In this document: positions 1-64,000 of the stretch, in pieces
How the letters are laid out: each line of letters begins with the position of its first letter
How positions within the stretch are numbered: position 1 is the stretch's first letter
From: an uncultured Crocinitomix sp.
Lineage (GTDB): Bacteria > Bacteroidota > Bacteroidia > Flavobacteriales_D > Crocinitomicaceae
NCBI GenBank assembly: GCA_937136425.1
Contig: CAKZON010000070.1
Location: 248,001 to 312,000, forward strand
DNA: 64,000 nt
Direction of reading: 5' to 3'
Translations under genes and position numbers: made by a program
Notes under the pieces: model-generated
What the model saw: the letters and a program-made list of their open reading frames with translations, nothing else
What the model was told of the DNA's origin: nothing
Databases searched by the model: none

Positions 1-689
1 AATAATGCTGAGGCATGAAAAACTGCTCTCATAGGTACACGAGAATTTCCGTTTACCACAAATGAATTTTCTGGTCGGTTAATGTGATAAACTGCCAAAC
101 CAATTCGTGCATCTTGAGGTGAACCAAACACTACATTACGATCATTTTTATGATACCAATAACCAATTCCTGCAGAAAAATCCCAATATTGTTGCGGTAA
201 GTACTCAATTCCTTCTCCATCATATAATGTTGGATCGAAGTTTAAGCCAGAATACTGACTTCCCCATTGCATATTAGTCGCATTTATGCCTGACTTACCA
301 AAAGCCCCCTGAATACCAAGGCATAACCTTTGGTTTCGCGACAGTTGGATGAGAGAAGAAAAACTTGAACCAATTGTAGTCGTACCTAATTGAATATCTC
401 CAGACACATCTTTCGCCATATGTAAACCTAGGGCATAAAACGTTGGTCTTCTTGCACGGCCTTTACCAAAAGATACTTCAGCAGAAGTAGCATAAGTGCG
501 AAATGTTTTATTGATGGACCTCCATTGATCTTTCCAATTCATTGTTGCGCGAACATTTCCACTAAAAGTCCCTGTAAATGCAGGGTTAATTAAAAATTGT
601 GTCCGTGTAATTTGCGAAAAATGAATATCCTGCGCATTTGAATAAAATGGCAATAATATAAGACAGAGATATGGAAGAAATTTATTCAA
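1..689 (-). CDS. PorP/SprF family type IX secretion membrane protein, partial (3' end missing)
   Basis: Translating the minus strand from position 689 gives a signal-peptide-like start (MNKFLPYLCLILLPFYSNAQ) followed by DIHFSQITRTQFLINPAFTG, the hallmark N-terminus of PorP/SprF proteins, outer-membrane barrels tied to type IX secretion and gliding. The frame stays open for 229 codons and runs off the left edge at a typical family segment (VPMRAVFHASALL), so roughly the last quarter is missing. The start is a TTG: the in-frame stop upstream is at 708-710 and there is no ATG between it and the signal peptide. Family membership is well supported; which PorP/SprF paralogue it is cannot be said. 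Confidence 0.85.
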   Translation of the reverse strand, partial: MNKFLPYLCLILLPFYSNAQDIHFSQITRTQFLINPAFTGTFSGNVRATMNWKDQWRSINKTFRTYATSAEVSFGKGRARRPTFYALGLHMAKDVSGDIQLGTTTIGSSFSSLIQLSRNQRLCLGIQGAFGKSGINATNMQWGSQYSGLNFDPTLYDGEGIEYLPQQYWDFSAGIGYWYHKNDRNVVFGSPQDARIGLAVYHINRPENSFVVNGNSRVPMRAVFHASAL

Positions 690-837
690 CTTGGTATTTA
701 TACTTAACTATAAGTGCTAAAGTTACCTAATTGTTACACTATTTACAAATGACGTTTTTTTCTCGCTCTAAATTGATTGCAACAAGCACTAAAACAAATT
801 CATAAGCTTACAACAAACAATGCCTTATTTGGCAATA

Positions 838-872
838 AAAAAAGCCCTAACAATAATGTTAAGGCTTTTTTC
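838..872 (-). terminator. Rho-independent terminator after accC
   Basis: Inverted repeat AGCCCTAACA (843-852) / TGTTAAGGCT (857-866) with a 4-base loop; read on the minus strand it forms a perfect 10-bp stem with one G-U pair, followed by a run of T. It sits just beyond the accC stop codon. T runs on both sides make it potentially bidirectional. Confidence 0.8.
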
Positions 873-896
873 TATAGGTTTAAAAACTAGGTGAAA

Positions 897-2240
897 TTAA
901 TATTTTTTAATTTCAAAGTCTTCCATAAATTTAGTTGTGAATTCTCCTTTTCTGAAATTTTCATCTTTCATTAATTGAGCATGAAACGGAATCGTAGTTT
1001 TAACACCGTCTATGAAGTATTCCTCCAAGGCACGTTCCATTTTAGTAATAGCCTCTTCTCTTGTTTGAGCTACTGTGATCAATTTTGAAATCATTGAATC
1101 ATAATAAGGCGGAATTACATAACCTGCATAAACATGCGTGTCAATTCTAATTCCATGCCCGCCAGGCTCATGATAATCTGTAATTTTTCCAGGACTTGGT
1201 CTGAAGTCATTTAATGGATCTTCCGCATTAATTCTACACTGAATAGCGTGCATAGTTGGGAAATACTCTTTTCCAGTAATTTTTTCTCCAGCAGCCAATT
1301 TGATTTGTTCTTTAATCAAATCATAATTAATTACTTCTTCAGTAATTGTGTGCTCTACCTGAATTCTTGTATTCATTTCCATGAAATAGAAATCGCGGTT
1401 TTTGTCTACCAAAAACTCAACAGTTCCTACTCCTTCATACTTAACGGCCTTAGCTGCTTTAACGGCAGCTTTACCCATTTTAGATCTTAAACGAGTTGTC
1501 ATGAATGGAGAAGGAGTTTCTTCAACCAATTTTTGATGTCTTCTTTGGATCGAACAATCTCTTTCAGACATATGACAAGCATTTCCATATTTATCTCCAG
1601 CAATTTGGATTTCAATATGGCGTGGCTCTTCAATCAATTTCTCCATGTACATTCCGTCGTTACCAAACGCGGCTTTAGATTCTGTTCTAGCAGAATTCCA
1701 AGCATCTTCAAGGTCTTCAGCTTTCCAGACAGCACGCATTCCTTTACCACCACCACCGGCAGTAGCTTTTAACATAACAGGATATACGATTTCAGCTGCT
1801 AATTTTTTAGCTTCAGCAAAATCTTTTAAAATTCCTTTAGATCCAGGAATACATGGGACACCTGCTTTAATCATTGTGGCTTTTGCAGAGGCTTTATCCC
1901 CCATACCATCAATCATTTCAGGTGATGCTCCAATAAATTTAATTCCATTTTCTTCACATACTTTTGAAAAAGCAGCGTTTTCAGATAAGAATCCATATCC
2001 AGGGTGCACAGCATCCGCATTTGTAATTTCACATGCAGCAATTATGCGCGCAATATCCAAATATGAATCGGCACTTTGAGGAGGACCAATACATACTGCT
2101 TCATCAGCAAAACGTACGTGCAAACTATCACGATCTGCCGTAGAATATACTGCGACAGTTTTGATCCCCATTTCTTTACAGGTTCTAATTACGCGGAGTG
2201 CAATTTCACCTCTATTTGCTATTAATATTTTATCAAACAT
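897..2240 (-). CDS. accC: Biotin carboxylase subunit of acetyl-CoA carboxylase
   Basis: This ATP-grasp enzyme carboxylates the biotin carried by AccB, the first half-reaction of malonyl-CoA synthesis. The protein (447 aa from ATG 2240) begins [17 protein letters not shown], contains the glycine-rich ATP loop ([12 protein letters not shown]), the [12 protein letters not shown] and [10 protein letters not shown] active-site segments and [11 protein letters not shown], all at family spacing and family length. An upstream in-frame TTG (2270) would add ten residues but [12 protein letters not shown] is the family N-terminus. It is the third gene of fabH-accB-accC. One detail: the residue after RIQVEH is Thr where E. 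coli has Pro (EHPVTE). Confidence 0.97.
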
Positions 2241-2351
2241 TTTTGCATTACTTAAAAAGAATTGCTTCAAGACATTATTCTAGAAACAAGACTTCGTTAA
2301 TACCTATTACTCCTCAATACAAACCAATTGTTTATACTTGAAAAAGTAACC

Positions 2352-2852
2352 TTATGAAGGATCTACCAAAAATAAAGGCTGATCGTACTCAATTGGTGAA
2401 TTATCGTCCACTAAAACTTTAACGATTTTACCAGAAACTTCTGATTCAATTTCGTTAAACAATTTCATGGCTTCAACAACACAAATAACATCACCTACAC
2501 CAATAGTGTCTCCAATATTTACAAATGATTCTTTGTCTGGAGATGGTTTTCTGTAGAAAGTACCAATCATTGGTGATTTAATCTCAATATAATTTCCGTT
2601 TGCAGCTGAATCCGGAGCTGCATCAACTGGAGCTGCTGCTGGAGCAGCTGGAGCCGCCGCAGCCGGAGGAGCAACCTGAACAGGCGCTTGTTGAACTTGT
2701 TGCGGTTGCTGAACAATATAATGTTGCTCTTGCGGTCCTGAATCGGTTTTAATGGTGATTTTAAATTCACCTTGCTCAATGCTTACCTCGTTAACGCCCG
2801 ATTTTGAAACGAACTTAATTAGGCTTTGAATTTCTTTGCTATCCATACTCAT
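2352..2852 (-). CDS. accB: Biotin carboxyl carrier protein of acetyl-CoA carboxylase
   Basis: 166 aa. Residues 1-40 form the small N-terminal region, residues about 48-80 are a flexible Gln/Pro/Ala-rich linker, and residues 86-164 are the biotinyl (lipoyl-like) domain with the biotin acceptor in VEAMKLFNE (Lys130). It carries CO2 as carboxybiotin between AccC and the carboxyltransferase. Placement between fabH and accC with short gaps (61 and 111 bp) indicates one transcription unit for early fatty-acid synthesis. Confidence 0.97.
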   Translation of the reverse strand: MSMDSKEIQSLIKFVSKSGVNEVSIEQGEFKITIKTDSGPQEQHYIVQQPQQVQQAPVQVAPPAAAAPAAPAAAPVDAAPDSAANGNYIEIKSPMIGTFYRKPSPDKESFVNIGDTIGVGDVICVVEAMKLFNEIESEVSGKIVKVLVDDNSPIEYDQPLFLVDPS

Positions 2853-2913
2853 AACTTATTCAATGATTTTTATTTCGACTCGCTTAAACACGAGTGGTTT
2901 AAATATTACCGGG

Positions 2914-3900
2914 CTAGTATGCCCATTTCAAATAAATTGCGCCCCATGTGAAACCACCACCAAATGATGCTAACACGAGGTTGTCGCCTTTTTTTAATTT
3001 ATCTTCCCATTCCCACAAGCACAATGGAATTGTACCTGCGGTTGTATTTCCATATTTTTGAATGTTCACCATTACCTTTTCAGTACCTACGCCCATTCTT
3101 CTGGCAGTAGCGTCAATAATTCTTAAATTGGCTTGGTGAGGAACTAACCATGCAACATCTTCACTTTCGAGGTTGTTTTTTTCCATGATTTCTGCTGCAA
3201 CATCTGCCATATTGCGCACGGCGTTTTTAAATACCGTTTGTCCTTCTTGGTAAACATATTGTCTGTTCTCATGAACATTTTCTGGAGTCAACGGCTCTTT
3301 AGATCCGCCTACTTCTTGTAATAAGAATTGTCTGCCAGATCCATCAGACCTTAAAATCGAATCTTGAACACCAAGACCTTCTTCATTCGGCTCTAATAAG
3401 ACTCCACCGCCACCATCTCCGAAGATGATACAAGTTGCTCTATCTTCATAATTAATAATGCTTGACATGACATCAGCACCAATTACAATTACTTTTTTGT
3501 GCGTACCATTTTCAACATATACACGCCCCACATCTAATGCATAAAGAAATCCTGAACAAGCCGCGCTTAAATCAAAACCCCAGGCATTTTTACAGCCAGC
3601 TTTATCACACATTACGTTGGCACTACTTGGAAAACGATAATCTCCAGTTATTGATCCAACAACAACCATGTCGATATCAAGAGGTGATATTCCTCTCTTT
3701 TCACAAATTCCTTCGATAATTTTTACTCCGAAATCAGACAAAGCCTCACCAGGTGCTGCCATTCTTCTTTCTTTAATTCCTGTTCTTGAAGTGATCCACT
3801 CATCATTGGTGTCCACCATTTTTTCCAGGTCCGCATTTGAAAGGATTTTTTCTGGTACGTATCCTTGTACGGAGGTAATAGCTGCTGTAATTTTCGTCAT
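2914..3900 (-). CDS. fabH: Beta-ketoacyl-ACP synthase III
   Basis: FabH condenses acetyl-CoA (or a branched starter) with malonyl-ACP to begin fatty-acid chains. The 328-aa protein has the thiolase-fold catalytic triad at expected places: Cys115 in DLSAACSGF, His255 in VPHQANLRI and Asn285 in YGNTTAGT, plus the C-terminal GGGFTWGAIYLKW. It is the first gene of the fabH-accB-accC unit and has a well-formed Bacteroidota promoter directly upstream, so it is probably transcribed separately from rpmF, which ends in its own terminator. Confidence 0.97.
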   Translation of the reverse strand: MTKITAAITSVQGYVPEKILSNADLEKMVDTNDEWITSRTGIKERRMAAPGEALSDFGVKIIEGICEKRGISPLDIDMVVVGSITGDYRFPSSANVMCDKAGCKNAWGFDLSAACSGFLYALDVGRVYVENGTHKKVIVIGADVMSSIINYEDRATCIIFGDGGGGVLLEPNEEGLGVQDSILRSDGSGRQFLLQEVGGSKEPLTPENVHENRQYVYQEGQTVFKNAVRNMADVAAEIMEKNNLESEDVAWLVPHQANLRIIDATARRMGVGTEKVMVNIQKYGNTTAGTIPLCLWEWEDKLKKGDNLVLASFGGGFTWGAIYLKWAY

Positions 3901-3916
3901 ACGATTAATTGGTTAT

Positions 3917-3947
3917 CAAATGTAATCTTAATGATTACTCTGGCAAA
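3917..3947 (-). promoter_or_regulatory. Bacteroidota-type promoter for fabH-accB-accC
   Basis: On the minus strand a -33 TTTG (3944-3947) and a -7 TACATTTG (3917-3924) are separated by 19 bp, matching the Bacteroidota consensus TTTG-N19-TAnnTTTG. It lies 17 bp before the fabH start codon. Confidence 0.75.
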
Positions 3948-4120
3948 TGCATAATGTAAATGTTTGACATAATTTTAATGGGCACTAAATTTATCAAAAA
4001 AAGCTTAGAATGACGCTTTTTTTCAAAATTTGATTCAATAAATGACCATTTTCTTCAATTATTGCCGAAAACTATCCTTTTTCACTTAGAACTATTGCTT
4101 GTTTCGAATGTCCCAAAATG

Positions 4121-4165
4121 AAAAAAGGATAATAAGATAAGTACTAAAGTACAATCTTATTATCC
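4121..4165 (-). terminator. Strong terminator after rpmF
   Basis: Perfect 12-bp arms GGATAATAAGAT (4127-4138) and ATCTTATTATCC (4154-4165) with a second inner stem GTAC/GTAC (4141-4144/4149-4152). On the minus strand the hairpin is followed immediately by six T. Confidence 0.85.
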
Positions 4166-4218
4166 TGAATATTTTATTGAATTACCGGTATTTATAACCG
4201 ACCCTAATTGGGGCTATA

Positions 4219-4410
4219 TCAAACAGCTACTTCTTTTTCCATTACAACTTTACCTTTATAGTAAAGTTTCCCTTCATGCCAGTGCGCTCTATGAAATAAA
4301 TGCGGTTGACCTGTTGTAGGACAAGTTGAAATATTATCTGCAACTGCTTTCACGTGCGTTCTTCTCTTATCTCTTCTTGTTTTAGATATTTTTCTCTTAG
4401 GATGTGCCAT
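4219..4410 (-). CDS. rpmF: 50S ribosomal protein L32
   Basis: 63 aa, beginning [19 protein letters not shown], the conserved basic N-terminus of bacterial L32, followed by the [14 protein letters not shown] core. Only one cysteine of the zinc-binding set found in some L32 proteins is present, so this is a zinc-independent form. It is downstream of the DUF177 gene, the near-universal yceD-rpmF pairing. Confidence 0.95.
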
Positions 4411-4490
4411 TGTTTCTATTTTTATGACTTAGAATTATGATTAGTTTGTCTTTTCACAATTCTGATGTCCGGTATTCTTATATCAATTTA

Positions 4491-5039
4491 TTACTTTAAA
4501 TTCTTTAATTGCGACCATCTCGGGTCAATGTCATTATCTTCTGGTTCTTCCCGATCGTTATCGGTATCCTCCTCCACATTATCCGACTCTACCATCAAAT
4601 AATTATCAATTTCTTTCAACATTTCTTCATTACACTCTCCATCCGGATGAATCCTTCTGGATGGAAGCAGTAAAGATGTAAATTCAAAAATTGGAATTGT
4701 TACATCAATTTCAACTTCATTTGGCAGAATGCTAATTATTTTTTCATCATCCAATTCTTCTTCGGTGAATTTATAAATAACTTCATCTTCTCCAGCGACT
4801 GGATATTCAAAACTATCCGTGCATTTGTCGCACATTACTTTTATACTTCCTTCGGTCTTTAAAGTTACAATCAACATATTGGGTTTCTTTTCTAATAAAA
4901 GATCCAATGTTAGATCGGCGCCTTCAATGTCCGAATAATCAAAATGTTCAAAGAACTCGTTTCCTATTTTGTAGTGAAAATCGTGTTTTCCATCAAGCAA
5001 GCTTGAAAATCCAATTACATATTCACTTTTCTTTCCCAC
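4491..5039 (-). CDS. DUF177 (YceD-family) protein
   Basis: 182 aa and acidic at the C-terminus. The middle contains VMCDKCTDSFEYPV followed by an acidic stretch, the Cys-x-x-Cys signature of DUF177/YceD proteins, which are linked to 23S rRNA metabolism and are almost always encoded next to rpmF, as here (80-bp gap). Function in this group is inferred from family and neighbour only. Confidence 0.85.
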   Translation of the reverse strand: MGKKSEYVIGFSSLLDGKHDFHYKIGNEFFEHFDYSDIEGADLTLDLLLEKKPNMLIVTLKTEGSIKVMCDKCTDSFEYPVAGEDEVIYKFTEEELDDEKIISILPNEVEIDVTIPIFEFTSLLLPSRRIHPDGECNEEMLKEIDNYLMVESDNVEEDTDNDREEPEDNDIDPRWSQLKNLK

Positions 5040-5184
5040 AACAAAACAGAGCGCAAAGGTATTAATAATATTTTAATTTCAACAAGCGTTTTTTAATTTC
5101 ATCTTAGAAATATCCATTTAAGTCTATTTTATTAATCGAAAATAAATTTAAACCAATGAAAAACAACTGTTTAAGTTGAAAATT

Positions 5185-6222
5185 CTATTTTTTAGTACTT
5201 TGCTTTTTTAAAGGGTTTTTATGCAATTCTGCATATTGTTTTCTTCTATCATGAATGTCGCACGCTAAAAAGTACGCATTTCTGAACGACCTAGGCGAAG
5301 CTTTATCCTTCCCTGCAATATCATAAGCTGTTCCATGATCTGGTGATGTTCGTACTATTGGCAAACCAGCTGTAAAGTTCACACCTTCATCAAATGAGAT
5401 GGATTTAAACCCAGTCAATCCTTGATCATGATACATAGACAATATGGCATCAAAGTTTTTCAAATTTGATGATCCAAAAAACCCATCTGAAGAATATGAT
5501 CCATAAACCAACTCTCCCTCATCACGCAATTTCTGAATTACAGGATTAATTATTTCAATCTCTTCATCACCCAAAGTACCTCTATCACCCGCATGTGGAT
5601 TAAGACCTAAAACCGCAATTTTTGGTTTTTGAATTAAAAAATCTTGTCTCAAAGATTTTAACATCAGACGCAATTTATTTTCAACCGCTTCTTTCGTAAT
5701 AAGTGCCGCAACATCTTTCAAAGGCACATGCCCAGTTACTACACCAACACGCAGTGTGTCCGCCACCATAAACATTAAAACATCCTCAGCACCAGACATG
5801 CTTGCCAAATATTCTGTATGTCCTGGAAATTCAAATCCTGCATCTCGCACGCAATCTTTATTGATTGGAGCCGTAACGAGCACATCAATTTTATTCTCTT
5901 TTAAATCTGCAGTTGCCTTTTCTAACGATTTTAAAGCATAAGTACCGCCATTAGCGTTCTTTTCTCCTAAAACAATTTTAACCTCTTCCTCCCAACAGTT
6001 GATTAAGTTTACTTTTTTCGGCTTTGCATCTTTCGCATCTTTTACAGCCAAATACTGAAAATCTTGCTTATCGATTGCCTTTTTATGAAAAGACATAGCT
6101 TTTGATGAGCCGTAAATTATTGGAATAGAATTAGCATAAACTTTAGAGTCAGATAAGGCTTTTATCACTACCTCTAAACCAATACCATTAATATCACCTA
6201 TAGAAATTCCTACTTTAATCAT
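5185..6222 (-). CDS. pdxA: 4-hydroxythreonine-4-phosphate dehydrogenase
   Basis: Catalyses the NAD-dependent oxidation in the DXP-dependent branch of pyridoxal phosphate synthesis. The 345-aa protein begins IKVGISIGDINGIGLEV and carries the three metal-binding histidines at His165 (VTGHVPL), His210 (LNPHAGD) and His265 (MYHDQGL), plus the C-terminal RTSPDHGTAYDIAGK motif. It is 13 bp downstream of the M17 aminopeptidase gene, so probably co-transcribed with it, and upstream of yceD-rpmF. Confidence 0.97.
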   Translation of the reverse strand: MIKVGISIGDINGIGLEVVIKALSDSKVYANSIPIIYGSSKAMSFHKKAIDKQDFQYLAVKDAKDAKPKKVNLINCWEEEVKIVLGEKNANGGTYALKSLEKATADLKENKIDVLVTAPINKDCVRDAGFEFPGHTEYLASMSGAEDVLMFMVADTLRVGVVTGHVPLKDVAALITKEAVENKLRLMLKSLRQDFLIQKPKIAVLGLNPHAGDRGTLGDEEIEIINPVIQKLRDEGELVYGSYSSDGFFGSSNLKNFDAILSMYHDQGLTGFKSISFDEGVNFTAGLPIVRTSPDHGTAYDIAGKDKASPRSFRNAYFLACDIHDRRKQYAELHKNPLKKQSTKK

Positions 6223-6235
6223 CTTTAAAATCTTT

Positions 6236-7660
6236 TTATTTTTTCATTTCTTTTGCTTTGTTTCTGAAATATTCAGTTAACAAACGCACACCAGCTCCTG
6301 TTCCACCTAACCCGCGATAATTATCTCTTTTATGCATAAATGTTGGTCCTGCAATATCTAAGTGGATGTATGGATAATCCGTAAAATGCTCCAAAAATTT
6401 CCCAGCGGTTATTAATCCAGCATATGGCCCACCTAGGTTATTTAAATCAGCAATTGGCGACTTCATTTCAGCCGCATAATCATCCCAAAAAGGAAACTGA
6501 ACAATTCTATCATGCGCTTGCATTCCAGCCTTGTCTAATAAATTAAATTCTTTTTGAGGAGCATTACCCATGGCACAAATTCCAAACAGCCCTATTGCTC
6601 TAACTGCAGAACCTGTTAAAGTAGCTCCGTCAATTACTAATTCCGGATCATATTTTTTTGCATAAGCCAAAGCATCTGCCAATACCATACGGCCCTCAGC
6701 ATCTGTATTTAAAACCTCTACTGTGGTTCCATCAAACATTGTTATTATGTCACCTGGTGCATATGCATTTCCTCCAGGTCTATTATCTGTAGCCGGAATA
6801 AGTGTAATGATATGCAAAGGCAACTTTAATTTAGCAATTGCTAACGTTGTTCCTACCATTGCTGCAGCTCCACCCATGTCACTTTTCATAAAGTCCATTG
6901 AGTTTGCAGTGGGCTTTAAACTTAAACCACCAGTATCATAAACAATTCCTTTACCTACCAAAACAATTGGTTTAGCGTTTACCACTTTTTTTGGTTTCCA
7001 TTCTAATATTGTAAATGTTGGCGGGTCTATTGATCCTTTATTAACGGCAAGTAATCCACCCATTTTAAGGCTTTCAATTTTTGCCTTTTTAAACACTTCA
7101 ACCTTTACTCCAGCTTTACCGCATTTATCTTTAATTTCTTCAGATAATTTGGTTGCTGTTAAATATGAAAGCGGTTCATTAACTAAGTCACGTGACCAAA
7201 CTGTTGCATCAACAATGCTCGACACCGTTTTTAAATCAGCATCTTGATTGTTTGTAGTCACTTTAGTCAAACAGTTTTTTTCTTTTCTGTCTTTAGACAA
7301 ATATTTTTCAAACTTATAAGAAGAAAGAGATAACCCTTCAGCAAACAATTCAACGGCTGTAGCATCCTTACTGATAATTGCCAAACTTTTACATTTCGCT
7401 TTTGCAACTTCGTAAACACTAAATCCGTGTTTTCTTGTTGCTTCGCGACCTTTGTTTTGCTTTAGCTTTTCTACAATACAAACAAAAGTGAATACTCCTG
7501 TATTGTTTGTAAAAGCCCATTTATTGTTTTTTAACTCGGCATTAAAATAATTGCGCTCTTTATTTGAAAGGTCTGTTTTTTTTAATTCGTTTAAATTACC
7601 AATCAAGAAAACTCTATTTTCTGATTGTATTTGGGCGGTTTTTTTAACGTGAATAAGCAT
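6236..7660 (-). CDS. M17 family leucyl aminopeptidase
   Basis: 474 aa, a cytosolic two-metal aminopeptidase. The C-terminal catalytic domain holds all ligands: Lys237 and Asp242 in VGKGIVYDTGG, Lys249, Asp261 in KSDMGG and Asp320/Glu322/Arg324 in the family signature NTDAEGRM (usually NTDAEGRL). The N-terminal half (1-150) is divergent, as is common in M17. The start is set at ATG 7660 rather than the adjacent upstream TTG. It heads a short unit with pdxA; a TACCTTTA -7-like box lies at 7677-7684. Confidence 0.93.
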   Translation of the reverse strand: MLIHVKKTAQIQSENRVFLIGNLNELKKTDLSNKERNYFNAELKNNKWAFTNNTGVFTFVCIVEKLKQNKGREATRKHGFSVYEVAKAKCKSLAIISKDATAVELFAEGLSLSSYKFEKYLSKDRKEKNCLTKVTTNNQDADLKTVSSIVDATVWSRDLVNEPLSYLTATKLSEEIKDKCGKAGVKVEVFKKAKIESLKMGGLLAVNKGSIDPPTFTILEWKPKKVVNAKPIVLVGKGIVYDTGGLSLKPTANSMDFMKSDMGGAAAMVGTTLAIAKLKLPLHIITLIPATDNRPGGNAYAPGDIITMFDGTTVEVLNTDAEGRMVLADALAYAKKYDPELVIDGATLTGSAVRAIGLFGICAMGNAPQKEFNLLDKAGMQAHDRIVQFPFWDDYAAEMKSPIADLNNLGGPYAGLITAGKFLEHFTDYPYIHLDIAGPTFMHKRDNYRGLGGTGAGVRLLTEYFRNKAKEMKK

Positions 7661-7786
7661 CAAAGAAAATTTTTCGTAAAGGTATCATTTTTTCCACTCA
7701 ATTAAAATCTCATACAGATTAGTCATTCGATTCAACTAAATGCCTCCTTTTTACGTTATATATCAAGAGATACGGTAGCTTTTTTG

Positions 7787-7794
7787 TATATTTG
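7787..7794 (+). promoter_or_regulatory. -7 promoter element for the type B CTD protein gene
   Basis: TATATTTG fits the Bacteroidota -7 consensus TAnnTTTG and lies 23 bp before the TTG start. No clear -33 TTTG at 19 bp spacing was seen, so support is partial. Confidence 0.45.
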
Positions 7795-7816
7795 ATACCC
7801 TTGCACTAAAAAAAAC

Positions 7817-10414
7817 TTGGTACGTTCCATTACATATCTAATTCTGTTCTTGTTGCTTCCTTTAAGCAGCCTTGCAACACATAATCGCTCTGGTTCAATC
7901 AGTTATGTCCACATATCTGGATTAACTTATGAATTTACAGTAACAACTTGTACGAAATACCCGACTGAGGCAGATCGTCCCGAATTGGAAATTCGTTGGG
8001 GAGATGGAACCGTTGACACACTTGCTAGAACAACTAGAGACACCATTGGAACTTATTTTGTTCAAAAAAACACTTATGTAGGTCAGCACACATTTACGGG
8101 ACCAGATTCTTATATTATCGAAGTGGAAGACCCGAATAGAAATGCTGGTGTCAATAATATTACCAATTCTGTTGACAAGGTTTTTTGTATTCAAACAGAA
8201 TTGATTATATCACCTTTTATAGGGACTCCAAATAATTCACTAATAATAGAAGATTGTCCCTGTCCTGAATTTGCCTGCGTTAATCAAATCTATTGTTATA
8301 ATGTTTCAGCCTATGATCCTGACGGGGATAGCTTAAGTTATGCATTAGTTCCCTGTCGTGGTGAAGATTGCTTAGAAATGAGTATTCCTTCAATTTATCG
8401 TTTTCCGGAAGATGTTGGAGGAGGAGTCATGTCTATTGACCCTGTTACAGGAACCATGTGTTGGGATTCTCCAGGTATTTTAGGAGAATATAATATTGCT
8501 ATCAAAATTTCAGAATATCGCAATGGTTTTTATGTTGGCTCTGTTATTCAAGACATGCAATTCACTGTTGTTAATTGTGAACATGGTCCACCAACAGTTG
8601 AGGAACTTGCTGACACTTGCGTATTTGCTGGAACAGATTTGAGTTTAACAGTTTCAGGTAGTGACCCTGAAAACGGCGTAACGGTTTCTGCTACTGGAGC
8701 TATTTTTCATTTAACTGATAATCCTGCCATTTTTGTGGAAGACACTGGTACGCCTGATGCAACTGGTGTGTTTTTATGGAACCCTGAATGTGCAGATGCA
8801 TCCTCTTCATATTATAGCATCAATGTGCATGCTACAAACCACCATCCAATGGTGCAACTTTCCGACATTTCAACATTTAGGATTAAGGTTAATATTCCTC
8901 CAGTTGAAAATTTAACAGTCAGTCCTGAAGGCAATACCATGGCATTAAATTGGGATCCTTCTCCGTGTGACGGAATTGTGAATTATAATATATATCGTTC
9001 AATAGACAGTTCTGAGGTTAACAATGAGTGTTGCGATATAGGAACCCCGGCCTTAATGGGCTATGAGCTAATTGGTAGTTCTACAACAACCGATTATACA
9101 GATACAGATGTTTTAATAGTTGGAAATGATTATTGCTATATGGTTACAGCCATCAATGAGAGTGGTGTCGAAAGCTGTGTTTCTGAACAAATTTGTGCAC
9201 ATCTCAACTTTGAGATACCTGTTTTAACGCACGTTTCTATTTGGGTAACCGATCCTAGCATAGGTGAAGATACAGTCTACTGGTCTTATCCTAAAGAATT
9301 AAATGAAGTACTTTATCCCGGGCCTTATCATTACAGGTTATATCGTCAGGAAAATTTAGGTGGGCCAAACACATTGATTTACACATCACCTGATCAAGTT
9401 TCAATTAATAATCCTGATACGGTTTTCCGTGACACAGGATTAAATACACAAGACATGCCTTATACTTATCAGGTTGAGCTTTATAGTGATGGTTTATTGA
9501 TTGGCGGTTCAATAACTGCTTCATCCATTTATATAACACTAACTCCAAACGACAATGAGTTAGGTATTAATTGGATTGAGAATACACCTTGGACAAATAC
9601 CAGTTATGAAATTTATAGAGAAAATCCAACTGGTAGTGGTGTGTTTGATTTAATTGGTGCTGCACCAACCATTGGCTACGTTGATACTGGTTTGGTAAAT
9701 GGCGTTACTTATTGTTACAAAATTAAAAGTATTGGAGGTTATACGGCAGACGGAATAGTTACTCCTATAGAAAATTGGTCACAAGAAGTTTGTGGTATTC
9801 CAATTGACCTAACGCCGCCATGCCCGCCAATTTTGTCAATTTCTGGAGATTGTGACCTCGAAGAAACTTATTTAAATTGGACAAATCCTAATAATAGTTG
9901 TGCTGATGATGTAACAAGATACAACCTCTATTTTGCACCGTTTGAAGGAGATAGCATAGAATACTTAATGACATTTGATAGTGATTTAGACACCTTTTTT
10001 ACACATTTTGGAAGAGGTAGTATTGCCGGATGTTATTATGTTACGGCACTTGATTCCATTCAATACAATAATGAAAGTGCACCTTCAAACATTGTTTGTA
10101 TAGACAATTGCGAAGGTTATTATGAGTTGCCCAATATTTTTAGTCCTGATTTTAATGACATCAATGATCTTTACCATCCTATTTTACCCTTTAAGTTTGT
10201 AGAAAGCATTGAAATAAAAATACAAAATCGTTGGGGACAAACCGTATTTGAAACTACGGATCCGTTTATATATTGGGACGGAACCTACCAATCTACAGGT
10301 AAAAAATGTACGGATGGAGTCTATTTCTATACCATTATCGTTAATGAAATAAAACTCTCTGGTTTAGTTCCTCGCACATTCCACGGTAATATTCAAATTA
10401 TTAACCAGCAATAG
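7817..10414 (+). CDS. Secreted Fn3-repeat protein with type B (gliding motility-associated) C-terminal sorting domain
   Basis: 865 aa. Residues 1-20 are a signal peptide (LILFLLLPLSSLA) followed by THNRSGSISYVHI, a mature N-terminus recurring in large Bacteroidota surface proteins. The middle (about 360-770) contains several fibronectin type III-like modules with the phrase NWxPS..DGIVNYNIYRS, and cysteine pairs are frequent. Residues about 775-865 form the type B C-terminal domain (IFSPDFNDINDLYHP, IQNRWGQTVFET, DGTYQSTGKKCTDGVYFY), which directs export by type IX secretion. The start is TTG 7817: a stop lies in frame at 7793-7795 and the signal peptide begins at once. It is probably a cell-surface adhesin; the ligand is unknown. 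Confidence 0.9.
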   Translation: MVRSITYLILFLLLPLSSLATHNRSGSISYVHISGLTYEFTVTTCTKYPTEADRPELEIRWGDGTVDTLARTTRDTIGTYFVQKNTYVGQHTFTGPDSYIIEVEDPNRNAGVNNITNSVDKVFCIQTELIISPFIGTPNNSLIIEDCPCPEFACVNQIYCYNVSAYDPDGDSLSYALVPCRGEDCLEMSIPSIYRFPEDVGGGVMSIDPVTGTMCWDSPGILGEYNIAIKISEYRNGFYVGSVIQDMQFTVVNCEHGPPTVEELADTCVFAGTDLSLTVSGSDPENGVTVSATGAIFHLTDNPAIFVEDTGTPDATGVFLWNPECADASSSYYSINVHATNHHPMVQLSDISTFRIKVNIPPVENLTVSPEGNTMALNWDPSPCDGIVNYNIYRSIDSSEVNNECCDIGTPALMGYELIGSSTTTDYTDTDVLIVGNDYCYMVTAINESGVESCVSEQICAHLNFEIPVLTHVSIWVTDPSIGEDTVYWSYPKELNEVLYPGPYHYRLYRQENLGGPNTLIYTSPDQVSINNPDTVFRDTGLNTQDMPYTYQVELYSDGLLIGGSITASSIYITLTPNDNELGINWIENTPWTNTSYEIYRENPTGSGVFDLIGAAPTIGYVDTGLVNGVTYCYKIKSIGGYTADGIVTPIENWSQEVCGIPIDLTPPCPPILSISGDCDLEETYLNWTNPNNSCADDVTRYNLYFAPFEGDSIEYLMTFDSDLDTFFTHFGRGSIAGCYYVTALDSIQYNNESAPSNIVCIDNCEGYYELPNIFSPDFNDINDLYHPILPFKFVESIEIKIQNRWGQTVFETTDPFIYWDGTYQSTGKKCTDGVYFYTIIVNEIKLSGLVPRTFHGNIQIINQQ

Positions 10415-10542
10415 CCCCAGCATTAGTATTTATTACAAAGGAGCTTATTCAATTCCTAGTTGACATATAACTGCATTTTTCATTTACTGTGTTTCTTACA
10501 TTATTTCAGATTAAAAACCGTGATTTATACAGGTTAAGTAAT

Positions 10543-10550
10543 TAACTTTG
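10543..10550 (+). promoter_or_regulatory. -7 promoter element for riboflavin synthase
   Basis: TAACTTTG matches TAnnTTTG, 17 bp before the ATG. No convincing -33 partner was found, and no FMN riboswitch is visible in the 153-bp gap upstream. Confidence 0.45.
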
Positions 10551-10567
10551 TTAGAAATAATAACGAT

Positions 10568-11149
10568 ATGTTCACAGGTATAATTGAAACGCTAGCCAAG
10601 GTTGAAAAAATTGAAAAAGAAGGAACAAATGTTCACTTTACATTTTCATGCGCATTTACAGATGAATTAAAAATTGATCAAAGCGTTGCACATAACGGAA
10701 CTTGCTTAACAGTTGTTGCTTTAGATGGAAATAAGTATACACTAACCGCTATAGAAGAGACCTTGCTTCGGACAAATTTAGGATTGTTAAAAGAGGGAGA
10801 TGTTGTGAACCTTGAGCGTTGTACAAAAGTTGGGTCTCGTTTGGACGGACATATTGTGCAAGGTCATGTTGACACAGTTGGAACTTGTGTTGAGATTATT
10901 GAAATGGACGGCAGTACTGAATTCGTTTTTGAGTACGACTATGATGACGTTACAGTATCTAAAGGTTCTGTAACCGTTAACGGTGTAAGTTTAACTGTAG
11001 TTCAATCGGAAGATCGTTTATTTTCAGTTCATATTATACCATATACTATTGAACATACTAATTTTCATACTTTACAGGTAGGGTCAAAAGTAAATTTAGA
11101 GTTTGACATTATTGGAAAGTACGTCAAAAAAATGATGGGTAAATCATAA
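10568..11149 (+). CDS. ribE: Riboflavin synthase alpha chain
   Basis: Dismutates two 6,7-dimethyl-8-ribityllumazine molecules into riboflavin. The 193-aa protein shows the internal duplication of two lumazine-binding barrels: MFTGIIETLAKVEKIE with SVAHNGTCLTV in the first half, and GHIVQGHVDTVG with SVTVNGVSLTVV in the second. It is monocistronic, bounded by a terminator shared with the convergent barrel gene. Confidence 0.96.
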   Translation: MFTGIIETLAKVEKIEKEGTNVHFTFSCAFTDELKIDQSVAHNGTCLTVVALDGNKYTLTAIEETLLRTNLGLLKEGDVVNLERCTKVGSRLDGHIVQGHVDTVGTCVEIIEMDGSTEFVFEYDYDDVTVSKGSVTVNGVSLTVVQSEDRLFSVHIIPYTIEHTNFHTLQVGSKVNLEFDIIGKYVKKMMGKS

Positions 11150-11150
11150 A

Positions 11151-11190
11151 AAAAAGGCCATTTCAATTGAATGAAATAGCCTTTCAATAA
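11151..11190. terminator. Bidirectional terminator between ribE and the barrel gene
   Basis: Arms AAAGGCCATTTCA (11153-11165) and TGAAATAGCCTTT (11172-11184) pair over 13 bp with one mismatch (G-U on the minus strand) around a short loop. A nine-base A run on the left gives a strong T tract for the minus-strand gene; the plus-strand T tract is weaker. Confidence 0.75.
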
Positions 11191-11203
11191 ATTATTTTCA
11201 AGT

Positions 11204-11824
11204 TTATAAATTATAAATCAAGGATAATTGTACCCCATTATAAAAATCTGTTGCGTTATCATTGTCAGTTACAGATTGTAATCCTCTAACATAGCGCAAG
11301 CCTAACCCTAAATTATCAGAGACATTGAACTCTGCTCCTGCAGCAACAGCAAATTCAAAACCTCTCATAAATGCTTTTGCATCTGAACCAGAAACTTTTA
11401 CGTTTGTGATTTCATCACCTCCAACAAACGACTTTGTTCTGATAGAGTTAGTTAATAAAAAAGAAAATTGAGGCCCTGCATAAAACGACAGTTTATCTCC
11501 AGCATTATATCTGTATAATATTGGTAAAGTCAAATAAATGGGATTTACAGACGATTTATAAGATGTTGTGACACCTAACAAAGTAAGTTCTGACTTATTC
11601 TGTAATGCTCTGTCAGAAAACAATAATTCAGCACGAAGATTAAATGCATCAGAAAAACCTGCATTCACAATTGCACCTACGTGAAAACCAATTCCATCCG
11701 TACTAGATCCATCATTTCCAAAATAAGAATAGTTGATTCCACCTTTAATTCCAAAATTTAATTCTTGAGCATATCCTGTACTAATCAATCCACACAGCAT
11801 TGCTAATATTACAATTCTTTTCAT
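11204..11824 (-). CDS. PorT-like outer-membrane beta-barrel protein
   Basis: 206 aa with a signal peptide (MKRIVILAMLCGLISTGYAQ) followed by ELNFGIKGGINYSYFG, the usual opening of the small OMP_b-brl_2 barrels of Bacteroidota, and alternating amphipathic strands ending GVQLSLIYNL. The ATG at 11824 is chosen over the one at 11863 because it starts exactly at the signal peptide. A surface-barrel role is inferred; the substrate is unknown. Confidence 0.8.
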   Translation of the reverse strand: MKRIVILAMLCGLISTGYAQELNFGIKGGINYSYFGNDGSSTDGIGFHVGAIVNAGFSDAFNLRAELLFSDRALQNKSELTLLGVTTSYKSSVNPIYLTLPILYRYNAGDKLSFYAGPQFSFLLTNSIRTKSFVGGDEITNVKVSGSDAKAFMRGFEFAVAAGAEFNVSDNLGLGLRYVRGLQSVTDNDNATDFYNGVQLSLIYNL

Positions 11825-11953
11825 AGTTTTAATTTTGCACAAAACTATGTACGACAGCGGCATTAACCTTCGGTTTTCGATAAATAGATAGATTTTATAG
11901 ATTAAAGGGGCAATAGTTATTCTAACCGATCGCTAAAATGAAGTTAATGTCAA

Positions 11954-12304
11954 TTATTTTTTGAGCATTTTCTCCATTTGTTTTTTAATTGCAAAAGCTT
12001 CAATTAATTTAGAAATAACAGATCGATCTTCAGCATCTAGCTGTTCAATTTCTTTAAAAAGGCCAATGAGTTTTGCATCTGTTATAGCGCTTTCTGCTTT
12101 TTGAACAGTTGTGCCATTAACCAAATAGTCAATTGTTATTCCAAACACCATTGCCATGCGTTTTAAAGCATCTGCGTTGGGTTGAACACCTTGCGTTTCA
12201 TAGCGTGTTAATTGCGCAACAGAAACACTAATGTTTGATGCTAACGCGGCTTGGGTCAAACGCTTTTCTTTACGTAATTGTTGAATTCTCTCTCCTAAAG
12301 TCAT
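11954..12304 (-). CDS. XRE-family helix-turn-helix regulator
   Basis: 116 aa. Residues 1-60 are a Cro/CI-type HTH (LGERIQQLRKEKRLTQAALA, SVAQLTRYETQG, ADALKRMAMVFGITIDYLV); the C-terminal half (AESAITDAKLIGLFKEIEQLDAEDRSVISKLIEAF) is predicted helical and resembles the tail of many Bacteroidota XRE regulators. The start is ATG 12304; a longer frame to 12403 exists but adds no recognisable sequence. Targets are unknown; it lies between the barrel gene and the ATP synthase operon. Confidence 0.85.
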   Translation of the reverse strand: MTLGERIQQLRKEKRLTQAALASNISVSVAQLTRYETQGVQPNADALKRMAMVFGITIDYLVNGTTVQKAESAITDAKLIGLFKEIEQLDAEDRSVISKLIEAFAIKKQMEKMLKK

Positions 12305-12449
12305 GCATGTGGTTTTTCGTGTATGAATAAGATACGCCAATTTTAGAAGGCTAGTTACACGGATTGAATAAAATTCGACGAGTGAATAATATGAGCGCAT
12401 CAACTTTATTCTTGCGCGACATTTAACCCACAGAATAAAATGTTAGGGC

Positions 12450-12500
12450 AAAAAGAAACCCCGCTTGCATGATTGAGTTACCTCTATCTGCAAACGGGGT
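12450..12500 (-). terminator. Terminator of the ATP synthase operon
   Basis: Arms ACCCCGCTTGCA (12458-12469) and TGCAAACGGGGT (12489-12500) pair with one mismatch around a 19-base loop, followed on the minus strand by TTTCTTTTT. It lies 22 bp after the atpG stop. Confidence 0.75.
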
Positions 12501-12522
12501 CCAATTATAATTTTGCTGTAGA

Positions 12523-13401
12523 TTAGCCGTTCAATGCTTCTGCACCACCAACGATTTCTAAAATTTCGTTTGTAATTGCAGCTTGACGTGCTTTATTATA
12601 TTCCAATTTAAGCGCTTTGTTCAATTCAGATGCGTTGTCTGTTGCTTTATGCATTGCAGTCATACGCGCACCATGTTCACCTGCATAAGATTCTAAAAGA
12701 ATACTATACAATTGTGTTTTAAGCGTTTTTGGTAATAATTCAGCTACGATTTCCTCTTTAGAAGGTTCGAAGATATAATCAAGCTCAGCTTGAGATCCTT
12801 CAGCCTCTTCTTGCACAACAGGTAACAATTGACTTGTTTTAACAATTTGTGTAGCAACATTTTTAGAGTGATTATAAACAATCACAACTTTATCAATGTC
12901 TTTGTTTGCATAAGCATCCATCAATTTCTGAGAAATTGGAGCTGCATTCGCATAAGTCAATTCATTCCATAATTCATCCAAATCACTTGGAAGAAATTCT
13001 GCTGACGCATACATTGGTGATTTTTTAAAAGCATCAGTTGCTTTTTTACCAATAGTTACGATAGAAACATTTTGCCCTTTAAAATCCTCGTTAGCTAATC
13101 TTAAAGTTTCTTTAATTACGTAGTTATTAAATCCTCCACATAAACCTCTGTTAGAAGTTACAGGGATAATCACTACATTTTTCACTTCACGATCAGATGC
13201 ATAAATATTGTCAGATGCGTCTAATGAAGAAGACAATCCAGACAAAATTTCCTGCAATTTTTGAGAATAAGGCATCATCTTCGTTACAGCATCCTGCGCT
13301 CTTTTCAATTTAGCAGCAGATACCATCTTCATAGCAGAAGTAATCTGCATAGTTGAAGATACTGAAGTGATTCTATTTCTAATTTCTTTTAAGTTAGCCA
13401 T
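12523..13401 (-). CDS. atpG: ATP synthase F1 gamma subunit
   Basis: The rotor shaft of F1. The 292-aa protein begins MANLKEIRNRITSVSSTMQITSAMK and ends KARQAAITNEILEIVGGAEAL, the two coiled-coil termini characteristic of the family, with SNRGLCGGFN in the Rossmann-like body. Last gene of the operon, 141 bp after atpA with a stable hairpin in between. Confidence 0.97.
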   Translation of the reverse strand: MANLKEIRNRITSVSSTMQITSAMKMVSAAKLKRAQDAVTKMMPYSQKLQEILSGLSSSLDASDNIYASDREVKNVVIIPVTSNRGLCGGFNNYVIKETLRLANEDFKGQNVSIVTIGKKATDAFKKSPMYASAEFLPSDLDELWNELTYANAAPISQKLMDAYANKDIDKVVIVYNHSKNVATQIVKTSQLLPVVQEEAEGSQAELDYIFEPSKEEIVAELLPKTLKTQLYSILLESYAGEHGARMTAMHKATDNASELNKALKLEYNKARQAAITNEILEIVGGAEALNG

Positions 13402-13486
13402 GCTTTTTTAGATTTTAGATAAAAGATCGTTCGTTCATGTTAATCACTCACTGATAGAATCCAGATTTTAAAGTCTTTGTCTATCA

Positions 13487-13519
13487 AACCCTTCGTCAGC
13501 TATAAACCAACGAAGGGTT
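13487..13519 (-). other. Intercistronic hairpin between atpA and atpG
   Basis: Perfect 10-bp arms AACCCTTCGT (13487-13496) and ACGAAGGGTT (13510-13519). It is not followed by a T tract on the minus strand, so an mRNA-stability or processing element is more likely than a terminator. Confidence 0.6.
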
Positions 13520-13542
13520 GATCAATTATCTTTGTTCTATTC

Positions 13543-15117
13543 TTAGTATTTAGAAGCTAATTCTAATGCTACTTTTTCTAATACTGAAGTTGAATCAGTA
13601 CCATATTTTCCAGATGCTAATGTGTCCATTACATCTTTATGATTTGCGTTCAAGTAGTTAATGTATTCTTTCTCGAATGCTTTCACTTCAGATACAGGAA
13701 CATTTCCTAATAAACCTTTAGTACCTGCATAGATAATAGCGATTTGATTTTCAACTCTAAACGGGTCTCCCTCGTTTTGCTTCAAAATCTCAACGTTTCT
13801 TACCCCTTTATCCAATACTGATTTTGTAGCTGCATCCAAATCCGAACCGAATTTAGCAAATGCTTCTAGCTCTCTATATTGTGCTTGATCTAGTTTCAAA
13901 GTACCAGATACTTTTTTCATTGATTTAATCTGAGCATTACCTCCTACACGTGATACAGAAATACCTACGTTAATTGCTGGACGAACACCTGCGTTAAACA
14001 AGTTAGACTCTAAGAAAATCTGACCATCTGTAATTGAAATTACGTTAGTCGGAATATATGCAGATACATCACCTGCTTGCGTTTCAATGATTGGAAGTGC
14101 AGTTAAAGAACCTCCACCTTTGATTTTTCCTTTTAATGAAGCAGGAACATCATTCATATCAGCAGCAATCTTATCATCATTGATCACTTTTGCAGCTCTC
14201 TCTAATAATCTTGAATGCAAATAGAATACATCTCCAGGATATGCCTCACGTCCCGGTGGTCTTCTTAATAACAAAGAAACCTCACGGTATGCAACTGCTT
14301 GCTTTGATAAATCATCAAATACAATTAATGCTGGTCTACCTGTATCTCTAAAGTACTCACCAATTGCTGCACCCGCGAATGGAGCGTAGAATTGTAATGG
14401 AGCAGCATCAGATGCATTAGCCGCTACAATAGTAGTATAAGCCATTGCTCCTGCAGCTTCTAGTTTTGCAACTAGTCCTGCAACAGTTGATGCTTTTTGA
14501 CCAATTGCAACATAAATACAATATACTGGCTCACCTTTATCGTAAAATTCTTTTTGATTGATAATTGTATCAATACAAACTGTTGTTTTACCTGTTTGTC
14601 TATCTCCAATTACCAACTCACGTTGACCTCTACCAACTGGGATCATAGCATCAATTGCTTTAATTCCTGTTTGAAGTGGCTCTGTTACTGGCTCACGGTA
14701 AATAACTCCTGGTGCTTTTCTTTCCAATGGCATTTCAAATGTCTCACCTTCAATCGCTCCTTTACCATCAATTGGAATACCCATTGTATCAACAACACGT
14801 CCAACAATACCTTCTCCTACTTGAATAGAAGCAATTAAACGTAAACGCTTAACAGTATCGCCTTCTTTAATGTCGTTACCTTTTCCTAACAATACCGCTC
14901 CAACGTTATCCTCTTCAAGGTTAAGAACGATCGCTCTAATTCCTGATTTGAATTCGATCATCTCACCGTATTGAACGCTTGATAATCCATAAATACGAGC
15001 AATACCATCTCCAACTTGAAGGACGGTTCCAACCTCTTCTAATTCTGCTTCTGATTTGAATCCTGAAAGTTGCTCCCTCAAGATTGCAGAAACTTCTGCT
15101 GGTTTTACATCTGCCAT
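13543..15117 (-). CDS. atpA: ATP synthase F1 alpha subunit
   Basis: Regulatory nucleotide-binding subunit of F1. The 524-aa protein has Walker A GDRQTGKT (171-178), [10 protein letters not shown] and the arginine finger in GISVSRVGG (Arg390). Compared with E. coli (513 aa) there is an insertion around 313-336 ([20 protein letters not shown]), which I recall as usual in Bacteroidota. Beta and epsilon genes are not in this operon. Confidence 0.98.
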
Positions 15118-15171
15118 TTTTCTCTAGATTTTAGACCTTTCGGCCTTGTATTTAAATTATAATGTAATTTC

Positions 15172-15612
15172 CTATTTTGTTAAAAAATGTTTTTCTGATA
15201 CTTCTTCTTGGTACTTCTCTTTGAATTTAGATGCATTTTCCAATACAAATTTACCGTCTATCAAAACATTCATTTTATACATTAGTTTAGTCGCTTCATT
15301 GTAGTTAGCATCTACTTCAAAAGCAGGGATATCAACTCCGATAAACTTAACCTCACAATACTTATGCATAATTTCCTTTCCCGTATTTGAATGGTATCTT
15401 CCCGTCCCATACTCCAATGGGTTGATCGAAACAAATTCATCTCCAGATAAAGTGCTCAAAAAATATTTATTTGCCGCCCACTCTAACTTAGCCCATTCTA
15501 CCTTATTGATCAAAACTTGCTCTTTAGCAACTTTAAATTTAACTTTTATTTTGTCTTGTGCCATTGCAGGTAAAACAAATAAAAGCGAAAGTAAAACAAC
15601 CAAATTTTTCAT
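15172..15612 (-). CDS. Secreted protein of unknown function inside the ATP synthase operon
   Basis: 146 aa, not recognised. Residues 1-18 are a signal peptide (MKNLVVLLSLLFVLPAMAQ); the mature part is small, basic and mixed alpha/beta in appearance (KIKVKFKVAKEQVLINKVEW, YCEVKFIGVDIPAFEVDANY) with one cysteine. The ATG lies one base after the atpH stop codon, and atpA starts 54 bp after its end, so it is co-transcribed and probably translationally coupled with ATP synthase genes although its product should be exported. No paralogue is seen in the window. Confidence 0.75.
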   Translation of the reverse strand: MKNLVVLLSLLFVLPAMAQDKIKVKFKVAKEQVLINKVEWAKLEWAANKYFLSTLSGDEFVSINPLEYGTGRYHSNTGKEIMHKYCEVKFIGVDIPAFEVDANYNEATKLMYKMNVLIDGKFVLENASKFKEKYQEEVSEKHFLTK

Positions 15613-15613
15613 C

Positions 15614-16150
15614 TTAGTTTAATAAAATATTTTTCAAGTTTGACAATTGACTTGCAATAGATGCATCTATTTGCTTATCATCAATTCTCACAATAAAACC
15701 ACCAATTAAAGATGGATCTACCTTTTCGATCAATTCAATAGTTCCATTAAAGCTCGCTTTAATTTTATTGACAATTTGATCTTTTGTTGCTTTGTCCAAT
15801 GTTGTAGCCGAAATTACCGTTACATCAAGGATATTGTTTTTCTTTTTATAAAGGCTAACAAAACCATCTGCAATTTGCGGTAAAATATCTTCACGAGAAT
15901 TTTTCACAATTAAGTTCAAAAACTCTAATGACATTTTTTCCATTTTTGATTCGAAAAGAGCTGTGAAAATATCACTTTTCTTTTTTGATTCAACAATAGG
16001 GCTATTTAATAAGTTCGTAAAGTCTTTAGACTCCTTGCATACGTCAGACAATTGCACCATATCAGCATTTACCTTATCCACAACATTTTGCTCTGTTGAA
16101 AGGTCAAGTAATGCTTGCGCATATCTGTATGCTACTCTTGTTACGCTCAT
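15614..16150 (-). CDS. atpH: ATP synthase F1 delta subunit
   Basis: 178 aa, the stator link between F1 and the b subunits. It begins SVTRVAYRYAQALLDLS and ends with the conserved VDPSLIGGFIVRIDDKQIDASIASQL segment. It follows atpF with a 4-bp gap. Confidence 0.96.
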   Translation of the reverse strand: MSVTRVAYRYAQALLDLSTEQNVVDKVNADMVQLSDVCKESKDFTNLLNSPIVESKKKSDIFTALFESKMEKMSLEFLNLIVKNSREDILPQIADGFVSLYKKKNNILDVTVISATTLDKATKDQIVNKIKASFNGTIELIEKVDPSLIGGFIVRIDDKQIDASIASQLSNLKNILLN

Positions 16151-16154
16151 CTTC

Positions 16155-16649
16155 TTAGTTTAAGCTAATGTCGTTAGCGATTTGTTCAGCCAACGCTTTT
16201 TGTTTATCATCTGAAGCTAATTCTCCTTTGATTACTTTTTCTGCAATCTCTAAAGATAATGAAGCCACTTGTGTTTTCAATTCAGAAATAGCTGCTGCTT
16301 TTTCTGCGTTGATGATTTTTTGTGCTTCAGCAACAATTTTTTGTTGTTGTGCTTTTCCTTCTTCTCTTGATTCTTCAACCAATCTTTTAGCTGTATCAGT
16401 CGCTTCCTTGATCATTTTATCACGTTCAACACGTGCTTCTTTTAATAGATCTTGGTTTTGCGCTTGCATTGCTGCCATTTCAGCTTTTGTCTTTTCTGCT
16501 AAATCAATAGACTCTTTGATGCTAGCTTCTCTATCGTTAACAGCTGTTAACATAGGTTTCCAAGCAAATTTCTTTAAAAGAATCAATAAGATAATGAAGA
16601 CTAAACCTCCCCAAAATATCTGTCCTACTGCTGGTGTAATTAAATCCAT
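16155..16649 (-). CDS. atpF: ATP synthase F0 b subunit
   Basis: 164 aa with one N-terminal membrane helix (IFWGGLVFIILLILLKKFAWKPM) and a long charged coiled coil (residues 35-150) typical of the peripheral stalk. Positioned between atpE and atpH in the standard order. Confidence 0.96.
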   Translation of the reverse strand: MDLITPAVGQIFWGGLVFIILLILLKKFAWKPMLTAVNDREASIKESIDLAEKTKAEMAAMQAQNQDLLKEARVERDKMIKEATDTAKRLVEESREEGKAQQQKIVAEAQKIINAEKAAAISELKTQVASLSLEIAEKVIKGELASDDKQKALAEQIANDISLN

Positions 16650-16684
16650 TTTTTAAATCTTTTTCTTTTTAATCAAATAGTTAA

Positions 16685-16719
16685 AGAGTGGGAATTAGGC
16701 AATCCCTAATTCCCATTCT
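16685..16719 (-). other. Intercistronic hairpin between atpE and atpF
   Basis: 15-bp arms 16685-16699 and 16705-16719 (GTGGGAATTAGG / CCTAATTCCCAT core) with one mismatch and a 5-base loop. No T tract follows on the minus strand. Located directly after the c-subunit gene, where differential mRNA stability would help raise c over other F0 subunits; that role is inference. Confidence 0.65.
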
Positions 16720-16727
16720 CAATTTTC

Positions 16728-16970
<243 letters not shown>

Positions 16971-16985
16971 TTAAAAAATTACAAA

Positions 16986-18092
16986 TTAATGGTGAGCGCT
17001 TTCAACCGCTGACCCTATATACATTGCTGCAAGCATTGTGAAAATATATGCTTGAAGGAATGCTACTAACAACTCTAGTACTGATATAAACAACGTCATT
17101 GGCACAGCTAATCCAGCCCATGCTAAACTTTCGTTTACAAAAATGATTGAGATTAATGATACAACAATAATGTGCCCTGCAGTAATATTCGCAAACAAAC
17201 GAATTAATAATGCAACAGGCTTAATGAAGATACCAGCAATTTCAATTGGCACTAAAATTAAATACAATGGTAATTTACCATACCAAGGTAATGAGTTTCC
17301 TAATGGATCTAAAATATGCAACCAGTAGGTTTTTTTAGAATTCATCATTTGAATTACAAATGTGATTGTTGCCAACAACAATGTAATTGAAATACTTCCA
17401 GTCATGTTTGGGTTTGAGATGAAAGGAATTAATCCTAACAAGTTTCCAAAAAAGATAAAGAAGAATAATGTTAATAGGTAAGGAGTAAATCTTTTATACT
17501 TATCTCCTTCAATGTTTTCTTTTGCTATGTCCTGAACGAAAACAACCCCTGGCTCTGTCCATTTTGCAATTCCAGAAGGAGCAACTGGTTTACCACCTTT
17601 GTATTTTTTAGCAGAACGAATAAATACAAACAACAATAATGCAGCCACTAAGAAAATTGCTACTACGTTTTTTGTAATAGAGAAATCCATTGAGATTTTA
17701 GTCGCATTTATTGGGTGATGTTCTGCATCAAACTCTACATGGTGCTCACCTGCATTTAATTGATAAACTTTCTCGTGAGACATTACAAAGCTCATTCCGT
17801 TTCGCTCAACTGGTGCAGTATGCTCACCATGACCAAATTCAGATGACATAAAAGTCACTAAACCGTTGTCTGTCCAAAGGATAATAGGTAATGGAATTAC
17901 AAATCCGTCAGCTACATGAATTTCATGCGCATCAAGTGCGTGATGAATAGCATGTTCAGCAGCATTAAATTCCTTTTCAATTTTCTCTTCAACCTTCTCA
18001 AGATCATTGTGAGGGTTAGAACTTATTGCGTTCGCAAAATTTGCAAAACTTGCAACAACTAATAAGAGGATAATTCTAGCGTAATTTTTCAT
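16986..18092 (-). CDS. atpB: ATP synthase F0 a subunit
   Basis: 368 aa, longer than E. coli AtpB because of an exported-looking N-terminus (signal peptide to about residue 22, then a His-rich region HAIHHALDAHEIHV) as is usual in Bacteroidota. The stator channel arginine is in LLIRLFANITAGHII. At least five membrane helices follow residue 130. Confidence 0.95.
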   Translation of the reverse strand: MKNYARIILLLVVASFANFANAISSNPHNDLEKVEEKIEKEFNAAEHAIHHALDAHEIHVADGFVIPLPIILWTDNGLVTFMSSEFGHGEHTAPVERNGMSFVMSHEKVYQLNAGEHHVEFDAEHHPINATKISMDFSITKNVVAIFLVAALLLFVFIRSAKKYKGGKPVAPSGIAKWTEPGVVFVQDIAKENIEGDKYKRFTPYLLTLFFFIFFGNLLGLIPFISNPNMTGSISITLLLATITFVIQMMNSKKTYWLHILDPLGNSLPWYGKLPLYLILVPIEIAGIFIKPVALLIRLFANITAGHIIVVSLISIIFVNESLAWAGLAVPMTLFISVLELLVAFLQAYIFTMLAAMYIGSAVESAHH

Positions 18093-18183
18093 GTCAAAAA
18101 TGATTCAAACTGAGTATGCCCTTTAAAATTTTCGACAAAGGTATTTATTAAAAGGGAACTGAGAAACAATTTTAATTGATTTT

Positions 18184-18600
18184 TTACTTTTTTTCGTCTT
18201 CGACCCTATAATTGCTTAAAAGTCTGACCAAAAAGAGTGTCTCTAAAAGCAGCACAGGAAAGAAAACTGCAAAAAATTGCATAATCATAGGTCTGCTAGT
18301 TGCATCTTTATAAATAAACCAAGGAAAAAGAAAAATTAAAGAAGCCACCATTTTTACAATTGTGTAAAACATGAAAGTGTTCACCATTGATTGATTATCC
18401 TTTTGATACCTTTTTACAATGTAAAGTAAGCCCAATGCTGTTATTGGAATTAAAAAGATATAAATTTTCCAAGGTTGCGCTTCTGCATAAATAGAAGGCA
18501 ATTTATTTGCCAATAATAAATAATGAGTTGTTGCAATGATTATAAAAAAGACAACGAAACGTAGAATTTGATTTCTTAAAAACGATTTATTCATCTTCAC
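18184..18600 (-). CDS. Small four-helix membrane protein of the ATP synthase operon
   Basis: 138 aa with four hydrophobic segments (about 9-29, 42-60, 74-95, 104-125). Position just upstream of atpB and topology resemble AtpI-type assembly factors, but sequence signatures are not clear, so the assignment is positional. It overlaps the preceding gene by 14 bp, indicating coupled translation. Confidence 0.65.
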   Translation of the reverse strand: MKMNKSFLRNQILRFVVFFIIIATTHYLLLANKLPSIYAEAQPWKIYIFLIPITALGLLYIVKRYQKDNQSMVNTFMFYTIVKMVASLIFLFPWFIYKDATSRPMIMQFFAVFFPVLLLETLFLVRLLSNYRVEDEKK

Positions 18601-18802
18601 TTAGTTTTTTAGCTGCCCTTATCAACAAATAGAGAGAGGCTGCAACTCCAATTAATGAAAATACAATGGCCCAAATTGGTTTTTCATTTTGGACATAATT
18701 ATCTAATGCACTTCCACCCCATGCTCCTCCTCCAATAGCAACACCCATTTGAACTGCCATTGATGAAAAAACTATGTAAGGGTTTTTATTAGACTTACTC
18801 AA
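18587..18802 (-). CDS. AtpZ/AtpI-family protein
   Basis: 71 aa with two membrane helices: VFSSMAVQMGVAIGGGAWGGSALD and PIWAIVFSLIGVAASLYLLIR. The GxxxGxxWGGxxLD pattern is that of the AtpZ/AtpI family, small proteins found at the head of F-ATPase operons and linked to c-ring assembly or Mg2+ supply. Confidence 0.8.
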   Translation of the reverse strand: MSKSNKNPYIVFSSMAVQMGVAIGGGAWGGSALDNYVQNEKPIWAIVFSLIGVAASLYLLIRAAKKLSEDE

Positions 18803-18880
18803 TGTTGAATTATTTATTTAAACAACTCTGGATAAATGATACATCATCCAAAATGGAATTTTAGAAGTAGAAACTTGTTA

Positions 18881-19306
18881 TTAGTATACCACCTCAGAAT
18901 CGGGCTCTCCAATTTTTGCTGTTTCAGCAATTAATGGCGCCTCGTTTTTTTCAATGTAATTGCATACACCACTAAACTCGCAACCTATTTCCATTCCAAT
19001 TTGGTTTGTAGTAATGTTACCTTGAATTTTAGCGGTTGATTTAATGTTTAAAAGTCCATCCACAATAATGTTCCCGATCATCTCACCTTCAATATCTGCA
19101 TTAGAGCATTTAACATCCCCTTCTACTCTTCCAGTTGGGCCGATCACTAATTTCCCTAAAGTGTCTAATGACCCCACTAACTTTCCGTCAATTCGAAAGT
19201 TGCTATCTGCTTTAATATCTCCTTTAATAAAAGTACCTTCAACTAATCGATTTAATTTATCGGGTGAGTTTGATACATCTACTTTTCCATTTCCTCCTTT
19301 AAACAT
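18881..19306 (-). CDS. Bactofilin (polymer-forming cytoskeletal protein)
   Basis: 141 aa. Residues 25-125 contain the right-handed beta-helix repeats of bactofilins (GTFIKGDIKADSNFRIDGKLVG, GRVEGDVKCSNADIEGEMIG, STAKIQGNITT) flanked by short disordered ends. It is the first gene of the ATP synthase transcription unit, 78 bp before the AtpZ-like gene, and has its own promoter-like sequence. Confidence 0.9.
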   Translation of the reverse strand: MFKGGNGKVDVSNSPDKLNRLVEGTFIKGDIKADSNFRIDGKLVGSLDTLGKLVIGPTGRVEGDVKCSNADIEGEMIGNIIVDGLLNIKSTAKIQGNITTNQIGMEIGCEFSGVCNYIEKNEAPLIAETAKIGEPDSEVVY

Positions 19307-19329
19307 CTCTTTCTTTTTTATTGTGGCTA

Positions 19330-19360
19330 TAAAGATACGAACAATGATTCAATGTTGCAA
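19330..19360 (-). promoter_or_regulatory. Promoter of the bactofilin-ATP synthase operon
   Basis: Minus strand TTG (19358-19360) and TATCTTTA (19330-19337) at 20-bp spacing, close to the Bacteroidota consensus, 23 bp before the bactofilin ATG. Confidence 0.6.
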
Positions 19361-19519
19361 TGAGTTCATGTTTTAATGATTGAATGGTAAAGTATGTTAA
19401 CACTTTAATGGCTGAATCTTAGTATTGCTATAGAAATGCGCTGAAGCCTAAGTTGTTCTCGAAAACGATTTATTGATTCAGATGTTTAGCAATAAAACGA
19501 CTAAGAAATTGAGTCTTAA

Positions 19520-20776
19520 CTATTCTTTAATCTCTATTTCAATGCTTTCAATTTTAGAATCAGTTACTTCAATAACAGTGAAAATTAGCTTATCGGTTTC
19601 AAATGATTCTTTGGGTTTAGGAATTTCCTCTAAATGAGAAATAACATAACCTGCTAAGGTTTCAAATTCGTCACTCTGCTCAAGCGGAAGACCATGTTGT
19701 TGTATGAGGTGATCGATTTCTGTACGTCCAGAAAACAGGAACTTATTCTCGTCCAATTGCTTTTCAAAAGCCTCATTAATATCATGCTCATCCTCAATTT
19801 CACCAAAAATTTCCTCTATAATATCTTCAACGGTAATAATACCAGATGTTCCTCCAAATTCATCAACCACCACCACGATATTACGCTTGTTTTTGGAAAA
19901 CTGCTTTAAAAGCTCTTTTGCTAAAATTGCTTCAGGAACCACCCCAATTGGCAACATTACATTTTTAATATAATCCGGTTTATTAAACAACTCGTACGCA
20001 TGCACATATCCAATTATATTATCAATAGTGTCGCGATAAACTAAGATTTTTGAAAGGCCAGTAGCAATGAATTTCTCCTTAAGATCCGAAATATCATCCT
20101 CAATATTACATGCTACAATTTCTGTTCGCGGAATGAGACAATCACGTGCTTTTATTTTGGAAAACTCAAGTGCATTATTCAAGATTTGAATCTCATTCTC
20201 CATATGCGCATCTTCCTCAATTCGCTCATTCAAATCACGCACATAATGGTCTAAATCAATCTTTGTAAAAACCTGTTGCGAATCGTCAATGTCTGTCTTC
20301 ATTAATTTCAAAAAGAGATTTGAAAAAAACATTACAATCAAAACTCCTCCAAAAAAGACCCAATAAATGATAAAAAGTGGAATAGCTGCCACGGACAAAA
20401 TACCGTTAGGATTGATTCTAAAAATGGCTTTCGGTAAGAACTCGGCAGTTATTAAAACAATTAGTGTTGATATTACTGTTTGAATTAATAAGATTACCGC
20501 CGCATAATCTGGACTAATTAAAGTCTCCAGTGGAGGCCCTAAGAATAACCCCATATAAATACCATAAATCACCAAGGAAATATTATTTCCAAGCAACATA
20601 GCACTTATAAAATTAGAAGTGTTTTTAACGAAAAATGCTAAAATTCTACCAGAGGTAGTCCCTGTTTTATTGTCCAACTCAATTTTAAGCCTATTTGCAG
20701 AAACAAAGGCAATTTCCATTCCTGAAAAAAAAGCGGAACACAATAAGGTAATTATGATGACAATCCAAATTGTCAT
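19520..20776 (-). CDS. CNNM/CBS/CorC_HlyC transporter-associated protein (hemolysin family, GldE-like)
   Basis: 418 aa: an N-terminal DUF21/CNNM membrane domain (about 1-160, opening IWIVIIITLLCSAFFSGMEIAF), a CBS pair (about 190-325, with ARDCLIPRTEIVACN and VVVVDEFGGTSGIITVEDIIEEIFG) and a C-terminal CorC_HlyC domain (335-418). The family includes Mg2+/Co2+ efflux-related proteins and, in flavobacteria, the gliding protein GldE; which applies here cannot be decided. Confidence 0.88.
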   Translation of the reverse strand: MTIWIVIIITLLCSAFFSGMEIAFVSANRLKIELDNKTGTTSGRILAFFVKNTSNFISAMLLGNNISLVIYGIYMGLFLGPPLETLISPDYAAVILLIQTVISTLIVLITAEFLPKAIFRINPNGILSVAAIPLFIIYWVFFGGVLIVMFFSNLFLKLMKTDIDDSQQVFTKIDLDHYVRDLNERIEEDAHMENEIQILNNALEFSKIKARDCLIPRTEIVACNIEDDISDLKEKFIATGLSKILVYRDTIDNIIGYVHAYELFNKPDYIKNVMLPIGVVPEAILAKELLKQFSKNKRNIVVVVDEFGGTSGIITVEDIIEEIFGEIEDEHDINEAFEKQLDENKFLFSGRTEIDHLIQQHGLPLEQSDEFETLAGYVISHLEEIPKPKESFETDKLIFTVIEVTDSKIESIEIEIKE

Positions 20777-20907
20777 TGCGTGTCAGGATCCATTTAAATT
20801 TTTATCTCAAACGAATATAAGGAATTATTTGATGTTGGCTTGTTAAATTTTAATTTCTGCATGAATCGCAAAGCGTATAATTTAAATCCGCAATCACCTC
20901 AACGTCA

Positions 20908-22194
20908 TTATTTTTTCTCTTCAACAATGTCGTGACCAATATCCTTACGGTAATAAGCTTTATCAAAATTAATTTTTGCAACATTATCGTAAGTTGTTTT
21001 TAGTGCTTTCTCTTTGTTTTTACCATAAGAAGTTACACTCAACACACGACCACCAGCAGTTAGAACCGTCGGGCCATCCTTTTTTGTTCCGGCATGAAAC
21101 ACAATAGAATCATGAATGCCATTAAGTCCAGAAATTGATTTTTCTTTTTCGTAAGCATTTGGATAACCTCCAGAAACCATCATTACTGTAGTTGCTGTGC
21201 GATCATCAAATTCCACATCTCTTTCTGAAAGTGTTCTTGTTGCAACACCTTCAAACAACTCTAATATATCAGACTTAAGACGAGGAATTACAACCTCTGT
21301 CTCAGGATCTCCCATTCGGCAATTGTACTCAATTACAAAAGGATCATTTTTAACATTAATTAAACCAAAAAAGATGACACCTTGATAATCAATCCCATCT
21401 TTAATCAACCCTTTAATTGTTGGAATAATTACTTGGTTTTCTACCTTATCCATGAAGCCCTTCTTGGCAAATGGCACTGGCGAAACTGCCCCCATTCCTC
21501 CAGTATTTAATCCTGTATCTCCTTCTCCAATTCTTTTATAATCCTTTGCTTCAGGCAATTTCTTATATGACTTACCATCAGTAACAACAAATACTGATAG
21601 TTCGATCCCATCTAAAAACTCCTCAATAACAACACGAGAAGATGCATCACCAAACTTAGCATCACTCAACATGCTTTTTAACTCGGCTTTTGCTTCTGGT
21701 AAATTATCTAAAATTAATACCCCTTTACCTGCAGCCAATCCATCAGCTTTAAGAACGTATGGCGGTTTTAGAGATTCTAAAAAAGCATAGCCATTTTCCA
21801 ATGTATCTTTTGTAAATGTTTGGTATTTGGCAGTAGGAATATTGTGCCTTTTCATAAATTTCTTTGAAAAGTCTTTACTTCCTTCTAATTGTGCGGCCTC
21901 TTTGTTAGGCCCAATGATAGCAATGTGCTTAATTTCATCATCTGCCAAAAAGTAATCATGAATTCCATTTACTAGAGGTCCTTCAGGCCCTACAAATACA
22001 AAATCCATTTTCTCTTTTAAGCAAAGTGCCTTAATCCCTTCAAAGTCATCAACTGCAAGGTCAACATTAGTCCCCTCTTGTCCAGTACCTGCGTTACCGG
22101 GAGCTATAAATAACTTATCAATCTGAGAGCTTTGTGCAATTTTCCATGCAATTGCATGTTCTCTACCCCCTGAACCTAATACCAATACATTCAT
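20908..22194 (-). CDS. purD: Phosphoribosylamine-glycine ligase
   Basis: Second step of purine synthesis: phosphoribosylamine plus glycine plus ATP gives GAR. The 428-aa protein begins MNVLVLGSGGREHAIAWK and has FKADGLAAGKGV-type (VLKADGLAAGKGVLI), TGGMGAVSP and NCRMGDPETEVV motifs of the ATP-grasp core. Apparently monocistronic. Confidence 0.98.
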   Translation of the reverse strand: MNVLVLGSGGREHAIAWKIAQSSQIDKLFIAPGNAGTGQEGTNVDLAVDDFEGIKALCLKEKMDFVFVGPEGPLVNGIHDYFLADDEIKHIAIIGPNKEAAQLEGSKDFSKKFMKRHNIPTAKYQTFTKDTLENGYAFLESLKPPYVLKADGLAAGKGVLILDNLPEAKAELKSMLSDAKFGDASSRVVIEEFLDGIELSVFVVTDGKSYKKLPEAKDYKRIGEGDTGLNTGGMGAVSPVPFAKKGFMDKVENQVIIPTIKGLIKDGIDYQGVIFFGLINVKNDPFVIEYNCRMGDPETEVVIPRLKSDILELFEGVATRTLSERDVEFDDRTATTVMMVSGGYPNAYEKEKSISGLNGIHDSIVFHAGTKKDGPTVLTAGGRVLSVTSYGKNKEKALKTTYDNVAKINFDKAYYRKDIGHDIVEEKK

Positions 22195-22211
22195 TTGTCA
22201 ATTGTTTTTTG

Positions 22212-22219
22212 CAAAGTTA
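22212..22219 (-). promoter_or_regulatory. -7 promoter element for purD
   Basis: TAACTTTG on the minus strand, 17 bp before the purD ATG; no clear -33 TTTG at 19 bp. Confidence 0.45.
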
Positions 22220-22373
22220 CATTTTGGGACGGGTTAATGGGCAGAATCTTATTAACAATTGGGATTATTTTTCAGCCTATTTGAGACATTATTTCTGATT
22301 AAATATGTTTCAAGGTTCTCAATCAATTTTTCTTATTGCAAAATAATTTGATTAAGATATCGTTATAAAAACC

Positions 22374-23114
22374 ATGAAAAAGAGCATAACATTAGCCCTA
22401 TTAGTTAGTCTATCACCTTTCTGTCAGGCTCAGGAAAACAACAATGATATTAGTGTAAAATTCAGTCAATCTTTCAATCGGCTTAACGAATCTAAATTTG
22501 GATTTGAATACCGCAGAAATGTTAATGAAAACTTTAAAGTTAAACTTGGCAGTGATTATAGCAAAGGAGATCGAAGTGTTTGGTTAGGAAATTCTATCTT
22601 ATTTGGATCAGATTCTATTACTATCTCCAGAGACCTTGCCGAATTTTCTAAAAGCTACTCTTTTTATGTAGGAATGGACTATGAAGGGATCGATTATTTG
22701 AGCTTTGGTGCCTCATTGATTATTGGGACGAACCAAACATTACTTGGCGCCTATGATCGTGGAGCACGTTATGATACATCACAGGATGACTGGGTAAACT
22801 GCGTTGAATGCGTATACGATTTCCATGAAGCAGAATTACCTCCTGTCCAAAATGGTGGTTTTAGCAACTGGCAATATGCAAGCGCTATAAAAAGTACGAA
22901 TTACCTGTATTACGGAATTGGTTTACGTGCTGCAATTCGAATTCCGATTAAAGATCGATTTGAAATAACGAGTGGATATGAACCTTCCTTTATAAGAAGT
23001 AGTGAATTTAACGTTGTTGAATACCAACCTTTGGATGATACTTACAGTGGTAAAACGGGTACTTTTAACACATTTACACATACTGCATCTGTTGCAGTGC
23101 GCTATAAGTTTTAA
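22374..23114 (+). CDS. Probable outer-membrane protein, unknown function
   Basis: 246 aa, not assigned to a named family. Signal peptide (MKKSITLALLVSLSPFCQAQ), then alternating aromatic/hydrophobic strands (FGFEYRRNVNENFKVKLGSDY, SYSFYVGMDYEGIDYLSFGASL) and a terminal Phe in SVAVRYKF, the pattern of a beta-barrel targeted to the BAM machinery. A Cys pair (VNCVECVYD, about residues 141-144) may form a loop disulfide or bind metal. It ends 6 bp from the convergent methyltransferase gene. Confidence 0.65.
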   Translation: MKKSITLALLVSLSPFCQAQENNNDISVKFSQSFNRLNESKFGFEYRRNVNENFKVKLGSDYSKGDRSVWLGNSILFGSDSITISRDLAEFSKSYSFYVGMDYEGIDYLSFGASLIIGTNQTLLGAYDRGARYDTSQDDWVNCVECVYDFHEAELPPVQNGGFSNWQYASAIKSTNYLYYGIGLRAAIRIPIKDRFEITSGYEPSFIRSSEFNVVEYQPLDDTYSGKTGTFNTFTHTASVAVRYKF

Positions 23115-23120
23115 TTATGG

Positions 23121-23978
23121 TTAGGGCTCAATAAATTCCCAATCTTTAATTGGTTCGAAACGTGCCCAAGATTCCTCGACAGAAGGGTGCGTTAGCACGG
23201 ATTCAACTGAAACTTCTGGAATTTCCTCGTCAGCCATGCCATTTTTAACAAAAATGAAGTTAAAACCTAACTCATTAGCACCGACAAGTCTATACCCTTT
23301 CTTTTTTGCCAAACCAACCATTGCCTTTGGAGAGGCTCCGTGATAAACAGGGTGCTTACCTGGAAAAAAGTAGTTTGCATCATAAGGCACAACTATATTT
23401 CGCATACCAAATTCAACGTGTGTTTCAATTATCACAACATTAGGACTCACCTTTTCCAGTGCATTCCAAACCCAATAATCATTCCCATCAATATCAATTG
23501 ACAATACGTCAATATCTCCACTAAGCCCAGCTTCACTAACTAGATCGTTAATGTTTTCAGCAGTTACTTTTGCGCATTTAAACTTAGGAGCATACATCCA
23601 TGGATGTGGATACTTACCATAAAATCGTTCTCCTCTTTTAATACTTTTTGGATTCCCATCTAAAAACAACCCATGGTAACCATGATTAAGTGCCAAATTT
23701 GCACAATTACTATTAATCCCATCATCTGAACCTATCTCAACAAATGTTTTGTTTTGCATTCCGATTACAGATAGAATAAATAAGAGCTTTCCATCCTCTT
23801 CATATTGCGAAAAAACACGAAAACCAGTGTCATCAATTTGCGGTAGCGTTCCTTTTTTATGCCATTGTTGATATTTAAGAAAAAGTTCACGTTGGCCGAT
23901 TTGAACTTGAGCAGAAAACCGATCTCTCACCTTTAATATATACAACCGACTTTTTAAAAAATCTTTGATTAATCCCAT
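23121..23978 (-). CDS. FkbM-like SAM-dependent methyltransferase
   Basis: 285 aa. The Rossmann SAM-binding motif I is KTFVEIGSDDGINSNCANLAL (about 85-105), followed by HGLFLDGNP-like acidic motif II (YHGLFLDGNPKS) and DVLSIDIDGNDYWVW, typical of FkbM-type O-methyltransferases acting on small molecules or polysaccharide sugars. ATG 23978 is preferred to an upstream TTG (23993), giving a 4-bp gap to the preceding gene. Substrate unknown; no glycan-biosynthesis neighbours are visible. Confidence 0.75.
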   Translation of the reverse strand: MGLIKDFLKSRLYILKVRDRFSAQVQIGQRELFLKYQQWHKKGTLPQIDDTGFRVFSQYEEDGKLLFILSVIGMQNKTFVEIGSDDGINSNCANLALNHGYHGLFLDGNPKSIKRGERFYGKYPHPWMYAPKFKCAKVTAENINDLVSEAGLSGDIDVLSIDIDGNDYWVWNALEKVSPNVVIIETHVEFGMRNIVVPYDANYFFPGKHPVYHGASPKAMVGLAKKKGYRLVGANELGFNFIFVKNGMADEEIPEVSVESVLTHPSVEESWARFEPIKDWEFIEP

Positions 23979-23982
23979 TTTC

Positions 23983-25581
23983 CTAATTTTCAATAATCCA
24001 ATCTACCTCTTTTTCCCACCTTGATTTGACATCAATTAACTCTTTATTATAAATCACCTTTTCTGGTAATCTTTTATCTTTTAATGATCCTGTAGTCCAT
24101 TCATTATCATTATTGTCGTCAAATATAATACGGATTTGATACTTGCCTGGACTAAGCTCTGTGAATACTAGTTTCTGTTCAAATTCTTTTAACGAAATGA
24201 CCTCCCCCTCTTTATTCAACAATTCTACAAATGTAGGTTGATCAAAAACTGTATCCATGTTCAAAATCAATGATCCGAAATAATCCGCTTCTAAAAGCTC
24301 TATAGAAACCCATGTTTCCTTTTCCACAGCATTATTGAAATTAGATGTTGCTGCGAGTGAATCTATTCGCACAAACTTTGTTCGAGCATCAAGCGTATCA
24401 AACACCAATGATCGTAAATTTTCAACCTTAAAGGGCACTGCTTCCAATTCAACCGAATCCTTATCCATAAAATGAATGGCCCCCTCTTGAATATTATCAA
24501 ATGGTTCAGAACTAATTAGTGTAAAGAACTCATTCGGAAGTAAGTTACCTCCTTTTAAATTATTAGACAAAACTAAACCTGTCGCGGTATTTTTTTCCGG
24601 AACTCCTTTATAAAGCGGCTTTATTGTATCAATTTCGCCATTAACATTTACAATGAATTGCATTCTTCCTGGAGGATTTTTTTCTAACCAATACACCAAT
24701 GAATCTTCAGTACCAGTATCTTCTGGCAAAAGCTTCATTAAATCATTAGAAACCTCAAATTTTTCAGGAGAATTATTAAAGATAAATTCTAAGCGGCCAG
24801 GGTATTGAAATTTGGTTGTTATCAATTTAGACTCTCCCACATCTGGACTGAAAGCACGCAAATCAACACTTTCATTATCTATACCAATCACCAATGTATC
24901 TAACATTGTAAACGCTCTTTTTTCTAAAGGTTCTAATTTCAAGTTTCTGTTCTGATCTTCAATTGCAAAAATTATATATTTTCCCTCCTTTAAATAATTC
25001 ATCTGAAAATTACCTGTCCTATCTGATTGTGTAATATAAGTTGGGCGCACTTTAAATGGAATAGAGTCATATTGGCAATCAATATTTGCTTCATAAAGCC
25101 CTACTAAAAAACCCTCGGCACCTTTATTTGTAAACGCATCTGTTACTTTGCCGCTTAGCGATAATGAATCTATATAATCTCCTGTTGAAAAGACATATTG
25201 AAAAATGGAATCATTTTTCTCTGTGATATCAGTTACGGCGTGATTAAAACTTATGGTGTAAGTTGTGTTTTCCTCCAACTTTTCTTTAAACAGAAAACTC
25301 AGCTTTTTGTTTTTTACTAAAATATCTGGTTTATTCTTTAGCTGTGGTGTAATTATAATATTGTCATTGGGATTATTTAACGCTATATATTCTGAGAATT
25401 TTAGCACAATCTCATAGCCAGTAAAATTAGTTTGACCATTTTGAGGATAAGTTCCTGAAGAATCGATCCGCGGCGCAAAGGCGTCTTTTTCGCCACCTTG
25501 CAAAGGATTAATTTGCGCACAACTTATAAATAATAAGCCGAGCAGGAAATAACCGTAATATTTTAAGTGTTTACTCTTCAT
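23983..25581 (-). CDS. Lipoprotein with N-terminal Big_5 Ig-like domain
   Basis: 532 aa. A lipobox (LLFISC, Cys21) is followed by AQINPLQGGEKDAFAPRIDSSGTYPQNGQTNF and a Big_5 domain (about 35-130, with EIVLKFSEYIALNNPNDNIIITP and NTTYTISFNHAVTD), then a prealbumin-like module (SGKVTDAFTNKGAEGFLVGLYE). This architecture is a conserved Bacteroidota envelope lipoprotein of unknown role. Co-directional with the methyltransferase and msrC genes with gaps of 3-4 bp. Confidence 0.82.
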   Translation of the reverse strand: MKSKHLKYYGYFLLGLLFISCAQINPLQGGEKDAFAPRIDSSGTYPQNGQTNFTGYEIVLKFSEYIALNNPNDNIIITPQLKNKPDILVKNKKLSFLFKEKLEENTTYTISFNHAVTDITEKNDSIFQYVFSTGDYIDSLSLSGKVTDAFTNKGAEGFLVGLYEANIDCQYDSIPFKVRPTYITQSDRTGNFQMNYLKEGKYIIFAIEDQNRNLKLEPLEKRAFTMLDTLVIGIDNESVDLRAFSPDVGESKLITTKFQYPGRLEFIFNNSPEKFEVSNDLMKLLPEDTGTEDSLVYWLEKNPPGRMQFIVNVNGEIDTIKPLYKGVPEKNTATGLVLSNNLKGGNLLPNEFFTLISSEPFDNIQEGAIHFMDKDSVELEAVPFKVENLRSLVFDTLDARTKFVRIDSLAATSNFNNAVEKETWVSIELLEADYFGSLILNMDTVFDQPTFVELLNKEGEVISLKEFEQKLVFTELSPGKYQIRIIFDDNNDNEWTTGSLKDKRLPEKVIYNKELIDVKSRWEKEVDWIIEN

Positions 25582-25584
25582 GTA

Positions 25585-26064
25585 CTAAAATCGATCTGCA
25601 ATGAATACAGCCAATTCAGTTAAATATTTTTGATCTATATCGTTAAAGTCATCCAACTTATCGCTATCAACATCAAGTACTGAACGCACTTGCCCATGGT
25701 TTATTATAGGAACAACAATTTCTGACTGACTTGCGGCACTGCATGCTATGTGACCTGGAAAGTTGTTTACATCTGGAACTATTAAAGTTTCTCCGTTTTG
25801 CCAAACAGTTCCACAAACTCCTCTTCCCTTTGCTATTCTTGTACAAGCAATATCTCCTTGGAATGGCCCTAACACCAACTCGTCGTCTTTTACAAAATAA
25901 AAGCCAACCCAAAAAAAACCAAATGTTTGTCTTAGTGCTGCTGCAATATTAGCACAATTCGCTACCAAATCTGGCTCATCCTCAATCAGTGCTTTGATTT
26001 GAGGAATCAAAGTTTGATACTTCTGCTCACGTGTCTCTCCATCAAGGATTAATTCATCCGCCAT
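25585..26064 (-). CDS. msrC: Free methionine-(R)-sulfoxide reductase (GAF domain)
   Basis: 159-aa single GAF domain. It carries the three cysteines used by fRMsr enzymes: Cys74 (GDIACTRI), Cys84 (GRGVCGTVW) and Cys108 (GHIACSAAS), with SEIVVPI and VLDVDS. It reduces free Met-R-sulfoxide, so a role in oxidative-damage repair is expected. Three bp upstream of the Big_5 lipoprotein gene. Confidence 0.93.
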   Translation of the reverse strand: MADELILDGETREQKYQTLIPQIKALIEDEPDLVANCANIAAALRQTFGFFWVGFYFVKDDELVLGPFQGDIACTRIAKGRGVCGTVWQNGETLIVPDVNNFPGHIACSAASQSEIVVPIINHGQVRSVLDVDSDKLDDFNDIDQKYLTELAVFIADRF

Positions 26065-26131
26065 AAGTTAATTTTGAGCAAAAATAGAGTTTTTGGAAAG
26101 AATTAGCTTTGAATGCACTTACTAAATACGC

Positions 26132-27256
26132 TTAGGATGAAAACAATTCTGCCGAAATAGCATCTGCTATGTATTTACCACCGTTTGTTAAGGTGTAAAC
26201 ATTTCCGTTTTTTTGAACATCACCATTGGCAAGAAATTCGTTTAAAATTGGTAAGGCTTCAGTAGTCATTTTTGAAGATATCCCTTGCAAATCCGTCAGT
26301 GAAATCCCCCATTTAGTTCGCAAGCGTGTTAAAATATACTCGTTAAACTGATCTTGAGTTGACAAAGTTTCTTGCTCATTAAATTGCTCATTTTTATTAA
26401 TGAGTTGCGAATACTTTGGATTACTAGCCACGTTCCAACTTCGCTCGGCACCATTAAATGAATGTGCAGAAGGCCCAACTCCCAAATATCGTTCTCCCAA
26501 CCAATAAGCCGAATTGTGCTTTGAAATAAAAGAAGGCTTTGCAAAATTTGAAATTTCATATTGCTCAAAACCATTCTCTGACATGATATCCATCAAATAT
26601 TGAAATTGCAATAAACTTGCCTGATCTTCATAAGGTTTGAGTTTTCCTTTTTTTTGCCAATTACCAAAAACAGTATTTTCTTCAATTGTCAAACAATAAG
26701 CAGAAAGATGAGGCACTTGCAAGTCTATCATTTGCTGCAATTGCTTTTTCCATAAATCCATATCTGTCCCTGGAACTCCATAAATTAAATCAATGGTAAT
26801 ATTCTCAAATCCACATTTCTTTGCCAGCACAACTGACTCTACCGCTTGGGAAGAATTATGCGCCCGATTCATAAAAGTCAACACATCATTATCAAATGAT
26901 TGAATTCCAATACTTAGTCGGTTAACACCTAGAGCATACAAACCTTTAAGCTTTTCTTCATCAAGATCATCTGGATTACACTCAAGTGTAATTTCGCAAT
27001 TGGCATCAACTTTATAATTGTTTTGAATAGCCTCGAGCAGTTCTTGAATTAAGTGCAGTTCTAAAACACTCGGCGTTCCGCCGCCAAAATAAATAGTCGC
27101 CACATTGTCATCTCCAATATAATCTTGTCGAATAACTAGCTCTTTACATATAGCGTCAACCAATGACACTCTATTTTTAAGCTGAACTGAGAAGTGAAAA
27201 TCACAATAGTGACATTTTACCTTACAAAAAGGTACGTGCACATAGATGCCTGCCAT
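26132..27256 (-). CDS. hemW: HemW-like radical SAM protein (haem chaperone)
   Basis: 374 aa. Begins AGIYVHVPFCKVKCHYCDFHF with the radical SAM cluster cysteines Cys11, Cys15 and Cys18. CDF rather than CGC after the third cysteine distinguishes HemW from true HemN coproporphyrinogen dehydrogenase. GGGTPS, SIGIQSFD and the HemN C-terminal domain follow. Seven bp downstream of the solute-binding protein gene. Confidence 0.9.
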   Translation of the reverse strand: MAGIYVHVPFCKVKCHYCDFHFSVQLKNRVSLVDAICKELVIRQDYIGDDNVATIYFGGGTPSVLELHLIQELLEAIQNNYKVDANCEITLECNPDDLDEEKLKGLYALGVNRLSIGIQSFDNDVLTFMNRAHNSSQAVESVVLAKKCGFENITIDLIYGVPGTDMDLWKKQLQQMIDLQVPHLSAYCLTIEENTVFGNWQKKGKLKPYEDQASLLQFQYLMDIMSENGFEQYEISNFAKPSFISKHNSAYWLGERYLGVGPSAHSFNGAERSWNVASNPKYSQLINKNEQFNEQETLSTQDQFNEYILTRLRTKWGISLTDLQGISSKMTTEALPILNEFLANGDVQKNGNVYTLTNGGKYIADAISAELFSS

Positions 27257-27263
27257 TTAGGAA

Positions 27264-29006
27264 TTAATTGCTTTCGTATTCGTCAGCAGTTGGTGTTTTA
27301 AAATAAACCTGCTTCAAATCAATATAACCAATACTATTGGTTTCAAAATCTCTAACAAAAGCTTGCTCTAAAGCCATATCCTCTCCATACCACAGAATAA
27401 TGAATACCGCATCTTCCATCAATAATTTTTCAGCTGCAGTAAAAAACTCATTCGCTTCAGTCATATCCATTGCACGAGCTCCTTGCTCAAACAATGCATC
27501 AAACTCAGGGTTTTGATAGCGCGAACTGTTCAAATAAGAAGGCTCTGTTCTATTTTTAGGAACTGCCTTGCCGTAAGCATTTGTTAAAAATGCCTCTGGT
27601 GTAGCATAATCCCCTACCCAATTCGTTCTAAAAATGTCCGCACTTCCCATTGCTTTATTTTTAAGCATTTGGTTAAACTCAACCGCTTCAATATCTAAAT
27701 TAATATTTAAGACACTGCGCAATTGGCTTTGAATTTCAGAAGCAACTAAATAATCTGTACTTCCGCTTTTAAACTGCATTTGCAAAGAAGGGAAATTTTT
27801 ACCTTCAGGATAACCAGCCTCAGCCAATAACTCTTTAGCACGTTGCGGATTGTACACATAAGAAACATCTTCTACTCCTTCAAAATCATAATCATCAAAC
27901 ACCTTTGGAAGAGGTGGAACAATACCAAACTTACCTATTTCATAAGCCTGATTCTTAAGGATTTTTTCAAATATTTTTTTTCTATTGATTGCAAAATTAA
28001 GCGCTTGTCTTACTTTTCGGTTTTTCAAAACCGGTGTAGTCATGTTCAACTCCAAATAAGTTGTTGTTAATTCTGGCTCACTGTTTAGAATGAATTTAGG
28101 TGGTTTACTTTCAAACTCTCCAATTCGTTCTTCCAAGACCTCAGAAATTTTGGTAATTGGAACGCGGCGAATGAAACTCAACTCTCCATTCCAAAAAAGA
28201 TCCATTTTCTCATCATTGTCCTCATAGTAAACAAATACAACACTGTCTAGATAGGGTAATTTATTTCCTTTTTCATCCACACCATAATAGTTGGTGTTTT
28301 TTCCCAATTTTACCAATTCAGAATTAGAGTTAGACGCATCATAAACAAACGGACCTGTTCCTACTGGCACAAACTCCTCAGCCTCTACCGCTTCTTTTGC
28401 AATAATAGAACCGAAAACACTCGCCAACTTTTGAATAAATGCAAGGCTTGGCACTTCCAATTGCATCACTACTTGATTTCCTTCTATCGAAATCCCTTCA
28501 ATAGTTTCTGCCTCACCATCATGAAATGCATTTCCGCCAACAAGTGTATTCTTAAAAACAGAATAACCACTATTAGTAGCCTTGTTATTATAAATTTGCT
28601 CAAAAGAGTAAAGAACATCCTCAGGCGTTACTTTTCTTCCTTTACCACCTTCGAAGCAAGCGTTGTCGTGAAAGTAAACATCTTCTCTTATTTCGAAATT
28701 ATAGGTTAATCCATCATCAGAAATAGACCATTCTTTTGCAATAGCTGGTTCAATCTCTAAAGATTTAGCATTGTACTTTACAAGTCCTTCAAATATTTGC
28801 CAATATATTTGAGATTCTTCAAGCTTCTGAACTTCATTCACTTGAACCTCTTTATTGTAACTACTAATTGGCATTGTAAAAACTCCTCCTGTAGGAATTA
28901 CATCCTCAGTCTCGTTATTTTCATCAAGGTTTTCACTTGACTCACCTCCGCAACTAAACAGAAGAAAAACGAATGCAATTAAACTTAAATAAATATTTTT
29001 TGTCAT
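27264..29006 (-). CDS. ABC-type peptide/opine solute-binding lipoprotein (SBP family 5)
   Basis: 580 aa. The lipobox (FVFLLFSC, Cys19) precedes an acidic linker and a family-5 binding fold (EPAIAKEWSISDDGLTYNFEIR, VTPEDVLYSFEQI, VRQALNFAINRKKI, NPQRAKELLAEAGYPEG). Such proteins deliver oligopeptides to ABC permeases; no permease gene is nearby, so partner and substrate are unknown. Confidence 0.9.
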   Translation of the reverse strand: MTKNIYLSLIAFVFLLFSCGGESSENLDENNETEDVIPTGGVFTMPISSYNKEVQVNEVQKLEESQIYWQIFEGLVKYNAKSLEIEPAIAKEWSISDDGLTYNFEIREDVYFHDNACFEGGKGRKVTPEDVLYSFEQIYNNKATNSGYSVFKNTLVGGNAFHDGEAETIEGISIEGNQVVMQLEVPSLAFIQKLASVFGSIIAKEAVEAEEFVPVGTGPFVYDASNSNSELVKLGKNTNYYGVDEKGNKLPYLDSVVFVYYEDNDEKMDLFWNGELSFIRRVPITKISEVLEERIGEFESKPPKFILNSEPELTTTYLELNMTTPVLKNRKVRQALNFAINRKKIFEKILKNQAYEIGKFGIVPPLPKVFDDYDFEGVEDVSYVYNPQRAKELLAEAGYPEGKNFPSLQMQFKSGSTDYLVASEIQSQLRSVLNINLDIEAVEFNQMLKNKAMGSADIFRTNWVGDYATPEAFLTNAYGKAVPKNRTEPSYLNSSRYQNPEFDALFEQGARAMDMTEANEFFTAAEKLLMEDAVFIILWYGEDMALEQAFVRDFETNSIGYIDLKQVYFKTPTADEYESN

Positions 29007-29040
29007 GGTAACGGGTAAATCACTCGGTGTTATGTCTTTT

Positions 29041-29048
29041 CAAATATA
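29041..29048 (-). promoter_or_regulatory. -7 promoter element for the solute-binding protein gene
   Basis: TATATTTG on the minus strand, 34 bp before the ATG. A -33 element is not obvious. Confidence 0.4.
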
Positions 29049-29177
29049 GGCGAATTTTTTATAAGTCCTTAATTATCTGTAGGAAATTAAATCTTACTTA
29101 ACGAATCAGAATAGCTAAAAAAAATAGGTGTTTTATCTTGTTTATTACTAAAGGAAACTTTATTATTGCAATTGATA

Positions 29178-30017
29178 ATGGATTTAAAAAAAAAGCTTAA
29201 TTACCGTATGTTATTGAAAAACAACATATTGTTCCTTTTGATTTTTCTGGGCGGTACGTTCGTTTCTTACGCGGATTTATCTCTAGAGGGACACTATCAA
29301 GGTAAAAACCTATATGTTCAAAACCCTGAGGATGAAGATGGGTTTGGTTTCTGTGTTACAAAAGCAACAGTAAATGGAGATCCTATTGTGGATGGTCTAC
29401 AATCAAGTGCCTTTGAAATTGACTTTTCAGCATTTGGTTTGAGAATTGGCGATCCAGTATTTATTGTACTTGAACATGGATTAGGATGTAAGCCTAAAGT
29501 CTTAAACCCTGAGGTTCTTTTACCAAAAAGTACATTTGAAATTCAAGAAATTAATTGCACACCTGACGGTACTTTAACATGGTCAACATCTGGTGAGTCT
29601 GGTAAATTGCCTTATGTTATTGAGCAATACAGATGGAACAAGTGGGTTGTAATTGGAGAGGTAGACGGAAGCGGTGAAGCTTCAACAAATCAATATACGT
29701 TCAACGTTTCTCCTCATTCTGGTGAAAACAAAGTACGTGTTGTTCAAACTGATCATACAGGAAGAAAACGTCCATCTGAAGCTGTGACATTTGTGAATAC
29801 TACTATTCTTGAACCTGAGGTTAATCCTAAAAAAGTTCGGAAATCGATTACATTTACTTCTGGTAACACACCAATTGAAACGAAATATGAAATTTATGAC
29901 GCCTATGGTAACATTGTCAAAAAGGGTGTTGGGTCTGAAGTTGATTGCTCTAATTTAAAAAAGGGAGCTTACTATATCAATTACGATAACAAGAATGAGA
30001 AATTTATAAAGCTATAA
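29178..30017 (+). CDS. Secreted protein with probable type A C-terminal sorting domain
   Basis: 279 aa from ATG 29178. A basic N-region and hydrophobic segment (NNILFLLIFLGGTFVSYA) form a signal peptide; the mature start DLSLEGHYQGKNLYVQNPED recurs in Bacteroidota exported proteins. The C-terminal 75 residues (KKVRKSITFTSGNTP, KYEIYDAYGNIVKKGVGSEVDCSNLKKGAYYINYDNKNEKFIKL) resemble type A type IX sorting domains. The middle part is an unrecognised beta-rich region with an Fn3-like feel. Followed by its own terminator. Confidence 0.7.
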   Translation: MDLKKKLNYRMLLKNNILFLLIFLGGTFVSYADLSLEGHYQGKNLYVQNPEDEDGFGFCVTKATVNGDPIVDGLQSSAFEIDFSAFGLRIGDPVFIVLEHGLGCKPKVLNPEVLLPKSTFEIQEINCTPDGTLTWSTSGESGKLPYVIEQYRWNKWVVIGEVDGSGEASTNQYTFNVSPHSGENKVRVVQTDHTGRKRPSEAVTFVNTTILEPEVNPKKVRKSITFTSGNTPIETKYEIYDAYGNIVKKGVGSEVDCSNLKKGAYYINYDNKNEKFIKL

Positions 30018-30037
30018 AAGGCTTTCAACAATATTTT

Positions 30038-30075
30038 AAAATCCGTTTTGGCTGAGCTAAGACGGATTTTTTATT
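30038..30075 (+). terminator. Terminator after the secreted protein gene
   Basis: Arms AAAATCCGT (30038-30046) and ACGGATTTT (30062-30070) with a 15-base loop, followed by TTATTT. It lies immediately before the mce start. Confidence 0.75.
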
Positions 30076-30089
30076 TAAAAAATTTACTT

Positions 30090-30488
30090 ATGAAACTAGA
30101 ACATATTGGAATTGCTGTCAAAGACATTGAAAAATCGAACGAATTGTTTGCAGCATTGTTTGACGCTCCGCATTATAAAATTGAGAGTGTGGCATCTGAA
30201 GGGGTTAAGACTTCATTTTTTCAGGTAGGCGCTTCTAAGATCGAGTTACTTGAAGCAACCTCTCCAGACAGCCCAATTGCTAAATTCATTGAAAAAAAAG
30301 GAGAAGGGATTCACCATATGGCCTTTGAAGTGGATGATATTGATGCTGAAATTAAACGGTTAAGCGAACGCGGTTTTAATTTAATTCATACTGAAGCAAA
30401 AGATGGTGCGGACAATAAACGCATTGCGTTTTTACATCCTAAATCAACAAATGGAGTACTGATTGAATTGTGTCAGGAGAAAGCCTAG
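30090..30488 (+). CDS. mce: Methylmalonyl-CoA epimerase
   Basis: 132-aa glyoxalase-fold protein interconverting (R)- and (S)-methylmalonyl-CoA in propionate metabolism. Likely metal ligands: His5 (LEHIGIAV), the His75-His76 pair (GIHHMAFEVDD) and Glu126 (VLIELC). ATG 30090 is chosen because MKLEHIGIAVKD is the family start; the upstream TTG would run through a terminator. The last codons and stop (AAAGCCTAG) match the tail of the repeat units that follow. Confidence 0.94.
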   Translation: MKLEHIGIAVKDIEKSNELFAALFDAPHYKIESVASEGVKTSFFQVGASKIELLEATSPDSPIAKFIEKKGEGIHHMAFEVDDIDAEIKRLSERGFNLIHTEAKDGADNKRIAFLHPKSTNGVLIELCQEKA

Positions 30489-30822
30489 TGGGAGTAAAAA
30501 TATCGTAGGATTACAAACCCTGTGAAGCCTAGGGGCTTTCGTAATTTTAGCATATAGAAGCTTGGTTTATTGCAGGATTACAAATCCTGCAAAGCCTAGC
30601 TATATTTCTAACCTCCAGTGACCTCTTATAACGTATTCGAAGGATTTATAATCCTTCGATACAAGCTTACGTAATTTTAACGCATAGAAGCTTGAGTTTT
30701 TTTTTGCAGGATTACAAATCCTGCGAAGCCTAGTTGTCTTTGAAACCGCCAATGAAAGCAATGGAATACTGAAATAAAGCAACAATAAAAACGCACTTTT
30801 TCACCACCAAAATTGAGTTAAG
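30489..30822. other. Intergenic region downstream of mce, occupied by repeats
   Basis: No gene. Besides the repeat cluster it contains only AT-rich sequence. A 61-codon frame on the minus strand is built from repeat sequence and is not considered coding. Confidence 0.7.
30508..30734. repeat. Composite palindromic repeat cluster (REP-like)
   Basis: Two imperfect copies of a roughly 95-bp composite unit, 30508-30600 and 30639-30734. Each unit is palindrome / AAGC-CTAG-like tail / a 25-bp block starting CGTAATTTTA and ending TAGAAGCTTG (30541-30565; 30671-30695) / palindrome GCAGGATTACAAATCCTGC plus RAAGCCTAG (30573-30600; 30707-30734). The leading palindromes are degenerate (30508-30526) or a different perfect one (30639-30659, GGATT-TAT-AATCC core). 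The region fills most of the 334-bp gap between mce and the sensor kinase gene. Confidence 0.85.
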
Positions 30823-32418
30823 CTAGACCTTTAAATTTATTCTAAATGTAGTGCCAACTTCAGGCTCGGATTTAAGAACGAAAACTTTGCCTTTATGGAA
30901 GTCCTCAACGATTCTTTTTACTAATGAGAGCCCTAGTCCCCAACCTCTTTTTTTGGTTGTATATCCTGGCTGAAACACCGTTTTAAGTTTGGTTGATGGA
31001 ATTCCTTTTCCTGTATCAATAATATCAATTTGAACGTGGTCCTCAATTTGTTGAATTTCAAAGGTAATATCTCCAGAGCCTTCCATTGCATCAACGGCAT
31101 TTTTAGCAATATTTTCAATAACCCATTCAATTAACGAACGATTAACCATGGCCGTAACAATTTGTTGCGGCGGCGCATAATTCAAATTAATTTTGGCAGA
31201 AATTCGTTTACGTAAGTACCCTATTATTTCTTCCAAAATAAGCCCCATATTCTCCTCCTCTAACACTGCTTCTGAGCCAATTTTAGAAAAACGATTGGTA
31301 ACCATGCTCAAACGTTCAATATCTTTATCAATTTCTTTGGTAATAGATGCATCTACTCCTTGAGCTTCTAATAATTGATTCCACGCCATTAAAGATGAAA
31401 TTGGAGTACCCAATTGATGTGCTGTTTCTTTTGCCATTCCAACCCAAACCTGATCTTGCTCGGCCTTTCTAAATGTACTAAACACAATGTATCCAATTAA
31501 AACGAACAGTCCAATAATAAAGAATTGCACAAAGGGGAAATACTTCATTTGGGTTATTTCTGCCGAATACTCGAAATAAATTACTCCTTCGTCTTGATCG
31601 CCCAATCTCACTTCAATCGGGTCGTTTTGTGTTGCCAAACCTTCTATTATACTTTCAGAATTTGTAGAATCATATTCAGGAATATTTGTAGCAATTACCT
31701 CACGCGTTCCTTTGTCAATAAACATGACTGGCACTAAATTTTCATTTTCAATTAACTCGTCAGTAAATGCCTGGCTTAGCGAATCACGATTACGCTGCAA
31801 TTCTTCTAACTTAATTGTGCGATAATAGGTAGAATCGAAATAAAATACTTTTTGCTTCTCTCCTTCATACAAATCAATTTCAATTGGCTCACGCTTAGTT
31901 CGCCAAAAGGCTAAAAACGATTTTAAACTATCTGTTTTAATTTGATTAATTAAGGAATCCTTCAGCTCTTCAGATCCATTTGGGCGCTCAATCTCTACCT
32001 GATTCTTTATGTCATCCACTACATGGTCAATATTGTGATAAGACACAATATTTTCTTCCATATCAGTCAAAATCATAGGGATTCCTCCGTTTTCCTGCAC
32101 AACTTTGATGACAAAGGAATAATCGTCCAACGGCTTATTGATCTCATTGATTGCTAATGACCACATTTCAGCTTTTTGACGATCACGCTCTTGCATTTTC
32201 TCTAAACTTGCTGAAAGTTCGTTGAAAGCGGTATTGGTTAAATTCACCAATTCCGATTTTCTCTTAACCGCATCCGCCCATTGCTGAACGCGATCCACCT
32301 CTTTATCCTGAACCTTTTGTACAATTTGAAACGAAAACCACAATGAGGCTGCCACCATGACTGTTGCCACCCCTAAAAGGGCCAATTTCCAACGTTGTTT
32401 TTTGTGGTATAAATTCAT
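30823..32418 (-). CDS. Membrane sensor histidine kinase
   Basis: 531 aa. TM1 about 11-33 and TM2 about 294-315 enclose a large periplasmic sensor region; the H box is AKETAHQLGTPISSL with His334, followed by N box IENIAKNAVDAMEG, G1 DIIDTGKGIP and G2 KKRGWGLGLSLVKRIVEDF. No response regulator is adjacent, so it is an orphan in this window. Signal and target unknown. Confidence 0.93.
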   Translation of the reverse strand: MNLYHKKQRWKLALLGVATVMVAASLWFSFQIVQKVQDKEVDRVQQWADAVKRKSELVNLTNTAFNELSASLEKMQERDRQKAEMWSLAINEINKPLDDYSFVIKVVQENGGIPMILTDMEENIVSYHNIDHVVDDIKNQVEIERPNGSEELKDSLINQIKTDSLKSFLAFWRTKREPIEIDLYEGEKQKVFYFDSTYYRTIKLEELQRNRDSLSQAFTDELIENENLVPVMFIDKGTREVIATNIPEYDSTNSESIIEGLATQNDPIEVRLGDQDEGVIYFEYSAEITQMKYFPFVQFFIIGLFVLIGYIVFSTFRKAEQDQVWVGMAKETAHQLGTPISSLMAWNQLLEAQGVDASITKEIDKDIERLSMVTNRFSKIGSEAVLEEENMGLILEEIIGYLRKRISAKINLNYAPPQQIVTAMVNRSLIEWVIENIAKNAVDAMEGSGDITFEIQQIEDHVQIDIIDTGKGIPSTKLKTVFQPGYTTKKRGWGLGLSLVKRIVEDFHKGKVFVLKSEPEVGTTFRINLKV

Positions 32419-32457
32419 GCTAAAGTCTTGCTTTGAAGAAACGAAAATTAGCCATTA

Positions 32458-35154
32458 TTATTGTAATTCTTGCTCGTACTCAACTTTATCCTTGTCTTTT
32501 TCTGCTTCTTCTTTTAATTTATCAAAGAATTTACCAACCCGTTTTTTGTTCTTCTTCTTTGAGGTTGTATCGATTTCCTCCGTTTCAATATCTGTTTCGT
32601 AAAAAATGAATTCAACTTCATTCTTATTATCTTCTTCAATTTGTTTTACTGTACTATCTTTTTGAAAGAGCCCGAATTCAGTTTTTAACATGGATTTCAT
32701 ATTCGATTTTTCTAATTGAATATTTTCCTTTATGTCATTTTTTCGTTCGTCAGAGTCCAAACTAAACGTTGGGTTATCAATTGTTCCGCCCATTGTCATA
32801 TAAATAGTAATACCCAATCCATCATCTTCTATTTTGCCGAATTCAGTGTACTCGGCTTTGGCTTTTAATTGTCTGAATCTAAAACTAAAATGATATTCAA
32901 TATTATTATCAAAATCGTGCCACCCAAATAAATCAACATCCAATGCATTACTTTTTATTGTCATTTTTGGAATGGTTATTCGGCGGTCTTTAATTTCAAT
33001 TGTATTCTTCATTTCGGAAAATTTCAAGTGCATTAACTTATCCTCAAATCGATCAATATGTTTGTTTAGCATCATTTTTAATGCATTATTAGAGCGCATA
33101 TAATCAGTTATTGATTTCATGGTTTCCAAATTATTCAGTTCGCCGTTTACAATTTTAATATCAGAAACTGCCAATATTTGCTCCTCAACCAAAGAAAAAT
33201 ATGGATTAAACAAAAGCAATAAATCTACATTTCCACTTACGGTACCTGAAATATGTTCATCCGTTATTGATTCTTGCTGAAAATTATCCCATTCTTTAAA
33301 CAGATTTTTAACGTGAATTGAATTGAAAGCAATTTGTCCATCAATGATATTTCCATTCTCTAATCGATTTTCCAAAACCAACTTTCCTTTTGCATTTCCG
33401 CCCAACGTTTTTAAACGCATTTGATTAACAGTTACTTTTCTGTTTGCTAATAAAAACTGCCCCGTAATTGCTTCAAACCTATGGTTATCCCACAAAAAAC
33501 GATCGATATGCATTTGAATATTAACATTTATATTTCCTGGCAATTGAAACATAGTTAGTGGGCCGTCTTTCTCTTTATTTGAAGGACCTAAAAATTCATT
33601 CAAATCAAAATTAGAAGACTCTAAAGATGCAATTAAACCTAAGCTTCCTGAACCTTCAACAAATGGGACAAAATTCTTTAAAGCTCCATTTAATGTTAAA
33701 TCGGAGTTTTGTGTTTTGATAGATAAGTTTTTCGCAGCAGCATCCTTACCTTGCACTAAAATATCACCGCTAATATTGGTATATCTTAACTCGTCGTTAA
33801 TTGATTTATAAACCACATTACCCAATGTTATATTTCCATTGGAGGATTGAATTTCAAAACGATCTTTTCTATACTCAGGATCAAAAAACAAAACAACGCA
33901 TGAAAGATCTAGCTTTACATTACCAGCTAATTCTTCTACATTCTTAAATCCAAAAAAGCGGTGAAAAGCAGCCAAATCAAGATCACCTGTGGCCTGCGTG
34001 GTTAATTTAGGCTGTGCAAAATCCTCCATGGTACCAGTACCAGACAAATGACTGTTCAATAATTTAAAACTAAAATTTTCAAACTTTAGCACCTCTTTGC
34101 GATCCTCAAATGCATTTTGATAATTACCGAGCACATTAATACTGTGAATTTTCAATTTATTCTCGGCCTCCAATAAAGCTCCATTGTCTACAGAAAAATC
34201 AGCCACAATTGAAGGCATTTCTGTTCGTGCTAAAGGCCCGCTTATTTTTCCTTTAAAGTTAACGAGACCTTCTCCTTGATATTTACCTGCATGTTCAGAT
34301 TCTTCTGGAATAATACTATTCACCAATTCAGAAACCTGAATATGACTTCCGACAACATCCAAATCAATTTGTGAAGAATCAATTACTCCAGTAATGTCAA
34401 AGGACATATCTTCCACACCTAAATCTCCTTTTTTAAACACATAAGATTTATCATTTGTATTAATATCTAATGCCAAATTTAAATCTGCTTCTTTTTCAGA
34501 AATCAAAGTTAAAGAACCGCTCTTGAGCTTTTCAACCATCAAATCACCCTCTGCGGTTAATTGATAATTTGTTTCAGCAAAATCTCCTCGAATGAGTGCT
34601 TCGTGAATTTTTAAACGATAATCTTGATTGGTAGAGCGGTTGATAAAAGCAAAATCAACATCCTCTACTTTCAATAATTCCAGCAAAAAGCTAAAATTTC
34701 CATCTTTAGGTATTGTGTCTTTCGCCGGCTTAATAATCCCATAATTAATATCGCCTTTATTAGTTGTTTTAAGGTTGATTTGTCCTTGATGAATACTTGC
34801 GCGCTTTACCTTGTAATCTCCGCTCCAAATATCCCATAAATTGAAATGAAAATACATTTCCTTTGCAAACAGCAAAGTATCATCACTCCTGATTTCATTA
34901 TAGGCATCTGCAATAAATACATTTTCAAAAGCAATGGAGGCATTTGGAAAATCATGGAAGATAGAAACCTCCATATTTCTAACTTCAACATCTGTATTTA
35001 AATGACTATTTAGTTCAGAAATTGCATATTCCTTAATGTCATCCTCATAAATATGTAAAATAACTGTGGTTAAGGTCACCAAAAATAAACCAATAAAAAA
35101 GATCCAAAACGCCACCTTTTTCAATGTTTTCCACACCCTTTTCACCCGATTCAT
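32458..35154 (-). CDS. AsmA-like envelope protein
   Basis: 898 aa. One N-terminal membrane helix (about 14-33, VAFWIFFIGLFLVTLTTVIL) precedes a repetitive beta-rich periplasmic region; N-terminal LNSHLNTDVEVRNMEVSIFHDFPNASIAFENVFIAD matches AsmA-family proteins of Bacteroidota, which are thought to act in outer-membrane lipid transport or assembly. The C-terminus (830-898) is charged. Upstream of and co-directional with the kinase gene (39-bp gap). Confidence 0.85.
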   Translation of the reverse strand: MNRVKRVWKTLKKVAFWIFFIGLFLVTLTTVILHIYEDDIKEYAISELNSHLNTDVEVRNMEVSIFHDFPNASIAFENVFIADAYNEIRSDDTLLFAKEMYFHFNLWDIWSGDYKVKRASIHQGQINLKTTNKGDINYGIIKPAKDTIPKDGNFSFLLELLKVEDVDFAFINRSTNQDYRLKIHEALIRGDFAETNYQLTAEGDLMVEKLKSGSLTLISEKEADLNLALDINTNDKSYVFKKGDLGVEDMSFDITGVIDSSQIDLDVVGSHIQVSELVNSIIPEESEHAGKYQGEGLVNFKGKISGPLARTEMPSIVADFSVDNGALLEAENKLKIHSINVLGNYQNAFEDRKEVLKFENFSFKLLNSHLSGTGTMEDFAQPKLTTQATGDLDLAAFHRFFGFKNVEELAGNVKLDLSCVVLFFDPEYRKDRFEIQSSNGNITLGNVVYKSINDELRYTNISGDILVQGKDAAAKNLSIKTQNSDLTLNGALKNFVPFVEGSGSLGLIASLESSNFDLNEFLGPSNKEKDGPLTMFQLPGNINVNIQMHIDRFLWDNHRFEAITGQFLLANRKVTVNQMRLKTLGGNAKGKLVLENRLENGNIIDGQIAFNSIHVKNLFKEWDNFQQESITDEHISGTVSGNVDLLLLFNPYFSLVEEQILAVSDIKIVNGELNNLETMKSITDYMRSNNALKMMLNKHIDRFEDKLMHLKFSEMKNTIEIKDRRITIPKMTIKSNALDVDLFGWHDFDNNIEYHFSFRFRQLKAKAEYTEFGKIEDDGLGITIYMTMGGTIDNPTFSLDSDERKNDIKENIQLEKSNMKSMLKTEFGLFQKDSTVKQIEEDNKNEVEFIFYETDIETEEIDTTSKKKNKKRVGKFFDKLKEEAEKDKDKVEYEQELQ

Positions 35155-35274
35155 CTATTTAAATATTTTTTTGCGGAAATATGCACCCGTTATAAGACGG
35201 CAATATATTTTAATAATAGTACAAGAAAACGGTGAGGTTACGGAATTTTTCAACCTTGATACGTTAGTATCGAG

Positions 35275-35317
35275 CAAAAAAAAACCATCCCAAAACCCTA
35301 ATTAGGGTTGGAATGGC
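35275..35317 (-). terminator. Terminator after the small lipoprotein gene
   Basis: Perfect palindrome AACCCTAATTAGGGTT (35294-35309), extended by imperfect flanks, followed on the minus strand by eight or more T. Confidence 0.75.
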
Positions 35318-35346
35318 TTAAATATTAGAATTCTAATTGTTTATTC

Positions 35347-35649
35347 TTAGAACGATTTGTTTAATGCGTCAAGACCTTCTTCTACTTTATCTTCGATTAC
35401 ATCTTGGTTTTCTTCTAATACATCTTTCAATGTATCCATCATGTTGTTTAATGCAGAAGTTGAATCTGCTAATTGCTCAGTTGCCTCATTTACAACCTCA
35501 TTCAACCCTTGCTCCATTAGGTTGTTCAACATGTTGTTTCCGTTTTCGTTAGTTTGTTCAACTACATCTTCTACAGTTGGCTCATCACTACCGCATGATG
35601 TCATGGCAACTGTTGCCCCAACCATCATAAAAAATACAAATTTTTTCAT
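35347..35649 (-). CDS. Small acidic helical lipoprotein
   Basis: 100 aa. Lipobox at GATVAMTSC (Cys19), then a long, acidic, largely helical segment (NNLMEQGLNEVVNEATEQLADSTSALNNMMDTLKDVLEENQDVIEDKVEEGLDAL) with heptad-like spacing of Leu/Val/Met. No named family recognised; length and make-up recall Lpp-like or stress-related small lipoproteins. Monocistronic with a -7 box TACATTTG (35670-35677) and a terminator. Confidence 0.8.
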   Translation of the reverse strand: MKKFVFFMMVGATVAMTSCGSDEPTVEDVVEQTNENGNNMLNNLMEQGLNEVVNEATEQLADSTSALNNMMDTLKDVLEENQDVIEDKVEEGLDALNKSF

Positions 35650-35669
35650 CCTTTAACTTTCTTTTTCTT

Positions 35670-35677
35670 CAAATGTA
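35670..35677 (-). promoter_or_regulatory. -7 promoter element for the small lipoprotein gene
   Basis: TACATTTG on the minus strand, 20 bp before the ATG; fits TAnnTTTG. Confidence 0.5.
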
Positions 35678-35728
35678 TAAAAAACTTTAATTTTTTCCCT
35701 AATAGAACATAATATGATCTAATCTTGT

Positions 35729-35736
35729 TAAATTTG
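35729..35736 (+). promoter_or_regulatory. -7 promoter element for superoxide dismutase
   Basis: TAAATTTG, 37 bp before the sod ATG. No clear -33 TTTG. Confidence 0.45.
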
Positions 35737-35773
35737 GTAGACAAAAATTTTTAATTAATAAAACTATAATATA

Positions 35774-36379
35774 ATGGCATTTGAATTACCTGCATTACCA
35801 TATGCGCACAACGCTTTAGAACCAAACATTGATACACAAACCATGGAAATTCACCACGGAAAGCATCACAATGGATATACAACTAAGTTAAACGCAGCTA
35901 TCGAAGGAACTGATTTAGCTGGACAATCAATCGAAGATATTTTAGCTAATTGCGCTGACAGTCCTGCTGTTAGAAATAACGGTGGTGGTTTTTACAATCA
36001 CTCTTTATTTTGGACTGTAATGTCGCCAAATGGCGGTGGAGAACCTTCAGGAGAATTAGCTGATGCAATCAATGCAGCATTTGGAGATTTTGAATCATTT
36101 AAAAACACTTTCTCAAGTGCAGCAGCAACTAGATTTGGTTCTGGTTGGGCTTGGCTTTGTGTACACCCAGGAGGAAAAGTTGAAGTTTGTTCAACACCTA
36201 ACCAAGACAATCCATTAATGAATGGAATTGGTTGTGGAGGTACTCCTATTTTAGGATTAGATGTTTGGGAACATGCATACTACTTAAAATACCAAAACAG
36301 AAGACCTGATTACGTTAATGCATTTTTCAACGTAATCAACTGGGATGAGGTTTCTAGCAGATATGCTGCAGGAAAATAA
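35774..36379 (+). CDS. Superoxide dismutase, Mn-type or cambialistic
   Basis: 201 aa, cytoplasmic (no signal peptide). Metal ligands are His27 (MEIHHGKHH), His76 (FYNHSLFW), Asp163 and His167 (LDVWEHAYY). The second-sphere Gln lies in the C-terminal domain (TPNQDNP, Gln144) and Gly is found at the position occupied by Gln in Fe enzymes (NNGGGFYNH), both features of Mn-dependent SOD. Three cysteines, including GIGCGG in a slightly altered loop, are less usual. Followed by a terminator. Confidence 0.93.
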
Positions 36380-36402
36380 TCCTTAACAAATACATTATTA
36401 AC

Positions 36403-36454
36403 AACCGTCACTTCTGACATTTTAATTAGAATTGTTTAGAGTGACGGTTTTTTT
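36403..36454 (+). terminator. Terminator after sod
   Basis: Arms AACCGTCAC (36403-36411) and GTGACGGTT (36441-36449), 29-base loop, followed by TTTTT. Confidence 0.75.
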
Positions 36455-36466
36455 AACTCAATTTCC

Positions 36467-36823
36467 ATGAATAAATTTACGCTCCCAATATTTCTATTAT
36501 CGTTGATTAGTTTATCTTCTTGCTTAAAAGAAAAAACCTCACCTGTTGAATGTGGTACGATTATATCTTACGAAGTTGAAATTAGACCAATAATTGAATC
36601 CTCTTGTAAAACAGGCCTTGGAGGCGGAACAGGATGCCATGATGCATGGATAGATGATTATTCTCAAATAAAAACTCAATTAATTTCTGGCAATTGGCAA
36701 AACGAGGTTTTAATTGAAAAAACAATGCCTCTTATTCCTAACGAGTTTGACATAGATTCTTTAACTGAAGATGAAATCCAAACTATGAAATGCTGGATTG
36801 ATCAGGGTTATCCGGAGAATTAG
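36467..36823 (+). CDS. Small lipoprotein with atypical C-x9-CH (cytochrome c-like) motif
   Basis: 118 aa. Lipobox LSSC (Cys19). The mature part has VEIRPIIESSCKTGLGGGTGCHDAWIDDYSQIKTQL, the sequence context of small cytochrome c domains, but the two cysteines (Cys47, Cys57-His58) are nine residues apart rather than two. A Met-Pro (Met87, EKTMPLIP) sits where an axial Met would be, and the C-terminal DEIQTMKCWIDQGYPEN is typical of the family. It may bind haem unusually or may be a haem-less derivative. Confidence 0.75.
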   Translation: MNKFTLPIFLLSLISLSSCLKEKTSPVECGTIISYEVEIRPIIESSCKTGLGGGTGCHDAWIDDYSQIKTQLISGNWQNEVLIEKTMPLIPNEFDIDSLTEDEIQTMKCWIDQGYPEN

Positions 36824-37031
36824 TATTTAGTATCGAGACGCGATCTAGATAATAAGGTTAGCTGATACTGATACTTGAACACTTATTCCATTTTCAACTT
36901 ATCGTTAATTTTTCAAAATCCCCTCTAGTTAATTAGACTTTCCTAATTGATATCATTGAACATTGATTATTGCCAATTATTCCTTAAAAAATTGCTCATT
37001 GAAAATTATACATTGAGAAATTGAAAATCAC

Positions 37032-37039
37032 TACCTTTG
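37032..37039 (+). promoter_or_regulatory. -7 promoter element for leuS
   Basis: TACCTTTG fits TAnnTTTG, 26 bp before the leuS ATG; the nearest upstream TTG (37013-37015) gives a 16-bp spacer, shorter than ideal. Confidence 0.45.
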
Positions 37040-37065
37040 CCCCTTTCTAATAAGAAACATAGGAC

Positions 37066-39846
37066 ATGGAATATAATTTTAAGGACATTGAGGCCAAATG
37101 GCAACAATACTGGGCAGAAAACAAAACATTTAGTGCAGAAGACACATCAGACAAACCAAAATATTACGGTTTATCTATGTTCCCTTACCCTTCTGGCGCA
37201 GGTTTACATGTTGGTCACCCACTAGGTTATATTGCGTCTGATATCTATGCACGTTATAAAAAGCTTACGGGCCATAACGTTCTTCACCCAATGGGTTATG
37301 ATTCATTTGGGCTTCCTGCTGAGCAATATGCCATTCAAACAGGACAGCATCCTGCCATAACAACTGAGACCAACCTCAACCGCTACAGAAAGCAGTTGGA
37401 CAAAATTGGTTTTTCATTTGATTGGGACCGAGAAGTTAGAACATCAGACCCTTCTTATTATAAATGGACACAATGGATTTTCAAACAGCTTTATAATGCC
37501 TGGTACAATAAAGACGCTAAGAAGGCAGAAACCATTGACAACCTAGAAGTAATATTTGAAAACGAAGGAAATGCAAATGTAAATGCAGATTGCGCAGAAA
37601 CAGCAACCTTCACCGCTACAGAATGGAAAGGATATTCTGAAGAAGAACGCCAAAAAATTCTAATGAATTATCGCCTTACTTTTTTGGCTGACTCATGGGT
37701 AAACTGGTGTCCTGCGCTTGGAACAGTTTTAGCAAATGACGAAATTAAAGATGGTGTTTCAGAAAGAGGTGGGCACCCTGTTGAGCAAAAATTAATGCGC
37801 CAATGGAGCATGCGAATTACTGCCTATGCGGAGCGATTAATTAACGATTTGGACACAGTTGACTGGACTGACTCAATTAAAGATCAGCAGCGCAATTGGA
37901 TTGGAAAATCAGTTGGTGCGTCCGTAGTCTTTAAAACGGAAAGCGGACATGATATTGAAGTGTTTACAACACGCCCTGACACAATTTACGGTGTTTCTTT
38001 TATGGTTTTAGCGCCAGAACATGAATTGGTTGCAGAACTAACAACAGATAAATACAAGGATGCAATAGCAACCTATCAAAAACAAACTAGTTTAAAAACA
38101 GAGCGTGATCGCCAAGCAGATGTAAAAACGATTAGTGGTGCATTTACAGGCGCATATGCTTTGCATCCTTTTACGGGTGAAAAAATAGAAATTTGGATTG
38201 CTGATTATGTATTGGCAGGATATGGAACGGGTGCAGTAATGGCAGTTCCATGCGGTGACCAACGCGACTATGATTTTGCAGGGCATTTTGGAATTGATAT
38301 TAAAAACATTTTTAAGGATGTAGACATTTCAGAAGCGGCTTATACTGAAAAAGATGCGGTAATTGCAGATTCTGACTTCTTAAATGATTTGCCTGCTAAA
38401 AAAGCGATCAAATTAGCGATATACGAAATTGAAAAACGTGGCTTTGGAAAAGGTCAAACGAACTATAGATTACGTGATGCTGTCTTTTCAAGACAACGTT
38501 ATTGGGGAGAACCATTCCCAGTTTATTATAAAGGAGACACTCCTTATTTAGTTCCTGATGCAGATTTACCTGTGACACTTCCAGAGGTTGATAAATATCT
38601 ACCAACTGAGGATGGTGAACCGCCTTTGGCAAGAGCCGAAAATGATGCCTGGAATGTATTTATGGGCGACCGAATGGAGTATAATACTATGCCTGGTTGG
38701 GCAGGTTCTTCATGGTACTTTTTAAGATATATGGATCCTCAAAATGAGGAAGCTTTTGTATCTAAAGAAAAAGCTGATTACTGGAATCAAGTTGATTTAT
38801 ATATTGGTGGATCAGAGCACGCTACGGGTCACTTATTATATTCAAGATTTTGGACCAAGTTTTTATATGACATGGGCTTTATTAGTTTTAATGAGCCGTT
38901 TAAGAAGATGATTAATCAGGGGATGATTTTGGGGAAATCTGCCATTGCTTATATTTCTGATGACGGAAAACTTCACTCATATGACACAATAAAGGATCAA
39001 ATAAAAACGGGTGGATATCGCGAAGTCAAAATCTGGATTGATTTATTAAATGATGATGAGTCTATTAAAATTGATGAGTTACGCTTATGGCAACCTCAGT
39101 TTAAAGATATTGAAATTGTCACTAATGTTGAAGGAAAGATCATAGTGAGGAGAGAAGTTGACAAGATGTCAAAACGTTGGTTTAATGTCGTTAACCCTGA
39201 TGAGCTTTGCAATAAATTCGGCGCTGACACCCTACGTTGTTACGAAATGTTCTTAGGGCCATTAGAGCAAGCAAAACCATGGGATACTAAAGGAATTAAC
39301 GGTGTACACAACTTCTTACGCAAGTTCTGGCGACTATTTCATGATACTGAAAACAATTTTGTAATAACAGAAGGAGAAGCGGATAAAAAGGCATTAAAGA
39401 CGTTGCACAAAACCATCAAAAAAATTCAAGACGATTTAGAGCGTTTTTCATTTAATACGGCAGTGTCCAACTTTATGATTGCGACAAATGAATTAACAGA
39501 GCAAAAATGCAATAACAAAGCCATTTTATCTGAATTGTTGATTTTAGTTTCAAGCTACGCTCCACACATTGCGGAAGAGTTATGGGCTAAATTGGGTAAC
39601 GCTGAAAGCATTACAAAAGCAAGTTTCCCAACTTTTAATCCAGCATTTTTGGTTGAAGCCAACTTTGAGTATCCGGTTTCTTTTAACGGTAAAATGCGTT
39701 TCAAACTTTCTTTACCAACAGAAATGTCGAAAGAGGATGTTGAAGCAGCAGTTTTAGCAGACGAGCAATCAGCAAGATACTTGGATGGTAAGACGCCTAA
39801 AAAAGTAATTGTGGTGCCTAAAAGGATTGTAAACGTTGTGGTTTAA
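37066..39846 (+). CDS. leuS: Leucyl-tRNA synthetase
   Basis: 926-aa class I synthetase. The HIGH-type motif is GAGLHVGHPLGY (about 44-55), followed by the CP1 editing domain (TTRPDTIYGVSFMVLAPEH) and the KMSKR motif in DKMSKRWFNVVNPDE; an anticodon-binding helical domain and a C-terminal domain ending KRIVNVVV complete it. Charges tRNA-Leu, one of which is encoded at 44420. Length is slightly above that of E. coli (860 aa), with an insertion around 640-690. Confidence 0.98.
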   Translation: MEYNFKDIEAKWQQYWAENKTFSAEDTSDKPKYYGLSMFPYPSGAGLHVGHPLGYIASDIYARYKKLTGHNVLHPMGYDSFGLPAEQYAIQTGQHPAITTETNLNRYRKQLDKIGFSFDWDREVRTSDPSYYKWTQWIFKQLYNAWYNKDAKKAETIDNLEVIFENEGNANVNADCAETATFTATEWKGYSEEERQKILMNYRLTFLADSWVNWCPALGTVLANDEIKDGVSERGGHPVEQKLMRQWSMRITAYAERLINDLDTVDWTDSIKDQQRNWIGKSVGASVVFKTESGHDIEVFTTRPDTIYGVSFMVLAPEHELVAELTTDKYKDAIATYQKQTSLKTERDRQADVKTISGAFTGAYALHPFTGEKIEIWIADYVLAGYGTGAVMAVPCGDQRDYDFAGHFGIDIKNIFKDVDISEAAYTEKDAVIADSDFLNDLPAKKAIKLAIYEIEKRGFGKGQTNYRLRDAVFSRQRYWGEPFPVYYKGDTPYLVPDADLPVTLPEVDKYLPTEDGEPPLARAENDAWNVFMGDRMEYNTMPGWAGSSWYFLRYMDPQNEEAFVSKEKADYWNQVDLYIGGSEHATGHLLYSRFWTKFLYDMGFISFNEPFKKMINQGMILGKSAIAYISDDGKLHSYDTIKDQIKTGGYREVKIWIDLLNDDESIKIDELRLWQPQFKDIEIVTNVEGKIIVRREVDKMSKRWFNVVNPDELCNKFGADTLRCYEMFLGPLEQAKPWDTKGINGVHNFLRKFWRLFHDTENNFVITEGEADKKALKTLHKTIKKIQDDLERFSFNTAVSNFMIATNELTEQKCNNKAILSELLILVSSYAPHIAEELWAKLGNAESITKASFPTFNPAFLVEANFEYPVSFNGKMRFKLSLPTEMSKEDVEAAVLADEQSARYLDGKTPKKVIVVPKRIVNVVV

Positions 39847-39901
39847 AACGAATTACCCAACGCATATTGGTCGACTTACGTTAACGATAAAAAGTTAACC
39901 T

Positions 39902-40441
39902 ATGAAACACTTTGTTATTTTACTTGCAATTCCATTGCTTATTGCATCTTGTAAGAAAGAAAACCTGAAAAAAATAGATGGTATAAACTACCCTACTGAA
40001 AGTCAGTTTTTTGATGTAAACAATGATGGAACAGCAGATTTTGAACTCCGATTTACGCAGGTATCAAGCAAAGATATTCCTATTTCTGAATCTATCGTTA
40101 CAGGTAGATTAGTGGAGCTAAATTCCACCCTAATACTTCCTCATACTTCTGGGAAAACCTTAAAATTAACCAAAGGAGACCAAATTGATAGACCAGGCGA
40201 ATTCATAGATTTGGTGTACTATGAGCGACAAATAGTTTCAAGAGAATGGGATGGAAATCAATGGGACGAATATTGGACAGTTGATGCGGTATCAGAAGAG
40301 ACTTATTATTTAGGTTATTTATTAAATAGTAATTCAGAAAACAACTTGGGTTGGGTGCAATTTGACATCAACAAAGAAGATGCTACCGTTACCATAGTAG
40401 AATCAAAGCAAACTAGTGAGGACTTTATAGTAATTGACTAG
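39902..40441 (+). CDS. Lipoprotein of unknown function
   Basis: 179 aa. Lipobox LLIASC (Cys17) followed by KKENL and a beta-rich domain with an acidic FFDVNNDGTADFELRF segment resembling an EF-hand/dockerin-like calcium loop, and WDGNQWDEYWTVD. No named family recognised. Starts 55 bp after leuS. Confidence 0.7.
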   Translation: MKHFVILLAIPLLIASCKKENLKKIDGINYPTESQFFDVNNDGTADFELRFTQVSSKDIPISESIVTGRLVELNSTLILPHTSGKTLKLTKGDQIDRPGEFIDLVYYERQIVSREWDGNQWDEYWTVDAVSEETYYLGYLLNSNSENNLGWVQFDINKEDATVTIVESKQTSEDFIVID

Positions 40442-40554
40442 GGTTTTTACTTAAAAAAAAGTAATTGTATTTCCATAATGGATTGTTGAAATTGAGGAAT
40501 AAAACCAACGCCATTAGCCTTTATCCCGTGTTTATATAAAACCATTACTTAATT

Positions 40555-41187
40555 ATGAAACGGTATCTACTTCTCCTCATAATGGGATTAAGTCTAACTT
40601 CATTCTCCCAACAGCTCCAACTCACACCAAGCTTTGGTGCATCAACTTATTATCGCATTTTTCCGGATGAATATTATAGTAATCCAAATGATTTTAAATT
40701 GACAACTAATGCCGGTTTCACGTACATCCATCACTTAGAAAAAATATCTTTCAGTATTGGTGTAGACATCACGAACTATGCTGGAAAACATTTAGACGGT
40801 TCTTACGGTATGTCCCATTACTATAAGTCTGAAGGAGACTTCAGCAATAAAACAATTGGCTTTACTTTCGGTTTAATTGATAAAATGTTTAATGATAAAC
40901 TTGAGATGAATTATGGGTTTAGCATTAATTATCGGACTGCAAGTTCAAGAACGGGATATGTAAGTTGGGCAACTATTGGAGGAGATGCTCATTATTCAAA
41001 CCTAGACTCAGAAGGAGGAAAAAAGACGTTAACCTTTTTGACTTATGGCATTTCCTATCCGGTTGCAATAAGTGAGCAAATGGCAATTGTGCCACAATAT
41101 CAAATGGCTATTGGTATCACACAAGAATATAACGACTATCGTCGTTGGAGCAATTATTTAGGTTGCGGGCTTAGGTATCAATTTTAA
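40555..41187 (+). CDS. Probable outer-membrane barrel protein
   Basis: 210 aa with signal peptide (MKRYLLLLIMGLSLTSFSQQ) and alternating strands (GFTYIHHLEKISFSIGVDIT, ELNYGFSINYRTAS-like), ending YLGCGLRYQF with the terminal Phe of outer-membrane barrels. Function unknown. Confidence 0.65.
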   Translation: MKRYLLLLIMGLSLTSFSQQLQLTPSFGASTYYRIFPDEYYSNPNDFKLTTNAGFTYIHHLEKISFSIGVDITNYAGKHLDGSYGMSHYYKSEGDFSNKTIGFTFGLIDKMFNDKLEMNYGFSINYRTASSRTGYVSWATIGGDAHYSNLDSEGGKKTLTFLTYGISYPVAISEQMAIVPQYQMAIGITQEYNDYRRWSNYLGCGLRYQF

Positions 41188-41189
41188 AA

Positions 41190-41227
41190 AAAATAAAAGA
41201 GGCATCTACGTTAACGCAAATGCCTCT
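41190..41227. terminator. Bidirectional terminator between two convergent envelope genes
   Basis: Arms AGAGGCAT (41198-41205) and ATGCCTCT (41220-41227) plus an inner CGTTAACG palindrome (41209-41216). The A-rich left flank provides a T tract for the minus-strand gene. Confidence 0.7.
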
Positions 41228-41250
41228 CACCTTTCATAGAGGTTGGTTGG

Positions 41251-42819
41251 TTATCTCTTTATAATTCGTCCTGAATAATGTTTACCGTTAATGAGCATTG
41301 AATAATTATACAACCCATTAGACACTTCTGTTTCAATTTCTGATTTTCCGTCCCAAGTGACAGACTGTGCGCCTTGCTCCTGTTCACCGCGATATAATCT
41401 CCGCACTATCTTTCCGCTCATGTCATAAATAAACAAACTGACAAAGCTCTTTTCGGTTAAGTTATATTCTATTGCAATGGTTTCATCAAATGGATTTGGA
41501 TAAACGGATATTTCCTTATTTGGCAAGGTTTCTTCACCTGCACTTAAATCCTCCAAGTAAATTGTATTTAAACTGTCTAAATTGACAAATTCATCCCCTT
41601 CTTCATATCCCATAATATGGAAATACACTAAGAACATTTCATCTGTCGTATTGAAACCTGGCCCAACATCAACAGGAGGATCTGAAGGGTTATGTGGATT
41701 ACCACTTGTATTATCAAACTCGGCTTTTCCTCTTAAATTACTTCCAGCAGGCATTTTTTGCATGTATTCGAACCAATAAAAGTCTTGCCAATCAAAATCC
41801 CATCTAGGAATTCTAACAAAAGGTATTGTATCTCCTCCTGGATCTAACGCATACGCTTCAATTGATTTACCTAAAAGGTGCATGTGTGGAAAAGTACTTA
41901 ACACAGTTACATCAAGCGCAATATCATCATATGCCGCATTTACAGTAGTAACTTCATCTGCAGGTAAATCAAATTCCCAATTTTGCAAGAACGCCCCTGC
42001 CAAAATTTCTCTGAAATCATCTACAGGCTCGTCATAAAAGTAAAAATGCACTTTAGTTTGATCATACTCACCATAACTTCCGTGCGGGTAATGCATTGCA
42101 AATACAACATTTGAACCAGCGGCCAAAACCATCCCAGCAGAAAAATCTTCTGAACTTGGGAAAATTGTTGGTCTTGCACCAGGTGTATAACCAGCCATTA
42201 AAGGATCAACAGTAGGTCCACCACAATTTCCTCCAATCGTATCCGTCGGATAATCACCTTCGGCATCTGCATGGACTAAACAATGGTGCACAATTGAAGA
42301 ATTTCCTGGAATAATTTCTATCGCCTTCACTTTTTTATCTTCCGTTAAACCTGTTGGCAATGAAAGACAGATATAATCATCAAACTCCTCGGTTGCCTTA
42401 CTCATATAAAGCGGCATTTCTACCACCAAATCAGGTGTGCCCGGTAAAAGTTGCTCAGCATCAAATACAGGAGGGGGTGGTGCCAATTCCGGATCACCTT
42501 CAAGTCCTCCACCATTTGCCCAATCAATTATCGTATTTCTTTCATATTCTGTCAATATTCTTTCGTCAAAATAATGTTGGAAAGAAGAATCTGGCATCCA
42601 TGGCGGCATTATATTATATTCTACATACGATTGAATTAGAGAACGATAATCGTAAGCTGTAGAATATTCTAAGATTGAAAAAGGAGCAACTCCTTCTGGA
42701 TGATGACACTTTGCGCATTTATCAAAAAATATCTCTGCAGCATCCTCACTCCAAGTAGGTTGAGCCATAGCAGAAATTGATAAAAAAGCAAAAATAAAAG
42801 AGAGTAAAAGTTGTTTCAT
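41251..42819 (-). CDS. Cytochrome c / copper monooxygenase-like protein with type A sorting domain
   Basis: 522 aa from ATG 42819. Signal peptide (1-20); CxxCH haem site CAKCH (35-39) with PPWMPD as a possible axial-Met region; then a PHM/DBM-like copper fold with His178-His179 (IVHHCLVH), His243 (FAMHYPHG) and His312-x-His314 (FPHMHLLGKS); then a type A type IX sorting domain (about 435-522, VYPNPFDETIAIEYNL, MSGKIVRRLYRG, GLYNYSMLINGKHYSGRIIKR). It should be an exported oxidoreductase on the cell surface. Substrate unknown. The ATG at 42828 is an alternative start. Confidence 0.85.
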   Translation of the reverse strand: MKQLLLSFIFAFLSISAMAQPTWSEDAAEIFFDKCAKCHHPEGVAPFSILEYSTAYDYRSLIQSYVEYNIMPPWMPDSSFQHYFDERILTEYERNTIIDWANGGGLEGDPELAPPPPVFDAEQLLPGTPDLVVEMPLYMSKATEEFDDYICLSLPTGLTEDKKVKAIEIIPGNSSIVHHCLVHADAEGDYPTDTIGGNCGGPTVDPLMAGYTPGARPTIFPSSEDFSAGMVLAAGSNVVFAMHYPHGSYGEYDQTKVHFYFYDEPVDDFREILAGAFLQNWEFDLPADEVTTVNAAYDDIALDVTVLSTFPHMHLLGKSIEAYALDPGGDTIPFVRIPRWDFDWQDFYWFEYMQKMPAGSNLRGKAEFDNTSGNPHNPSDPPVDVGPGFNTTDEMFLVYFHIMGYEEGDEFVNLDSLNTIYLEDLSAGEETLPNKEISVYPNPFDETIAIEYNLTEKSFVSLFIYDMSGKIVRRLYRGEQEQGAQSVTWDGKSEIETEVSNGLYNYSMLINGKHYSGRIIKR

Positions 42820-42945
42820 GCAGTACATTATTTTAATGCTATCGTCACCAAAATTAACTCATAAACTATGCAAGGCAAGCTCTAGTAATTTGATAGACAA
42901 CCACCAAATATAATGTTAATTCCCATTAAATCAAAGTAATCACCC

Positions 42946-44103
42946 CTATCCGATCAGATTCGAGGCAAAGATTCGTGTCTGTTTATCCGTTTCAAATAAC
43001 TGCTCCAAACTTGGATTTTTTATGAAGGCTAATTCACTTACAGCCTTTTCATTGATCTCTGCAATTTCTAAAAATTTGATCTTATCAGCTAAAAAAGCTG
43101 CCACAGAAATTTCGTTAGCTGCATTTAAAACACAAGGAGCATTTCCTCCTTTTTCCATTACCTCATATGCCAATCTCAAATTTGTAAAAGTTTCCAAATC
43201 TGGTTTTTCAAATGTCAGTGTTGGATAATCCATAAAATTAAATCGCTCAAAGTCCGTTTCTAAACGATTAGGATATGTTAAAGCATACTGAATTGGCAAC
43301 TTCATATCAGGTAACCCCATTTGAGCTTTCATTGATCCATCTTTAAATTGGACTAAAGAGTGAACAATAGATTGAGGATGTACAATTACATCAATTTGCT
43401 CATTCTTTAAACCGAATAACCATTTTGCTTCAATCACTTCTAAACCTTTATTCATCATTGAGGCAGAATCAATGGTGATTTTTGCACCCATTTCCCAATT
43501 GGGATGTTTGAGCGCCTGTTCTTTAGTTGTGTTTTGCAAATCTGCCCGCTTTTTGCCGCGGAATGGACCACCCGAAGCAGTCAAATAAATTTTCTCTATT
43601 GGGTTTTGATATTCCCCTGTTAAACATTGAAAAATTGCAGAATGTTCAGAATCTACCGGATAAATATTAACTCCTTTTTGTCTTGCTAGCTTAGTAATGA
43701 TCTCACCAGCAACAACAAGAGTTTCTTTATTTGCCAACGCAATATTCTTTCCTGCTTCAATTGCCGCTATTGTAGGTTTCAATCCAGAAAACCCAACTAA
43801 GGCCGTTAAAACTATGTCCACCTCATCCATTTGCGTAACCTGTGCCAATGCCTCTTCTCCAGTATACACATTAATATCTGCATCAAATAAAGCACTCTCT
43901 ACTTTTTCATACAGTGATTCATCTGCAATAACCACCACGTTTGGGCGAAACTCTAAAGCTTGTTCAATTAACAAGTCTGCATTTCGATTGGCTGTTAAAA
44001 CAGAAAGTTCAAAAATTTCAAGATAGGATTTCACCACCTCGAGTGTTTGAGTTCCAATTGATCCTGTTGAACCTAAAAGCGCTATCTTTTTCTTTTCTGA
44101 CAT
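42946..44103 (-). CDS. dxr: 1-deoxy-D-xylulose 5-phosphate reductoisomerase
   Basis: 385 aa. Begins KKIALLGSTGSIGTQTLEVVKSY (NADPH-binding), with ANKETLVVAGEI, PVDSEHSAIFQCL, LTASGGPFRG and MNKGLEVIEAKWLFG, the substrate and metal sites of DXR. Second step of the non-mevalonate isoprenoid pathway; its product precursor DXP is also used by the PdxA pathway. Confidence 0.98.
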   Translation of the reverse strand: MSEKKKIALLGSTGSIGTQTLEVVKSYLEIFELSVLTANRNADLLIEQALEFRPNVVVIADESLYEKVESALFDADINVYTGEEALAQVTQMDEVDIVLTALVGFSGLKPTIAAIEAGKNIALANKETLVVAGEIITKLARQKGVNIYPVDSEHSAIFQCLTGEYQNPIEKIYLTASGGPFRGKKRADLQNTTKEQALKHPNWEMGAKITIDSASMMNKGLEVIEAKWLFGLKNEQIDVIVHPQSIVHSLVQFKDGSMKAQMGLPDMKLPIQYALTYPNRLETDFERFNFMDYPTLTFEKPDLETFTNLRLAYEVMEKGGNAPCVLNAANEISVAAFLADKIKFLEIAEINEKAVSELAFIKNPSLEQLFETDKQTRIFASNLIG

Positions 44104-44419
44104 TAATGCAAAAATAAGGTTTGTTAAATATAAACGGTTTGAATTTAGAATCGAATCTAAAATTATGAGCTTAATTCAATAAGAATAAAAACAACTATCA
44201 ATCCATTTAGTTCATAACCACTGAGAATTATTATCTGCACGGAGCACTGTGAATTGGGCGTTTTTTCTGCTTAAAACAGTATTTCACACCCCAATCAATT
44301 TACTATTCTTTAAAATTTGATTCTTAGTTACTTCGTTTTTTTTATCATTTTTTTGGTTGAATAAAAAATCTCCTTATCTTTGCACTCCCTTCTTCAAAAG
44401 TGAAGAAATAGTGCGTAAT
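44104..44419. other. 316-bp intergenic region upstream of tRNA-Leu
   Basis: Contains the tRNA-Leu/tig promoter at its right end. An 11-bp direct repeat CACTGWGAATT occurs at about 44220 and 44252. Otherwise AT-rich with no coding frame. Confidence 0.55.
44352..44382 (+). promoter_or_regulatory. Promoter of tRNA-Leu (and probably tig)
   Basis: -33 TTTG (44352-44355) and -7 TATCTTTG (44375-44382) with exactly 19 bp between, the Bacteroidota consensus; 37 bp before the tRNA. Confidence 0.75.
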
Positions 44420-44501
44420 GCGGGTGTGGTGAAATTGGTAGACATGCTAGACTTAGGATCTAGTGCTTCACGGCGTGTGGGTTCGAGTCCCTCCACCCGC
44501 A
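44420..44501 (+). tRNA. tRNA-Leu(UAG)
   Basis: 82 nt. Acceptor stem GCGGGTG/CACCCGC with discriminator A; anticodon arm CTAGA-CTTAGGA-TCTAG gives anticodon TAG; a long variable arm (class II) and the T arm GGGTTCGAGTCCC are present. No CCA encoded. Confidence 0.97.
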
Positions 44502-44506
44502 CTAAC

Positions 44507-44538
44507 AATGGTCTAGGCTTAGCCTAGGCCATTTTTGT
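44507..44538 (+). terminator. Terminator after tRNA-Leu
   Basis: 12-bp arms AATGGTCTAGGC (44507-44518) and GCCTAGGCCATT (44522-44533), 3-base loop, one G-U pair, followed by TTTG. It may allow read-through into tig, since tig starts 22 bp later and shows no separate promoter. Confidence 0.75.
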
Positions 44539-44559
44539 TTAAAACAAAATTTGATAACA

Positions 44560-45897
44560 ATGAATGTTGTAGAGGAAAAAATTGACGATTTAAATGCAAT
44601 TCTTAGAGTAACAATTACTCCTGAGGATTACTCAGAAAATGTAAACAAGGTCATTAATGATTACCGTAAACAGGCAAATATCCCTGGATTTAGACCAGGA
44701 AAAATTCCTGTGAGCTTGATTAAAAAGAAATATGGTAAGTCTATTTTGGCTGAAGAGTTGAATAAAATGGTGAATCAATCCATCAATGATTTTATTACAA
44801 CGAACAAATTAAACGTATTGGGTAATCCATTACCGAAAGCTGATGAAGAAGTAAAAGGTGATTTTGCTAATCCTGAAGAATTCGAATTTGCATATGAAAT
44901 TGGTGTTGCTCCTGAATTTGATGTTAAATTATCTAAAAGCAACAAGTTTGACTATTTAAAAGTTGAAGTTTCTGATGAAATGTTAGACAAAGAGGTTGAT
45001 AACTTGGCAAAAAGATATGGAACCTTGGTTGCTGCTGAAGAAGCTGGTGAAAACGACATGGTTTTAGGTGAATTTACACAAGTTGGTGGCGAAATCAAAA
45101 ACACGTCAACAATTTCTCTTGAGTTTATAGAAGACGCAGAAGCTAAAAAAATGTTGGTAGGTCAAAAACCTGGTACAACTTTGACAGTTGATCCTCGCAA
45201 AGTTTCTAAAGGAACTGAAGATATGGCATCAATGTTAGCCATTTCTCCTGAAGAAGCAGAAACACTAGAAGGTGAATTTGAATTCAACATTACTGAAATC
45301 AAAACTATGGTGCCTGCTGCTGTTGATCAAGCATTGTTTGACAAACTTTTTGGTGAAGGAGCAGTTAAATCAGAAGAAGAGTTAAGAGAAAAGATTAGCG
45401 GAGATTTAGAACGTATGTTCGGAAATGACTCAGATCGTTTGTTCAGCCAAAAAATTAGTGATGCTTTAATTGAAAAAACTTCATTTGAATTACCAGATGA
45501 GTTTTTAAAGCGTTGGATCATGGCATCAAGCGAAAAAGAAATTTCTAAAGAAGAAATTGATGCAGATTTTGAGAACTACAAAAAGAGTTTAAAATGGCAG
45601 TTAATTCAAAATAAACTGATCAAAGAAAACGACATTAAAGTAGAAAACGAAGAAATTCTAGAGTACACAAAAGGACTGTTAATCAACCAATTTGCTCAGT
45701 ATGGAATGCCAGCACCTGAGGAAGATGTATTGAATGAACAAGCAAGAAACGTACTTCAAAATAAAGAAGAAGCAAACAAAATTTATGACAACGTTTACGG
45801 TGTAAAAATGTTGAACTTTTTCAAAAACACGGTTAAATTGAACGAAAAATCAATGCCTTATGATGATTTCATCAAGGTAGCTTACGGTCAAAACTAA
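44560..45897 (+). CDS. tig: Trigger factor
   Basis: 445 aa, ribosome-associated chaperone. The N-terminal domain has the L23-binding signature GFRPGKIP (43-50). The middle region (about 150-245) aligns in position with the FKBP domain but lacks clear active-site aromatic residues, so peptidyl-prolyl isomerase activity is doubtful. The C-terminal helical arm domain follows. ATG 44560 is used; a TTG nine bases upstream is less likely. Clusters with clpP and clpX as in many bacteria. Confidence 0.93.
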   Translation: MNVVEEKIDDLNAILRVTITPEDYSENVNKVINDYRKQANIPGFRPGKIPVSLIKKKYGKSILAEELNKMVNQSINDFITTNKLNVLGNPLPKADEEVKGDFANPEEFEFAYEIGVAPEFDVKLSKSNKFDYLKVEVSDEMLDKEVDNLAKRYGTLVAAEEAGENDMVLGEFTQVGGEIKNTSTISLEFIEDAEAKKMLVGQKPGTTLTVDPRKVSKGTEDMASMLAISPEEAETLEGEFEFNITEIKTMVPAAVDQALFDKLFGEGAVKSEEELREKISGDLERMFGNDSDRLFSQKISDALIEKTSFELPDEFLKRWIMASSEKEISKEEIDADFENYKKSLKWQLIQNKLIKENDIKVENEEILEYTKGLLINQFAQYGMPAPEEDVLNEQARNVLQNKEEANKIYDNVYGVKMLNFFKNTVKLNEKSMPYDDFIKVAYGQN

Positions 45898-45930
45898 ACC
45901 AGAAATATAATTTCACTTTATTATTCGAAA

Positions 45931-45966
45931 AAATAATACCTATATTTATGGGTATTATTTTTTTTG
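45931..45966 (+). terminator. Terminator after tig
   Basis: 10-bp arms AAATAATACC (45931-45940) and GGTATTATTT (45951-45960) followed by TTTTT. Confidence 0.8.
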
Positions 45967-46118
45967 CGTTAAATCCGCTGAAAGTGGCAATAAAATGTTG
46001 AACTATTTAGTTTACACATTCGCCAATCAAATTTGGATAATTGCATTCAATTTCTGTATAGGATAAATAGCAACATTAAAGTAATTACAATACACTTATT
46101 AAAACGAAAACTAATTAC

Positions 46119-46811
46119 ATGTTTGGAAAAGACGAATTTAGAAAATACGCTACAAAGCATCACGGAATCAATGGAACGGCAGTAGATAATTACATCACTT
46201 CATCATTGACTCCTTACATCATGGAAGAGCGCCAAATGAACATTACGCAAATGGACGTTTTCTCCCGTTTAATGATGGACAGAATTATATTTTTAGGTAC
46301 GGGGATTGATGATCACGTGGCGAATATAATTACTGCACAATTATTATTCTTAGAATCGGTTGACCCTAAAAAAGATATTCAAATTTATTTGAACTCACCT
46401 GGTGGAGGCGTTTATGCTGGTTTAGGAATTTATGATACTATGCAGTATATCTCACCAGATGTTGCAACAATTTGTACAGGTATGGCAGCATCAATGGGAG
46501 CTGTATTATTATGTGCAGGTGCAGAAGGAAAAAGATCTGCATTGCCACATTCAAGAGTTATGATTCACCAACCGTTAGGTGGTGCTCAAGGTCAGGCATC
46601 TGATATTGAAATTACAGCTCGCGAAATTCAAAAATTAAAGAAAGAATTGTACGACATTATTGCGAAGCATTCAGGAAAAGATTATGAAACTGTTTGGAAA
46701 GATTCAGATCGTGATTATTGGATGATTGCACAAGAAGCAAAGGATTACGGGATGGTTGATGAAGTGTTAGGAACACCTGTTGCAGCTGAAACGCATAATG
46801 CAGACAAATAG
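46119..46811 (+). CDS. clpP: ATP-dependent Clp protease proteolytic subunit
   Basis: 230 aa. Catalytic triad Ser125 (GMAASMGAV), His150 (SRVMIHQP) and Asp199 (SDRDYWM). The N-terminus is longer than in E. coli (about 35 residues before the core) and may be processed. Eleven bp before clpX. Confidence 0.98.
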
Positions 46812-46822
46812 ATAAAATAGTT

Positions 46823-48055
46823 ATGGCTAAAAATGAGGGGATAAATTGTTCTTTTTGTGGTAGACCAAAGAATGAAGTTGGTATTTTAATTGCCGGGGTT
46901 ACAGGACATATTTGTGAAAACTGCATTGAGCAGGCACATCAAATTGTTGATGAGCAAATCAAATTTGACGAACCAGGTGAATTAACTACTGACTTTAATC
47001 TACTAAAACCTGCCCAGATTAAAGAACAATTGGACGAGTACATTATTGGACAGGATGAAGCCAAAAAAGTACTTTCAGTTGCTGTGTATAATCATTATAA
47101 AAGATTATCAATAGCGAATAAGGGAGAGGAGATGGAAATCGACAAATCAAATGTAATTTTGGTTGGACGCACCGGAACAGGTAAAACACTTTTGGCAAAA
47201 ACAATTGCTAAAACTTTAAATGTTCCTTTTTGCATTGCAGATGCAACCGTACTAACTGAAGCTGGTTATGTTGGAGAAGATGTTGAAAGCATTTTATCCC
47301 GTTTATTACAAGCGGCAGATTTTAATGTAGAAGCTGCTGAAAAAGGCATTGTATTTATTGATGAAATCGACAAAATTGCAAGGAAATCTGACAATCCTTC
47401 AATTACTAGAGATGTATCTGGAGAAGGTGTGCAACAAGCCATGCTAAAATTACTCGAAGGAACTGAGGTTAACGTTCCGCCACAAGGTGGACGAAAGCAT
47501 CCTGAGCAAAAAATGATTAAGGTTAACACAAAAAACATTCTGTTTATTGCAGGTGGTGCTTTTGATGGTGTTGAAAAAATCATTGGGCGCCGAGTAAATC
47601 GAAACATGATTGGATTTGCCTCAAAGGATGCAGAAAAACCAGACGAAGAAAATCTACTGGAGTATATTATTCCAACAGATATAAAAGAGTTTGGGTTGAT
47701 TCCAGAATTAATTGGACGAATGCCAGTTTTAACATACTTGCATCCGTTAGATGAAAAAGCTTTGCGTCGCATTTTAACTGAACCAAAAAATGCATTGGTA
47801 AAACAATACGTGCATTTATTTGAATTGGACGGTGTTAAATTACAGCTAGATGCTGAAGTATTAGACTTTATAGTAAGCAAGGCGCTTGAATATAAATTGG
47901 GCGCCAGAGGACTAAGGTCAATTTGTGAAGCCATTTTAAATGATGCTATGTTTGATATACCTTCTCAAAAAGATGTGAAAACATTTAGAGTTGATTTGAG
48001 CTATGCAGAATCTAAATTTGCGGGATCAAAAATGGCCAAACTTAAAATTGCATAG
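46823..48055 (+). CDS. clpX: ClpX ATPase subunit
   Basis: 410 aa. N-terminal zinc-binding domain with Cys9, Cys12, Cys31 and Cys34; Walker A GRTGTGKT (115-122, Arg where Pro is usual); Walker [13 protein letters not shown]-terminal small domain. Unfolds substrates for ClpP; translated from the same transcript as clpP. Confidence 0.98.
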
Positions 48056-48057
48056 TT

Positions 48058-49023
48058 ATGGACAAGAACAAAATTGCCAATGTAGATTACCTTGACTATA
48101 GTGAAGGTACACCTGAAACAAGAGCGAAATTTATACAAGAGTTTGGAGATTCGTTCTCTAACATGGGATTTGCTATTGTGAAAAATCATGGAGTTACTTC
48201 AGAATTAAGAAGTAAACTATTTGAGGTTTCTAAGAAATTCTTTGCTTTACCAGATGATGTAAAAGCTAGTTATGAGCATGAAAAATTACATGGTCAACGT
48301 GGTTATATCTCTAAGAACAAAGAAAGCGCAAAAGGCAAATCAGTTCCTGATCTAAAAGAATTTTATCATATTGGACAAACAGTTACCGATAACGACCCTA
48401 TTAAGGACGAATATCCGGACAATATTTGGCCTAATGAGGTGACAGAGTTTGAAGCTGTAGGACAACAAGTGTTTGATACATTTGAGAATACTGGGCGTAA
48501 TTTATTGCGTGCAATTGCCCTTTATTTAGACTTGGATGAACAATACTTTGATGATAAAATTCACAATGGTAATAGTATTTTACGTTTGTTGCATTATTAT
48601 CCAGTAGCGGATAAATCACAGATTCCTGAAGGAGCAGTGAGAGCTGCGGCACACGGAGATATTAACTTGATTACTCTTTTAATGGGCGGAAGTGCGAAAG
48701 GTTTACAAGCGCAATCTTTAGATGGAACTTGGATCTCTGTAGATCCTGGACCAGACGAAATTGTAATTAATATTGGAGACATGCTAGCACGCTTAACAAA
48801 CGACCGTTTACGATCTACCCAGCATCAGGTAATTACACCTGACGAGGAATCATGGACCAAGCCGCGTTATTCAACTCCATTTTTCTTGCACCCACGTTCA
48901 GACATGGATTTGACCTGTTTAGACGATTGTATTAATGCAGAAAATCCAAAAGGATATGCTGATATGACGGCGGGAGAATTTTTAACTGAGCGATTAATTG
49001 AATTAGGTTTACGAAAGAAATAG
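48058..49023 (+). CDS. 2-oxoglutarate/Fe(II)-type oxygenase, isopenicillin N synthase family
   Basis: 321 aa. The iron triad is His199-x-Asp201 (AAHGDINLITLL) and His256 (STQHQVITP); the co-substrate-binding Arg270-x-Ser272 is in PRYSTPFF. The N-terminal DIOX_N-like region begins ANVDYLDYSEGTPETRAKF. The ATG lies 2 bp after the clpX stop, so it is co-transcribed with clpPX; substrate unknown. Plant-like family members hydroxylate or desaturate small molecules. Confidence 0.9.
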   Translation: MDKNKIANVDYLDYSEGTPETRAKFIQEFGDSFSNMGFAIVKNHGVTSELRSKLFEVSKKFFALPDDVKASYEHEKLHGQRGYISKNKESAKGKSVPDLKEFYHIGQTVTDNDPIKDEYPDNIWPNEVTEFEAVGQQVFDTFENTGRNLLRAIALYLDLDEQYFDDKIHNGNSILRLLHYYPVADKSQIPEGAVRAAAHGDINLITLLMGGSAKGLQAQSLDGTWISVDPGPDEIVINIGDMLARLTNDRLRSTQHQVITPDEESWTKPRYSTPFFLHPRSDMDLTCLDDCINAENPKGYADMTAGEFLTERLIELGLRKK

Positions 49024-49043
49024 ATCAATCTTAAAATTATCAT

Positions 49044-49080
49044 AGCCCCTTGAACTTTAAAGTTTGAGGGGCTTTTTTTA
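49044..49080 (+). terminator. Terminator of the clpP-clpX-oxygenase unit
   Basis: Arms AGCCCCT (49044-49050) and AGGGGCT (49067-49073) with an inner AACTTTAAAGTT palindrome, followed by seven T. Confidence 0.85.
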
Positions 49081-49135
49081 TTTGGTGAATTAACTAAATT
49101 ATTCGTGGTAGAACTTTAACCACATCTTATACGCA

Positions 49136-49178
49136 TAAAAAGCCCCCGTTCTCTAAATCACAGTTAGAAAACAAGAGG
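49136..49178 (-). terminator. Terminator after the 49.2-kb lipoprotein gene
   Basis: On the minus strand CTCTTGTTTTCTAA pairs with TTAGAGAACGGGGG (several G-U pairs), followed by CTTTTT. Confidence 0.55.
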
Positions 49179-49199
49179 ACAATTTATGTTTAATTAAAC

Positions 49200-49886
49200 T
49201 TATTCTACTACAACCACTGAAGTATTTGTGCCCCTATATTTACACCTGATTTTTCCACCCTCAGGTGTACCTTGAGCAACGTCAACCACAGTTGATCGAT
49301 CCATGTAAACAGTTGGATTTCCTAATGCCAAATCTTTTTTTTGAGCTATCCCTAATTCAACCTCTGTTGCTCCATAGTCAGTCGTCACAAATAAAGCATC
49401 TTCGCCCCAAGTCCAAGATCCAACAAATACCCCCACCTGTTCATTTGATGACAATGCAGTACCACTCCAAACCAAATTTTCTGCAACACCTTTAGTTATG
49501 GTGTCAAATTCAGGCTGAAAAGCAATTTCTTTGCCAGTTGGAACTTCGTTTGTATACATTACACCATTTGTATTTGTATAAACAAAAGTTCCACCTTCTA
49601 ACTGTCCCATATATTCTTTATGATGCCCACCATACCATATATTATAAGGTAACGTTTCCCCGTTAAAAGTAACCGAGGCGTCTGTAGTATCAGACAACTC
49701 TAATAACGATCCTGTTGGTCCTCCAAACCTAAAACGAGCTACTACATGCGTTTTATCTTCATTTTGATTATAAAACAATTCATAATCAGTGTAAATTTTA
49801 TTCTGGCCAACGTCAGATTCACACTCCTTTTTACAAGAGGTAAAAATCATACCTAATGCTAAGATTGCAAAAAATACTTTTTTCAT
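49200..49886 (-). CDS. Lipoprotein of unknown function
   Basis: 228 aa. Lipobox GMIFTSC (Cys18) followed by KKECESDVGQN and a single beta-rich domain (TDYELFYNQNEDKTHVVARFRFG, TGKEIAFQPEFDTITKG) that resembles no family I can name. Monocistronic. Confidence 0.72.
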   Translation of the reverse strand: MKKVFFAILALGMIFTSCKKECESDVGQNKIYTDYELFYNQNEDKTHVVARFRFGGPTGSLLELSDTTDASVTFNGETLPYNIWYGGHHKEYMGQLEGGTFVYTNTNGVMYTNEVPTGKEIAFQPEFDTITKGVAENLVWSGTALSSNEQVGVFVGSWTWGEDALFVTTDYGATEVELGIAQKKDLALGNPTVYMDRSTVVDVAQGTPEGGKIRCKYRGTNTSVVVVE

Positions 49887-50011
49887 GCTTGATAGTATTA
49901 CGTTCCTTTTCAGACATGAGTCGTTTCAAAAGCCCTTTCCCCCTATTGAGTTGTAGACAAATATTGAACGTTTATTCAGAAGCTCTGTGGCTATCAGTTA
50001 TTACAAATCAC

Positions 50012-50019
50012 TATATTTG
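50012..50019 (+). promoter_or_regulatory. -7 promoter element upstream of tRNA-Ser
   Basis: TATATTTG fits TAnnTTTG. It lies about 85 bp before the tRNA; the -33 site reads TGTG (49986-49989), a partial match. Confidence 0.4.
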
Positions 50020-50085
50020 CAGCCGCACAAAGATTTTTCCCATTGGTTTTAAATCTTGCACGGCTATTTATCTAAAGACATTGTT

Positions 50086-51711
50086 TTAATGAATAGCGAA
50101 TACTGGAAAGGTGGCAGAGTGGCTGAACGCGCACGCTTGGAAAGCGTGTTTACAGAAATGTAACGGGGGTTCGAATCCCCCTCTTTCCGCAGAAGGGGAT
50201 AACTGAAAAATTTCATTCAGTTGTCCCCTTTTTAACTTTCCCAAGCCCTTGTCCATATTGGGAAGCAGGTCAAATATCTGATTCAGTTGCGGGGTTCGAC
50301 ATTTTTTTCCATCAAAACTCAACTGTTCCATAAATATCGAACCCACGATCTTATGTTTGAGATTAATGCTGCCTGTAGTGTAGGTTTCCTGTACGTTCTC
50401 TAGTAAGTGTATGCCACTTTCTAATAATGCAACAAATTCACTCGTAGAAGTCTTTAAATCGGCTATTTTTTCCTTTATGTCCTTTTTTTCTTTTAAATGG
50501 CGTGCTTTAATGCTAACATACTCGGCGGGTTCAAGCATATCATCTAACATTAAGTCTTGTGATTTTATCAATCGAGCTTCGATTTGTTCTAGTTTTGCTT
50601 TGAGCGTTTTAAGTTCAGGTTTGTTGTCTACTCGCGACATTTTCATTTCATCCGCCAAGGTCGCATTGTAAAGGACTAGCATTTCAGGTTCGATTTGAAT
50701 AGACTTCAATAATTCATCAAATGCTTTGTGAACTTTGATTGCTGACACCCTTTGTTTCTTGCAATGGTTGCAGTGATAATATCCGTAACGTTTCCCTAAT
50801 TTACCCTTAGAATAACTTGCCGTCATGGTATGCGCGCATTTGTCACAGTTTAATACACCGCGTAAATGAAAGTCATCACGAAGTTTAGTGTATTTAGGTT
50901 CAAACTTACCTCTTGCTTTTCGGTTTCCTGCCAATGCTTGTTGCACTTCATAAAAAAGTGTTTCGCTTACGATTGGCTCATGTCGCCCTTCAACAATGCG
51001 CATGGGTTCTTTATCTAAAGCAGGAACTTCTATTTTCCCCATGTAAATCATTCGCTTTAGGATTTTGCTCATATTGTTGCGTGAAACCTTTATTCCTCTT
51101 TCGGCAAGATCAGCACGAATTTCATTTTGTGGTATTCCTTTGGCTACTTTTTCAAATATCTCTTTAACAACGGGTGCTTTTATAGGATCATGAAGTATTA
51201 TATGCTTCCCCTCTTCATTTCTAGCGGATATAAATCCAAAGAACGGTTTACGAGGCCAGTAACCGCTTTTTAATCCTTGGCGAACGCCACGACGAATTTT
51301 TATCGAACGTTTTTGATTGTCAACATCAGGAGCAGCCATATAAACGGCAAGCATTAACCATTGGTCAGGAATATTTAAATCAACAGGTTGTTCAATGGCT
51401 TGTGGAACAATACCACGTTTGGATAAGTCGCGAACGACATTTAATCCGTCTGTTAGGTCTCTTGAAAAACGATCCCATGAAGTAACAAGTAATTCGTCCG
51501 TTTCTAGTTCTTTTTTCTTAACCAGTTTCATCCACTTCTTCCATTCAGGTCTATCGAATGATTTTGCGGAATGATCTTCACGAATAACATGAACCACTTC
51601 ATAGCCCCATCTTTTGCAATAGTCTGTTAAGCGATCAAATTGATCGTCCAAACTATATCCTTTAGCTTGCTCGTCTGAACTTACCCGACACATGATTGTT
51701 ACCTTCTTCAT
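50086..51711 (-). CDS. Large serine recombinase of an integrative element
   Basis: 541 aa. N-terminal resolvase domain with catalytic Ser11 in MCRVSSDEQAKGYSLDDQ and TSWDRFSRDLTDGL; recombinase domain (about 155-265); zinc ribbon Cys-x2-Cys...Cys-x2-Cys (LNCDKCAHT, YYHCNHCKK); a coiled coil (about 375-420). The frame has no stop before tRNA-Ser: the last ~34 residues (after LSPSAERGGFEPP) are the antisense of the tRNA and its upstream flank. So the native C-terminus probably ends near LNEIFQL and was extended by integration, or the stop is provided by the tRNA region. Overlaps a 49-codon ORF by 4 bp (ATGA). Confidence 0.9.
   Translation of the reverse strand: MKKVTIMCRVSSDEQAKGYSLDDQFDRLTDYCKRWGYEVVHVIREDHSAKSFDRPEWKKWMKLVKKKELETDELLVTSWDRFSRDLTDGLNVVRDLSKRGIVPQAIEQPVDLNIPDQWLMLAVYMAAPDVDNQKRSIKIRRGVRQGLKSGYWPRKPFFGFISARNEEGKHIILHDPIKAPVVKEIFEKVAKGIPQNEIRADLAERGIKVSRNNMSKILKRMIYMGKIEVPALDKEPMRIVEGRHEPIVSETLFYEVQQALAGNRKARGKFEPKYTKLRDDFHLRGVLNCDKCAHTMTASYSKGKLGKRYGYYHCNHCKKQRVSAIKVHKAFDELLKSIQIEPEMLVLYNATLADEMKMSRVDNKPELKTLKAKLEQIEARLIKSQDLMLDDMLEPAEYVSIKARHLKEKKDIKEKIADLKTSTSEFVALLESGIHLLENVQETYTTGSINLKHKIVGSIFMEQLSFDGKKCRTPQLNQIFDLLPNMDKGLGKLKRGQLNEIFQLSPSAERGGFEPPLHFCKHAFQACAFSHSATFPVFAIH
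50105..50189 (+). tRNA. tRNA-Ser(GGA)
   Basis: 85 nt class II tRNA. Acceptor GGAAAGG pairs with TCTTTCC (one G-U), discriminator G50189; anticodon arm CACGC-TTGGAAA-GCGTG gives GGA; long variable arm; T arm GGGGGTTCGAATCCCCC. Its 3' half is overlapped on the opposite strand by the serine recombinase reading frame. Confidence 0.97.
50193..50234 (+). terminator. Terminator after tRNA-Ser
   Basis: 15-bp arms AAGGGGATAACTGAA (50193-50207) and TTCAGTTGTCCCCTT (50216-50230) with one G-U pair, followed by TTT. It lies wholly inside the recombinase reading frame on the other strand. Confidence 0.8.
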
Positions 51712-51857
51712 TTCTTCTTATTTTTCTGTTCTTGAATGATCTTCATATTTATTCTTGCTAGTTCAATCATAGTTTTCCGATACGATTCAAGTTGTTCATC
51801 TGATAAGTGTTTTCCTTTCTCTCCTAATATTTCTCTACACTTTTGTAAACTTATCAT
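51708..51857 (-). CDS. Short helical protein coupled to the recombinase
   Basis: 49 codons (MISLQKCREILGEKGKHLSD... EQKNKKK). Its TGA stop overlaps the recombinase ATG as ATGA, a classic translational-coupling arrangement. The sequence LQKCREILGEKGKHLSDEQLESYRKTMIELA resembles short ORFs that precede recombinases in Bacteroidota mobile elements. A recombination accessory role is inference. Confidence 0.65.
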   Translation of the reverse strand: MISLQKCREILGEKGKHLSDEQLESYRKTMIELARINMKIIQEQKNKKK

Positions 51858-51913
51858 CCGTTTGTTTTAGTTCTTTTCTCTATCCTAGTTCGCTTTCTTA
51901 TCTTCAATTTATC

Positions 51914-52558
51914 TTACAAATGGTTGTCTATCTCGACACCTTCCTTTTGTAAAAACTGACGTACAATTTGGGTGAAGTAAACTAATAGACAAGGTTCAGA
52001 CAAAAACGCCTGTGTTAAATGTTTATCCTCTCCAAGTGTCTCTATTAAACACGCTCCGTCACGTTTTATATATAGAACATATTCTTTCTCCTTCATTAAA
52101 GTGGAAACTATTAATGTGGTAAACATAGAGTTGACTACGTGCTTTTCAACTTGCGCTATTTCGTTTCTTAATCCTGCTTTTTCTTCCGTTAGTTTTTCTA
52201 TCTCGTCACTTAGTTCTTGCAGGATCACAGTATCAGAATCGCCAGATTCGTCATGGATTGCCATAAGCAAGCCTTCAATGTCAATTTCAGCAATTAAAAA
52301 TTCTTTGAGTTCGATAATGGATTTTATGGGAATACCAAAATCCCGTAACGATTTGACAAGTAATAACCATATATATTCTATTGGGCTATACTTCATCCTG
52401 AATTTGGTCTTTTTTGGTTGGAGATATACCCCTTTGTTACGCCAATCATAAGACGTTTTATCTGTTATACCCAAGTTGGCAAGCCCGAATTGTTTGTGCG
52501 TTACATATTCGATTACGCCTGAATATTCAGTTGTCTTTAATACTTTATTTTCGTTCAT
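51914..52558 (-). CDS. MerR-like DNA-binding protein of the element
   Basis: 214 aa. Residues about 20-85 resemble a MerR-type winged helix (HKQFGLANLGITDKTSYDWRNKGVYLQPKK then YSPIEYIWLLLVKSLRDFGIPIKSIIELKEFL); a coiled coil follows (110-140) and a C-terminal domain with two cysteines. Probably a regulator; target unknown. 56 bp upstream of the recombinase-coupled ORF. Confidence 0.7.
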   Translation of the reverse strand: MNENKVLKTTEYSGVIEYVTHKQFGLANLGITDKTSYDWRNKGVYLQPKKTKFRMKYSPIEYIWLLLVKSLRDFGIPIKSIIELKEFLIAEIDIEGLLMAIHDESGDSDTVILQELSDEIEKLTEEKAGLRNEIAQVEKHVVNSMFTTLIVSTLMKEKEYVLYIKRDGACLIETLGEDKHLTQAFLSEPCLLVYFTQIVRQFLQKEGVEIDNHL

Positions 52559-52626
52559 GTTCTTCTTTGATTAAAACCTAACCACACCTAAAGGTAATGT
52601 ATTTAATTCGTTATTCAAAATAATTT

Positions 52627-53121
52627 TTAATCTTCAGGTCGCTCACGTGACTGTTTGTTACGTAAACGTTTGATATGCTTTAGGGTATTTAGAGCATTGT
52701 TTGCCGTGCGTTGGTCAAACGAACAATAGCCATATTCACATTGATTATTCTGCGAATATTTATAGAGTGTTGTCATCACTCCTTTCATTTGCTCCAATTG
52801 CGTTTTTAATTTAGAATCAATTGGAGCAGCTACTTTCAATGACTGAATCATATCCTTCATGAAAATGACTGTGGAATAATGAATCGACATTTCTTTGCAC
52901 ATAGCTTCCACCTGTTTAATGTATGTATTAAATATTCGATTGATTAGTTCGGTAGTTTCAAGGCTACCCGCTGCGGGACGTGAAACTACAGCTCGTATTA
53001 ACTTAACTTTTTCACGGTTTCTTAATGCTTGTTGTTTGCAAGCATTAGAGCAATATTGTTTTGATTTATTTTTGTAGGTAAAGGTTTCTTTACAGATTGT
53101 ACACGCTTTCTCTCTCATCAT
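52627..53121 (-). CDS. Zinc-finger protein of the element, unknown function
   Basis: 164 aa from ATG 53121 (a TTG at 53136 is also in frame). N-terminal treble-clef-like finger Cys-x2-Cys...Cys-x3-Cys (ACTICKETFTYKNKSKQYCSNACKQQ), a pattern seen in short mobile-element proteins of Bacteroidota; the rest is helical and basic and ends RNKQSRERPED. The long non-coding region upstream carries TTGTTAC repeats. Confidence 0.7.
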   Translation of the reverse strand: MMREKACTICKETFTYKNKSKQYCSNACKQQALRNREKVKLIRAVVSRPAAGSLETTELINRIFNTYIKQVEAMCKEMSIHYSTVIFMKDMIQSLKVAAPIDSKLKTQLEQMKGVMTTLYKYSQNNQCEYGYCSFDQRTANNALNTLKHIKRLRNKQSRERPED

Positions 53122-53190
53122 ATCCTTTATATTCAACGTTGGATATAACAGAATTATTGTTTTAGGTAACGTTGCTAAAAAATTAGATTC

Positions 53191-53300
53191 TTGTTACGCT
53201 TTGATACTGAAAATGAAATTGAACAGACCTTTTGAGAAAATGACGTGCATTCTTTGTTACTCTACGTTACCAAAAGTTGCGCTTTGTTACCGCTTGTTAC
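53191..53300. repeat. TTGTTAC heptamer cluster (iteron-like)
   Basis: Four exact copies in the same orientation at 53191-53197, 53254-53260, 53284-53290 and 53294-53300, with one CGTTAC half-copy between. They lie 70-180 bp upstream of the zinc-finger gene. Confidence 0.6.
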
Positions 53301-53378
53301 GATTCGTTGCTTAAATTCGAAAATCACTAATCAAGAACCCCAGTAAAATCAGTACACTCCCTCATATATTAGTCATAA

Positions 53379-53404
53379 AACAGTCACACTCCCGTATGAC
53401 TGTT
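53379..53404. repeat. Inverted repeat AACAGTCA-N10-TGACTGTT
   Basis: Perfect 8-bp arms at 53379-53386 and 53397-53404. The left arm overlaps the second CAGTCACACTCCC copy. It could be an operator, a recombination accessory site or a weak terminator. Confidence 0.55.
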
Positions 53405-53591
53405 ATTATAATTTATTTGCTGTTTTTTCTTATAAATCCACAATTCTTAAAACCTGAATCCTAGTAAAAACCCATGATTACCTAATACAAACCCAATAAA
53501 TACTTCATAAAACCCTAATACATTTTTTAAAAAGAGATTACCCTTTCTAGCTTTGTCTTATTGGTTCGTGATGGTCTGTACTTAACTGTTC

Positions 53592-53897
53592 TTAATTGGG
53601 TTGGGTTTTCTTGAATAATTCGGTTAAGCCGTCGCATTCCTCTTCTAATCCAAAACTACGAAGCAGTTGCACAAGTGTACCAATTGAATGCACAATTTCA
53701 CTATGGTCTGATGGGCTACTTATTTCATTGAATCGGGTAATTAAATCAATGGACGAAAGTAAATTGGTTCTGATGATACTTAATTCGTTGTAATTTTTAA
53801 TTCCCACTTTAACATGGAAACCTTTTGAATTGGGTTCTGGAATTAATGTGGTACAATAATCTTCTTTGAAGTCTTTCAACTTTTTTAATGAACTCAT
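53592..53897 (-). CDS. Small protein of unknown function
   Basis: 101 aa, no recognised family. Soluble and mostly helical; the N-terminus is basic (MSSLKKLKDFKEDYCTT), followed by IKNYNELSIIRTNLLSSIDLITRFN and a C-terminal helix with LLRSFGLEEECDGLTELF. Upstream on the minus strand is a short GCGGA-AAAA-TCCGC hairpin (53916-53929). Confidence 0.55.
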   Translation of the reverse strand: MSSLKKLKDFKEDYCTTLIPEPNSKGFHVKVGIKNYNELSIIRTNLLSSIDLITRFNEISSPSDHSEIVHSIGTLVQLLRSFGLEEECDGLTELFKKTQPN

Positions 53898-53946
53898 AAT
53901 ACTTGTTTTTAGGAAGCGGAAAAATCCGCAGTAATTAATAAAAAAA

Positions 53947-54021
53947 TCTCGATAGACACAGGTGTCCTAACATACAAGTATGAGTCAGCTGTTTCCAGTT
54001 ATCTGCACCAGTCTATCGAGA
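53947..54021. ncRNA. Candidate structured RNA or DNA element
   Basis: A 75-bp sequence closed by a perfect 11-bp stem TCTCGATAGAC/GTCTATCGAGA (53947-53957 / 54011-54021), continued by GGTGT/GCACC (53961-53965 / 54005-54009), and enclosing a perfect CATAC-AA-GTATG hairpin (53971-53982). No coding frame, and no T tract of terminator type. Nature unknown: it may be a folded transcript (either strand), a recombination site or an origin of transfer. Confidence 0.4.
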
Positions 54022-54183
54022 AGTATCTTTGTTAATTGTATCATGAACTTGTATTTAGGAAATACTAAAATAAGGAAAATTTCGGACTCTGTATTGTCTG
54101 TTTAGGGTTAATATATGCGCTTTTGGAAAGATTTCTTGTGAATTTCTCCATTGAAGGTTATATTTAATGCTCAACTCAAACTT

Positions 54184-56649
54184 ATGTCAAATAAACCCCA
54201 TTTTTTATTCCGAAACCCTGTACAGGGTACAACAACTTTTAGGTATGGCCCAAGAAACCCAGGTCCTTCTGATGAAAATCGGGATGAAATCCCTGACTAC
54301 ACGCTAAAAACGAATAGTTTTAGATCGTCAATTCAAGGTTTTTTTGGAGATTTAGATTTAAGAAATGAACAACGTAATCTAGAGTTGGATATTCCAGAAA
54401 ACATTGTTTGTTTGGAGCTTATATTTCATGGGTATTTTGACTCCCCTGAATTTGAAAACTATTATCGAAATAATTTTGGACTTTCACCAATTCGCTATTT
54501 CAATCATAATAAGAACGCTCTTTTTGCTGTACATGATATAGATTTATTTGAAGTTTTCATTCAACATATTGAGAACTTTATAAACTGTGATGATCATAAT
54601 GTGTCTGAAAGAAATTATGACAATAAGATAAAATTCATAGAGTCTTTTCATTTTCATACGACCGATCGAATTATTGAGAATTTAATTGAAGAAGATGAAG
54701 AAACGATCTATTTATCTTTACTGGACAATCAAGAGCTAATAGTTCAAGATAGGATTCCTGTTTTACAGGAAAAACTTTTCGTCTATTTGAACGAAAGGGG
54801 AATGGAATATAGATATAACCCCGTAAATGAACAGGTAGAGCTAAAAAACATTGATAACGAGGGTTTAATTGAAATAGCTCAAAATTTTGATATTGTACAA
54901 AAGATTAATAGCATATCTACTGCTGTGAGACGTCCGGGACTATTTGGAACGTCTCAAATCGAATATCCATTTTCTATCCGTCAAGTTAGTGATCTCCCAA
55001 TCATTGGTGTTGCAGATACAGGTATAAGTGCTCAAACTCCATTGTCATCAATAATTGTTAATACAGACAATACTTATCATGTATCAGGTGGAGACCCTAA
55101 AGTGGATGATGCTTCTCATGGAACAGGTGTTGGTGCATTTGCTGCTCTTGGGAAGCAGTTGGCTGGAAATGTGTCGGGGGAACTCGTTCCTGATGCACGA
55201 CTTTTATCAATAAAAATTCTTTCTGGAGAATCAGGATCATTATCTTACTTAGATGTGATTGAAATGCTAAAAAAGGCACATGATGAATTGGGCATAAAAC
55301 TTTTTGTTTTAACAATTTCAGTTAAGAATGGTTTACCTAACGGAACAACGTTTTCTGACTACGCCTTCCTTTTAGATCAACTAGCATTTGAAAATGATTT
55401 AATGGTGTTTATTTCTACTGCCAATATGAATAATATGGGGATGGATTCGACTCCGTATGATAATCATCCCGAACATTTATTGGGAGAATCGGGGAATATG
55501 TGTAGCCCTGCTGACAGTATGAACAACTTGACGGTTGGTGCGATAGGAGATAACCTAGAACACGTTGAGTATACTGCAGACAGCTTTCCACTAACGGACA
55601 AAGATTTACCTACGATTTACACGAGAAAATTTCATTTTGATTATTCAAATACAAGAATGAAAAATGCGAAATTGATAAAACCTGATGTTCTCTATTATGG
55701 TGGAAATTTTACCGTAAGAACAGGTGGTCTTCTTGATAATATTGGTGATGCGGGAATTCAATATTTAACTTCTAATCCTGCCGTTCCATTTGAAAAGGAA
55801 TTGGGGACAAGTTTTGCCACGCCATTGGTAGCCAATTTGGCTGCAAAAATTATCGGAAAATATCCAGAGCTTAACCTCCAGTCGGTTAAGGCTTTAATTA
55901 TCAATAGTGCTGAAGAAATTGATGTCCAAAAACAAAATCCAAATATTGAAATTTTTCATAATAGATATATTTGCGGTCATGGCAAACCTGATGAAAGTAG
56001 ATGCCTCTTTTCTAATGACAATGAAGTTACATTGATTCTCGAAGATTCAATTAGAATTGATGAGATAAAGACCCATGAGTTTAAATTGCCTGATTATTTA
56101 CTAGCAGAAAACTTGAAAGATCGAAGCTTGCTTAAAGTTTCTGGAACGCTCTGTTATAAAATAAAGCCAATTAGAAATAACGACTTAGCGTATTGTCCTG
56201 TAAATATTTCTTTCGGTATTATGAAAAACCTACCTCTTGAAGCTTATAGGTTCGAGGAGCGAAATGGTCAACGAAAAAGAGTTGCTACTGGCATATTGAA
56301 AAATTCCTCTAAGAACATAGCAGGAAAGAAAGGGAAAGGTTGGTCACAAGACGCAATTTATAAAAGTAAAGTATTAAGTAATACCCAAAAAATCCAATTC
56401 AATCTAAGCAAGAGTAACATAAATGAAGAAAATCGAACTTTCAAAGTTGCGTTATTCTCTCACTTCCATAAAATTTTGACCGAAATAGAAAAAAGTAGCT
56501 TACCCGATACTTATGAATTTAGCCTTGTTTTAACAATTAAAGAAAACCAGAAGGAAAGTGACCTCACTGGACGACTCTATGAGGATATTCAGCTCGAAAA
56601 TAATTTAGAAATAATTACGACTCTTGACGCTGAATTAGAGATTGAATAA
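54184..56649 (+). CDS. Cytoplasmic subtilisin-like (S8) protease, IetS-like
   Basis: 821 aa from ATG 54184 (an upstream TTG would add 11). No signal peptide. The S8 domain (about 265-570) has all catalytic residues: Asp278 (IIGVADTGI), His312 (DASHGTGVGA), Ser543 (LGTSFATPLVA) and the oxyanion Asn in STANMN (about 414). The N-terminal 260 residues are an unrecognised mixed domain; the C-terminal 250 residues are beta-rich. It is convergent with an AAA+ ATPase gene with a 1-bp gap. Subtilase plus AAA+ ATPase is the composition of the IetAS anti-phage system, so defence is the leading hypothesis; a proteolytic role in protein quality control is the alternative. Confidence 0.85.
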   Translation: MSNKPHFLFRNPVQGTTTFRYGPRNPGPSDENRDEIPDYTLKTNSFRSSIQGFFGDLDLRNEQRNLELDIPENIVCLELIFHGYFDSPEFENYYRNNFGLSPIRYFNHNKNALFAVHDIDLFEVFIQHIENFINCDDHNVSERNYDNKIKFIESFHFHTTDRIIENLIEEDEETIYLSLLDNQELIVQDRIPVLQEKLFVYLNERGMEYRYNPVNEQVELKNIDNEGLIEIAQNFDIVQKINSISTAVRRPGLFGTSQIEYPFSIRQVSDLPIIGVADTGISAQTPLSSIIVNTDNTYHVSGGDPKVDDASHGTGVGAFAALGKQLAGNVSGELVPDARLLSIKILSGESGSLSYLDVIEMLKKAHDELGIKLFVLTISVKNGLPNGTTFSDYAFLLDQLAFENDLMVFISTANMNNMGMDSTPYDNHPEHLLGESGNMCSPADSMNNLTVGAIGDNLEHVEYTADSFPLTDKDLPTIYTRKFHFDYSNTRMKNAKLIKPDVLYYGGNFTVRTGGLLDNIGDAGIQYLTSNPAVPFEKELGTSFATPLVANLAAKIIGKYPELNLQSVKALIINSAEEIDVQKQNPNIEIFHNRYICGHGKPDESRCLFSNDNEVTLILEDSIRIDEIKTHEFKLPDYLLAENLKDRSLLKVSGTLCYKIKPIRNNDLAYCPVNISFGIMKNLPLEAYRFEERNGQRKRVATGILKNSSKNIAGKKGKGWSQDAIYKSKVLSNTQKIQFNLSKSNINEENRTFKVALFSHFHKILTEIEKSSLPDTYEFSLVLTIKENQKESDLTGRLYEDIQLENNLEIITTLDAELEIE

Positions 56650-56650
56650 A

Positions 56651-57673
56651 TTAATGTTGATTTTCTTGTTCAACTTTAATCAAGTTTTGCCAAAGTAAAG
56701 AGTCTATTATAGTAATCTTAGGCTTGTCTGTCATACTTTGATTTAACAAGCTTCTTTTTATTGCTGTTAATAATGTTCTTTGTATAGTATAAAAAGAAAG
56801 TCCCTCAGATAGCTCTATGAGCTTTTTCAATGAAACTTTCTTATCTAGTGTAAAGACACCTGATTTCAAAGTTTTTTGAATTAACTCTTTGATTTGATCT
56901 TTAGACGGAATATTAAATTCAACTTTTAAATCAAATCTTCTCATCAAAGCGGGATCAATAGCCTCAACGCTATTCGTGGCAGCAATAATAATACTCTTTT
57001 GAGGTAAGTAATCAAATAACTGAAGAATCGTATTAACAACCCTTTTCATTTCTGCATGATCCTGATTAGTATCTCGCATTTTCCCTAGACTATCAAATTC
57101 ATCTAGAAATATGACACACTCCTCGCTTGCAGCTCGACGAAAAATTTTCGCTAAATTCTTACTGGTTTCACCAAGTTTTGAAGATACAATAGCTCCAAGA
57201 CTAATGACAATCATGATCTTGTCCAACTCTCCTGCCATTACATAAGAAGCAAGCGTTTTCCCACAACCTGAAGCTCCATGAAAAAGTATCTTATTAGAAA
57301 CTGGAAGATCAAAACCTTGAAGCATTTCAAGATTTTGATGTTCGGAAACGAAATACCTTAACTCCGTTTTTATATCAGAAGAAATCACCAAATTATCAAA
57401 GTTGTAATCTGATGTCAGTTTTTCTATAATGAAATCTTTTACGTCATTATCTTCTTCACGTAATAGATGTTTTTGAGATCCAACTACTGATAAACCTGAA
57501 TGTGCCTTATTACGAATCCCTTCCTTTAATATAGATTGCAATTGGATGGCGAAATTTGTTTTTTTTGTTTGCTTGGAATATGTGACAAGATCATTTAAAA
57601 CTTTCAAAAGTTCTTCTTGATTGTTTTCGAGACCGTACTTCGCTATTTCCTTTATGTAATCAAATTGTGACAT
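56651..57673 (-). CDS. AAA+ ATPase paired with the subtilase, IetA-like
   Basis: 340 aa. N-terminal helical region (1-75), then an AAA+ core: Walker A GASGCGKT (133-140), Walker B CVIFLDEFD (186-194), sensor 1 Asn234 (AATNSVEAID) and arginine fingers Arg245-Arg246 (LMRRFD), with a short C-terminal helical lid. Classic FtsH/Spastin-like clade features. Convergent with the protease gene: stop codons are 1 bp apart. Inferred to recognise or unfold the trigger and activate or feed the protease, by analogy with IetAS. Confidence 0.87.
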   Translation of the reverse strand: MSQFDYIKEIAKYGLENNQEELLKVLNDLVTYSKQTKKTNFAIQLQSILKEGIRNKAHSGLSVVGSQKHLLREEDNDVKDFIIEKLTSDYNFDNLVISSDIKTELRYFVSEHQNLEMLQGFDLPVSNKILFHGASGCGKTLASYVMAGELDKIMIVISLGAIVSSKLGETSKNLAKIFRRAASEECVIFLDEFDSLGKMRDTNQDHAEMKRVVNTILQLFDYLPQKSIIIAATNSVEAIDPALMRRFDLKVEFNIPSKDQIKELIQKTLKSGVFTLDKKVSLKKLIELSEGLSFYTIQRTLLTAIKRSLLNQSMTDKPKITIIDSLLWQNLIKVEQENQH

Positions 57674-57866
57674 CAGCAGAAAAGGTGTTTTTGGGTGATC
57701 TTAGAACCCAAAAGTTACAAAAATTAAGTGCAAAATTACCTATTATATACCGTTTTATTTAATAAAAGTTACTTGAATCCATTAAACCATTCAATAAGTT
57801 TTATTTTACTTCTTCGTACAAATAAAGAATTTTAACCAATTTGATTACTTTTATAGTCATACGCAA

Positions 57867-58730
57867 ATGCAAGATCTAAAACAAATACTATCCCATCTAC
57901 CATCCGAAAGGATAGCAGACCTTGAGCAAATCACTCAAAAGATATTGGACACCCACCGTGTAGACATCATAATGCTTTTCGGAAGTTACGCAAGAGGTGA
58001 TTTCAAAACCGAACGCGGCAAAGAGCAGGGAAAGAAAAGTGATTTTGATATTTTGATTGTTGTTGAAAGTGGAGACAGAAGAAAGCATGTAGTTTCTAAA
58101 CTAAGAGGCGCTTTTAAGGACATGGAAATTGTTGTGCAAACACTAGTGGTTAATATTAGCGTTGTAAACAAAGCTTTGGAAGAAAATCAATATTTCTATT
58201 CTGATATTAAGAAAGAAGGTATTGAGTTGTTTAATTCTGGACGATATGACTTTGCTTCATTTAAGGGTTTGTCTCCAACTCGTAGAAGGGAAATTGCAGA
58301 GGCTGATTTTGAAGAATGGAAAGATCAAGCTGAAGTTTCGTTTAAATATGCACAATCAGCTATACCTAACAAAGATTTTAGTTTCGCTTCGTTTCTCCTT
58401 CAACAAACAATTGAAATGTGTTACACTGCTATCGAAATGGTTTTCAGTCATTACAATCCACATGAGCATAATCTATTTGTACTGCGTGATCGTTGTGTAC
58501 GTTTTCATAAACGTTTGAAAGGCGTTTTCCATTATGATAATGAAGAGCATACGAAATTGTTTGATCAATTAAATTATGCTTATATCGGAGGACGTTACCG
58601 CAACGAAAAGGAATTTCCTGTGGATATAGATAAGATTGATTTTTGGAAGCAGGAGACGGAAGCCTTTTTGAAATTGACGGAGGAGATTTGTTTGGAGCGG
58701 ATTGAGCATTTCGGCAAAAGCTCAATGTAA
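57867..58730 (+). CDS. Nucleotidyltransferase-HEPN fusion protein
   Basis: 287 aa. N-terminal MNT-type nucleotidyltransferase domain (about 10-125) with MLFGSYARGDF (37-46) and the metal-binding Asp59-x-Asp61 (SDFDILIVVES). C-terminal HEPN domain (about 145-280; EEWKDQAEVSFKYAQSA, LLQQTIEMCYTAIEMVFSHYNP, LFVLRDRC, LNYAYIGGRYRNEKEF). Two-gene MNT/HEPN pairs are toxin-antitoxin systems in which the MNT partner modifies the HEPN RNase; here both are one polypeptide, and a clear Rx4-6H RNase motif is not seen, so nuclease activity is uncertain. Divergent from the AAA+ gene. Confidence 0.85.
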   Translation: MQDLKQILSHLPSERIADLEQITQKILDTHRVDIIMLFGSYARGDFKTERGKEQGKKSDFDILIVVESGDRRKHVVSKLRGAFKDMEIVVQTLVVNISVVNKALEENQYFYSDIKKEGIELFNSGRYDFASFKGLSPTRRREIAEADFEEWKDQAEVSFKYAQSAIPNKDFSFASFLLQQTIEMCYTAIEMVFSHYNPHEHNLFVLRDRCVRFHKRLKGVFHYDNEEHTKLFDQLNYAYIGGRYRNEKEFPVDIDKIDFWKQETEAFLKLTEEICLERIEHFGKSSM

Positions 58731-59110
58731 AGGTTTAGGGCATTGGAAATTTAGTTTTTATTTCGGGTATTCCCTCCTCATTTATCCCGATACATTTTTG
58801 CTCCCCAATTTTTTAATTTTGAATAGATAATGGCTCAGGGCTATTTATTGACTGGTTAGAAAATGGTGAACTACTGAAGGGAAATGAAAAACGGGAATGA
58901 CAATATTTCTGAACGACGAAAAAATATTTCAGGCAGCATCCATAGTCTTCTTTATTTAAATTTTGAATAACGAATAGCTATTCATTAATACTCAAAATGT
59001 AAGGTTAAACTTGGACAATAGACTGCTTTACCTTATTAGTTCGTTTCGATCTGTTCTTATTCATTTTACAACTTGGTTAAAGTTGTATAGCTATTTCAAG
59101 GTAAGACAGA
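58731..59110. other. 380-bp intergenic region between the MNT-HEPN and barrel genes
   Basis: No coding frame. Contains a perfect 12-bp palindrome GAATAGCTATTC (58972-58983) and a hairpin ACAACTT-N5-AAGTTGT (59068-59086) without a T tract. This is a possible site for the right boundary of the element, but no clear copy of the tRNA 3' end was found. Confidence 0.55.
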
Positions 59111-61756
59111 TTAATGTTTTATTTTCCAACTTAGTTTAATCATGACGTATCGTTTCAAAACTGTTTGTTCTGAATTTTCAGTATAGTCTGTTGTTGCAGT
59201 TTGATTAATACCCGTATTTTGATTCAGAATGTCAAAAACCATTAAGGACAGTTTTGTTTTTCGTTTATTGAAAGTATAATCAATAGTTGAATTCCAGAGT
59301 AAATTTGTTTTTTGAGAAATGAGACCTGTATTTGACCTTTTCACCAATAAGAATTGACTATTCCAAATGAGTTTTTTGATTATTCGTATGTCTGAGGAGA
59401 CTTGAACTTCATGTTTGAACAAATATCGATTAAATTGTGTTGACAAACCATAGGAGGTATTTCTGACGGAGGTTTGATATCCTATTTTGAGATAGTTTTT
59501 ATTCTCAAATACAATTTTAGTACTCACTTCTGGAGCGATAGAAAAGATATAGTTTTTATAGATGTATCCATTGTTGAAGCTAATATTTCGACTCACTCCA
59601 GGTGTAAGGCTCAATTTTAGATTCATTGCTAAATTTGAATCTAAGGCTACCTTTTTTTGATATGACATGCTTCCATAAATAGAGTAGCCACCTTTAACAT
59701 TTTCGAAGGTGGTATGTTTAATTAAATTTTCATCAATAACGGATTTTGGAATTATCTGATTGTTTTTTAGATCAATATTCAGATAGACAAACATTTGCTG
59801 CTTATTCTTAAAAGATTGATACTTGAAGTTAAATTGATGATTTTCTTGTAGATTGAGATCTGGGTTTCCTGAAATAGTATTTAATGGAGTTATGATATTT
59901 TCAAAGGGTTGAAGTTCGGAGAAAGCTGGTAATGATTTGTTTAAAGAATATGTACCATTAACGGATGCTTTTTTATTGATTTTATATTTAATTTGAGAGG
60001 TCAAGAATGTCGCATTGAAATGTCTTTCAAAATTGGTTTCAGGTCTTAGTAAGTCTATGTAATTTAGTGTCTTAACAAAATGGCTTAAAGTTATATCTGA
60101 AGACCAATTTTTCTTTTTGTAGGTCATTTTGATATAGGGAGTTATGTCATTTTCAGTTGTTTTGAAATCTGTACTTAGTGCAGTACTAAGCACAAAGAAT
60201 TCATTATTGTTATATGTGCTATAGTTTTCTTTTATTTCTTCTTTGAAGTAAGTTGCTCCTATCAAAAGAAAAATGCGTTGTTCTTTGACATTGAATTTAT
60301 AGGATGTACCAAGTTGAATTGTAGAATTATTTTGATCTAGTTTGCGCGTTTGATTTTGTTTCAAATTAACTAATTCAGTATCATCTTGAAAGTAAATATC
60401 GGAACTAGTAATGTTTTTGTCTTGTTGAAGGTCTATGATATTAGAAAGTTCAAATTTTAGAATATTTCCAATTTTGCCTGTCTTTTTCGTAATTGAAAGT
60501 TTATTTTCAATATTGAATCCAGTGGCGTCTGTTTCTGTAAAGCCATTTGAACCATTAATGATAGAATTGATTTCTTGAAAAGAAGTGTTACTGTAGTATG
60601 CTTCGGTTTCATTTTTGGTAATAATGAATGAAGGAATCACACTAATCAGCAGTGTTGGATTTACTTCGTAGTCTATCCGTAAATTTATTAAATGTATAGT
60701 TCCACTATTTTCTGAAATTCTGTGTTTAGTTGAGAAATAATTTGAATTTGGGAAAGAATTATCTCTAATTCTTTCCATTTCATTATTTCGCTTAGTTCTT
60801 GTTACGAAATAATTACCACTAAAAGTTACTTTTTTGCTTAATTCACTCGATAAGGTTAAGCCTAGTTTCTGAACTGTTTTGGGGCGTTTATTTTGAGTAA
60901 TTTTTTTAATTGAAGAACCTGAACTATTTATGTTGTTGGTTCCTGATAAGATGTTAAATTGAATTTTTTCTCCAAATGAGTTTACCCCAAGCTTTAGCTC
61001 AAAACGCTTATTTGTACCACACCCTACACTAATATTCCCCATTAGTTTATTTTTATCTCGATCTTTAATCACCAGGTTTATAGTTTTGGAATCATTACTG
61101 CCCTCGTCATTTGTAAAAGCTTCACTTTTGCTTTTAGTAGAGGTGATTTGTATGCTTTCCAAAATTTCCTCTGGAAAGTCCTCTAGGGCTGGAATGAATT
61201 GGTCCTTAAAGAATGGCTTCCCATTAATCGTAACTTTATCTACAGGCAGACCATTTACAAGCATTATTCCTTCAGAAGTTAGAACCACACCCGGAAGTGA
61301 TTCAAGTAATTCAACCGTACCTTCAATACGTTCATTTCGAAAATAATCTGCCTTAAAAGTTAATGTATCGGAATTGTATGAAATAGGAGAGGGGCTTGAT
61401 TGAATAACTACAGCATTTAGTAAGTAATTATTTTTTTTTAAGGAAATGGTATCCAATAAAATTTCAGAATGAGTTATCAATATTTCTTTTGCATATTGAT
61501 GGTAACCGATATAATCTATGAATACTTGAATAGAAGGGACTGACTCATTAATGTTAATGATGAATTTTCCATTGTTATTAGTAAAGGTATAGTTTACTAA
61601 AGTACTGTCCTTGGAATTCATTATTCGCACTTGTGCTCCTTCTAAAAGAGTATCTGAAACTTTAGATTTTACCCAACCTTTAATTTCAACATTATTTTGC
61701 TGAGAAAATGTGTTTAATGTAAACAAAATAAAAGAAATCAAGAATTGAATTCGCAT
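59111..61756 (-). CDS. TonB receptor-like outer-membrane protein with carboxypeptidase-like N-terminal domain
   Basis: 881 aa. Signal peptide (FLISFILFTLNTFSQQ), a carboxypeptidase regulatory-like module (about 20-105, VEIKGWVKSKVSDTLLEGAQVRIMNSKDSTLVNYTFTNNNGKF), a plug-like region (about 110-230, including VELLESLPGVVLTSEGIMLVNGLPVDKVTINGKPFF) and a long beta-barrel of the OMP_b-brl_3 type ending YVMIKLSWKIKH. A TonB box is not evident. Exact cargo unknown. Confidence 0.85.
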   Translation of the reverse strand: MRIQFLISFILFTLNTFSQQNNVEIKGWVKSKVSDTLLEGAQVRIMNSKDSTLVNYTFTNNNGKFIININESVPSIQVFIDYIGYHQYAKEILITHSEILLDTISLKKNNYLLNAVVIQSSPSPISYNSDTLTFKADYFRNERIEGTVELLESLPGVVLTSEGIMLVNGLPVDKVTINGKPFFKDQFIPALEDFPEEILESIQITSTKSKSEAFTNDEGSNDSKTINLVIKDRDKNKLMGNISVGCGTNKRFELKLGVNSFGEKIQFNILSGTNNINSSGSSIKKITQNKRPKTVQKLGLTLSSELSKKVTFSGNYFVTRTKRNNEMERIRDNSFPNSNYFSTKHRISENSGTIHLINLRIDYEVNPTLLISVIPSFIITKNETEAYYSNTSFQEINSIINGSNGFTETDATGFNIENKLSITKKTGKIGNILKFELSNIIDLQQDKNITSSDIYFQDDTELVNLKQNQTRKLDQNNSTIQLGTSYKFNVKEQRIFLLIGATYFKEEIKENYSTYNNNEFFVLSTALSTDFKTTENDITPYIKMTYKKKNWSSDITLSHFVKTLNYIDLLRPETNFERHFNATFLTSQIKYKINKKASVNGTYSLNKSLPAFSELQPFENIITPLNTISGNPDLNLQENHQFNFKYQSFKNKQQMFVYLNIDLKNNQIIPKSVIDENLIKHTTFENVKGGYSIYGSMSYQKKVALDSNLAMNLKLSLTPGVSRNISFNNGYIYKNYIFSIAPEVSTKIVFENKNYLKIGYQTSVRNTSYGLSTQFNRYLFKHEVQVSSDIRIIKKLIWNSQFLLVKRSNTGLISQKTNLLWNSTIDYTFNKRKTKLSLMVFDILNQNTGINQTATTDYTENSEQTVLKRYVMIKLSWKIKH

Positions 61757-61801
61757 GGATAAAATGGTAGTTACATGATTTTTTTGAGGGGTAGATTTCC
61801 C

Positions 61802-64000
61802 TTATTTTAAGACTGAAACATGACCATTGTAAGTTTTTTTCTCTATTCCCAAATCAGTAATTACCGAGAACTCTATCCGCCATATGTAAATCCCATCTTG
61901 TACAAGGTTTCCGTTGACTCCAGTCCCATCCCATCCAATAGTATAGTTTTGGCTTTGGAAAAGTGTTTCTCCCCAACGATCAAATATTGATAATTGATAA
62001 TCAGAAGGTAAAGTGGTGGGAGAGAAAATGGGAGTGAAGACAGCATTAAAATTGTTGCCATCAGGTGTAAATGCGTTTGGTACGTAAAAAAGAACTTTGT
62101 TGTCAAAGTAAATCGTTTTTACAATCGAATCTTCGCAATGTGTGTTCGTAACTGTCAAAAGTATCTCGGCACTTGTTCCATCCTCAAATTTATGAGTTGG
62201 ATTCTCTGTAAACGAACTTCCACCATCTCCGAAATACCAATACCAATAATCTTCTCCGATTGATTCATTCATGAAATAAACTTCCTCATCATAACTTGGG
62301 TGTTCTGGAGAAAAGCTAAAAGCGGCTATAGGATTATCATGAATTAAAATTTCGACAGCCATGATGCTATCGCTACTGCAACCATTTTCAGATGTAACAG
62401 TTAGGGAAACATCATAACTTCCGGAACTAACATAACTATGTGTTGGATTTTCTAGGTTTGAAGATTCACCGTCACCAAAACTCCAATGCCAGTTTGCTAT
62501 TGGAGAACTAGATGATTCTGAAAAGTCATGAAAGTCAGTAACCAAAGGAGCACAACCCACAGTATCTTGAACAGAAAAAACAGTGTTTATACTTTCAATG
62601 GAAACACTAATCGTATCAACAGTTGTACAACTATCAAGCGATACTTGAACCCAATAGACACCTTCTGATTCAACATTAAAGGTTTGCTCTGTGCTTCCAT
62701 CTTGCCATAAAAATTCGGCATCTGGATTTCCAGCATCTAGCAATAATTCATCTCCTTCACAAATAAGTGTATCACTACCGATATTAACAGGGAACCCAGC
62801 ATCTTCAATACTGAAAAATAGAGTGTCTACTTTTAAACAGCTCGAAGTTATTTCTACCCAATGGTCACCTGGACAAAGATCGTTAATAACAGCGCTATCA
62901 ATCGTTGTATTTAGTACTTCATCTCCCGTGCTCCACACAAAATTATAAGGAGGTAATCCACAGTCTATTTTAGCGGTTGCTTCTCCATTACACTCACAAG
63001 ATGTGGCATCAGTTATATTTAGAGAAGACCTTAATGAATCTTCAAGTTTCATTAGGATAATATTATCAAAAAATGGGCTTTCAATTTCTTCATCAAAATA
63101 AGTTGTTCCACCTGCATTCAATAAAGGCAAACCTTCAGAATCATCATATTCTTGAAGAAAAAAACCTTGAAATAAATTTCCATTTGGATCTACAGTAATT
63201 TCTGGCGTAAAATCATAACCGATTCCTCCTAAATAACTTCCCCAATTCAAGGTTCCATCATTACCGAATTTAGCAATAAAGACATCTGTGTTACCTTCAA
63301 GTGTATTGTCAAAGTAATGACAGTCATTAGCATCAGGTAAAGGCATATCTGTCGATAATGTTATAAAAGTTAAATATATATTCCCACATTCATCAATTGG
63401 TAAGTCATTCGGAAATTGTAATTCGGAGCTATTACCACCATAATATGTTGCCCACAAACGATTCCCATCATTATCAAATTTTAGAATAAAAGCATCTGAA
63501 ATACCGTTTAACGTTTCTTGAAAATATGTCCCTCCATCCTCCACTTCAAAGTCCTCAGACCTTGTAGTTCCTGCAACAAAAAGATTACCTAAAGGATCTA
63601 TTTCGAGTATTGCTTCAGATTCTGAATCAGCGCCACCATAATATGTTCCCCATTCCAAATTACCACTATTATCCAACTTTGAGATAACGTAATCTGACTC
63701 TCCAGAATAAGAGTCTTCAAAATATGTTCCTGCGTTTTCTAAAGGAATGTCCGTTGAAACAGTTCTACAGCAAAAGAAAACATTACCAGTTAGATCAGTG
63801 GATAGGTCCAATGGAACATCTTCAGCAATTCCACCGTAGAATGTTGCCATTTCTCTATTTCCTGCATTGTCAAATTTTAAAACAAATAAATCAAACTCTC
63901 CCGCTAAAGTTCCTTGAAAATAAGTTCCAGCATCTTGCAAGGGGAAAATCGTAGAACCTGTTGTACCAAGAACCCATACGTTACCAAAAACATCCGCTTC
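61802..64000 (-). CDS. Secreted SBBP-repeat/PKD protein with type B sorting domain, partial (5' end missing)
   Basis: At least 732 codons; the frame is open to the right edge (EADVFGNVWVLGTTGSTIFPL reads through 64000-63941). The N-terminal part has five or more SBBP beta-propeller-like repeats of the form DAGTYFQGTL..FDLFVLKFDNAGNREMATFYGG; then an Ig-like region, two PKD domains (WHWSFGDGESSNLENPTHSY and YWYFGDGGSSFTENPTHKF), and a type B C-terminal sorting domain (VPNAFTPDGNNFNAVFTP, IFDRWGETLFQSQ, DGTGVNGNLVQDGIYIWRI). A type IX secreted surface protein, likely an adhesin. Confidence 0.9.
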   Translation of the reverse strand, partial: EADVFGNVWVLGTTGSTIFPLQDAGTYFQGTLAGEFDLFVLKFDNAGNREMATFYGGIAEDVPLDLSTDLTGNVFFCCRTVSTDIPLENAGTYFEDSYSGESDYVISKLDNSGNLEWGTYYGGADSESEAILEIDPLGNLFVAGTTRSEDFEVEDGGTYFQETLNGISDAFILKFDNDGNRLWATYYGGNSSELQFPNDLPIDECGNIYLTFITLSTDMPLPDANDCHYFDNTLEGNTDVFIAKFGNDGTLNWGSYLGGIGYDFTPEITVDPNGNLFQGFFLQEYDDSEGLPLLNAGGTTYFDEEIESPFFDNIILMKLEDSLRSSLNITDATSCECNGEATAKIDCGLPPYNFVWSTGDEVLNTTIDSAVINDLCPGDHWVEITSSCLKVDTLFFSIEDAGFPVNIGSDTLICEGDELLLDAGNPDAEFLWQDGSTEQTFNVESEGVYWVQVSLDSCTTVDTISVSIESINTVFSVQDTVGCAPLVTDFHDFSESSSSPIANWHWSFGDGESSNLENPTHSYVSSGSYDVSLTVTSENGCSSDSIMAVEILIHDNPIAAFSFSPEHPSYDEEVYFMNESIGEDYWYWYFGDGGSSFTENPTHKFEDGTSAEILLTVTNTHCEDSIVKTIYFDNKVLFYVPNAFTPDGNNFNAVFTPIFSPTTLPSDYQLSIFDRWGETLFQSQNYTIGWDGTGVNGNLVQDGIYIWRIEFSVITDLGIEKKTYNGHVSVLK

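Follow-up and report, generated by a model that had tools for sequence, protein, structure and literature searches.

The analysed window, a stretch of 64,000 nucleotides from an uncultured Crocinitomix sp., contains a subtilase gene (ietS) and an AAA+ ATPase gene (ietA) that meet tail to tail. Sequence comparison shows that such convergent pairs are a distinct tail-to-tail subtype of IetAS, which occurs in many Bacteroidota. We consider it likely that the pair is a toxin-antitoxin and anti-phage module of this subtype, in which the roles of toxin and antidote and the use against phages would be those of its relatives.

The ietS-ietA pair and its proteins

The gene ietS (54184..56649, + strand) encodes a cytosolic S8 subtilase of 821 aa and was assigned by PADLOC, Pfam S8 and an AF2 model. 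Its start was set to ATG 54184 by the starts of homologues, the ORF list has TTG 54151 instead. The gene ietA (56651..57673, - strand) encodes an AAA+ ATPase of 340 aa, which was assigned by PADLOC, Pfam AAA and an AF2 model. At the joint (56647..56653) the two stop codons flank the single base 56650, as described in the initial annotation. The IetAS-type composition proposed there is borne out by the PADLOC matches of the subtilase (IetS, 8.8e-45) and of the ATPase (IetA, 5.2e-69; Pfam AAA, 2e-29), and PADLOC IetS models match all 58 IetS proteins of the convergent clade. The gene content is that of IetAS, an S8 protease next to an AAA+ ATPase with intact Walker motifs. The arrangement is convergent and not that of the canonical co-directional operon (same strand, A then S). 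Both proteins stay below the curated cut-offs of NCBIfam, with 118 of 900 bits for IteS (NF042956) and 204 of 510 bits for IteA (NF042959). A chance origin of the pair is excluded by the PADLOC E-values together with the identical layout at 63 other loci. The pair was also considered as a housekeeping protease or housekeeping ATPase, which was rejected.

IetS consists of an N-terminal region (1-262), the S8 domain (about 268-600), a C-terminal beta domain and an acidic tail. Asp278, His312, Asn414 and Ser543 are present and invariant across 58 IetS rows. The highest 17-residue Kyte-Doolittle mean within the first 60 residues is -0.11, so that a hydrophobic leader is absent and the protein is indeed a signal-less S8 protease with intact Asp278, His312 and Ser543. 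The AF2 model (pLDDT 87.2) superimposes on KP-43 with Z 28.5 and an rmsd of 2.8 over 372 aligned residues, a comparison which barely probes residues 1-261. No IetS-specific solved structure was found among the sequence matches listed (57/57; best 60 of 70). The long N-terminal domain noticed earlier stands as to its size, since the Pfam S8 match begins at residue 272 and about 265 residues precede S8, but it is not peculiar to the window protein. The IetS profile of the convergent clade aligns to co-directional IetS including this region (hhalign 96.7%, E 3.6e-10), and the homology spans residues 1-794 of 821. Two beta-alpha-beta-beta-alpha-beta runs are predicted in the N-terminal region (residues 76-157 and 174-243). 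In the comparison with I9, the top Foldseek match was the proform 3afg. A subtilisin propeptide is unsupported by sequence, as hhalign gave less than 1% (six I9 rows, row L160 misread) and no Pfam I9 match appeared at E up to 1.

IetA carries Walker A Lys139, Walker B Asp191-Glu192 and Arg245-Arg246, all invariant across 56 IetA rows, which confirms it as a complete AAA+ ATPase. An MIT domain at its N-terminus was neither among the best 25 of 81 families nor among the 10 of the window protein. A second AAA gene of the window (46823-48055) appears clpX-like by eye. The AF2 model of IetA (pLDDT 81.9) resembles the AAA domain of PAN (Z 24.7, rmsd 2.6, 251 aligned), with residues 1-68 barely probed, followed by FtsH (Z 24.3, rmsd 2.4) and Vps4 (Z 23.6, rmsd 3.0). 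These neighbours would also suit a targeted unfoldase-protease like FtsH, Clp or PAN with the proteasome, in which IetA feeds phage or damaged proteins to IetS and no self-poisoning takes place. However, the protease of relatives kills alone and their ATPase neutralises it, unlike a passive protease chamber, according to the accessible part of the source (PMC8562856), and we regard such a targeted machine as quite improbable. In Mycoplasma, the accessible text describes the protease of TA132/3 as toxic, its neutralisation by the ATPase in both E. coli and Mycoplasma, and a lethal effect of deleting the ATPase alone; the activity given there for these relatives is that of a toxin-antitoxin system (PMC8562856).

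Transferred to the window, this toxin-antitoxin scheme would mean that free IetS, as a cytosolic subtilase, kills or arrests its own cell and that IetA, a PAN/Vps4-like AAA+ ATPase, holds it inactive. If IetA or the balance of the two were disturbed, as phage infection might do, the protease would be released and growth aborted.

Conservation of the convergent arrangement

A first contig scan with the window IetS as sole query found no relative. In an orientation-blind scan with the IetA of the convergent clade 64 loci were collected, and at 63 of them ietS adjoins ietA convergently. Conserved convergent pairing had been named beforehand as a supporting test, and its outcome is therefore positive. 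The same count rules out an assembly artefact or a local accident as the source of the convergence. Five of the 63 convergent loci are damaged or interrupted. An inserted gene separates the two genes at L086 and L103, the ietS frame is split at L124, L129 and L141, and ietS is shortened or cut by the contig at L092 and L115. For the alignments, 55 of the 64 IetA rows and 54 of the 63 IetS rows of the census were used; seven broken, partial or nearly identical IetS copies and two on contigs of earlier loci were dropped, contigs of equal length being taken as the same. A class search added a weaker second copy in the genome G618 (L157), which is arranged A then S, and a locus (L158) without an IetA match in the examined piece. 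The convergent layout is kept across at least 23 named genera.

The stop-to-stop gap lies between -14 and +33 bp at 58 of the 63 convergent census loci and, with five further loci, at 63 of 68. The convergent IetA proteins fall into 66 clusters at 98% identity and 42 at 80%, and the gap is kept in 39 of these 42. Only 5 of 36 other convergent pairs from the same loci have a gap in this range (median 177.5 bp), in a control that is small, based on crude ORF calls and made up of pairs unlike the functionally tied ietA and ietS.

In the IetA tree the convergent pairs form a single clade (22 of 45 rows, support 100/100), and likewise in the IetS tree (22 of 44 rows, support 100); both trees took in 18 of the 63 census loci. 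The 18 other ietAS pairs of the phylum are all arranged A then S, as are all 33 plasmid records compared, which are those common to two best-60 tables, out of 415 with an IetS match, and include many near-copies. The convergent pairs constitute a distinct subtype because convergence is clade-wide, the clade is single and supported, and the other pairs are A-then-S. The orientation, which the initial annotation called unusual, is thus opposite to that of these 18 pairs and 33 records but the rule within its own clade. In the openly licensed literature we found no description of a convergent ietAS layout, a statement which concerns this literature and not print as a whole. The ClpX-like gene at 46823-48055 served as outgroup of the IetA tree and is too distant (end branch 10) to fix its root. 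The convergent form may be derived from the co-directional one, a direction suggested by the spread of A-then-S over phyla and not by the tree root. Bacteroidota families are intermixed in the IetS tree, a pattern that would be expected of a module spreading horizontally.

The single origin in both trees also fits the view that the geometry is functionless. A single inversion, placed at the clade's root, would then explain the layout, and compact mobile modules would have kept the joint without selection on its spacing. Against this stands the excess of narrow gaps over the control pairs, with the limits of that control given above. We rate the chances of this explanation as even. It is compatible with the toxin-antitoxin part of our preferred reading.

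Mobile element and cargo slot

A serine-recombinase element integrated at a tRNA-Ser gene carries the pair as exchangeable cargo. The large serine recombinase (50086..51711, - strand) has a frame that ends inside the antisense of tRNA-Ser (gga; 50105..50190, + strand), which is the insertion site and lies about 4 kb from ietS. Homology to the congener G005 ends at 50191. An Rfam search of 50000-59200 (E up to 0.5) returned the tRNA itself and, overlapping it, two matches below threshold. The cargo slot (54078..57864) holds ietS and ietA in the window. Beside it lies a conserved 101-aa ORF (53592..53897, - strand) to which no family was assigned. Near the left edge, upstream of ietS, there is an imperfect palindrome (53947..54021; ssDNA fold z -4.1); another site in this genome carries a copy of it at 81%. 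The right edge is marked by an NT-HEPN fusion of a Polbeta nucleotidyltransferase and HEPN (57867..58730, + strand). In a congener, and likewise elsewhere in this genome, the same two edges enclose other contents, in agreement with the cargo reading that the initial annotation drew from the neighbouring recombinase and tRNA gene.

Such a position would also be expected if the module served to keep the mobile element in the genome by post-segregational killing and not to fight phages. The founding ietAS was a stability determinant of pTiC58 (Yamamoto 2009, as cited in the accessible part of PMC8562856). However, the element is also present at this tRNA in the congener, where its slot lacks ietAS and is filled by different cargo, which means that the element does not need ietAS to persist. 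Some neighbours at other convergent loci are phage-defence genes; among the 110 nearest ORFs, single matches to BrxL, JetD, DpdF, PD-Lambda-1 and type I R-M were counted (raw counts; 108 of 112 neighbour ORFs were used). Element maintenance is therefore an unlikely main function, though somewhat less so than the targeted unfoldase-protease.

The joint, its possible regulation and related systems

No terminator hairpin was found within 60 nt of the stops at the window joint, where the best hairpins reach -2.0 kcal/mol in the S direction and -1.5 kcal/mol in the A direction; this agrees with the lack of room for terminators noted initially. The nearest consensus terminator-like sites fall inside the opposite genes, on the + strand at 56811-56823, roughly 160 bp deep in ietA, and on the - strand at 55881-55864, roughly 770 bp deep in ietS. 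In a survey of 59 of the 63 convergent census loci, hairpin terminators of -9 kcal/mol or below were present at 10 A ends and 9 S ends (background 2/59 and 4/59), and hairpins of -5 kcal/mol or below at 28 S ends versus 13 in the background. The joints of L081, L117 and L128 carry a strong two-way hairpin terminator, a point in favour of a functionless geometry. Antisense read-through cannot be universal because some joints carry such hairpins, and in the window the terminator-like site roughly 160 bp beyond the end of ietS is a further point against it. Synonymous conservation is not clearly raised near the joint, neither in the last 30 codons of ietA (0.436 vs 0.373 mid-gene) nor in ietS (0.504 vs 0.461), and this again favours a geometry without function.

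A Bacteroidota -7 box, TAATTTTG, was located by motif scan at 57731..57738 (- strand), 65 nt before the ietA ATG. TAnnTTTG occurs within 100 bp upstream of ietA at 30 of 64 loci, compared with 5.8 (sd 2.2) in dinucleotide shuffles and 4 on the opposite strand. Upstream of ietS it was found at 12 of 64 loci and, in the comparison with shuffles, at 12 of 63 against 4.8 (sd 2.1) expected; with realigned starts it was found at 13 of 58 (p 0.008). The promoter bias toward ietA is a matter of degree because the ietS box is above chance as well. Co-directional ietA has the box in 4 of 17 cases (difference p 0.10). This distribution fits separate, unequal promoters, of which that of ietA would usually be the better one.

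Operon coupling is what usually accounts for the way genes are ordered in modules of toxin-antitoxin or defence type. In the co-directional subtype, the tight ietA-ietS operon would ensure that the antidote is made first from a shared mRNA. In the tail-to-tail subtype, ietS would be turned round and each gene would be driven by a promoter of its own, with that of ietA usually better. With abutting stops, often without a terminator, transcription of ietA could continue as antisense into ietS. The initial proposal that antisense overlap could set the ratio of the two proteins would suit the hairpin-less window joint and the unequal promoter motifs, but not the lack of clear extra synonymous conservation or the joints with strong terminators. 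The ietA message might then act both as antidote mRNA and as read-through antisense RNA repressing the mRNA of the protease, so that the tail-to-tail joint replaces operon coupling. We consider this further step doubtful. If it were true, one ietA transcript would give antitoxin control at the protein and the RNA level, and both controls would be lifted together once infection lowered transcription in the host.

The window pair shares with IetAS (PADLOC IetA/IetS; NCBIfam IteA/IteS) the two families, the adjacency of the genes and the IetS homology over residues 1-794. It differs by its convergent instead of A-then-S arrangement, its separate clade and scores far under the NCBIfam equivalog cut-offs. 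Tools that rely on operon order or narrow equivalog models would miss this subtype or score it low. TA132/3 of Mycoplasma mycoides and the ietAS of pTiC58 have the same composition, and their toxin and antidote roles would be expected here, whereas TA132/3 is described in the accessible text as an operon in which the antitoxin gene precedes the toxin gene with no intergenic region between them (PMC8562856). Convergent genes without a terminator are one layout of the excludon, or of regulation by convergent 3' overlap; a toxin-antitoxin pair of the IetAS kind is not among the cases described in the accessible part of that source (PMC7154746). The likeness to the excludon concerns the layout and the hairpin-less joint, as read from the DNA. 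Within a known module, a single clade keeps a layout that is opposite and just as tight, and the co-directional and convergent IetAS offer a natural comparison for how the dosage of toxin and antidote is set.

The ietS-ietA pair and its products

Two complete genes, ietS for an S8 subtilase (54184-56649, + strand) and ietA for an AAA+ ATPase (56651-57673, - strand), face each other with a single base between their stop codons, in agreement with the tail-to-tail arrangement 1 bp apart described in the initial annotation. The ORF list opens ietS at TTG 54151; homologues begin at the codon of ATG 54184, the start chosen earlier. The Asp278/His312/Ser543 triad of IetS is intact as proposed, is accompanied by Asn414, and these catalytic residues are invariant in a 58-row alignment of the clade formed by convergent pairs. 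IetA contains Lys139, Asp191-Glu192 and Arg245-Arg246, and its key residues are invariant across 56 clade rows. A hydrophobic leader was not found in IetS, consistent with its description as a protease without signal. The PADLOC profiles identified the products as IetS (8.8e-45) and IetA (5.2e-69) and thereby uphold the IetAS assignment, while the narrow NCBIfam models IteS and IteA matched with 118 bits (cut-off 900) and 204 bits (cut-off 510). A protein search found a single copy in the window genome. In a search of 40 genomes including its own, no convincing IetS match was detected in the eight other genomes of the genus, the best of theirs having E 1.9e-5 over less than 100 residues.

Across one set of homologues, identity to the window proteins is 52-64% for IetA and 27-42% for IetS, so that IetA is far more alike. 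The AlphaFold model of IetS (pLDDT 87.2, pTM 0.75) shows an S8 and beta domain resembling the KP-43 protease (Z 28.5, rmsd 2.8, 372 aligned). The unrecognised N-terminal domain of about 260 residues noted previously is present but not peculiar: its 262 residues are no special addition, because a homologous region occurs in co-directional IetS (hhalign 96.7%, E 3.6e-10; 100% for whole proteins). It is predicted to form two beta-alpha-beta-beta-alpha-beta runs, a topology known from ferredoxin-like folds and from the propeptides of subtilisins. A relationship of this region to I9 was not supported at the sequence level. The last 20 residues of clade IetS form an acidic tail (mean 5.8 acidic and 0.24 basic residues, 63 loci); the values for co-directional IetS are 3.2 and 1.4 (17 loci). 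The nearest structures to the AAA domain of IetA are PAN, FtsH and Vps4.

Orientation and phylogeny of IetAS loci

The PADLOC IetS profile (E <= 1e-15) matched 31 of 395 genomes of the window's phylum, presumably Bacteroidota. We examined 32 loci, from 30 of these genomes, genome G034 and the window. A full IetA adjoins IetS in 22; 18 of these pairs run A-then-S on one strand and four converge. For the other 10 loci the available stretch contains no full IetA, in some cases owing to a contig end. An IetA alignment of the four convergent loci was used for an orientation-blind scan of one genome per species (84,980 species). It yielded 64 loci, all labelled as Bacteroidota or Ignavibacteria and from at least 23 named genera; as it depends on short conserved peptides, it reaches the convergent clade and not every IetA. 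ietS is convergent in 63 of the 64. Convergent pairing is therefore conserved among the collected homologous loci, and the orientation, initially regarded as unusual, is the normal one of its clade. The sole exception, L119, lacks ietS. Two ORFs of no assigned family replace it there (L119:9038-10674), convergent with ietA and 11 bp past its stop.

The stop-to-stop gap lies within -14 to +16 at 57 of the 63 loci and within -14 to +33 at 58. At 16 loci it is exactly -4, the two stops overlapping as in TTAA or CTAA. For all but one of the five exceptions a cause can be seen: in Chitinophaga japonensis the gene of a reverse transcriptase (L086:9181-10761; RVT_1 6.8e-14) lies between the pair, L103 has a transposase-like ORF (by eye), and the ietS frame is split in L124 and L129. 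In L080 the gap is 317 bp. The ietS frame is likewise split in L141, and shortened or cut by the contig in L092 and L115. A class search added four convergent loci (gaps 5, 0, 5 and 23); a weaker match runs A-then-S. After removal of same-contig copies, 63 of 68 convergent loci have gaps of -14 to +33 (39 of 42 clusters at 80% IetA identity), compared with 5 of 36 control convergent pairs from the same loci, which rest on crude ORF calls (median 177.5 bp; Fisher p 2e-15). Plasmid records that appear in both 60-row match lists, many of them near-copies, were A-then-S in 33/33 cases, as were six annotated plasmid examples.

The first trees placed the four convergent pairs on one branch for both proteins (100/100). 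With plasmid sequences added, convergent rows again formed one clade in the IetA tree (22/45 rows, 100/100) and the IetS tree (22/44 rows, 100). Tail-to-tail IetAS is thus a real, distinct subtype. Resolution within this clade is almost absent for IetA. Bacteroidota families are intermixed in the IetS tree, which suggests horizontal movement.

The cargo slot at tRNA-Ser

The match of congener G005 to the window stops at 50191, the end of tRNA-Ser, with slot-edge remnants about 9 kb further on. The element also occurs in congener G003, located at the same tRNA, with recombinase, small genes and both slot edges, one being the stretch up to 54077 and the other the NT-HEPN gene from 57865 on. Between them, ietAS is replaced by a 675-aa ORF whose HATPase match (4e-4) is below threshold. 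On contig C19 of the window genome, the same two edges (window positions 54077 and 57864) flank a 209-aa ORF. Slots with identical edges, at the palindrome side and the NT-HEPN start, span 54078-57864 in the window, L192:3220-5399 in a congener and L195:8836-9644 at a second site of the window genome. Since the contents between identical edges differ, this slot takes at least three cargoes, IetAS among them, which fits the earlier view of a cargo beside a recombinase at a tRNA gene.

A long imperfect palindrome (53947-54021; single-strand DNA fold z -4.1) adjoins the slot, has an 81% copy at another site of the window genome and is possibly a recombination or replication hairpin. The NT-HEPN fusion gene (57867-58730; Polbeta 2.5e-8, HEPN 3.4e-9) is conserved together with the element; its product has weak, sub-threshold similarity to the MntA antitoxin. 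The serine recombinase frame crosses tRNA-Ser antisense (50086-50190), its final residues being tRNA-derived, and by coordinates the L192 frame likewise overlaps its tRNA. Near the second slot copy, L195:115-7938 contains by eye a defence-like three-gene SMC/ABC-type set and a Septu-like AAA + HNH pair. Among the 110 nearest ORFs of other convergent loci, raw counts gave six with phage-integrase domains and one match each to BrxL, JetD, DpdF and PD-Lambda-1.

Expression signals and comparison with known systems

TAnnTTTG is the Bacteroidota -7 box consensus given in PMC7366714. It occurs within 100 bp of ietA at 30 of 64 loci, compared with 5.8 in shuffles (sd 2.2) and 4 on the opposite strand. 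For ietS the count is 12 of 64 (12/63 in the comparison with shuffles, which gave 4.8, sd 2.1), or 13/58 once the starts are realigned, a difference from ietA with p 0.008. Measured against shuffles, the box thus exceeds chance for both genes, more so for ietA. The window has one at -65 of ietA and none within 100 bp of ietS; the co-directional set has it at 4/17 ietA and 1/17 ietS.

No terminator hairpin was found at the window joint. Of 59 loci, 10 have a hairpin of <= -9 kcal/mol at the A end and 9 at the S end (background 2 and 4). In the window, transcription in the S direction would meet a terminator-like site about 160 bp inside ietA, and transcription in the A direction one about 770 bp inside ietS, so these sites would limit any transcript overlap. 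Close to the joint, conservation of synonymous positions is raised slightly at most; hence the geometry is conserved and the joint sequence is not. Convergence could permit antisense control of the excludon type (PMC7154746). The tail-to-tail geometry may also have a neutral origin.

An anti-phage use of IetAS was reportedly described by Gao in 2020, and both PADLOC and NCBIfam name the families accordingly. The toxin and antidote roles of IetS and IetA would be those of their relatives: in Mycoplasma, according to PMC8562856, an ATPase-protease pair forms a functional toxin-antitoxin operon.
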